NCBI GenBank assembly: GCA_947258365.1
Contig: CAMYIK010000003.1
Location: forward strand, 1 to 36,998
Origin: an uncultured Thermoleophilia bacterium
Lineage (GTDB): Bacteria > Actinomycetota > Thermoleophilia > Miltoncostaeales > Miltoncostaeaceae
DNA length: 36,998 nt
Reading direction: 5' to 3'
A program made the translations under genes and the position numbers. Below are positions 1-36,998 of this stretch, piece by piece. Position 1 is the stretch's first letter, and the number at the start of each line of letters is the position of its first letter. The notes beneath the pieces are model-generated. The model ran no database searches and was not told the origin of the DNA. It saw nothing but the letters and a program-made list of their open reading frames with translations.

Positions 1-749
1 GGGGCACCTGCCGGTCGGCTCGTGGCGCGCGACATCATGAAGTGAACCCGGCTCAGTCGTCCGCCACGACGCTCCAGCAGCGACCAGACGTCTTTGCCGC
101 CGTTGCGCCACTCGGAGCGGGTAAACGGTGTGATGCGGCCTCCGCGAGCGTGGTACATCTCGAGCCACACCCCGCCGGCCGTGGCGAGCCCGGGCATGAC
201 CTTGTTCCAGGTGGCGAAATGGGCCTTACCGTCCCGCCCGAGATTGTGATTGCGGCCCCGGCCCTTCGCGATCGCGGACGTGAAGTTCGGCGCCATGTAG
301 AAGTGCACCCGGCTTGCCCAAGTACCGCCGAACGGGCTGGTGGTGTTGAGCTGGCGCATCGCCGCGGTGAGGTTCGCGCCGTTGCGTGGACCCTTGCGGT
401 CGTTGAACGCCTCCGTGATTTCATCGACAAAGACGAGGTGGCTGGTGCAGGCGTGGTTGCGCCCGCGAATCGTGCATCGGCGAATGTGTCTCTTGAGCAG
501 CGCTGCGATCGAGGCAGCGCTTCGCCCCTGCAGTTCGCCGCCGCTGACTTTGCTGACGCGATACTTGCGCCCTAATATCTGCCCGGCCGGCGCCTGGTGA
601 AGCGCGCCTTTGGGTCCTGACAGGCCGCCGCGAACGATCTGCTTTACGGGCCCCTCGGCGTCGTAGAGCACACTGGTCGCCGCGCTGGCGGCGACGGGGA
701 GGGCTGCGAACGCCGCTAGGGCCGCGCCGATGGCAAGGGTCTGTCGCAT
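1..749 (-). CDS. Exported protein of unknown function, 3' end off the window
   Basis: An open frame runs from ATG at 749 to the left edge without a stop (249 codons seen), so the C-terminus is missing. The first 23 residues form a clear Sec signal peptide: MRQ, then an Ala/Leu-rich core ending in AASA before the cleavage region. The mature part is Arg-rich, with two cysteines near residues 90-100 (RRCTIRGRNHAC) and aromatic stretches such as TWASRVHFYMAP and GGVWLEMYH. A GGAAGGG ribosome site lies about 9 bases upstream of the ATG. A short inverted repeat (CCGCA/TGCGG, 763-778) lies in the leader just before it. I recognise no family. Secretion is inferred from the signal peptide; function is unknown. 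Competing frames on both strands here have poor codon use and are treated as shadows. Confidence 0.75.
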   Translation of the reverse strand, partial: MRQTLAIGAALAAFAALPVAASAATSVLYDAEGPVKQIVRGGLSGPKGALHQAPAGQILGRKYRVSKVSGGELQGRSAASIAALLKRHIRRCTIRGRNHACTSHLVFVDEITEAFNDRKGPRNGANLTAAMRQLNTTSPFGGTWASRVHFYMAPNFTSAIAKGRGRNHNLGRDGKAHFATWNKVMPGLATAGGVWLEMYHARGGRITPFTRSEWRNGGKDVWSLLERRGGRLSRVHFMMSRATSRPAGA

Positions 750-950
750 CGCTGGGACCCTTCCGCACGCGTATGCGGGAGGGGTGAAGTTGACGTTAGC
801 GCCCCTAAGAGGCTTGTGATGGACCCGGTGCCAGTCTGTCGCTCGAGCCCGGTGCGTCGGATATGGCTGCCTCTCATTCGAGCAGTGCCATCTCGCCAAC
901 CCAACGCACGCTGGCGCCTGGCCGTGAGTAGAGGCTCTGTCTAGCTCAGC

Positions 951-965
951 CCTGCACGATGCAGG
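951..965. terminator. Small hairpin downstream of the acyl-CoA ligase operon
   Basis: CCTGCA-CGA-TGCAGG forms a 6-bp stem 13 bases past the stop codon of the small acidic gene. There is no T tract on the minus strand, so a terminator role is only a possibility. The rest of 750-977 holds the probable leader and promoter of the exported protein; nothing else was recognised there. Confidence 0.3.
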
Positions 966-977
966 AATCCAAGTCGC

Positions 978-1259
978 TCAATCGTCGAAGCGGTTGACGT
1001 AGTCCAGTTCGTCGTCGTCCCAGTCGCGCTGGCCGGCGATGTTCGCGTACGAGCGCCACTCGGCGAGGATCAATCCGACGTCCTTGCCCGAGATCTGGGG
1101 ATGGGTGCCTGCGATCAGCTGTTCTGCGAGCCCGTCGGAGCCCTCAGGCGGTGGGCGGCCGATTTCATTGAGCACCGCCCAGACGTGGTCCTCGTCGAGC
1201 ATGGGGCGCTCGCCGACGATGTACGCCGCGGCCTCCCCGATATCGAGGTCATCGCTCAT
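978..1259 (-). CDS. Small acidic protein of unknown function
   Basis: This encodes 93 residues, strongly acidic at both ends (MSDDLDIGE at the start, DWDDDELDYVNRFDD at the end), with a central helical stretch (ISGKDVGLILAEWRSYA). Its ATG overlaps the TGA of the upstream acyl-CoA ligase gene in an ATGA junction, so the two are almost certainly co-transcribed and translationally coupled. There is no signal peptide, membrane segment or motif I can name. The overlap suggests it works with, or is made in proportion to, the ligase; that is inference. Confidence 0.7.
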   Translation of the reverse strand: MSDDLDIGEAAAYIVGERPMLDEDHVWAVLNEIGRPPPEGSDGLAEQLIAGTHPQISGKDVGLILAEWRSYANIAGQRDWDDDELDYVNRFDD

Positions 1260-2896
1260 CGACCGAGCTTAGGCCCGTGCTCCGTCCGGTCGTAGCAGTC
1301 GTGGTCAGCGCCGAGCTCGCGGAGCTCGACCTTTCTGACTCGCGCGGTCGGTGTCTTGGGGAGAGCCTCCATGACGCGCACGTAACGCGGCACCGCGAAG
1401 TAGGGCATGCGGCGCGCGCAGTGGCTGAGGAGCGCGTGGGGGTCGGGGTCCTTGCCGTCCTCGGGGACCACGCAGACCATGATCTCCTGCTCGGCGCTGG
1501 CTCCTTCGTGGGCCGCGACGCCGATCGCCGCCGCCTCTTCGATGCCGTCGAACTCGGTGACGATGCGCTCCACCTCCACCGAGCTGACGTTCTCGCCTCG
1601 GCGACGGATGTAGTCCTTGAGCCGATCCTTGAAGTAGAGCCAGCCGTGGGCGTCCATTTCGCCGAGGTCGCCGGTGTGCAGCTTGAGGTTGCGGAAGTCG
1701 TCGGTCGTCTTCTGCGGCATCCCTGTGTACGCGCGCATCGTGATGTTGGGAATCTTCATGTCGACGACGATCTCGCCGGAGGTGTTGGGCGGTAACGGCA
1801 TGTCGCTTTTCGGATCGACGACCTGGACGTCGAAGCCTGGGGTCGACTTTCCGCAGCTTCCCGGTTTGGGCCCGTCTCCGGGCGGAACGTAGGTGACCAT
1901 TCCCGTCTCGGTGAGCCCGTAACCCTCGAAGAAGCGAATGCCGAACCGCTCCTGGAAGTCGAAATAGATGTCCTTGGGTGCGGGCATGGCCATGATCCGA
2001 GTCACCTTGTGGGCCCGGTCGAGCTCCGACTCCGGCGTGTTCCAGATGAAGTAGTTGATGGCGCTGACCGTGTTGAACACGGTGGCCTCGGCATCGATGA
2101 CCTGCTGCCAGAAGCGGCGCGCGCTATAGCGGTCGACGTAGGCGACGCGAGCGCCTGCGATCATGGCCGGGTAGCCGGCAAGCACTTGGGCGTTGCTGTG
2201 GAACAGCGGAAGACACGAGAACACCGTGTCTTCCGCTGTGATTCCGCAGACCTCGTTGTAGGTCCGTCCCGAGAAGTAGTCCGAGGCGTGCTGCTTGATC
2301 ACGCCCTTACTTCGCCCTGTCGTGCCGGAGGTGAACATGATGCGGGCGTCGTCCACGTAGGAGATCTCGACGTCGGGCGTCTCATCGGAGGCGTCGGCGA
2401 CCTCCTCCAGCGTTTCGCGCGCGAAACGCGCGGGCGTCTCGCCCGTCGCGCCGTCGGGGGAAGGCCAGACGATCACTCGCTGAAGCCCGGGTAGCTCGTG
2501 GGAGATGTCCTCGAGCAGGTCCAGATAGCAGTCTGCCATCACCAGGGTGCGCGCCTGCGGCAGATTGATGGCCCATGACAGGAAGTCGCCTCGGTAGGCG
2601 GTGTTGATGGGGCACTGCACCGCGCCCGCGGTGAGGATGCCGAACCAGGTCGTCACGTTGGCCTCGGAGTTAGGCATCATCGTCGCGACGGTCTCGCCGG
2701 CCTCCACACCCCGGGCGATTAAGCCGTTGGCGACGCGGTTGGCGCGTGAGCGCACCTCTGAGTAGCTGAGCCACGGCCCCTCTCCGAAGCGGAGGTAATC
2801 GCGGTCAGGATGGGCTTCGGCGCGCGCGCCAAGGACATGCGGCAGCACCCACTTGGTCGGGTCCTCGTGCTGGTACCAATCACTCCACTCGGCCAT
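1256..2896 (-). CDS. AMP-forming acyl-CoA synthetase-like protein (ANL superfamily)
   Basis: Such enzymes activate a carboxylic acid with ATP to an acyl-adenylate and pass it to CoA. From ATG at 2896 the protein has 546 residues, the usual size. Adenylation motifs are in order: P-loop-like A3 TSGTTGRSKG near residues 189-198, A5 GYGLTETG at 325-332, A7 HTGDLG at 407-412, and the hinge/A8 region DRLKDYIRRRGENVSS near 424-439. The overall pattern resembles the CaiC/FadD-like ligases. The odd point is motif A10: the catalytic lysine position reads PTARVRK, giving Arg519 where lysine is expected. A GTG at 2938 would add 14 residues; I prefer the ATG because family members begin near MxxWSDWY. Substrate cannot be told. 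It follows the methyltransferase gene by about 50 bases and overlaps the small gene downstream. Confidence 0.88.
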   Translation of the reverse strand: MAEWSDWYQHEDPTKWVLPHVLGARAEAHPDRDYLRFGEGPWLSYSEVRSRANRVANGLIARGVEAGETVATMMPNSEANVTTWFGILTAGAVQCPINTAYRGDFLSWAINLPQARTLVMADCYLDLLEDISHELPGLQRVIVWPSPDGATGETPARFARETLEEVADASDETPDVEISYVDDARIMFTSGTTGRSKGVIKQHASDYFSGRTYNEVCGITAEDTVFSCLPLFHSNAQVLAGYPAMIAGARVAYVDRYSARRFWQQVIDAEATVFNTVSAINYFIWNTPESELDRAHKVTRIMAMPAPKDIYFDFQERFGIRFFEGYGLTETGMVTYVPPGDGPKPGSCGKSTPGFDVQVVDPKSDMPLPPNTSGEIVVDMKIPNITMRAYTGMPQKTTDDFRNLKLHTGDLGEMDAHGWLYFKDRLKDYIRRRGENVSSVEVERIVTEFDGIEEAAAIGVAAHEGASAEQEIMVCVVPEDGKDPDPHALLSHCARRMPYFAVPRYVRVMEALPKTPTARVRKVELRELGADHDCYDRTEHGPKLGR

Positions 2897-2947
2897 CAGG
2901 ACGCAGTGAATCAGATCGCGCCCGCGTGTGGCGGGCACGGGCGTGGG

Positions 2948-3700
2948 TCAGTCGTTCCTGTTGGTGAGCCGGCCGTAGGCGTTGCGGGCACGAGCCAACA
3001 GTCGACCACGGCTCGAGCGCCGCTGACCGGCGTCGAAGAGTTCCTGGTGCGACTGAAACACGCCCAGTCGCCCGAAGCGGGGCTCTGGTCGCATGATCGC
3101 CAGCGCCAACCCGCCGAACGTCGGCTCGACGCGGTCGGCCGGAGGATTGGGGTGGAAGGTTCCCTGAATGAAGTCGAGTTCCACGTAGTGCACGTACGGA
3201 CACCCACGCCAGTTCGCGTCCAGGATCCCTTGCCGGATCTCTGGCACGAAGCTGTCGTGAAAGACGATGTGCACGGGTCGTGTTGGACAGTGCTGCAGGA
3301 CGGCGGTGATGTCGCGTTTCACGCCTTCGGTGGTGTGGTCGCCGTCGATGAGCACGAACCCGAGGTCCTCTCCTCTCCGCTCGATGTCCTTGAGTAGCCC
3401 CGGCACGATCTCCCGCGAGTCGCCTGTCAGGAAGGTGATGTTGTCGTAGCGACCGTCGAGCGGCTTCACCGCGGACGCGTCGATGTCGATCGAGTAGACG
3501 CGCTCACTGCGTGAGGCCAAGAGCTTGGTGCAACCGCCGCGGCTGGTGCCGATCTCGATCGAGGTGGTCGGCTGGGCGAACTCCAGCAGATGCAGCACGC
3601 CATACTTTTCCGCCCGAGTCATGTGCCAGTGCAAGGAGCTGTCGGGCTCGGGCACGGGTGTTGGGTTGGGAGTCGCTTCGACCCGGTCGATCACGTTCAT
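2948..3700 (-). CDS. Class I SAM-dependent methyltransferase (Methyltransf_24 / cephalosporin hydroxylase-like)
   Basis: This 250-residue protein has a Rossmann methyltransferase pattern. The SAM-binding glycine loop is EIGTSRGG at residues 49-56, an acidic end of strand 2 is VYSIDID near 68-74, and VLIDGDHT at 116-123 matches the metal/substrate segment of the TylF/CmcI-type family. These enzymes often methylate sugars or natural products; some members are annotated as cephalosporin hydroxylases. The ATG at 3700 is chosen because GGAG lies 6 bases upstream; an upstream start at 3766 would add a proline-rich tail with no support. It is the first gene of a minus-strand run with the acyl-CoA ligase and the small acidic protein. 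Substrate is unknown; the glycan-related genes elsewhere in the window make a sugar acceptor plausible but not shown. Confidence 0.8.
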   Translation of the reverse strand: MNVIDRVEATPNPTPVPEPDSSLHWHMTRAEKYGVLHLLEFAQPTTSIEIGTSRGGCTKLLASRSERVYSIDIDASAVKPLDGRYDNITFLTGDSREIVPGLLKDIERRGEDLGFVLIDGDHTTEGVKRDITAVLQHCPTRPVHIVFHDSFVPEIRQGILDANWRGCPYVHYVELDFIQGTFHPNPPADRVEPTFGGLALAIMRPEPRFGRLGVFQSHQELFDAGQRRSSRGRLLARARNAYGRLTNRND

Positions 3701-3934
3701 TGGCGGCTCCGCTCTTTCGGTGGCTGGGGGGGAGAGGCCCGGAGCCTCCAGGTGGGATAGCCACACTTACACCCTCGCAAGCTGCGGCTCAGAGAGGGGT
3801 ATTCACCGGACGTCTTTCTCTCAAGTTCCATTCATTTGCGCTCTCCGCCGTCATCGATTGCGCAGCGTGGGCACCTGCCCGCATTAACGAACGCGCCGCT
3901 CAAGTCGGCCACCCTGGGTGTCGAGACAGTTGGC

Positions 3935-4207
3935 ATGCGCCCCGAGAACCAGCGCAGCTCCGCGGACACCAGTCGCAGGAGCTGGATCGCTCCGCGTGCC
4001 CGCACCAGTCTTCGCGAGGCCATCGAAGCCGTATCGGCATCGACCGATGCTCCTTTTCGTATTCGGCCCATCGGCGCTCGAGGCGACGAGCAGATGTTCG
4101 AGGCGCGCGAAGAGTTCGAGTTGGGAACTGAAGGCCGCCGCTTCGTCGTCGGCGTCGACCGTCGCGGCGATGGCGTTCGGGTCTTCTGCAGCGGATGGGC
4201 CGCATGA
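3935..4207 (+). CDS. Hypothetical protein, start uncertain
   Basis: From ATG at 3935 the frame gives 90 residues; a TTG at 3836 would give 123. The C-terminal part (REAIEAV, EQMFEAREEFELG, RRFVVGVDRRGDGVRV) looks like a real folded protein with GC-rich third positions, while the first 40 or so residues are low in information. No family recognised. Its stop overlaps the next gene's ATG, suggesting a two-gene unit reading toward the ribosomal block. A long antisense frame over 3832-4617 also covers rpmG and is rejected in favour of this strand. Confidence 0.45.
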   Translation: MRPENQRSSADTSRRSWIAPRARTSLREAIEAVSASTDAPFRIRPIGARGDEQMFEAREEFELGTEGRRFVVGVDRRGDGVRVFCSGWAA

Positions 4208-4458
4208 GGCGTACCACCGAAGGCATCAAAGCCGTCGAGGTGGCGCAGCTGTGCCATCGCATTCGCGCCGCCGGCGCTCCCGGCGGAAAGGCGCGTCCGA
4301 AGCTGCTCGCGGAATACGAGCGCATCGCGGGCGAGCTCGGCGTCGAGCCAGCCGAGATCACCACCGGTCGCGACCTCGAGCGAGCGGCCGCGAAGCTGCT
4401 GCGCTCTGTCGCCGCCCGTGAGCGTGCTCAGCACGCGCACCGGCGCAACCGCCCTTAA
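4204..4458 (+). CDS. Small helical basic protein, unknown function
   Basis: This encodes 84 residues from ATG at 4204, which overlaps the TGA of the preceding frame (ATGA); an ATG at 4195 is also possible. The protein is predicted largely alpha-helical (VEVAQLCHRIR, KLLAEYERIAGELG, RDLERAAAKLL) and ends in a basic tail (HAHRRNRP). No motif recognised. It lies about 100 bases before rpmG. Gene reality is supported by the overlap and codon use only. Confidence 0.42.
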   Translation: MRRTTEGIKAVEVAQLCHRIRAAGAPGGKARPKLLAEYERIAGELGVEPAEITTGRDLERAAAKLLRSVAARERAQHAHRRNRP

Positions 4459-4561
4459 CCCCGCTCTGGGCGTAAACCCGAGCTGGCGAATCGCCACTGA
4501 TCGGCCCAGGTCCCTGTGATACCGTGCTTCGGTCCGGGTTCCGGACGGGAGGGCTTTCCAC

Positions 4562-4720
4562 GTGCCACGTGACGACCGGATGGTCACGATCGCCTGTGAC
4601 GCCTGCGGGCGACGCAACTATCGGACCAACAAGAGCCGGAGCCGCGACGGTGAGAGGATCGCTCTCAGAAAGTACTGTCGCTGGTGCGCACGGCATACCC
4701 TTCACAAAGAGACGCGGTAG
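4562..4720 (+). CDS. rpmG: 50S ribosomal protein L33, zinc-binding form
   Basis: This 52-residue protein matches L33: ACDACGRRNYRT at the start and YCRWCARHTLHKETR at the end. Cysteines 12, 15, 39 and 42 form two CxxC pairs, so this is the zinc-binding (C+) version. The GTG at 4562 is chosen because GGGAGGG sits about 10 bases upstream; an internal ATG at 4580 would cut six residues. The gene precedes tRNA-Trp, secE and nusG, the usual actinobacterial and general bacterial order. No sharp promoter was found in 4459-4561; TACCGT at 4520-4525 could be a -10 but lacks a good -35. A near-perfect palindrome, TGGCGA-A-TCGCCA, occurs at 4484-4496. Confidence 0.93.
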   Translation: MPRDDRMVTIACDACGRRNYRTNKSRSRDGERIALRKYCRWCARHTLHKETR

Positions 4721-4743
4721 CCGGGTGCCGTATCGGCACACTG

Positions 4744-4816
4744 AGGGTCGTAGCTCAATTGGTAGAGCACCGGTCTCCAAAACCGGGGGTTGGGGGTTCG
4801 AGTCCCTCCGGCCCTG
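4744..4816 (+). tRNA. trnW: tRNA-Trp (anticodon CCA)
   Basis: A full cloverleaf folds. The acceptor stem is AGGGTCG with CGGCCCT (one T-G wobble), the D-arm has GCTC/GAGC, and the anticodon stem is CCGGT/ACCGG around loop CTCCAAA with anticodon CCA at 4777-4779. The T-arm has GGTTCGA, and the discriminator base is G at 4816. CCA is not encoded. It lies between rpmG and secE, a common place for tRNA-Trp, and is probably co-transcribed with them. Confidence 0.97.
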
Positions 4817-4843
4817 TAACCCTCTGACGACGTAAAGGACGGA

Positions 4844-5173
4844 ATGGGAACCTCGCGGCCCCGAAAACGATCAGGAGGCTCTCGGCGACGTCGCAAGACG
4901 ACGCCCGAGAAGTCAACCGCGCAAAAGCCGAATCCGCGCCCACGGTCTCAGCCCAAAAAGGAAAAAGCGGGCTCGGTCACCAAGGCCGTTCAGCGCAACC
5001 GAGGCTCACAGTTTCTCTCCGAGGTCATCGCCGAGCTCCGCAAGGTGAGCTGGCCGGGCCGCGGACAGCTCGCTCAGGGCACCACGGTCGTGCTGATTGT
5101 CGTTGCCATCGTTACCGTCTATCTCGCGATCGTCGACGAAATCTTCGGCCGCTTGATCGACTCAATCTTCTAG
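4844..5173 (+). CDS. secE: Preprotein translocase subunit SecE
   Basis: SecE is the small membrane subunit that clamps SecY in the Sec translocon. The 109-residue protein has a long Lys/Arg/Ser/Pro-rich cytoplasmic extension (residues 1-50), then the conserved amphipathic helix with AELRKVSWPGRGQL (about 64-77). A single membrane span, TVVLIVVAIVTVYLAIV (about 81-97), and a short tail follow. The KVSWP signature is diagnostic. AAAGGA lies a few bases before the ATG. The basic N-terminal extension is longer than in the minimal Gram-positive form. It is followed 26 bases later by nusG. Confidence 0.95.
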   Translation: MGTSRPRKRSGGSRRRRKTTPEKSTAQKPNPRPRSQPKKEKAGSVTKAVQRNRGSQFLSEVIAELRKVSWPGRGQLAQGTTVVLIVVAIVTVYLAIVDEIFGRLIDSIF

Positions 5174-5199
5174 CCCGCTTTCCGGAGGCAGTCACTCAG

Positions 5200-5742
5200 G
5201 TGTTCCGCTGGTATGTCATCAACACCTACTCGGGTCACGAGAAAAAGGTGAAGACCAACCTCGAGCAGCGCATTCGCTCGATGGGTCAGTCCGACAACGT
5301 GCGCGAGATCGTCGTGCCGACCGAGCAGGTCGTCGAAACCAAGGACGGCCAGAAGGTGCAGACCGAGAAGCGCACGCTTCCGGGCTACGTCTTGGTACAC
5401 GTCGATATGTCGCCCGACGTCCACTGGCTCGTTAAGAACACGCCGGGTGTGACGGGCTTCGTCGGCGGCTCAAACCTCGGCGGCCGCCAGAGCGAGCCGG
5501 TGCCGCTCTCGCAGATGGAGGTCGACCGCCTCCTTCGTAAGACGCCCGAGTCGCGTCCGCGTGTCCGCATGGAGTTCACCGTCGGCGAGACCGTCAAGGT
5601 CATCAACGGGCCGCTCTCGGACTTCAGTGGAGAGATCGCCGAGATCAACCAAGAGCAGGCTCGCCTCAAGGTGCTCGTGAGCATCTTCGGCCGCGAAACC
5701 CCGGCAGAGTTGTCCTTCGATCAGGTCAAGAAGGTCACCTGA
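5200..5742 (+). CDS. nusG: Transcription termination/antitermination factor NusG
   Basis: NusG binds the clamp of RNA polymerase and links it to Rho or the ribosome. The 180 residues show the NGN domain (RWYVINTYSGHEKKVK at the start, RTLPGYVLVHVDM near 61-73, NTPGVTGFVGG near 82-92). A C-terminal KOW domain follows (FTVGETVKVINGPLSDFSG near 126-144). Start is GTG at 5200 with GGAGG at 5184-5188. Without the long acidic N-terminal extension of some actinobacterial NusGs, it is close to the minimal form. Gene order secE-nusG-rplK confirms the call. Confidence 0.96.
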   Translation: MFRWYVINTYSGHEKKVKTNLEQRIRSMGQSDNVREIVVPTEQVVETKDGQKVQTEKRTLPGYVLVHVDMSPDVHWLVKNTPGVTGFVGGSNLGGRQSEPVPLSQMEVDRLLRKTPESRPRVRMEFTVGETVKVINGPLSDFSGEIAEINQEQARLKVLVSIFGRETPAELSFDQVKKVT

Positions 5743-5744
5743 TG

Positions 5745-5758
5745 CGGAGAATTCTCCG
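5745..5758. repeat. Perfect 14-bp palindrome after nusG
   Basis: CGGAGAATTCTCCG begins three bases after the nusG TGA. It has no loop, so it is a poor RNA hairpin but a possible dimeric protein site. It lies in the 86-base nusG-rplK gap. Confidence 0.4.
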
Positions 5759-5828
5759 GCGTCCATGGAATGAGCGTGCTCGCGCGTGTAACCTCGCCCG
5801 TCGCTAACAGTCCCGAACGAAGAAGAAC

Positions 5829-6260
5829 ATGGCCAAGAAGGTCGCTGACATCGTCAAGCTCCAGATCCCCGCGGGTGGCGCATCGCCAGCCCCGCCGGTG
5901 GGTCCTGCCCTTGGTGCCGCCGGCATCAACATCATGGAGTTCTGCAAGGCGTTCAACGCCGAGACCCAGCAGGCCGGTGGACTCATCACCCCGGTCGAGA
6001 TCACGGTGTTCGAGGATCGCTCGTTCACCTTCATCACCAAGACTCCGCCTGCCGCGGTGCTCATCAAGCAGGCACTTAATCTGCAGAGTGGCTCCGGCGA
6101 GCCTCACCGCGAGAAGGTCGGCCACTTGAGCCTCGACCAGATGCGGCAGATCGCCGAGACGAAGATGCCGGACCTGAACGCCACCACCATGAACGCGGCC
6201 ATGAAGGTCGTTGCCGGTACGGCGCGCAGCATGGGCGTCACGACCGACCCGATCGAGTAG
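5829..6260 (+). CDS. rplK: 50S ribosomal protein L11
   Basis: L11 forms part of the GTPase-associated centre with 23S rRNA and L10/L12. The 143-residue protein has the N-terminal signature ([20 protein letters not shown], residues 10-29), the central [16 protein letters not shown] and the C-terminal rRNA-binding domain ending GTARSMGV. Length and motifs are standard. Start ATG at 5829 follows AAGAAGAAC, a weak ribosome site. rplA starts nine bases after its stop, so the two are co-translated; in many bacteria L1 represses this pair. Confidence 0.97.
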
Positions 6261-6268
6261 GAACGACA

Positions 6269-6994
6269 GTGGGCAAGCGCGGGAAACGCTACGACGAGGC
6301 AAGCAGGGGGATCGAGCCGGGTAAGGAGTACCACCCGCTCGAGGCCGTTCAGATGGTCAAGGAACACGAGGTTAGTCGCTTTGACGCCACGATCGAGGTC
6401 CACTTCCGGCTGGGCGTCGATGTCCGTCACGCCGAGCAGCAGCTTCGCGGCACCATCAGCCTTCCCAACGGTACGGGCGGCGACGTCACTGTCGCGGTCT
6501 TCGCTCAGGGCGACCTGGCGAAAGAGGCCGAGGACGCCGGCGCCGACATCGTGGGCGGAGACGATCTTGCGACCAAAATCCAAGAGGGCTTCAGCGACTT
6601 TGACGTGGTCATCGCCGCGCCCGACATGATGGGCGTCGTCGGAAAGCTCGGTCGCGTGCTCGGGCCCCAGGGCAAGATGCCCAACCCCAAGAGCGGCACC
6701 GTCACCCCCGACGTCTCGACGGCCGTAACCGAGATCAAAGCCGGAAAGATCGAGTACCGCACCGATCGCGCGGGCATTGTCCACCTGGCGATCGGCAAGA
6801 AGTCCTTCGAGACGAAACAGCTGGCCGAGAACTACCAGGCTGTGCTCGACGAGATCACGCGGCAGAAGCCGTCGTCATCCAAGGGCAGCTACTTCCGCAA
6901 CATCACTTTGTGTCAGACCCAGGGTCCCGGTGTTCCCGTGGACTCGAACGTGACCGCAGACGAGGTCTTTGAGGAGCAAACCGAAGCCGCGTAG
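6269..6994 (+). CDS. rplA: 50S ribosomal protein L1
   Basis: L1 forms the L1 stalk of the large subunit and in many bacteria represses the L11-L1 mRNA. The 241-residue protein has typical L1 segments: GKRYDEA near the start, [16 protein letters not shown] near 132-147, [16 protein letters not shown] near 162-177, and the C-terminal domain [18 protein letters not shown]. Start is GTG at 6269, with AGGAAC upstream. The window shows no clear L1 target site, though none was modelled. The 164 bases that follow form the leader of rplJ. Confidence 0.97.
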
Positions 6995-7146
6995 ACCACT
7001 AAGAACGGACCACCAAAGACCGCGGGGGGCGCGCAAGCGCCTGAAACCATCACCCCGCCGAGGCAGGACCAAGATTCGGCGACACTCCTGAAAACGGGCG
7101 TGATCACCTCTTGCGGCCCACCTCGATGGGCCGTTCTTCATTCTGA
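6995..7146 (+). ncRNA. Candidate L10 leader (autoregulatory mRNA element)
   Basis: This 150-base gap between rplA and rplJ is rich in structure. GGCGC-GCAA-GCGCC (7028-7041) is a 5-bp hairpin with a GNRA tetraloop. A purine-rich internal stretch follows (CCGAGGCAGG, CCTGAAAACGG), and a terminator-like hairpin sits at 7114-7133. Ribosomal protein L10 (with L12) is known to bind such leaders and repress rplJ-rplL. Assignment rests on position and hairpins. A covariance search against the Rfam L10 leader family was not possible here. Confidence 0.6.
7114..7133 (+). terminator. Attenuator-like hairpin before rplJ
   Basis: CGGCCCA-CCTCGA-TGGGCCG forms a 7-bp GC-rich stem followed by TTCTTCATTCT. 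It ends 13 bases before the rplJ Shine-Dalgarno sequence. Its place suggests transcription attenuation between rplA and rplJ, known in other bacteria. Confidence 0.55.
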
Positions 7147-7161
7147 GGAGGTGACCCACTG
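7147..7161 (+). promoter_or_regulatory. Shine-Dalgarno sequence and CTG start codon of rplJ
   Basis: GGAGG at 7147-7151 is followed seven bases later by CTG at 7159-7161. In this frame an upstream TGA lies at 7144-7146, and no ATG, GTG or TTG occurs before ATG at 7225. Starting at 7225 would remove 22 residues that belong to the conserved L10 N-terminus. Confidence 0.8.
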
Positions 7162-7716
7162 AAACGAGATCAAAAAACCGAAGCCATCGAGGAGCTCATC
7201 CGTCGCTTCGCGGACAACGACACGATGTTCGCGGCCAGCTACAGCGGGCTGAGCGTCTCGCAGATGCAGGATCTGCGGCAGCGGATCGCCGAGGACGCGT
7301 CGTTCTCGGTCGTGAAGAACACCCTGGCTCGCCGGGCCGCGGAGGCCTCGGAGCGCACGGACATGCTCGAGTACCTGGTCGGTCCTACCGGGATCGTCTG
7401 GATCGCGGGCGACCCCGCGCGAGCGGCCAAGGTAATGACCGAGTTCGGCAAGGAGTCCGACGAGCTTTTCGCCATCAAGGGCGGGCTGCTTGGCGGCAAG
7501 CCCTTCGGTGCCGACCAGGTCGTGGCGCTCACCAAGCTGCCATCCCGGGATGAGCTCATCGCGAAGCTCGCCGGCGGATTGGCTGCACCACTTCACGGCC
7601 TCAGCGCCCTCTCTCAGCCTCTCAATGAGCTCGGTGGCGGTTTGAACCAGCTGCTCACCGGTCTTCCGAATGCGCTGAATCAGCTTCGCACTCAGAAAGA
7701 GGCGGCCGGCGGCTGA
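7159..7716 (+). CDS. rplJ: 50S ribosomal protein L10, probable CTG start
   Basis: L10 anchors the L7/L12 stalk and represses its own operon. From CTG at 7159 the protein has 185 residues and begins (M)KRDQKTEAIEELIRRF, which matches the family's N-terminal rRNA-binding helix. It continues with AASYSGLSVSQMQDLR and SFSVVKNTLARRA. The C-terminal helix that binds L12 dimers is near 140-175 (LSQPLNELGGGLNQLLTGLPNALNQL, seen in parts). An internal ATG at 7225 would give a truncated 163-residue form, and the strong GGAGG seven bases before CTG argues against it. rplL follows after 51 bases. Confidence 0.93.
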   Translation: MKRDQKTEAIEELIRRFADNDTMFAASYSGLSVSQMQDLRQRIAEDASFSVVKNTLARRAAEASERTDMLEYLVGPTGIVWIAGDPARAAKVMTEFGKESDELFAIKGGLLGGKPFGADQVVALTKLPSRDELIAKLAGGLAAPLHGLSALSQPLNELGGGLNQLLTGLPNALNQLRTQKEAAGG

Positions 7717-7767
7717 GCCGTCCCGCACACTTTTTTCGACGACACCCGAATCAGGAGATAGACAGAT

Positions 7768-8160
7768 ATGGCGATGAGCACCGAAGAATGGATCGATGAG
7801 CTCAAGGAGATTTCGGTCCTGGAGCTTTCCGAGCGCATCAAGGCTCTCGAGGAGACCTTCGGCATCACGGCGGCTGCGGCTGCCCCGGTTGCGGTCGCAG
7901 CAGCTCCGGCTGCCAGTGGCGGCGATGGCGGCGACGCCGCTGAGGAGCAGACCGAGTTCACGGTCTCCCTCGAGGGTGCCGGCGACAAGAAGATCCAGGT
8001 GATCAAGGTCGTCCGTTCGGTCACCGGTCTGGGCCTCAAGGAAGCCAAGGCTCTGGTGGACGAGGCTCCGAACCCGATCAAGGAAGGCGTCCCCAAAGAG
8101 GAGGCCGACCAGATCAAGGCTCAGATCGAGGAAGCTGGCGGCGAGGTCAAGGTCTCGTAG
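7768..8160 (+). CDS. rplL: 50S ribosomal protein L7/L12
   Basis: L12 forms the multimeric stalk that recruits translation GTPases. The 130-residue protein has the N-terminal dimer/L10-binding helices ([28 protein letters not shown], seen in parts) and an Ala/Gly-rich hinge (about 33-56). The C-terminal domain has [20 protein letters not shown] and ends GGEVKVS. AGGAGA lies about 10 bases before ATG 7768; a second ATG two codons later is an alternative. A perfect hairpin follows the stop, so transcription probably ends here, and rpoB is 14 kb away. Confidence 0.97.
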
Positions 8161-8169
8161 TCGATTCCC

Positions 8170-8204
8170 GATACCTGCCGCGGGCATTGCCCGCGGCAGG
8201 TATC
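8170..8204 (+). terminator. Perfect 16-bp hairpin after rplL
   Basis: The arms 8170-8185 and 8189-8204 (GATACCTGCCGCGGGC and its complement) pair without mismatch around a 3-base ATT loop. No T tract follows. It begins 10 bases after the rplL stop and probably ends the ribosomal-protein transcript or protects its 3' end. Confidence 0.7.
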
Positions 8205-8275
8205 CCAGGGTCTGAGCTCGTACCGCTCGGCCTGATCGGTAGCATCACGTCCTCCGGGTTTCGCCCGGCCGCTCG

Positions 8276-9268
8276 ATGCAGGTACGCCCCAATGAACCCG
8301 TGCTCGCGGGCGCCTTCCGCAAGGACCCCGCCGACGAGGCCTTTCTCGGCGACTTCAACCATGCGCTCGCTGACTTCGAGGATGGCTCGTACGGCGATCT
8401 GCCGGAGGAGTTCCCCACCCTCCATGTGATCGGCGCGCCGCGCTCGGGCACGACGCTGCTCTACCAGGTGCTGGGCAGCGGCTTGGACATCGGCTACGTG
8501 AACAACCTGGTCGCGACTTTTTGGAGAGCGCCGGTCACCGGCCTGAGGCTTGCCCGCAAGCTCGGCCTGGATCGACTGGAGTCATCTTTCGACTCGGCCT
8601 TCGGCCGCACTAGAAGCGTGTCTGAGCCGCACGAGTTCGGCTACTTCTGGAACTACCATCTTCGCTATCCCGATCTGTCAGAGCGCGACCCCGATCACGG
8701 GGCCACGATTGACTGGGAACGCCTGTCGCGCGTGATCATCAACATGTCGGCCTGCATCGGGCGCCCCATCAGCTTCAAGCCGATGCTCTTGATCTGGCAC
8801 CTGGAGGCGCTGGCGCAGGCAATGCCGCGTACCTCCTATATCTGGATCAGGCGCGAGCGTCGTAACACGGCCCTGTCGCTTCTGAAGATGCGCCGCTCAC
8901 TCAGAGGTACGGAGAACGAGTGGGCCTCGTTGAAGCCAGCTGCGGTGCCTGACGAGGATCCGCCCTGGCGGCAGGTCGCGGCCCAGGTGGTCCTGCTGGA
9001 GCAGCGCATCGCCCGCGCAGCGAAGACCCTGGGACCCGAGCGGGTGCTCGAGGTCCACTACGACGATCTTTGTGCCCAGCCGATGACGGTGCTCGAGAAA
9101 ACCCGCGATCTGTTGGGTCGCCAGGGGTTCGCGCCAGAGATCCGGATCGATGCGCTCGCGCCATTTTCGCCTCAATACAACGCCGAGCTCGAGGCGGAGT
9201 TCGGCGAGCGGGTGGACGAGGCCCTCGAGGAGGTCGAGCGACAATTCGCGGAGGTCAGCGATGAGTGA
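8276..9268 (+). CDS. PAPS-dependent sulfotransferase family protein
   Basis: Sulfotransferases move sulfate from PAPS to sugars, lipids or peptides. The 330-residue protein has the 5'-phosphosulfate loop GAPRSGTTLL at residues 53-62 and a 3'-phosphate-binding-like segment IWIRRERRNTALSLL near 189-203. The end is acidic and helical (EERVDEALEEVERQFAEV-like). No signal peptide or membrane span is seen, so it is probably cytoplasmic. No clear ribosome site precedes ATG 8276. Its last codons overlap the start of the lipoyl/acyltransferase gene by eight bases, so the two are coupled and may act on one glycan or lipid. The acceptor is unknown. Confidence 0.85.
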   Translation: MQVRPNEPVLAGAFRKDPADEAFLGDFNHALADFEDGSYGDLPEEFPTLHVIGAPRSGTTLLYQVLGSGLDIGYVNNLVATFWRAPVTGLRLARKLGLDRLESSFDSAFGRTRSVSEPHEFGYFWNYHLRYPDLSERDPDHGATIDWERLSRVIINMSACIGRPISFKPMLLIWHLEALAQAMPRTSYIWIRRERRNTALSLLKMRRSLRGTENEWASLKPAAVPDEDPPWRQVAAQVVLLEQRIARAAKTLGPERVLEVHYDDLCAQPMTVLEKTRDLLGRQGFAPEIRIDALAPFSPQYNAELEAEFGERVDEALEEVERQFAEVSDE

Positions 9269-10370
9269 CGCACCAACGGTGCTCGGGCGTGTCGAGGCGC
9301 CCTTGGTGAATACCAACGAGCCCGATGCTCAGGTCATCGAGCTGCCGCTCCAGGCGTTCTCTGAGATCGCGGTCGGCGATCACATCTGCACCCTCGAGAC
9401 CAGCAAGGCGACCGTCGAGGTCGAGTCCGAGCACAGTGGCTTCGTCGGTCCGTTGACCATCAAGCTGGACGACATCATCAGCGCGGGTGATCTCATCTGC
9501 GAGGTGTTCGACGCGATGCCCGACCAGTCGCAGGTCTCCGACGCCGCCGCCGCGGCTGCTGACGCGGGCGTGAAGATGACCAAGAAGGCGGAGGCGCTGG
9601 CCCGAGAACTCCGCGTAGACCCCTCCGGCCTTCCGACCGGTCGGTTCGTCACCGAGAAGGAGGTCCGCGCCGCGGCTGCGGCTGCGACCCCGGTCGAGCT
9701 GAGCAACGATCTCATCGGGCAAATCAGCGATACGGCGTTGGTCATTTTCGGTGGTGGAGGCCTGGGCAAGACGATCATCGACCTCGTGGGCGCGGCGAAG
9801 ACCTACGAGGTGATCGGAATCATCGATGAGGGCCTCGAGGGCGGCGATGAGGTTCTCGGCGTGCCGGTGCTCGGTGGTCAGCGCTACCTGGCTCCTCTGG
9901 CCGAGGCGGGTCTGCGATACGCAGCGAACGCGGTCGGAGCGATCGGTCGGATCACCACCCGAACGAGGGTCAGTGAGCTGATCTCCGACGCCGGACTGCG
10001 AGGCGCTGTCCTCGTGGAGCCGACGGCGTCCATTGCGGACTCCGCCGAGCTGGACGATGGCGCGCAGATCTACGCGCAGGCGGTGGTCTCCGCTGCGGCC
10101 AAGATCGGCGCCAACACGATCATCAACACCGGCGCGATCGTGTCGCATGACTGCGTTATCGGTGCGAACACCCACGTTGCTCCGGGGGCCGTCTTGGCCG
10201 GCGAGGTCACTGTCGGTGAGGGCTCGCTCGTCGGTATGGGTGCTACGGCCTCGGTCGGCCTCGCCATCGGCGCGCGCGCGGTCATCGGCAACGGGAGCGT
10301 GCTGACGGCTGACGTGCCCGACGGCACCTTTGTCTCGGCCGGCACCGTGTGGTCCGGGGAGCGAAGCTAA
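9261..10370 (+). CDS. Fusion: lipoyl domain, PSBD-like segment and NeuD/PglD-type acyltransferase
   Basis: This 369-residue protein joins three parts. Residues 5-84 form a lipoyl/biotinyl domain whose swinging-arm lysine is Lys49 in LETSKATVEV, flanked by GDHICTL and GDLICEV. After an Ala-rich linker, residues 106-136 (KKAEALARELRVDPSG, then GRFVTEKEV) resemble the E3/E1-binding domain of E2 proteins. Residues 159-369 are a PglD/NeuD-type sugar acyltransferase: the nucleotide-like loop FGGGGLGK (163-170), hexapeptide left-handed beta-helix repeats, and the likely catalytic His296 in VSHDCVIG. The E2 catalytic motif HxxxDG is absent. GGAGG six bases upstream fixes ATG 9261, which overlaps the sulfotransferase stop. 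With E1 alpha and beta nearby, the protein could take an acyl group from E1 on lipoate and pass it to an amino sugar. That reaction is inferred, not known. Confidence 0.85.
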   Translation: MSDAPTVLGRVEAPLVNTNEPDAQVIELPLQAFSEIAVGDHICTLETSKATVEVESEHSGFVGPLTIKLDDIISAGDLICEVFDAMPDQSQVSDAAAAAADAGVKMTKKAEALARELRVDPSGLPTGRFVTEKEVRAAAAAATPVELSNDLIGQISDTALVIFGGGGLGKTIIDLVGAAKTYEVIGIIDEGLEGGDEVLGVPVLGGQRYLAPLAEAGLRYAANAVGAIGRITTRTRVSELISDAGLRGAVLVEPTASIADSAELDDGAQIYAQAVVSAAAKIGANTIINTGAIVSHDCVIGANTHVAPGAVLAGEVTVGEGSLVGMGATASVGLAIGARAVIGNGSVLTADVPDGTFVSAGTVWSGERS

Positions 10371-11355
10371 GCCGGGGTACTGCCCCGCGAGCGCAGTGAA
10401 CGGACGGCATAGCGAGCGCCGCGAACGACGCCCCTTTGCCGGGCTTCATCGCGCAGGATGTTGACACCGTCGCAGACGTGAAGCCACCGGGCCTCACGGG
10501 AAGAGATTCGGGGTGACGTTACGCCGTCCGGGACGGGGTACCCATATGCCTCCAGCACGGGGAGCGCGATGCGCTCGATGCGGCGCTGGACGGCGACGGC
10601 ATCTGTGACTCGTACTTGCGCTGATTCCGCGTCACGACCGTCGTTCGTCCGCGCGATGCGCCGACGGGCTCGGCATGACCCGGAACGGCCAGCATGGAGC
10701 CTTCGAACTCCAGGCCGAGGAACTCCGAGAGGCGACGAAGTTCTCGGACCGGGTCATCGAGCAGGTCCTCGAACCGCACCTCAGCGATGTTCGGCCTGTG
10801 GCGAGCGGCCTGCCGTCGAAACTCGCTGATTCCGTCGACCCACCGCTGGGCGGCGCGAAACATGTTCTTGCCCCACGTCCGGTGTGATGACAGCGCATGG
10901 TCGCGGGCATCGCGCACGATGTGCACGATCCGGGCACTCGGAAAGAGTCGGACCAGCGCCTCGACGGAGACGAGGTACTCGGGCGTCTTGTCACCCCAGA
11001 GGACGTCGCCGCTGTCGTCGATTCGCGCGGCATGGCGCATGAGCGCCTCGTGGACGCCCTGCAGCGTGAAACTGCGGCACCTGGCGTACCACTCATCCGC
11101 CGAGATGACCGGCTCGTCGATGAAGTCGCAGTCATCGAAGTACGGCAGGCGGCGGGCCTGAGCGCAGAACCGCTCGAAGCGACGGCGATCTGTCTGATCG
11201 CCGTCGCGGTCCCAGTTCTCGATCCAGAGAGGGAGAAAGTGCGTCTCGACGATCGCCGGGGATACGCGAGAGTGCCCACTGAGCATCTCGCGGAGCATCT
11301 TCGTACCTGACCGGGGCATGCCGACGACGAAGATCGGACTCGTGGGCGGCGTCAT
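10367..11355 (-). pseudogene. Sulfotransferase gene with a single-base frameshift
   Basis: From ATG 11355 the frame encodes a PAPS sulfotransferase. The 5'-phosphosulfate loop is GMPRSGTKML at residues 12-21, GDKTPEY is at 121-127, and the 3'-phosphate segment is VRDARDHALSSHRT at 147-160. After NQRKYES (residue 250) this frame degenerates and stops at 10519. A shift near 10601-10606, where one base appears lost, restores the expected helical end RRIERIALPVLEAYG and about 78 more residues to a stop at 10367-10369. That would give a normal protein of about 329 residues. It is either a true frameshift that removes the C-terminus or a sequence error. Its restored stop overlaps the stop of the convergent acyltransferase gene. 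The core is intact, so activity cannot be ruled out. Confidence 0.75.
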
Positions 11356-11444
11356 CGTGCTCTTGCCGCCATCGTGCGACGAGGGGCGGTCACGAAGCGA
11401 CCGTAACGCCGCTCTTGTAAAGGGTGGTTAGCCCTTTGCAGGCT

Positions 11445-11462
11445 CGCCCGCCGAGGCGGGCG
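11445..11462. terminator. GC-rich hairpin between E1 beta and sulfotransferase genes
   Basis: CGCCCGC-CGAG-GCGGGCG is a 7-bp stem. On the plus strand TTCTT follows. On the minus strand it lies just past the E1 beta stop and could end the E1 transcript, though with no T tract in that direction. A weaker AAAGGG/CCCTTT repeat lies at 11419-11437. Confidence 0.5.
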
Positions 11463-11476
11463 TTCTTGGCGGTTCT

Positions 11477-12499
11477 CTAGACCGCGGCCGGGTCGAGTGC
11501 CAGCACGGCGTCACGAACCTCGCCGGCGCCGGGCAGCATCATGTTCTCGAGGTTCGGCGCGGAGGGGATGACCCCGTCGTTGGCGGCAACGCGGCGCACC
11601 GGCCGGCGGAGCTGGCCCCAGGCGGCCTCGGTCACCTGTGCGGTGATCTCCGCGCCGATCCCGGCGGTGAGCGTGCCTTCCTCGGCGGTGATCAGCGCGC
11701 CGGTGCGACCGACCGATTCCAGGATCGGAGCAAGGTCCAGCGGCAAGAGTTCACCCAGGACGACGATCTCGCAGAACACCTCGTGCTCGAGGATGAGCTC
11801 GGTCGCCGCCTCGACGGCGATCGGCAGCATGCCTCCGTAGGTGACGATGGTCGCGGCGGCCTCGCCGAAGTCGTTGCCGGAGAGTGTCAGCGCCGGGTAT
11901 GTGCCGGAGCCTTCGCGAACGCTCAGCTCGTCGATGTAGCCGTTCTCGGGCCGCCGGTTGGGGCGGCCGTACATGAGCTTGTTTTCGATCAGGAAGACCG
12001 GCTCGTCGTCGTCGATCGCGGCGTGGGTCATCGCCCGTAGGTCGTGGTACTCGCTCGCGGCGACCACCCGGATGTTCGGCACGCCCATGAGCAGTTTCTC
12101 GAGCGACTGGCTGTGGGTCGGCCCGTATCCACGGCGTCCACCCATCGGCGTGCGCACTACCAGAGGCAGGGTCACCTGGTCGTCGTACATCTCGCGGAAC
12201 TTCGAGATGCCATTGATGATCTGGTCGAAGCCGAGCGCGATGAAGTCGCCGAACATGATCTCCAACACCGGTCGGTAGCCGCGCAGGGCCATGCCCGCCG
12301 CCACACCGAACAGCGATGCCTCGCTGATCGGGGTGGTGATAACTCGCTCCGGCCAGCGATCGCTGAGCCCTTGGCTCACCTTGAACGCTCCGCCGTACGG
12401 GTCCAGTAGGTCTTCGCCGATCAGATAGACGTCATCGCGACGCTCGAAGGCCTCGTGAAGGCCGCCGTTCAGCGCCTGGACACAGCGCTCGGACCTCAT
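11477..12499 (-). CDS. Thiamine-dependent 2-oxoacid dehydrogenase E1, beta subunit
   Basis: E1 beta pairs with E1 alpha to decarboxylate a 2-oxoacid on thiamine diphosphate and transfer the acyl group to a lipoyl arm. The 340 residues have the family's features: LIGEDLLDPYGGAFKV near 26-41, the cofactor-activating glutamate Glu60 in TTPISEASLFGVAAGMAL, GGRRGYGPTHSQSLE near 121-135, and a C-terminal transketolase-like domain (VTYGGMLPIAVEAA, LITAEEGTLTAGIGAEI). Its ATG overlaps the E1 alpha TGA (ATGA), so both subunits are coupled. Substrate (pyruvate, acetoin, branched-chain or other) cannot be told. No E2 or E3 gene is nearby. Confidence 0.92.
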   Translation of the reverse strand: MRSERCVQALNGGLHEAFERRDDVYLIGEDLLDPYGGAFKVSQGLSDRWPERVITTPISEASLFGVAAGMALRGYRPVLEIMFGDFIALGFDQIINGISKFREMYDDQVTLPLVVRTPMGGRRGYGPTHSQSLEKLLMGVPNIRVVAASEYHDLRAMTHAAIDDDEPVFLIENKLMYGRPNRRPENGYIDELSVREGSGTYPALTLSGNDFGEAAATIVTYGGMLPIAVEAATELILEHEVFCEIVVLGELLPLDLAPILESVGRTGALITAEEGTLTAGIGAEITAQVTEAAWGQLRRPVRRVAANDGVIPSAPNLENMMLPGAGEVRDAVLALDPAAV

Positions 12500-13398
12500 G
12501 CCTGGACCGCTCCGGCCACGGGGGCGGCCAAAGCCGCCTCTCGGGCGTCCGCGACTCGCCGCTCCGCCGCTTGCTCGATGTCCGCGCGTAGTTCCGGATC
12601 CAGCCGATCGGCAATCAGGGCGATCGGGTCCGAAGAGGCACGACGCGCTTCGATCTCCGCGGGATCGCGCGTGTCGTCACCCTTGCTGTGCGGACTAAAG
12701 CGATACGTGTCCAGCACCATGAAGAAGGGCTCGCCGGTGGCGCGAATCCGCTCCACGGCGCTTCCCGCGGTCGCGTGGATCTCCTCGACGTCCGTGGTGG
12801 TGATCTCCGCGGTGGGGATTCCGAACGCGGCTGCGCGGGCGCTGATGGAACCGGAGACCGCGAGCTCTTCGGGTGTGGATTGGGCGTAGTGGTTGTTCTC
12901 GACGACGACCATCAACGGCAGCCGCCACAGCGAGGCCATGTTGAGGCACTCATAGAGGGCGCCCTGGCCAAGGGTGCCATCACCGATGAAGACTGTCGTC
13001 ACCGCCCCGCTCTTTCGCTCCCGCTCTGCGAGGGCAATGCCCGTCGCGACTGGCACGATGCTGCCCTGGATGCCGTTGGAGTAGAAGTTGCCCCGGCAAA
13101 GGTGCTGGCTGCCGCCCTTGCCGCCACAGGTTCCCGTGGTGCGGCCGGTGACCTCGGCGATGAGCCCCTCGACATCGTCCGTGAACGCGACGTAGTGACC
13201 GTGACAGCGGTGGTTGCTGAAGATCACATCCCGCTCAGAATCCAGATGAGAGATCACTCCCGCGGCGGTCGCCTCCTGTCCGATGCAGGTGTGGGTGGTG
13301 CCGTTGATCTCTCCTGCCGAGAACATTTCGAGCAGGGTCTCTTCAAGACGTCGAATGACGTACATCTGTTGGTAGAAGCGGGCGAGATCGGACGTCAT
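12496..13398 (-). CDS. Thiamine-dependent 2-oxoacid dehydrogenase E1, alpha subunit
   Basis: From ATG 13398 the protein has 300 residues. It holds the thiamine diphosphate motif GDG at 139-141, 26 residues, then NN at 168-169. FSNHRCHGHYVA near 60-71 and CGGKGGSQHLC near 91-101 are also present. The latter replaces the phosphorylation-loop context of mitochondrial pyruvate dehydrogenase and resembles acetoin/pyruvate-type bacterial E1s. GAGGGG lies about nine bases before this ATG; a longer start at 13449 is not supported. TATAGT on the minus strand at 13464-13469 could be a -10 box. The gene is first in a two-gene unit with E1 beta and lies 2 kb from the lipoyl/acyltransferase fusion, its possible acceptor. 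Confidence 0.92.
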   Translation of the reverse strand: MTSDLARFYQQMYVIRRLEETLLEMFSAGEINGTTHTCIGQEATAAGVISHLDSERDVIFSNHRCHGHYVAFTDDVEGLIAEVTGRTTGTCGGKGGSQHLCRGNFYSNGIQGSIVPVATGIALAERERKSGAVTTVFIGDGTLGQGALYECLNMASLWRLPLMVVVENNHYAQSTPEELAVSGSISARAAAFGIPTAEITTTDVEEIHATAGSAVERIRATGEPFFMVLDTYRFSPHSKGDDTRDPAEIEARRASSDPIALIADRLDPELRADIEQAAERRVADAREAALAAPVAGAVQA

Positions 13399-13481
13399 GC
13401 GTCGGGGCCCCTCGAGGGGCGCGGACCTGCCCGCGCAACCCTTCAGCAAAGGGGGCGCAACGGACTATAGATGGACTGTCA

Positions 13482-13511
13482 TACGGCTGCGCCCGGCCAG
13501 GCACAGCCGTA
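13482..13511. terminator. Interrupted inverted repeat after the orphan gene
   Basis: TACGGCTG pairs with CAGCCGTA, followed after one C/A mismatch by GCC with GGC around loop CGGCCA. It lies five bases past the stop of the minus-strand gene at 13517-13984, upstream of E1 alpha. It may separate the two transcripts; no T tract is present. Confidence 0.45.
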
Positions 13512-13516
13512 CTGGA

Positions 13517-13984
13517 CTAGAGGCTCGCGTGGCGGATCGGTGCCGCCTCGTGCCGCTCGGCCATGAAGAAGTCCGGGCCGACCAGGCTCATGAAGGCGGC
13601 GAAGCCTTTGTTGTCACGGGCTCGTTCGCCGATGACACCCCGGAGCTGCGGCTGCCACACCAGAGAGCTCACGGGGTGAATCGACCACTTGTCGCGCTTG
13701 AAGCGTCGCCAGCAGGCGCGCTCACCGCTGTCGCAGATGACGGCGAGACCGTCGATCAAGCAGGCGAGACCGTCATCGATCTCCCCGATGCTGATCTGCT
13801 CGAAGACGTGATCCAAGAGCAGATCTGATGTGTCGGTGTTGAGCAGGCGTCCCGCGTCGCACCGCGACCATTCGTCCACTGAGCGGGTGGTTCGTACGAA
13901 CCACAGCGGGCGCTCGTCGTTGGTTCGGTAGGGCGTACGGCTGGTTCGGGGTGCCTGATCGGGAGAGGGGACTACGCAGATCAC
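13517..13984 (-). CDS. Orphan protein, unknown function
   Basis: This encodes 155 residues from GTG 13984, with AAGGAG about five bases upstream, good evidence that the frame is used. The N-terminus is Pro/Arg-rich (VVPSPDQAPRTSRTPYRT). The centre reads LLLDHVFEQISIGEIDDGL, followed by Cys/Trp-rich ERACWRRFKRDKW, and the tail is FFMAERHEAAPIRHASL. No known domain recognised; the LDHVFEQIS segment faintly recalls the post-motif II region of class I methyltransferases, but a SAM-binding loop is missing. It lies between the E1 genes and the large regulator, all on the minus strand. It could be a remnant of a longer gene. Confidence 0.6.
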   Translation of the reverse strand: MICVVPSPDQAPRTSRTPYRTNDERPLWFVRTTRSVDEWSRCDAGRLLNTDTSDLLLDHVFEQISIGEIDDGLACLIDGLAVICDSGERACWRRFKRDKWSIHPVSSLVWQPQLRGVIGERARDNKGFAAFMSLVGPDFFMAERHEAAPIRHASL

Positions 13985-14182
13985 AATGGCTCCTTGGAAA
14001 ATCGCGCTATAGGGGTGCGGACCAGGTCGTGTGCGGCTTCGTCTCGCCCCGCCTCGGAGAGCACGGCCGCGGTTGCCATCGTCCGGCCGAGGGGGCGGCG
14101 GGGATGGCGGGTGGGGTGTTGGGGGTTCGCGGCAACGGGCTCTCCGGTCTGATGAACCCAGCAGACCAGGGCGCTGTTACAC

Positions 14183-14199
14183 GCTCGTCACAGACGAGC
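14183..14199. repeat. Small perfect hairpin downstream of the regulator
   Basis: GCTCGTC-ACA-GACGAGC, a 7-bp stem, lies past the regulator's stop and just after the hairpin at 14207-14222 in the minus direction. It may back up termination. The rest of 13985-14246 holds nothing recognised except the ribosome site of the orphan gene. Confidence 0.4.
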
Positions 14200-14206
14200 C
14201 TCCAAA

Positions 14207-14222
14207 GGGGGAGAGCACCCCC
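14207..14222 (-). terminator. Probable terminator of the regulator gene
   Basis: On the minus strand GGGGG-TGCTCT-CCCCC is followed by TTTGGA, beginning 24 bases past the stop at 14247. It is short but GC-only, with a brief T run. Confidence 0.5.
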
Positions 14223-14246
14223 AATCGGGCTATGCCGGCGGCGGGC

Positions 14247-17200
14247 CTACAGGAGAGACGCGTAGAGCTCCCGCGTCTCGTCGCTCGGCTCGACGCCGAG
14301 CGATCCGCGCAGGGTCGCGCGGCACGCGTGGAACTGGCGAAGCGCAAGCGCGCGCTCCCCTGCGGCCGCGTAGGCCTTCATGAGTGCCCGGTGTAGCGCC
14401 TCGCGCTCGGGGTCCGTCGCGAGCAACTCCTGGTACCGCGTGATCGCCGCCACAGGCCGGCCGTTCGCCTGCAGAGCGTCGCCGAGGCGCTCGAGCAGTG
14501 CTGAGCGGCTGCGCTCCAGCTGCGATCGGGCGCGTTGGGCCCATTCGTCGTACGGGAAGTCAGGCAAGAAGTCGCTCGTCCAGAGAGACTCAGCCCGCAG
14601 CAAGCGCTCAAGTCCGGAGTCATCCTCGTTGCCGGGGTCTGCCAGGGCGAGGAAGTCGGCGGCATCCCAGGAGTCCTGCTCGCCGAGCTCCAGCCGGTAG
14701 ACGTCCCCGTCGCGACTGATCATGGATCCGCGCGAGCGAGCGCTGGTCAGCGGATCGAGCGTCCGGCGCAGCGCGTGCAAGGTGGTGTCCAGAGCGCGTG
14801 ATCCTCGCGATGGCTCGAGATCAGGCCAGAGCTCATCCAGGAGCTTGTCGCGGTGCACACCGCTCCTGCCGGCGCAGATCAGCGCGCCGAGCAGCACCCG
14901 TGCCTTGGGCCGGCCGAACTCGGCGTCGGGAACCCGGGTGCCCGAGCGGTAGAGGCGCAGACCCCCAAAGCTCTCGATGCGAATGGGAGGTCGGGGTCGG
15001 GTCTCGAGGATCGCCTTGGCGCGCTCCCCGGCTGCGGCGACCTGAGGCTCAGGGTCCGAGACGAGGGCCGACAAGGTCGAGGGATCGAGGTCCGTGTGCT
15101 CATCAATCGCCTCGCCAAGGGCGACACGGGCCTCCACGTGCGCATCGCCGAGCCGCGTCACGCACTCGTCGAGTACCTCTCGACCGCAGGCGGCGGCGAT
15201 CCTCGCAACGCCGTGCGGATCGCCGATGCCGTTCCGCAAGGCGTGGGCGAGAAGCGGCGCGGCCCGGGGACGCTCCCGGCGCGACCACAAGAAATCGAGG
15301 TCGAGTTCGGCCGTGAAATCGATGGCCTGCCGCAGCCGGGCGTCACCGATCTCTCCTGGGCCATGCAGGTCCGCCGAGATCAGCGCGGCGCGCGCCAAAT
15401 ACCACGACAGCTGGTACCGCTCTCCGAACTCGCACGCCTCCTCGATCAGCTCCCGAGCCAACTTGAGCCGGCCGGTCTCCTCGGCCGCCAGGCTCATTTC
15501 GCACAGCGACATCGGGGCGTCATAGCTATCCCCATAGGCCTCGAGTTCTTCGCGAGCGATGGCGATGTGCGACAGGGCACGCTGCTCGTCGCCGCGCGCG
15601 GCTGCCACCCGAGCGCACGAGGCACTGACGCGGTACGCGGTGCTGGTCGTGCCGCCGGACGTCGAGTGTGGGGTGGCAATCTCGGCGATCGGGATGGCGC
15701 TCTCCCAGTCCCGCAGACCGGCATACGCCAGCAGCCGCCACCACATGCTGAGGGTCTCCGCCGCTGAACCCATGCCGAGTGCCTCGCTGAGGTCCATGAC
15801 GGCCTTGGCCTCGAGCAGGCTCTTCCGGAAGCGTCCGATATCGGCGTAGATCACGACTCTGAAGCCCATGCCGAAGGCGCGCAGCATGTTGGCGTCTTGG
15901 ATCTCGATGGGCTCCAGCCGTGCCAGGGCCTCGTCGATCAGGTCGAGCGCGCGATTGACGTTGCCGGTGGGGAACTCCATGTAGAAGGCCCGCAACATGT
16001 CGGCCGTGGGTCGAAGCAGCGGCGACTCCTGCTCGCTGCCAACCTCCAGCGCGGCCGCGATGTGCTGCTCTGCCTCCTCGGGTCGGCATGCCTGCGCGTG
16101 GGCCACCCCAAGGATGAGGTGCACCATCCCAAGCCCCCGAGCCGAGCGATCCAGCGCGTCGAGGTACTTCTCGCCGGAGGCGATTCGGATTTGGGGGTTG
16201 ATGCCGTAGGTCAGCATTCCCTGCTGGAAGCGATAGAGCGCCGCGGAAGCGGCGTCGTGGGCGTTTGCGGCGATGAGCGCCTCGATCGCGGCGGGCCAGA
16301 GGCGGAAGGCGTCGTCGCGCTGGCGCTGCAAGTACGCCAACAGCGCGTGAGCCATCAGCAATCGCGGGTGCCGCGCCCGGACCTCTTCAGGGATGCGAGC
16401 CAGCCACCCCGCGAGGGTCTCCGCTTCAGGAGTGGCGACCATGGCCTCGGCAACAGGATCCAAGGCCTTGGCGGCTTCGTCGAAGAGCCCTACCGAGAGG
16501 TAGTGGCGCACGGCCTCCTGGTAGTCGCCGGCCTCCTCCCAGGCCTCGCCGGCGCGCGCGTGGATGGCCTGCAGGCGATCCGGAGCGTGCTCTTCGACGC
16601 GCCGGCGCAGGAAGGCTTCGAAGAGGTGGTGGTAACGAAACCACTGGCCTTGGAGCCGCACGATGAACAGGTGATCCGCTCGAAGGGCGTCGATGAGCTC
16701 GCGCGCGTCGTCCCTGCCGGTTACATGCGCCGCGAGCTCAGGCGTGAATCGCTCCAACATGGCGGTGTCGGTCAGGAAGTGCTGCTGGTGCTCCGGGAGC
16801 GACCCGAAGACCTCTTCGGCGAGGTAGTCGAAGTGAGGTGTCTCGCCCGGGTCGGCCAGGTCTCCGGTCTCCGGGCGCGTCGCGAGCAGCAGGCCGCTGA
16901 CCCAGCCCTCGGTCTTTTCGTGGACCTCGCCGATCTGGACCTCGTCGAGCGCGTCGTCACGATCGGCGAGCAGCTGCACCGCTTCGTCGTAGGAGAGCGT
17001 GAGTTGCCGCTCGGCGATCTTGGTCAGGTCCCCGGCCGAGACGCGGCCGAAGCCCGAGGGGAGATTGCGGCGACTGGCGAGCACGAGGTGGACATTCGGC
17101 GGAAGGTCCGCGATTAGCGCCGCGAGGCCATCGAGGGTGGCCTCGTTCAGCGCGTGAACATCATCGAAGGCGATTACGAAGTCGTCGGGAATGGTCGCGA

Positions 17201-17573
17201 CGATCTCGTTGGCGAGCAGCTGAACGTGGTCGGCGTCGGCTCCGCCGGCGGTGAGACCGCTCGCCACTCCGGGAAATCCGTCCGTGAGCCCGGCGGCGAT
17301 ATGGCTCACCAGCATCTCCGGCGTCGCGAGTCGTGGATCACAGGACAACCAGATCCATGGCAGTTCGGATTCCTGCATGCACTGCGCGAGCAAAGTGCTC
17401 TTGCCATAGCCGGGCCCGGCGACCACCGTCACCATGCGCCCGCTGAGCCCCGCGACGGTGCGCGAAACCAGCGCAGGCCGGCCGAGGCAATGTGGCGGAA
17501 GGCGCGGCGGCAGGAGCCGTGTTCGCAGCACGCCACTCGGTGCGGCCGGGGACGTTGCAGAAGTTGTGCTCAT
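14247..17573 (-). CDS. Large transcriptional regulator: MalT-like ATPase, helical repeats and C-terminal wHTH-BTAD
   Basis: This 1108-residue protein combines a STAND-type NTPase with a SARP-like DNA-binding end. Walker A is GPGYGKST at 53-60; the Walker B-like segment is FVIAFDDVH at 132-140. The sequence up to about 420 (LASRRNLP, EKTEGWVSGLLLA, RYHHLFEAFLRRR) is typical of MalT/LuxR-family large ATPases. A long TPR-like helical region fills about 350-850. Residues 861-960 form an OmpR-type winged helix (RPKARVLLGALICAGRSGV, DKLLDELWPD). The last 140 residues are a bacterial transcriptional activator domain ending in TPR-like helices (FHACRATLRGSLGVEPS). The usual MalT C-terminal LuxR helix-turn-helix is absent, replaced by the wHTH-BTAD. 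It is divergent from the S8 peptidase genes, so it may control them or the glycan genes. Ligand is unknown. Confidence 0.88.
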   Translation of the reverse strand: MSTTSATSPAAPSGVLRTRLLPPRLPPHCLGRPALVSRTVAGLSGRMVTVVAGPGYGKSTLLAQCMQESELPWIWLSCDPRLATPEMLVSHIAAGLTDGFPGVASGLTAGGADADHVQLLANEIVATIPDDFVIAFDDVHALNEATLDGLAALIADLPPNVHLVLASRRNLPSGFGRVSAGDLTKIAERQLTLSYDEAVQLLADRDDALDEVQIGEVHEKTEGWVSGLLLATRPETGDLADPGETPHFDYLAEEVFGSLPEHQQHFLTDTAMLERFTPELAAHVTGRDDARELIDALRADHLFIVRLQGQWFRYHHLFEAFLRRRVEEHAPDRLQAIHARAGEAWEEAGDYQEAVRHYLSVGLFDEAAKALDPVAEAMVATPEAETLAGWLARIPEEVRARHPRLLMAHALLAYLQRQRDDAFRLWPAAIEALIAANAHDAASAALYRFQQGMLTYGINPQIRIASGEKYLDALDRSARGLGMVHLILGVAHAQACRPEEAEQHIAAALEVGSEQESPLLRPTADMLRAFYMEFPTGNVNRALDLIDEALARLEPIEIQDANMLRAFGMGFRVVIYADIGRFRKSLLEAKAVMDLSEALGMGSAAETLSMWWRLLAYAGLRDWESAIPIAEIATPHSTSGGTTSTAYRVSASCARVAAARGDEQRALSHIAIAREELEAYGDSYDAPMSLCEMSLAAEETGRLKLARELIEEACEFGERYQLSWYLARAALISADLHGPGEIGDARLRQAIDFTAELDLDFLWSRRERPRAAPLLAHALRNGIGDPHGVARIAAACGREVLDECVTRLGDAHVEARVALGEAIDEHTDLDPSTLSALVSDPEPQVAAAGERAKAILETRPRPPIRIESFGGLRLYRSGTRVPDAEFGRPKARVLLGALICAGRSGVHRDKLLDELWPDLEPSRGSRALDTTLHALRRTLDPLTSARSRGSMISRDGDVYRLELGEQDSWDAADFLALADPGNEDDSGLERLLRAESLWTSDFLPDFPYDEWAQRARSQLERSRSALLERLGDALQANGRPVAAITRYQELLATDPEREALHRALMKAYAAAGERALALRQFHACRATLRGSLGVEPSDETRELYASLL

Positions 17574-17612
17574 GAGCGAGGTGCCGATAAGTGGTGCCGG
17601 GCCGGACGAATC

Positions 17613-17618
17613 ATCCTA
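17613..17618 (-). promoter_or_regulatory. Candidate -10 box of the regulator gene
   Basis: On the minus strand TAGGAT, a good actinobacterial -10, lies about 40 bases before the ATG, giving a predicted leader of about 33 bases. No convincing -35 is seen. The 129-base divergent gap shows no clear promoter for the plus-strand peptidase. Confidence 0.35.
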
Positions 17619-17702
17619 AAACGACCGGTAGGCCCGGCGAAACGGGGGGTGCACCTATTACGCAAGTCCATAGACGGCGTCGGTACCCTCTGCTTTCGTC
17701 TC

Positions 17703-19184
17703 GTGCGCGTGTTCCGGATCCCCACTCTCATACTCGCTGCCGCTGCCTGCGGTGCCTTTGCTGTGCCCGCCGCGGCGGCCGACCCGGTGATCAGCAACGG
17801 TGCGTTCCGAATGGGCGCCGACACGCTCTGGAGCAAGGGAGTCATCGGCACCGGCTCGACGGTCGCCGTCTTGGACTTGGGCTTCGGGGGCCTCGACGCG
17901 TCGATCGCCGCCGGCGAGTTGCCCGCCCTCGGCATGGTCCAGCGCAGCTTCGACGAAGAATTCGGCATCGAGGGCCGGACCCCAGTGGGGTCGGGGACCC
18001 AGCACGGAACGCGGATGGCGGAGATTCTCGTCGACGTCGCGCCGGGTGCACGGTTGCTACTGGTCAACTACCACACCCAGGAAGAGTTCCAGGACGCGGT
18101 CGACTGGGTGATCACCCAGGCCCCGACGGCGGTCAGTCACTCTAATTCGTTCCTGATCCCCCCGTTTGACGGCACCGGCCCGAGCGCGGCCGCCGTGAAT
18201 CGCGCCGCGGCCGCCGGGATCCTCTGGGTCAACTCGGCGGGCAACTTCGCGGAGCGGCACTGGACGGGGCGCGCCTCGGCCCAGGGCACCCTCTTTCCTC
18301 TCGAGGTCGCCCCCGGCCAGGTCCTCTCCTACAGCGTTACGCCCTTTGGCCCCTCGAGCGACCGCGTCAGGGCCGAGCTGCAACAGCGGGGGGCTTCAGG
18401 CGAATGGGATACCCGGACCAGCGTCGTGGCGGGTTCTGATGGAGCTTTCACCGACACGATGGTGAGTGACGGTGGTGAATGGCGCCTACGCCTCACCCAG
18501 ACCGTCGGCACCGACTCACTCGTTCGCGTCTTCTCGCGCACCGTCGGTTTCGGTGGCCTGGCCGTCGGTGACGGCAGCGTCCCCACCCCGGGCGACGCCG
18601 CGGGCTCATTGACCGTGGGAGCGGTGCCATGGACCGGGACCAACCTGGCGCCTTATTCATCGCGAGGCCCTACCCAAGACGGGCGCCAGAAGCCGGATGT
18701 GGTCGGACCGACCTACGTGACGGCAAACCGCGCGTGGCCAGGCACCGCCGGTACCTCGGCCGCGACCGCACACGTGGCAGGGGCCGCCGCGCTGATCGCC
18801 CAAGAGCAACGGACCATCGGCGGCCCGACCGATCTTGCGACCCTGCGCGGCCGGCTGACCGGCGCCGCGTTCGATCTGGGCGACCCGGGCTTCGATCCGT
18901 CCTATGGCGCAGGCATGGTGCGCCTCGATGCAACGCCTCCCAAGGTCACCCTCGCGGTGAACGATGATCCGCGTCCGCTCCTCACCGGGATCGTCCGTGA
19001 TCAAGGCACCATCGGCGAGGTGGTCGTCTCGATTGACGGAAAGCGGGTCAAGTCGCTTCGCTCCGCGCAAGTTCGCGTGCGACTACCGCGAATGACGGCG
19101 GGACGCCACCGCGTCGTCGTCGCCGCGAGCGACACATCCGGCAACCGCGTAACGACTGGTCGATGGGTCCGCGGCCGCCGCTAG
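17703..19184 (+). CDS. Secreted S8 (subtilisin-like) serine peptidase, first of a tandem pair
   Basis: From GTG 17703 (a second GTG at 17709 is possible) the protein has 493 residues. A signal peptide covers about 1-26 (IPTLILAAAACGAFAVPAAA), followed directly by the catalytic domain with no I9-type propeptide. The triad is Asp58 (VAVLDLGFGG), His101 (TQHGTRMAE) and Ser352 (AGTSAATAHVAG), with oxyanion Asn181 (NSAGN). The Asp motif reads DLG instead of the usual DTG/DSG. A beta-rich insert, PPC-like, lies between Asn and Ser (about 195-285). A C-terminal Ig-like domain (PPKVTLAVNDDPRP to SGNRVTTG) may bind cell wall or substrate. An upstream extension of the frame is only the shadow of the regulator. 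It overlaps the next gene by 22 bases. Confidence 0.85.
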   Translation: MRVFRIPTLILAAAACGAFAVPAAAADPVISNGAFRMGADTLWSKGVIGTGSTVAVLDLGFGGLDASIAAGELPALGMVQRSFDEEFGIEGRTPVGSGTQHGTRMAEILVDVAPGARLLLVNYHTQEEFQDAVDWVITQAPTAVSHSNSFLIPPFDGTGPSAAAVNRAAAAGILWVNSAGNFAERHWTGRASAQGTLFPLEVAPGQVLSYSVTPFGPSSDRVRAELQQRGASGEWDTRTSVVAGSDGAFTDTMVSDGGEWRLRLTQTVGTDSLVRVFSRTVGFGGLAVGDGSVPTPGDAAGSLTVGAVPWTGTNLAPYSSRGPTQDGRQKPDVVGPTYVTANRAWPGTAGTSAATAHVAGAAALIAQEQRTIGGPTDLATLRGRLTGAAFDLGDPGFDPSYGAGMVRLDATPPKVTLAVNDDPRPLLTGIVRDQGTIGEVVVSIDGKRVKSLRSAQVRVRLPRMTAGRHRVVVAASDTSGNRVTTGRWVRGRR

Positions 19185-21268
19185 CTCTTTCGCTCGGGCT
19201 CGCTCTCGCCGTCCTCGTCACCGCTCCGGCCTTCTCCTCGCCGGTACCGGTCGAGGTCCAGGCCGAGCCAGGAAAAGCTGAGGTCGCGGCCAAGGCCCTC
19301 CGCGCGGCGGGCCATGACATCGATCGTCGCGACGGTGCCTCACTGCAGGTCGCCGCTGAGCCGTCTGAGGTCGTGGCGTTGGAAGAGTTGCCCGGAGTCG
19401 CGGCTGCGGGTGAAGCGCCGACCGCCTTCGGCGACGCGATCAGCAGCATCGGGCTACAGCGCAGCGGCGCCGCGGCGTTCGCTCCGATTTCCGGTGACGG
19501 CTCCGGGTTGATCATCGCGGTGCTCGACCTGGGATTTGGCCCCCACATCACCACACGTCAGGTCGAGCGGGAGTTACCGCCACCCTCCCGGCTCGTACAG
19601 ATTTCGTTCGATCCCGTACATGGGCTGGCGGGGCGCAACGCTTACGGCAACGCGACCAACCACGGCGAGCTGGTGGCCCAGACGGTCTACGACTACGTGC
19701 CGAAGGCCCGATACATCTTCGCTAACTACCGCACGCGCCAGGACTTCGTTCAGGCGGTGGACTGGCTGGCTCAGGTCAAACCGAACATCGTGGTGCACTC
19801 CAACAGCTTCCTGGAGGGCCCCTTCGACGGCACCAGCCCCGAGGCCCAAGCCGTAGACCGAGCCGCCGCCGCGGGCGTCCTCTGGTTCAACTCAGCCGGC
19901 AACTACGCCCAACGCCACTGGGAAGGCCCATGGGCCGACCTCGATCTCGATGGGGCTCTGGATCTAGGCACCAACGGGGAATGGACCTTCGGGCGCGAGC
20001 TCGGCAAGCCCACGACATTCACGCTGAGTTGGGACTCCCCGGAGTCCGGAACGACCGACCTCGCCCTCGCGATGGAACGTCAGGAGCCCGACGGCAGTTG
20101 GTCACCAGCGGTCATCTCCGACGACGATCAGACGGCGGGGGCACGCGAGTCGGAACGCTTCGTGGGCTACCGCAACGGCAAGGGCGGCACCTTCCGCATC
20201 CGGGTGACGCGCACGAGCGGACCGCCACCCGAGGCGATCACGATCTTCTCTCGCGAGATCGATCTTGCCGGCGCGGGGGGATCCGAGGGCTCCAGCCAGC
20301 CCGGGCCGGGTGACGCCGCGGGCGCCATCAGCGTGGGAGCCGTCGACTGGCGCGGCGATGGTCGCAAGACCTACTCATCGGTAGGGCCGACCGATGACGG
20401 CCGCCGCAAGCCTGATTTCGTCGCGCCGACCAACACGCGCGTAATGGGGACGGCCGGGCCCCGTCGCGTCGGCGGAACCTCGAACGCGGCCCCGAACGCC
20501 GCCGGAGCGGCGGCGATCGTGATGGGGATGCTGCGCAAAGCCGGACTCGACTTCAGCGCGGCCGCCGTTCGTGAGCGACTCTTTCAGCGCCCGTTTGATC
20601 TTGGCGATCCGGGACCCGACTTCCGATTCGGGTTCGGGCGGGTGCGCGTCGAGCATGATGCCCCGAGGCTCACACCCAAGAGCCCCGCGCCGTACTCGTT
20701 CGTGCGCGGCCGGGCGAGGGTCGACGTGGCGCCCTTCGACACCTCGCGACTGGCGAACTGGCAGCTGAGCATCGATGGGGCCGCGGTCACACCTGTGCGC
20801 CGCACTGGTCGCATCGCGCCGCTCATCGATACTCGCCGGCTGACCGACGGGTGGCATCAGATCCGCGTGGTCGCCGAAGACTGGCCGGGCAACACCGGTG
20901 TGGGCGAGTGGTGGGTCAGGGTCGACAACACCAACCCCCGGTTGGTGGTGCGTCGCACCAAGATCGCCGCGCGGAAACTCCCGGTGCTTCCCGAGGAAAT
21001 CGGACCGGAGGAGCGCTCCCGGCGGGTGCGCGCCGCTCGCCGGGTGCCTCGGGGCGTGCGCCTGCAGATCCTCGCGCGCGACAACTTCGGCGGACGCCTT
21101 ACCGTGGGCGTTCAGGTCCGTGACAAGCGCGGCAACGGCGTGAGGCCCGGCGCCAAGCGATGGCTCCCCGTCGGGAAGCTCCGCCGAGGGCGCTATCGCG
21201 TTCAGCTGCAAATGAAGGACGTGGCCGGCAATGTCACTCGCGCGGAGAAGCGCATACTCGTTCGCTGA
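19163..21268 (+). CDS. Secreted S8 serine peptidase with propeptide-like region, second of the pair
   Basis: This 701-residue protein has a signal peptide (about 1-26), then residues 28-85 that resemble an I9-type inhibitor propeptide (VEVQAEPGKAEVAAKALRAA, SLQVAAEPSEVVALEELPGV). The catalytic domain has Asp122 (VLDLGFG), His167 (TNHGELVAQ), Asn247 (NSAGN) and Ser440 (GGTSNAAPNAAG). It shares with the upstream paralogue the DLGFG motif, an ANYRTRQDFVQAVDW-type segment and VHSNSFLEGPFDGT. A beta-rich insert lies between Asn and Ser. After the peptidase come an Ig-like domain (about 505-585) and a basic C-terminal repeat (QVRDKRGNG, MKDVAGNVTRAEKR). Its start lies inside the preceding gene, so expression is coupled. 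The substrate is unknown; location is outside the membrane. Confidence 0.88.
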   Translation: MGPRPPLALSLGLALAVLVTAPAFSSPVPVEVQAEPGKAEVAAKALRAAGHDIDRRDGASLQVAAEPSEVVALEELPGVAAAGEAPTAFGDAISSIGLQRSGAAAFAPISGDGSGLIIAVLDLGFGPHITTRQVERELPPPSRLVQISFDPVHGLAGRNAYGNATNHGELVAQTVYDYVPKARYIFANYRTRQDFVQAVDWLAQVKPNIVVHSNSFLEGPFDGTSPEAQAVDRAAAAGVLWFNSAGNYAQRHWEGPWADLDLDGALDLGTNGEWTFGRELGKPTTFTLSWDSPESGTTDLALAMERQEPDGSWSPAVISDDDQTAGARESERFVGYRNGKGGTFRIRVTRTSGPPPEAITIFSREIDLAGAGGSEGSSQPGPGDAAGAISVGAVDWRGDGRKTYSSVGPTDDGRRKPDFVAPTNTRVMGTAGPRRVGGTSNAAPNAAGAAAIVMGMLRKAGLDFSAAAVRERLFQRPFDLGDPGPDFRFGFGRVRVEHDAPRLTPKSPAPYSFVRGRARVDVAPFDTSRLANWQLSIDGAAVTPVRRTGRIAPLIDTRRLTDGWHQIRVVAEDWPGNTGVGEWWVRVDNTNPRLVVRRTKIAARKLPVLPEEIGPEERSRRVRAARRVPRGVRLQILARDNFGGRLTVGVQVRDKRGNGVRPGAKRWLPVGKLRRGRYRVQLQMKDVAGNVTRAEKRILVR

Positions 21269-21287
21269 GCAGTTGCTGCGCCAGCCG

Positions 21288-21316
21288 TTGACTCGGCAGG
21301 CGTCATTGCTCACAAT
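21288..21316 (+). promoter_or_regulatory. Promoter candidate for the 67-residue gene
   Basis: TTGACT (21288-21293), 17 bases, then CACAAT (21311-21316) is a good sigma-70-type pair. A start site near 21323 would give a leader of about 28 bases ending in the ribosome site before 21351. Confidence 0.5.
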
Positions 21317-21350
21317 TCCGGGAGTTCTCACCCAGCATGAAGGGGGCTGC

Positions 21351-21554
21351 ATGCCGCTCGATCAGGACCTGAAGAGCAAGCTTCGCGACCGCGTTTCGAC
21401 TGCGAACAAGTCGAATGTGACCGAGGTCATCGCCGAGGTTGAGGAAGCCCGCGGCACGCTCGCCGAAGACGACAAGGACCACGCGCGCCTCGGTGGCTGG
21501 CTGGAGGACCTCTCCCAGGTTGCCCGCGGCTCGGTGCCGGGGAAGTTCAGCTAG
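21351..21554 (+). CDS. Small soluble helical protein, unknown function
   Basis: This encodes 67 residues from ATG 21351, preceded by AAGGGGG and its own promoter-like pair. The sequence is charged and helical (LDQDLKSKLRDRVSTAN, VTEVIAEVEEARGTLAE, LGGWLEDLSQVARG). There is no signal or membrane segment. An in-frame extension back to 21231 overlaps the peptidase gene and is not needed. No family recognised. A hairpin at 21568-21588 could end its transcript. Confidence 0.65.
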   Translation: MPLDQDLKSKLRDRVSTANKSNVTEVIAEVEEARGTLAEDDKDHARLGGWLEDLSQVARGSVPGKFS

Positions 21555-21564
21555 GCGGTCTGGC

Positions 21565-22113
21565 TCAGCGCCGGCCGTGTGCCGGCGCGAGCTGCTGCAG
21601 TACGCGTTGGAGACGGCGGGTCTCGGCTAAGGCGTTGACCTGCCGTCGGTCTCGGCTGATGTTGCGGGCGCGCTGGATACGCTCCTCGCGCCCCTCGCGG
21701 GCCTCGACCCACCGCTCGTATTCTCGGATGAGATCGAGAACCGTGTCGGCGATCTCGCGATGCTCGGCGGGGGAAAACGGTTTGCCGTCGACCGCCAGGA
21801 GGCGGTCGGCGGCCTGATAGTGCAAGGATCCCGTTGCGCCGCTGGCTGAGACGTCGGTGACAGAAATGCGGATCTGAGCGCCACGCCACTCCCGTTTCAG
21901 GACACCAGGCTCGACCGCGGGTCGGAATCCGAAAGCACGCAGCCGACGTCGCTCAGCGAGTGCTGACCACTGGGCGTGGGCGGTGGCAATCACCGTCGCG
22001 ATACGCGAGGTGAGCACCGACTCATCGGTGTCATTTCGAGAGACCACGGAGGCGGCTACGTCAAAAGATTTGCATTTCGCGACACAGACGCTTAGACTAC
22101 CGTCTTTGGCCAT
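21565..22113 (-). CDS. Hypothetical protein with charged helical C-terminus
   Basis: From ATG 22113 the protein has 182 residues; an in-frame start at 22173 would add 20. The N-terminus has two cysteines (SVCVAKCKSFDVA). The middle carries REWRGAQIRISVTDVSASG and LHYQAADRLLAVDGKPF, beta-rich in appearance. The C-terminal third is charged helix (IREYERWVEAREGREERIQRARN). No known family. It is convergent with the 67-residue gene and divergent from rpoB, whose likely promoter overlaps its 5' end. Its last eight codons lie within a GC-rich hairpin. Confidence 0.55.
   Translation of the reverse strand: MAKDGSLSVCVAKCKSFDVAASVVSRNDTDESVLTSRIATVIATAHAQWSALAERRRLRAFGFRPAVEPGVLKREWRGAQIRISVTDVSASGATGSLHYQAADRLLAVDGKPFSPAEHREIADTVLDLIREYERWVEAREGREERIQRARNISRDRRQVNALAETRRLQRVLQQLAPAHGRR
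21568..21588. terminator. 8-bp GC hairpin at convergent gene ends
   Basis: GCGCCGGC-CGTGT-GCCGGCGC lies 13 bases after the stop of the 67-residue gene and inside the last codons of the minus-strand gene. It could stop plus-strand transcription; no T tract follows. Confidence 0.45.
22069..22098 (+). promoter_or_regulatory. Weak promoter candidate for rpoB
   Basis: TTTGCA (22069-22074), 18 bases, then TAGACT (22093-22098), an actinobacterial-type -10. The predicted leader is about 148 bases long. The -35 match is weak. Confidence 0.33.
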
Positions 22114-22201
22114 CCGTCCATCCGGATTCGCCTGCTTTCTTCCTGTCGCGCCGCCGCCAGTCAGTGACAACACCGCATTCGTTGGTGTCGTGTGTTGCTG
22201 C

Positions 22202-22218
22202 CTGCCGTAACCCGGCAG
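22202..22218 (+). promoter_or_regulatory. Hairpin in the rpoB leader
   Basis: CTGCCG-TAACC-CGGCAG forms a 6-bp stem 20 bases before AGGAGG (22238-22243). It may affect translation or stability; role unknown. Confidence 0.35.
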
Positions 22219-22252
22219 CTACTACCCCGCCCATGCCAGGAGGCATCGAAGA

Positions 22253-25200
22253 GTGAGCACACGAACCCGTGAACGCCGCTCCTTCTCGAAACTCGACAAG
22301 GTCCTGGATGTCCCGAATCTAATCGACATCCAGAAGTCCTCGTTTGAGTGGTTCCTCAATGAGGGACTGAAGGAGACAATCCGAGATATATCACCGATCG
22401 AGGATTTCACGGGCACGCTTGCCGTTGAGTTCGGGAAGTACACGCTCGGCGGGTGGGAGCCCGGGATGGATCTCGACGAGATCCAGCCCAACAACATGAT
22501 CCGTGAGTGCCGCGAGAAGGACCTCGTCTACGCAGCGCCGCTCACCATGGAGGTCGCGTTCATCAACCGGGAGACCGGTGAGATTCGCGAGCAGAAGGTC
22601 TTCATGGGCGATCTCCCGCTCATGACTAAGGCGGGCACCTTCATCATCAACGGCACCGAGCGAGTCGTCGTGACTCAGCTCGTGCGCTCCCCCGGCGCAT
22701 ACGTCATGGAGCCGAAGGACGCGGAGAAGCAGGTCTTCATCGCGAACCTGATGCCGGCTCGTGGTTCCTGGGTGGAGCTCGAGATCGACAAGCGCGGACT
22801 GGTCAACGTCCGCATCGATCGCAAGCGCAAGCTGCCGGTCACCACTTTGCTGATGGCGCTCGGCTACACCCGAGACGACATCGTCAACCTCTTCCCGAGC
22901 ACGCTCGACCCCAAAGAGGTCAACCCCTTCATCCGCAACACCCTCGAGAAGGACGACACCGAGGGTGCGCCCGAGAGCGGCAACAAGAAGAGCCTCAAGG
23001 AGATCGACCAGGTCGTCTCCGAGATGCAGAAGCTCGCCAAGGGCATAGATGGGCTACCCAGCGACGAGCGCGCTGAGATCCAGGCCGAGATCGAGAAGCT
23101 CGAGGCCAAGCTCGACCTGCGCGCAGGCGAGTCGATGCAGCACGCCCTCATCGAGGTCTTCAAGAAGCAGCGCCCGGGCGAGCCGCCGACGGTGGACAAC
23201 TCCCGTTCGCTGGTCCGGTCACTCTTCTTCGACCCCAAGCGCTACGACCTGACTCGCGTCGGGCGCTACAAGCTGAACGCGCGCCTCGACCTCGACCTCG
23301 ATGCCGATATCCGCACGCTGAGCAATCCGCGCTTCACCGGCCGCCTCAGCGGCATGGACGACGACATGGTCGAGCTGGTCCGGCGCCTCATCGCGCTGCC
23401 GCTGACTGTCGGCGCCAACGTGGATGTCAAGGATCTCGCCGCCGAGACGGCCCTCGCGCCGCGCGAGGAGATCGCCGGCGAGCTCGACGAATACGAGCAC
23501 TTCGGCAACCGTCGTCTGCGTACCGTCGGTGAGCTGATCCAGGAGGCCTTCCGGGTCGGCTTCTACCGCATGGAGCGCGTCGTTCGTGAGCGGATGAGCA
23601 CCGAGGACGTCGACACGATCACCCCGCAGACCATCATCAACATCCGCCCAGTGGTCGCGGCGCTGAAGGAGTTCTTCGGCTCCTCGCAGCTCTCTCAGTT
23701 CATGGACCAGACCAACTCACTGGCCGGGCTTACCCACCGACGCCGTCTCTCGGCGCTGGGTGCCGGCGGTCTGACCCGCGAGCGGGCTCCGATCGAGGTG
23801 CGCGATGTGCACCCGACTCACTATGGCCGCATGTGCCCGATCGAGACTCCGGAAGGACCGAACATCGGTCTGATCGGCTCGCTCGGCAGCTATGCCACGG
23901 TCAATGAGTTCGGCTTCATCCAGACGCCGTACCGGGTGGTCAAGAAGGGCAAGGTCGTCGATCAGATCGAGCGTCTCGACGCGACCCAGGAAGAGCACAA
24001 GATCATCGCCCAGGCCAACGCCGAGATGGACGACAAGGGCAACCTGATCAGCCCGGTCCTCTGCCGCCAAGGCGGCGAGCCGGTCATGTCCGAGCCAAAC
24101 GACGTCCACTACATGGACGTCTCGCCGGCCCAGATCGTTTCGGTCGCGACCTCGCTGATTCCGTTCCTGGAGCACGACGACGCGAACCGCGCCCTCATGG
24201 GTGCCAACATGCAGCGCCAGGCGGTGCCGCTGATGGTCACCGACGCGCCATTGGTCGGTACCGGCATGGAACGCCGTGCCGCGATCGACAGTGGTGACGT
24301 TGTGGTGAGCCGTACGAAGGGCACCGTGGTCGCGGTCGACGCGAACCACGTGATGATCGAGGACCCCTCGGGGGAGCTTGAGCACTACGGCCTGCACAAG
24401 TTCACGCGCAGCAACCAGGGCACGCTGATTCATCAGAAGCCGATCGTCGCCTTGGACGACACGGTGAAAGCCGGCGACGTACTCGCCGACGGCAGCTCGA
24501 CCGACCAGGGCGAGCTCGCGCTCGGCAAGAACATCCTCGTCGCGTTCATGAGCTGGCAGGGCTACAACTTCGAGGACGCGATCATCATCTCCGAGCGCCT
24601 CGTCAAGGACGACGAGCTCTCCTCGATCCACATCGAGGAGTACGAGATCGACGCGCGCACCACCAAGCTGGGCGCCGAGGAGATCACCCGCGACATCCCC
24701 AACCGCTCCGAGGAGTCCCTTGCGGACCTCGACGAGCGCGGCATCGTCCGCATCGGCGCCGAGGTCAGCTCCGGTGACCTGCTGGTCGGCAAGGTAACGC
24801 CGAAGGGCGAGACCGAGCTCACCGCCGAAGAGAAGCTGATTCGCGCCATCTTTAAGGAGAAGGCCGGAGAGGTCCGAGACACCTCGCTGAAGGTGCCTCA
24901 CGGTGAGGGCGGCAAGGTCATCGACGTCAAGACGTTCAGCCGCGACGGCGGTGACGATTTGTCGCCGGGCGTCAACGAGCTGGTTCGCGTCTACGTGGCG
25001 AAGCGCCGCAAGATCGCCGAGGGCGACAAGCTCGCAGGACGCCACGGAAACAAGGGCGTCATCAGCAAGATCGTTCCCGAAGAGGACATGCCTTTCCTCG
25101 AGGACGGCACTCCGATCGACATGATCCTCAACCCGCTCGGCGTGCCGAGCCGGATGAACATCGGTCAGATCCTGGAGACCCACCTCGGGTGGGCCGCCGG

Positions 25201-25990
25201 TCAAGGCTGGAACGAGGACGGCGAGAAGGGCACCCCGGTGCGCACGCCTGTGGCGACGCCCGTCTTCGACGGCGCGAGCCCTGAGGACGTCGACGAGGCG
25301 CTCATCAAGTGGACCGAGAGCCACCCGGACAGCCCGATCAACCTCAACGTCAAAGATGACCGCGAGGGCCGCAAGGCGTCCGGGAAGCTCAAGCTCTACG
25401 ACGGGCACACGGGTGAGCCGTACGACGGCAAGGTGACCGTCGGGTACATGTACATGCTGAAGCTCCTGCACCTCGTGGACGACAAGATCCACGCGCGCTC
25501 GACCGGCCCGTACTCGCTGGTCACCCAGCAACCCCTTGGCGGTAAAGCCCAGTTCGGTGGTCAGCGCTTCGGTGAGATGGAGGTGTGGGCGCTCGAGGCA
25601 TATGGCGCGGCGTACACCCTCCAGGAAATGCTCACCATCAAGAGCGATGACACCGTGGGCCGGGTCAAGGCCTACGAGGCCATCGTCAAGGGCGAGAACA
25701 TCCAGGAGCCTTCGGTCCCCGAGAGCTTCAAGGTGCTGCTCAAGGAGATGCAGAGCCTGGGGCTCGACGTCAACGTTCGGGGCGAGTCCGGCCCGGAGTT
25801 GGTCGGCCACGAAGAAGACGACGACCTGCTTCGCGCGGCGGAGGAGCTTGGCATCGATCTGTCAGGCGGACTCGGCAACGCGCAGCGAGCACCCGCAGCC
25901 GAGAACGGAGCCGAACAGGCCAAGCCGGTCGCGGAAGCCGAGGAGGCGGTTGCGACGGCGGAGCCCGCCGAGTCTGACGACAAGACGTAA
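22253..25990 (+). CDS. rpoB: DNA-directed RNA polymerase subunit beta
   Basis: The 1245-residue beta subunit starts at GTG 22253 with AGGAGG nine bases upstream. The rifampicin-cluster region, about residues 475-505, reads [19 protein letters not shown], then RRRLSALG. The contact residues equal to E. coli D516, H526 and S531 are kept, so the target looks rifampicin-sensitive. [20 protein letters not shown] and [15 protein letters not shown] follow. [20 protein letters not shown] and [20 protein letters not shown] mark the C-terminal half. Residues 238-293 form a charged helical insert ([20 protein letters not shown]) between TLEKDD and [17 protein letters not shown], not in mycobacterial RpoB as I recall it. 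The C-terminus ends in an acidic Ala/Glu-rich tail. rpoC follows after a 104-base structured gap. Confidence 0.98.
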
Positions 25991-26001
25991 GGGCAACTCG
26001 G

Positions 26002-26089
26002 GATCAGCCTCGACGAGGCTGATCTAGCAACGGCGACTGGCAGGGATCAGGTGCCCACAGGTACCTGACGCGCGAAGAGAGAGGCTCTC
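26002..26089 (+). promoter_or_regulatory. Three consecutive hairpins in the rpoB-rpoC gap
   Basis: Hairpin 1 is GATCAGCCTC-GAC-GAGGCTGATC (26002-26024), a 10-bp perfect stem. Hairpin 2 is TCAGGTGCC-CACA-GGTACCTGA (26047-26068), 9 bp with one G-T wobble. Hairpin 3 is GAGAG-AGG-CTCTC (26077-26089), which pairs over the purine-rich ribosome site of rpoC (start 26095). No T tracts are present, so these look like processing or translation-control elements more than terminators. Confidence 0.6.
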
Positions 26090-26094
26090 ACCAA

Positions 26095-30657
<4,563 letters not shown>

Positions 30658-30677
30658 ACAGACTCGCTCAACCGAGT

Positions 30678-30720
30678 GACAACGGCCTCCGGCGTTCGCG
30701 TCGGGGGCCGTTGTCGTTCT
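30678..30720 (+). terminator. Strong terminator after rpoC with UUCG loop
   Basis: A 17-bp stem (30678-30694 with 30699-30715, two or three G-T wobbles in the inner part) closes on TTCG and is followed by GTTCT. The outer ten pairs, GACAACGGCC/GGCCGTTGTC, are perfect. It also overlaps the stop of the convergent SRPBCC gene. Confidence 0.85.
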
Positions 30721-31135
30721 AGGGCGCGTCCAGCAGTTCGGAGGCGAGCTGGTCGAGGCACATCTCCCAGCCACCACGATGATGTTCGTTCAGGTCGGCT
30801 GGCAGGCCCGAGTGCGACAGCCGGATGCGAGTGCCCTCCGGTGTCGGTGAGAGGTCGATGGTGACCGTCGTCGATCCTGGCGGCATCTCGAACGGAGCGC
30901 CCGTCCAGCCCCAGGTCACGACCAGGCGCTCGTTCTCGACTGCCTCGACGACCGTGCCGGAGGCGACGGCGCCATCGGGCATCCTCATCTCGAACGGCGC
31001 CCCGGCACGGGCGTCGATGCTGCAAATTACCCCTTTCCACCGCGCTCAGAGCTCGCCGGTCGTCAGGTATGGCCAGACCTTCTCCGGTGGCACGCCGACG
31101 ACCCGCTCGACCGATACCGGGGCAGACTGATTCAC
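30719..31135 (-). pseudogene. SRPBCC (AHSA1-like) gene with an in-frame TGA
   Basis: From GTG 31135 the frame reads NQSAPVSVERVVGVPPEKVW (a typical AHSA1 start), then LTTGEL, a TGA at 31046-31048 (codon 30), and continues in the same frame. The rest includes RWKGVICSID, GAPFEMRMPDG, RLVVTWGW and GGWEMCLDQLASELL, to TAG at 30719-30721. Homologues usually have tryptophan (TGG) at this place. A single G-to-A change would create the stop. Without readthrough only a 109-residue or shorter C-terminal part could be made from an internal start. The gene overlaps arsR (GTGA junction), with AGGAG five bases upstream. It is either inactivated, recoded, or a sequencing error. SRPBCC proteins bind hydrophobic ligands in a cavity. 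Confidence 0.75.
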
Positions 31136-31440
31136 GGAGTCTCCTGAGGGTGGTCGGCTTCGATGACCTCCACCAGCGTGTCGAGTTTCGATGCCCAAAT
31201 GCTCTCCAGGACCGCGCGCATCTCCCCGAGCGCGTCCTTGTCCGCGCGGTAGAGGCGCCGATTGCCGTCCTTGGTCACGGTGACGTAGCCGGCATCACGG
31301 AGCACGGCCAGGTGTTGGGAGACGGCGCCGAAGGTGATGTCGAATTGCGCAGCGACCTCGCCAGCGCTGTGGTCGCGGTCCCAGACCAGTCGGAGGATCT
31401 CCCGGCGGCGGGGCTCGGTGACGATCTGCACGGCATCCAC
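31132..31440 (-). CDS. ArsR-family winged-helix repressor
   Basis: This 102-residue protein is a small ArsR-type regulator. The start is VTEPRRREILRLVWDRDHSA, the recognition helix lies in FGAVSQHLAVLRDAGYV, and the wing is TVTKDGNRRLYRADKDAL. There are no metal-binding CxC or similar sites, so it may sense something other than metals. Start GTG 31440 lies next to its own -10 box, with no ribosome site, so translation may be leaderless. Its stop overlaps the SRPBCC pseudogene start, and a second SRPBCC gene diverges from it. ArsR-AHSA1 pairs are common in actinobacteria. It likely represses both directions through the paired operator at 31443-31511. Confidence 0.88.
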   Translation of the reverse strand: MDAVQIVTEPRRREILRLVWDRDHSAGEVAAQFDITFGAVSQHLAVLRDAGYVTVTKDGNRRLYRADKDALGEMRAVLESIWASKLDTLVEVIEADHPQETP

Positions 31441-31442
31441 GG

Positions 31443-31511
31443 ATCTATTTTAGTGACGGTTGAAATGCGTGCCAGCGTCGGGCTACTGTTCACGTGGTGA
31501 CTAAAATAGAT
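31443..31511. promoter_or_regulatory. Divergent promoter with paired ArsR operator
   Basis: Two identical 12-mers in opposite orientation flank the gap: ATCTATTTTAGT at 31443-31454 and its complement ACTAAAATAGAT at 31500-31511. Each holds TAAAAT, a near-consensus -10 for its own gene. On the minus strand CTGGCA lies 17 bases before TAAAAT, which puts the arsR start at its GTG codon. The ArsR protein most likely binds both copies. Confidence 0.75.
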
Positions 31512-31521
31512 GGAGGTACCG

Positions 31522-31962
31522 ATGAGCGATCACCGCATGGTCTTTCAGACCGTCGTTGACGCCAGCCAAAGCGAGGTGATGACGGCACTGACGACGCCAG
31601 AGGGTATCGCCAGTTGGTGGACGGCCAGCGTCGAGATCGAGGCAGACGCGCTCAGGCCGTCGTTCCCGAGTGCGCCGCTGCGGTTCGACGTGACGATCTC
31701 CGAGAGCGGACCTCGGCGTCTGGTGTGGACCGCCGGGGAGTTCCCGCCGCCGTGGCAGGGAACCCGCTGCGTCTGGGAACTCTCAGACGGACCCGAGGGT
31801 GGAACCCAGATCGACTTCTCCCACCGCGACTGGACCGACAACAACCCGATGATGGGCATGGTCACGATGGAATGGGCGCGCATTCTCGACCACCTGGCGA
31901 GGTACGTTGAGACTGGCACACCCGACCCGCGCACCCCCGCGGGAGCCTACGAGGAGAACTAG
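31522..31962 (+). CDS. SRPBCC (AHSA1-like) domain protein
   Basis: This 146-residue single-domain START-like protein has DHRMVFQTVVDASQSEVMTA at the start and TTPEGIASWWTAS as the second helix. The typical strand RRLVWTAGEFPPPWQGT and C-terminal helix TMEWARILDHLARYVETG follow. ATG 31522 is preceded by GGAGG five bases upstream; an earlier ATG at 31510 lies in the operator and is less likely. It is transcribed away from arsR. The next gene's ribosome site overlaps its stop, so it is coupled to the TfoX-like gene. Function is unknown; related proteins bind small hydrophobic ligands. Confidence 0.85.
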   Translation: MSDHRMVFQTVVDASQSEVMTALTTPEGIASWWTASVEIEADALRPSFPSAPLRFDVTISESGPRRLVWTAGEFPPPWQGTRCVWELSDGPEGGTQIDFSHRDWTDNNPMMGMVTMEWARILDHLARYVETGTPDPRTPAGAYEEN

Positions 31963-31973
31963 GGAGGCCCGGG

Positions 31974-32345
31974 ATGAAGATGCCCAAGCCGACGGAGGCC
32001 GACAAGCAGTACTTCACCGAGCTCGTCGCCAAACATCCGGAGGTCGAGCTGAAGCCGATGTTCGGCAATCTCGGTGCGTTCGTGAACGGCAATATGGTGG
32101 CCGGCCTGTTCGGAAGTGTGGTCGGCTTACGGGTAAACGAAGTTGATCGCGCTGCCCTGGAGGCGGAGCCAGGTTCGGGCCCATTCGGGCCCGAGGAGCG
32201 ACCGATGAAGGACTACGTCGCCATCCCGGCCGCCTGGCGTACCGAGCCCGCGACGACCACCGACTGGGTCCAGGGGGCCGTCGCACATACCGCGGCGATG
32301 CCTCCCAAAAAGAAGAAGGCGAAGCCCAAGAAGAAGGCGGGCTGA
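31974..32345 (+). CDS. TfoX N-terminal domain family protein
   Basis: This 123-residue protein resembles the stand-alone TfoX N-terminal domain. It has ADKQYFTELVAKHPEVELKP, then MFGNLGAFVNGNMVAGLFG and VGLRVNEVDRAALEA. Further features are FGPEERPMKDYVAIPAAW and a lysine-rich tail (KKKKAKPKKKAG). GGGAGG lies six bases before ATG 31974. In competence bacteria TfoX is a regulator; the single-domain form is widespread with no known role. The basic tail may bind nucleic acid. It is in an operon with SRPBCC and VOC genes. Confidence 0.82.
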   Translation: MKMPKPTEADKQYFTELVAKHPEVELKPMFGNLGAFVNGNMVAGLFGSVVGLRVNEVDRAALEAEPGSGPFGPEERPMKDYVAIPAAWRTEPATTTDWVQGAVAHTAAMPPKKKKAKPKKKAG

Positions 32346-32347
32346 GG

Positions 32348-32734
32348 ATGCCCCCACGCTTCAACGCGGTCGGCATCGTCGCCGACGACCTGGACGCGGC
32401 CCTCGCCTTCTACGAACTACTCGGTCTCGACGTTCCCTCCGAGCGTGAGGGCCACGTCGAGGTGGCGATGCCAAACGGCATCCGGCTCATGTTCGACTCT
32501 GTCGAGGTCGTCCAGAGCTTCTCGGCATGGTCGCCACCGACCGGCGGCGGGCGCCGAGTGGCGCTTGCCTTCCTCTGTGAGAGCCCGGCTGAAGTCGACG
32601 AGGTGCACGCCCGGGTCGTCAGCGTGGGGCACCGATCCCAAGTTGCGCCGTTCGATGCGCCGAGGGGTCAGCGCTACGCGACCGTCATCGACCCCGACGG
32701 TAACCGGGTCGACCTCTTCGCGGCCCTCGGCTAG
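32348..32734 (+). CDS. VOC-superfamily (glyoxalase/bleomycin resistance-like) protein
   Basis: This 128-residue protein has the paired beta-alpha-beta-beta-beta modules of the vicinal oxygen chelate fold. FNAVGIVADDLDAALAFYEL and LGLDVPSEREGHVEVA open module 1. RVALAFLCESPAEVDEVHA and GQRYATVIDPDGNRVDLFA close module 2. The last acidic/aspartate-rich segment is a typical metal-site region. ATG 32348 is two bases after the TfoX stop. The ligand is unknown; members include glyoxalase-like enzymes and antibiotic-binding proteins. Third gene in the arsR-divergent operon; its stop is nine bases from the convergent HIT gene. Confidence 0.85.
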   Translation: MPPRFNAVGIVADDLDAALAFYELLGLDVPSEREGHVEVAMPNGIRLMFDSVEVVQSFSAWSPPTGGGRRVALAFLCESPAEVDEVHARVVSVGHRSQVAPFDAPRGQRYATVIDPDGNRVDLFAALG

Positions 32735-32743
32735 GGGTTCGAC

Positions 32744-33139
32744 CTACCCGGCAAGCCGCGCCTTGAGCCGGGAGGCGACCTGGGCAAGCTGGTCGTGCTC
32801 GGCGGGCGCGGTGCGCGAGAAGTCCATCTCTCCGATTGAGTCGATCGGAGACAGATGCACGTGGACGTGGTGGACCTCGAGACCCACGATCATCATGCCG
32901 ACCTTCTCGGAGCCGAACTCCTCGTGGATGGCCTTACCGACCTTCTGTGAGGCGACCATCAGATGCGAGAGGAGCTCCGGCGAGAGGTCGAGCCAATGGT
33001 CGACCTCCTCGCGCGGCACCATCAGCACGTGGCCGTCTCGTAGAGGCTCGATCGTGAGGAAGCCCACGCAGTGTTCGTCTTCGTAGACGGAGTGTCCGGG
33101 CAGGTCGCCCTCGATGATGCGGGTGAAGAGCGTCGGCAC
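32744..33139 (-). CDS. HIT-family nucleotide hydrolase/transferase
   Basis: This 131-residue protein has the histidine triad HVHVHL (residues 91-96), with the catalytic middle histidine at 93. The upstream part FTRIIEGDLPGHSVYEDEHC, VGFLTIEP and VLMVPREEVDHW is typical of Hint/HIT proteins, which hydrolyse AMP-lysine-like or dinucleotide substrates. Start GTG 33139 lies two bases after the stop of apgM, so the two genes form an operon. No sign of membrane attachment. Confidence 0.92.
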   Translation of the reverse strand: MPTLFTRIIEGDLPGHSVYEDEHCVGFLTIEPLRDGHVLMVPREEVDHWLDLSPELLSHLMVASQKVGKAIHEEFGSEKVGMMIVGLEVHHVHVHLSPIDSIGEMDFSRTAPAEHDQLAQVASRLKARLAG

Positions 33140-33141
33140 GA

Positions 33142-34332
33142 TCAGGCCCCATACTTCTTGAGACGGCCCGCGCAGGCCAGCAGGATCGGCATCATCTCTG
33201 ACATCCGTCGCTGACCGAGCATTCCCGAGCGAGCGAACTCCTCGCCGAAACGGGTCACCTCGTCGCGGCCCCCGCGCTCCGCCCGAATCAACACCGGCAC
33301 CGGATGCCAGGAGTGCGCCTCCATCTGTGGGGGTGTGGCGTGGTCTCCGGTGACCATGACGACGTCCGGATCGAGCGCCATGACATCGGGAAAGATGCGA
33401 TCGACTGCCTCGATGGCGGCGATCTTGGCGTCACGATCACCATCTTCGCCGGCGGCATCGGTCGCCTTGTGGTGCACGAAGAAGTAGTCGTAGTCGGCCC
33501 AGGCCTCGCGCAACAGCGCGGCCTGGTCCTCGAGATCCTCAGGCTGGCGGAGCACGTCCATTCCGAGCAGTCGCGAGATGCCTCGATACATGGGGTAGAT
33601 CGCCACCGCGGCGGCGTTCAAGCCGTAGCGGTCGGCAAAGCTCGGCACGTCCTCATGTGTGTCGAAGCCGCGTAGCAGCATGCCGTTGGCCTTTTCGCCC
33701 GCCAGGATCTTGCGAACCTGCCGCTCAAGCTCGGCAAAGAGTTCCGCGGTTCGACCCGCATCCGGGTGGAGAGCCGCCGGGGGGTTCGGAGGGACTCCGG
33801 TCTGCTGCGGATCGGTGTCGCCGATCCGATGATCCAGTCCGGGTCCGCGAAGCATCACCATCGCGCGGTGTTCCCGCTCATGGCGAATGGTCAGCTCCGC
33901 CCCCTCGAGGCTGACCTCGGTCTGAATGCGCTCGACCAGCGGCGCCGCCTCGGGGCTCGGGATGCGGCCGGCGCGACGATCGGCGATGTTCCCGGCGTCA
34001 TCGAGCGTGCAGAGGTTGGCGCGCGCGGCGACGTCGCCGGCTTGCAGCTGCACGTCGAGGCCCGCAGCCGACAGCGCACCACGGCCCAACTCGAACTCGA
34101 GTGGGTCATAGCCGAACAGCGCCAGGTGCCCGGGGCCCGATCCGGGAGTGATCCCGGGGCCCACGATTTCTGCAAGGCCACTACTGCCCTCGGCCGCCAG
34201 CGCATCGAGGTTGGGCGTGTCGGCGTCTTCGAGTTCCGTGCCTCCGCGGGCATCGGCGTAGCCGCCAAGACCATCGAGCAGGATGACCACGATCTTCGCG
34301 TCCGACGTGGTGAGCAGGGAAGTCAGGTCCAT
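33142..34332 (-). CDS. apgM: 2,3-bisphosphoglycerate-independent phosphoglycerate mutase, archaeal type
   Basis: This enzyme converts 3- and 2-phosphoglycerate in glycolysis. The 396-residue protein has the alkaline-phosphatase-superfamily metal segment VVILLDGLGGYAD (Asp20) and TPNLDALAAEGSSGL. TPGSGPGHLALFGYDP holds Ser65 as likely nucleophile, and the C-terminal metal segment is VVMVTGDHATPPQMEAHSWHPVPV. Length and sequence fit the archaeal (aPGAM) family more than the E. coli GpmI type. ATG 34332 follows GGAGAAGAG. Relatives are also annotated as phosphonopyruvate decarboxylase-related, but the sequence favours the mutase. The HIT gene follows directly. Confidence 0.87.
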   Translation of the reverse strand: MDLTSLLTTSDAKIVVILLDGLGGYADARGGTELEDADTPNLDALAAEGSSGLAEIVGPGITPGSGPGHLALFGYDPLEFELGRGALSAAGLDVQLQAGDVAARANLCTLDDAGNIADRRAGRIPSPEAAPLVERIQTEVSLEGAELTIRHEREHRAMVMLRGPGLDHRIGDTDPQQTGVPPNPPAALHPDAGRTAELFAELERQVRKILAGEKANGMLLRGFDTHEDVPSFADRYGLNAAAVAIYPMYRGISRLLGMDVLRQPEDLEDQAALLREAWADYDYFFVHHKATDAAGEDGDRDAKIAAIEAVDRIFPDVMALDPDVVMVTGDHATPPQMEAHSWHPVPVLIRAERGGRDEVTRFGEEFARSGMLGQRRMSEMMPILLACAGRLKKYGA

Positions 34333-34378
34333 CTCTTCTCCGGTGAGAACGCGCCGAGCTTGGGCGCCAGGGTCAGGT

Positions 34379-34397
34379 CCACCCCATTCGGGGGTGG
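34379..34397. repeat. 7-bp inverted repeat in the apgM-34453 gap
   Basis: CCACCCC-ATTCG-GGGGTGG lies in the divergent 120-base gap between apgM and the membrane-anchored protein. It may be a regulatory site or leader hairpin. No clear promoter pair was found on either strand. Confidence 0.35.
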
Positions 34398-34452
34398 GTG
34401 AAGGCTAATACCCCGGGCTAATTTTCACCGGTGATCGGCCGATGGAAGACCC

Positions 34453-35226
34453 ATGTCGGGTAAACGCCTAGTCCTCATCGTGTCGGCGATCGTCGGCGCG
34501 CTCCTACTCATGCTGGGTGGTGTCGGCTTCTACCTGGTGGGTCAGGCCAAGAGCAGCGACGCCGTCACCGTGGACGCTGCGGTGGCCAAGTTTCACGAGC
34601 GCGACGACGGAACGCGCGACATCGCGGGCGCACCCGAGCCCGGCGTCTACACCTACGCGGCGGTCGGGAGCGAGGCGGGTGGAGCGGCGTCGATCAACGT
34701 CACACGCGACCTTCCCGCTGAGGCTCAGATGATGGTCTGGCAGCAGCCCGGCGGGTTCGAAACTGAACTCGTCTACTCGGGCGATCACCGCGAAGGCGCG
34801 CGCTATGCGGTCGGTGACGACGGCATCGCCCAGACCTGGACCCGCACCAAGCTTTCGCTGCTCGGCACGACTTCCGACACCGATGCCGACATAACCCCGG
34901 CGGGACTATGGATCGCGAAGGATCTCTCGGTTGGCGCGGCGTGGGACAGCACTTACGAGGCCGATGGTTCGACGACGTCCTACTCGTCAAAGGTGACCGG
35001 TACCGAGAACGTCACGATCGGAACCGACGAGGTCGCGACCGTCGTCGTGGAGCGCACCACGAAGATCGCGGGCAACGTCACCGGTCAGTGGACCGACACC
35101 TATTGGTGGTCGACCGAGCTCAATATGCCGGTGAAGATGAGCGTGGAGGGCGACAGCAAGGAAGGCATCGGCACCTTCTCCCAGTCATCGACACTCACCC
35201 TCGTCGCGGGCGAGCCCCGGCTCTAG
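34453..35226 (+). CDS. Membrane-anchored extracellular protein, unknown function
   Basis: This 257-residue protein has an N-terminal membrane segment (about 5-30: LVLIVSAIVGALLLMLGG, then VGFYLVG) and an extracellular beta-rich part. It has no cysteines in the outer domain. Features include YTYAAVGSEAGG, VYSGDHREGARYAVGDDG, a Thr/Ser-rich strand set (SYSSKVTGTENVTIGTDE) and TGQWTDTYWWSTELNMPVKM. No known domain named. Its end resembles lipoprotein/LppX-like beta scaffolds only in general composition. It converges with the next gene, sharing the palindromic CTAG for both stops. Confidence 0.75.
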   Translation: MSGKRLVLIVSAIVGALLLMLGGVGFYLVGQAKSSDAVTVDAAVAKFHERDDGTRDIAGAPEPGVYTYAAVGSEAGGAASINVTRDLPAEAQMMVWQQPGGFETELVYSGDHREGARYAVGDDGIAQTWTRTKLSLLGTTSDTDADITPAGLWIAKDLSVGAAWDSTYEADGSTTSYSSKVTGTENVTIGTDEVATVVVERTTKIAGNVTGQWTDTYWWSTELNMPVKMSVEGDSKEGIGTFSQSSTLTLVAGEPRL

Positions 35227-36089
35227 GGAGCCAGCGGCTCCGGTTCGTAAGCTGGCACGTCGCCGTCTCCCACGAAGTCGAAGTCCTCGCAGCTGACGGC
35301 GTTCCGCTCAACGCGAGCCATTGCGGCGACGGTTGCACGGGTCGCGTTCTGGTCTGATTTCTCCCGGTAGTCGGCGCTGACCGACCCGTTGATCGTGGCT
35401 CCGGTGGGCAGTGGCGGATCATCTGGCCCCGGCTGCAGCTCCACGAAGCACATTCCTGCGGGCGGAACGTAGAAGTCGCACTCGACGGCCGCCGGAGCGA
35501 CTCCGGCGAGGTTCGCGAGTATCGCCGTCATGCGTGGCTCATGCTCCTGCGCCATGAAGGAACCGGAGACCCATCGGTTGATATTCACACCCTTTGGAGT
35601 TCCCGCCGGCACATCGACCACGCCTTGGGCGAAGCAGCTGCCCTCACCGCCTTGCGGTGGAGAGGTCTCAGCGTCGTCCGCCGCGGCCGCGGCCGCGGGC
35701 CCCGGCTCGACGACGAAGTCGCTGCACTGGATCTTCTCGGGTGCGGCCCCAAGGTTGATGAGCGCCGTGCGCGCATCAACCTTGGTCGCGGAGCCCGCGA
35801 AGGAGGCCGATGTGAAGACGTCCATCCCCGCGCCCGGAGGCAGCGAAAGGCTCTTCGGCAGAGCAGGATTCTCGGAGACCGAGCATTCGTTGGCCGGCGC
35901 GATGTCTTGCGCAGCGCCGTACTCGGTCCGTACTCGGCGCGCAGCGGTGTCTCGCGATGCCGTCGCGTCGTTTTGTACGACCGGCTCGGTCGGTGACTGC
36001 TCGCCGTCATTCAACGCCAGGGCGATGCCACCGGCGCAGACGGCGACGCCCGCAGCGGCGATCAGGGCAAATCCCAGCGACCTCTTCAT
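35223..36089 (-). CDS. Exported protein with three cysteine-spaced repeats
   Basis: This 288-residue protein starts at ATG 36089 behind a strong GAGGAGG. Residues 1-26 are a signal or anchor segment. The rest is three similar units of about 60-70 residues, each with a cysteine near its start and another 52-53 residues on: Cys69/122, Cys152/204 and Cys214/267. Each unit has a Pro/Gly region, a Ser/Ala segment (SASFAGSATK, SGSFMAQEHE, SVSADYREKS) and a helix before V-x-C-x-DF-type endings (IQCSDFVV, VECDFYV, VSCEDFDF). The cysteines probably form intra-unit disulfides outside the membrane. No known family. Units 1 and 2 are joined by an Ala/Asp linker. Confidence 0.75.
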   Translation of the reverse strand: MKRSLGFALIAAAGVAVCAGGIALALNDGEQSPTEPVVQNDATASRDTAARRVRTEYGAAQDIAPANECSVSENPALPKSLSLPPGAGMDVFTSASFAGSATKVDARTALINLGAAPEKIQCSDFVVEPGPAAAAAADDAETSPPQGGEGSCFAQGVVDVPAGTPKGVNINRWVSGSFMAQEHEPRMTAILANLAGVAPAAVECDFYVPPAGMCFVELQPGPDDPPLPTGATINGSVSADYREKSDQNATRATVAAMARVERNAVSCEDFDFVGDGDVPAYEPEPLAP

Positions 36090-36154
36090 GGCTTCCTCCT
36101 CGGGTGGCTCACTCCGAGTCCGTTGCCGGGCGCTGTGGCGTCACGGACGTCCGG

Positions 36155-36998
36155 TCAGTTACCCAGCCCGTCGGGGTCCGGAAAGCGCGCATGGAGGTGG
36201 TCGTCGTGGTTAGGCCAGCGCACGACCACGCCCTTTGGCCCGCTCAGATTCAAGTTGGGACCGATCAGGACGAGGCTGGCTCCACGCGCGACGAGCCGAT
36301 CGACGAGATCTTGGGTGAGCTCGGCGTCGTAGTCGCCTGCATGAGCTCCCCGCTCGGTCCTGTCGGAGCGCACCAAACGAATGTCGACATCCAGGCCGTT
36401 CTGGTGGGAGAGATGGCCGATGCCCGGACCGCCAAAGTACCCACCCTCCGTGCGGGAGAGGTCTCCTACGCCGAGCCGCGGTGCTTGCGGATGTGTCCGG
36501 GCCCACCAGCGCCCGAGCAAGATGATCTCCCTGACAAGCGTTGCGGTGCCCCATTGGCGGTTGGCGCCACCGGGCTGACGCTGGACCGCCGGGTCATAGG
36601 TGTAGAAGCCTTCGCCCGTGAGGGGGAGCTGCACTCCGCGAATCAGGCGACCGTTGTTGGGTGTGCCTGAAGCGACGCTCTCTCTCCACACCACCCGCTC
36701 CGTGGCATCGGGTGGTCGGGCGCGCCGCGGCGCCTGCGGGACCGTGGCCGGTCCGGACTGCTGGATCGGCGCTTCGACGGCAAGGGCGCTGCTGGCCCCG
36801 CTTCGGTCGTCGAGCGCGGCAAGAGGGAGCAAGCTGACCATGATCCCGAGCACCCCGAGCCAGGCATAGCGTGGACGTTTGCTGCGCTTACTGGGCGGCC
36901 TGACCGACGCGGCGCAGGCCGGGCAGCACTGAGCGGCGGCCTTGCGGCGGGCGCGGGCGCCGCGGACATCCGCGGAAACGTGCTGTGTGCAGGCGTCC
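36155..36998 (-). CDS. M74 (MepA-like) murein endopeptidase, 5' end off the window
   Basis: The frame is open from the right edge to TAA/TAG-free end at 36155. The C-terminal domain matches the penicillin-insensitive murein endopeptidase family: GYFGGPGIGHLSHQNGLDVD holds the first zinc ligands (His and Asp) and NHDDHLHARF the HxH ligand. Such enzymes cut D,D cross-links of peptidoglycan. A GTG at 36853 is the first good start inside, but it splits the hydrophobic segment (YAWLGVLGIMVSLLPLAAL), so the gene probably begins farther upstream. In the extra part are CCPAC and Arg/Lys-rich stretches, perhaps a zinc-ribbon before the membrane span. Extracytoplasmic location is inferred. The 65-base gap to the repeat protein suggests co-transcription. 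Confidence 0.8.
   Translation of the reverse strand, partial: DACTQHVSADVRGARARRKAAAQCCPACAASVRPPSKRSKRPRYAWLGVLGIMVSLLPLAALDDRSGASSALAVEAPIQQSGPATVPQAPRRARPPDATERVVWRESVASGTPNNGRLIRGVQLPLTGEGFYTYDPAVQRQPGGANRQWGTATLVREIILLGRWWARTHPQAPRLGVGDLSRTEGGYFGGPGIGHLSHQNGLDVDIRLVRSDRTERGAHAGDYDAELTQDLVDRLVARGASLVLIGPNLNLSGPKGVVVRWPNHDDHLHARFPDPDGLGN

Follow-up and report, generated by a model that had tools for sequence, protein, structure and literature searches.

A conserved palindrome at a predicted leaderless arsR gene and its divergent SRPBCC neighbour: probable operators of a putative non-metal ArsR autorepressor

Introduction

The window analysed here, a stretch of 36,998 nucleotides from an uncultured Thermoleophilia bacterium (contig CAMYIK010000003.1 of assembly GCA_947258365.1), carries two AT-rich 12-mers, ATCTATTTTAGT and ACTAAAATAGAT, in the intergenic region that separates a minus-strand arsR-family gene from a plus-strand gene of SRPBCC/AHSA1 type. 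Each contains TAAAAT, and they raise the question of how the two diverging genes are controlled. An initial annotation had read the pair as a mirror-image operator lying over the -10 boxes of both genes, with a leaderless arsR transcript. We examined this reading by comparison with related loci, and propose that the 12-mers belong to two separate operators of a local, non-metal ArsR autorepressor.

The nearest studied system that we found is Rv2034 of Mycobacterium tuberculosis, an ArsR-like autorepressor in an operon with the polyketide_cyc2 gene Rv2035. Its footprint covers its own start region, its palindromic operator extends from -30 to +3 and reaches the start codon, its binding is not inhibited by the metals tested, and Cys61 is essential (PMC3338718). 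The published signature of leaderless genes is a -10 box about 12 bp before the start codon, without a Shine-Dalgarno sequence (PMC3160421, PMC3898074).

Methods

A scan of GTDB contigs yielded 80 ArsR homologues from Streptomyces, Kutzneria, Acidimicrobiia, Chloroflexota, Planctomycetota, Acidobacteriota and other groups, and class-level searches supplied further ones. TFGAVSQH was one seed pattern of the contig scan, and upstream DNA was no part of the selection. Neighbouring genes at the relatives' loci were identified by tblastn. A same-genus genome and same-family genomes held no orthologue closer than ~41% identity, and footprinting was therefore performed on more distant loci. Because of the seed pattern, and because homologues with the TFGAVSQHL recognition helix form essentially one clade on the tree, the loci counted below are not independent of each other.

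Results

The regulator and its gene neighbourhood

The window protein has an ArsR-type HTH domain (PF01022, E 1.6e-11, above the gathering score) and scores just above the cut-off of the NCBIfam HTH_metalloreg model NF033788 (60.5 bits vs 55). Like the ArsR/SmtB metalloregulators it has a winged-helix fold; unlike them it has no cysteine, and so none of the metal- or metalloid-binding cysteines of the metal-sensing members, and its neighbours are SRPBCC, TfoX and glyoxalase genes with no metal-resistance gene adjoining. The name arsR is therefore not to be read as arsenic sensing. Cysteine is also missing from the aligned part of 63 of the 82 TFGAVSQHL homologues. SRPBCC2 follows arsR in the window and in 60 of 61 loci, and 42 of the 61 have a divergent SRPBCC or YCII gene. 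The divergent gene is YCII-like, not SRPBCC, in six actinobacterial MAG loci, four of them labelled Acidimicrobiia (L079, L089, L101, L103, L107, L119), where its promoter reads TTGAAA/TTGAAG-N17-TANNNT. On the other side of the cluster lies a 1520-aa ORF (26095-30657) that we take, from its sequence, for rpoC, the gene of RNA polymerase subunit beta'; it converges on SRPBCC2, and 61 bp separate the two ends.

Table 1. Features of the arsR-SRPBCC1 region (positions in the window).
Feature	Position	Strand	Remarks
SRPBCC2 (AHSA1-like)	30719..31135	-	Overlaps arsR stop; in-frame TGA at 31048-31046
arsR-family regulator	31132..31440	-	GTG start; predicted leaderless; no cysteine
First 12-mer	31443..31454	+	Outer arm of O1 plus flank; minus-strand arsR -10 TAAAAT (31452-31447) within
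Probable operator O1, ATTTCAA-N6-CTAAAAT	31447-31466	-	Imperfect palindrome; over arsR -10; same element in relatives
Probable -35 of divergent promoter, TTGAAA	31460..31465	+	Inside O1 inner arm
Weak -35-like CTGGCA of arsR promoter	31470..31475	-	17 nt from TAAAAT; consensus match only
Probable -10 of divergent promoter, TACTGT	31484..31489	+	Start expected near 31496; TATAGT or TACTGT there in relatives
Probable operator O2, GTTCACG-N6-CTAAAAT	31488-31507	+	At divergent promoter; inner arm degenerate; second TTTTAG-N6-CTAAA site upstream of arsR in relatives
Second 12-mer	31500..31511	+	Outer arm of O2 plus flank
Shine-Dalgarno GGAGG of SRPBCC1	31512..31516	+	Shine-Dalgarno core in 32/36 divergent genes
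SRPBCC1 (AHSA1-like), divergent gene	31522..31962	+	
TfoX_N domain protein	31974..32345	+	Probably co-transcribed, from spacing
Glyoxalase-fold protein	32348..32734	+	Probably co-transcribed, from spacing

The in-frame TGA of SRPBCC2 lies at codon 30, where 54 of 60 relatives have Trp. A Chloroflexota locus (L071) has TAG at the same codon (near 982-984) and an Acidimicrobiia locus (L037) has TAG four codons after the position of the window's TGA. No further stop interrupts the aligned frame in any of the three, and these stops are the only ones among 114 distinct SRPBCC2-like alignments. A search of 297 genomes with a related query returned no in-frame SRPBCC2 stop besides the window's; the class search flagged a TGA in one genome (G258), where the N-terminal region was out of frame. 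The in-frame stops may reflect assembly error, recent inactivation, read-through or re-initiation.

The 12-mers as arms of two palindromes

As initially described, the two 12-mers are separated by 45 bases, and each is the exact reverse complement of the other; strictly speaking, they form an inverted repeat and not a mirror repeat. The genome-wide search that had been suggested as a check, run on the 2.76 Mb assembly, returned two exact copies, both at this site, and within the window the matches at up to two mismatches numbered two, these same copies, where shuffles predict 0.12. A lone one-mismatch copy elsewhere in the assembly (contig C58) was rejected, as it falls inside a coding ORF. 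The flank AGAT of the 12-mers recurs in relatives, for example in L103, L077 and the upstream site of L075/L076.

Set beside the related loci, the element reads as an imperfect palindrome, ATTTTAG-N6-CTAAAAT, of which the window carries two, O1 and O2. The 12-mers are very probably operator elements of the neighbouring ArsR, which retains the core of the earlier operator proposal; comparison amends it in that each 12-mer appears to be the outer arm of its own palindrome, with a degenerate inner arm, that of O2 matching only weakly.

Leaderless arsR transcript

The minus-strand TAAAAT ends at 31447, 6 nt from the arsR GTG, and a +1 about 7 nt after the box falls on the GTG at 31440, with no Shine-Dalgarno sequence; a start farther upstream is excluded by an in-frame TAA inside the -10 box. 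The comparison supports the leaderless prediction: of 61 loci, 58 have TANNNT at a distance of 6-9 nt upstream of the arsR start codon and only six have a Shine-Dalgarno core, while the divergent genes show the core in 32 of 36 cases and TANNNT at leaderless spacing in none. The arsR mRNA thus very probably begins at its start codon. In -10 spacing and lack of a Shine-Dalgarno sequence the gene resembles the leaderless TANNNT genes of actinobacteria (PMC3160421, PMC3898074); unlike in those, the spacing is kept within the arsR clade in non-actinobacterial phyla too, being 6 or 7 nt in 57 of 79 loci when distant phyla are included.

Divergent promoter

SRPBCC1 most likely starts at the ATG at 31522 and has a leader containing GGAGG. 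Upstream, TTGAAA-N18-TACTGT (31460-31489) agrees with the divergent promoter seen in the nearest relatives: several Acidimicrobiia carry TTGAAA-N17-TATAGT there, and the Chloroflexota locus L071 has TTGAAA-N17-TACTGT. The wider pattern TTGA(A/C)N-N16-19-TANNNT is present on the divergent strand of 14 out of 40 regions, where shuffles give 0.26. TTGAAA-N17-TATAGT fits poorly in L036, L037, L038 and many Streptomyces, which makes this step less sure than the leaderless arsR.

The initial annotation had placed the divergent -10 at the second TAAAAT (31502-31507), so that both promoters would be mirror copies with an operator over each -10. This box does fit TANNNT, and in actinobacteria such a -10 can be enough on its own, with no -35 (PMC3898074), but the start that it sets, near 31514, would cut into GGAGG, whereas a start near 31496 keeps GGAGG in the leader. 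Moreover, no -35 lies 16-18 nt from it, and the corresponding outer arm in most relatives lacks the final T of TANNNT (e.g. CTAAAGCG). The assignment is probably wrong, and we regard mirrored -10 boxes as an unlikely arrangement; TTGAAA-N18-TACTGT is the more likely divergent promoter. Its -35 would fall within the inner arm of O1, which might explain the imperfect match of that arm to the palindrome.

Conservation of the operators

The related proteins are mostly about 45-70% identical to the window ArsR, yet their upstream DNA stayed alike: CTAAAAT stands shortly before the arsR start codon in nearly all homologues, with a second TTTTAG-N6-CTAAA-like site farther upstream in many. Of 61 loci, 55 have CTAAA in the last 45 nt before arsR and 18 have TTNWAR-N6-CTAAA; shuffled sequences give 1.7 and 0.015, respectively. 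Loci with a single site show a clean ATTTTAG-N6-CTAAAAT, often behind a TTGACA-like -35, as in Acidobacteriota and Planctomycetota, so that the palindrome fills the spacer and the -10. In the assembly, only O1 resembles the full operator at up to three mismatches; a wider regulon was not found at that threshold.

CTAAA/TTTAG stands just upstream of arsR in 80 of the 82 homologues with the TFGAVSQHL helix, vs 1 of the 25 RPA-helix homologues, whose upstream elements are CGTAA/CTTAC instead. As the former are essentially one clade, this co-change of helix and operator was dropped as independent evidence. Among the RPA-helix ArsR-SRPBCC pairs of class relatives (L007, L008, L040-L062), CGTAA/CTTAC resembles the published Rv2034 operator, and a -10-like box again lies near the start codon.

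The compact palindromes of the relatives also speak to whether the two 12-mers could jointly form a single operator with widely separated half-sites, each bound by its own dimer and the two linked through DNA looping or tetramer formation. Perfect outer and degenerate inner arms would suit such an arrangement, as would the ability of a single half-site to bind Rv2034 (PMC3338718); in relatives, nevertheless, each site is already a self-contained palindrome, and a single site is all that many loci possess, which makes a shared operator quite improbable. The 12-mers are better read as the conserved outer arms of two separate operators. That CTAAAAT is conserved merely as a strong shared -10 box is scarcely credible: it does sit at the arsR -10, but the other palindrome arm six bases away is conserved as well, the element is repeated upstream, and homologues with a different recognition helix carry other elements.

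Discussion

The sequences and their comparison show the sites, how they are conserved and spaced, the gene order, and the difference in Shine-Dalgarno cores between arsR and the divergent genes. From them we infer the binding and repression by ArsR, the exact start points and a releasing signal, and we are confident of the general outline: a local, non-metal ArsR autorepressor that would control, through two operators, a leaderless arsR-SRPBCC2 transcript and a leadered SRPBCC1-TfoX-glyoxalase transcript. At O1, one ArsR dimer would lie over the arsR -10 and, by way of the inner arm, also over the divergent -35, and at O2 another dimer would cover the divergent -10 and start point. Both transcripts would thus be repressed until ArsR is released by a signal that is probably not a metal.

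Like Rv2034, the window ArsR is a small ArsR-type protein, presumably dimeric, with an SRPBCC-type operon neighbour, a palindromic operator near its start codon and, by prediction, autorepression, and by analogy the two would work alike. The operator sequences differ: that of Rv2034 is CCGTAAGT-N4-ACTTACGG, as in the RPA-helix relatives, and is absent at the window site, which has ATTTCAA-N6-CTAAAAT as its version of ATTTTAG-N6-CTAAAAT. Rv2034 depends on Cys61, whereas the window protein lacks cysteine altogether; the divergent second operator is a further difference from Rv2034. As a module, a divergent autorepressed promoter is nothing unusual; the literature searched yielded no description of the operator ATTTTAG-N6-CTAAAAT and nothing direct on ArsR proteins with SRPBCC operators, and a search on NolR gave nothing either.

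The comparison provides a concrete candidate operator, ATTTTAG-N6-CTAAAAT, for a large and apparently uncharacterised group of SRPBCC-linked ArsR repressors. As this group spans Streptomyces, Acidimicrobiia, Chloroflexota, Acidobacteriota and Planctomycetota, targets can be predicted in cultured relatives, among which Streptomyces guryensis (L070) and S. olivochromogenes (L069) share the layout of the window. On balance we lean towards the view that a cross-phylum ArsR clade has conserved a compact cassette: operator, -10 and start codon stand in a fixed arrangement that gives a leaderless repressor mRNA, and in its divergent versions an operator arm doubles as the neighbour's -35. This suggests that leaderless expression of an autorepressor may have been kept over very long evolutionary distances.
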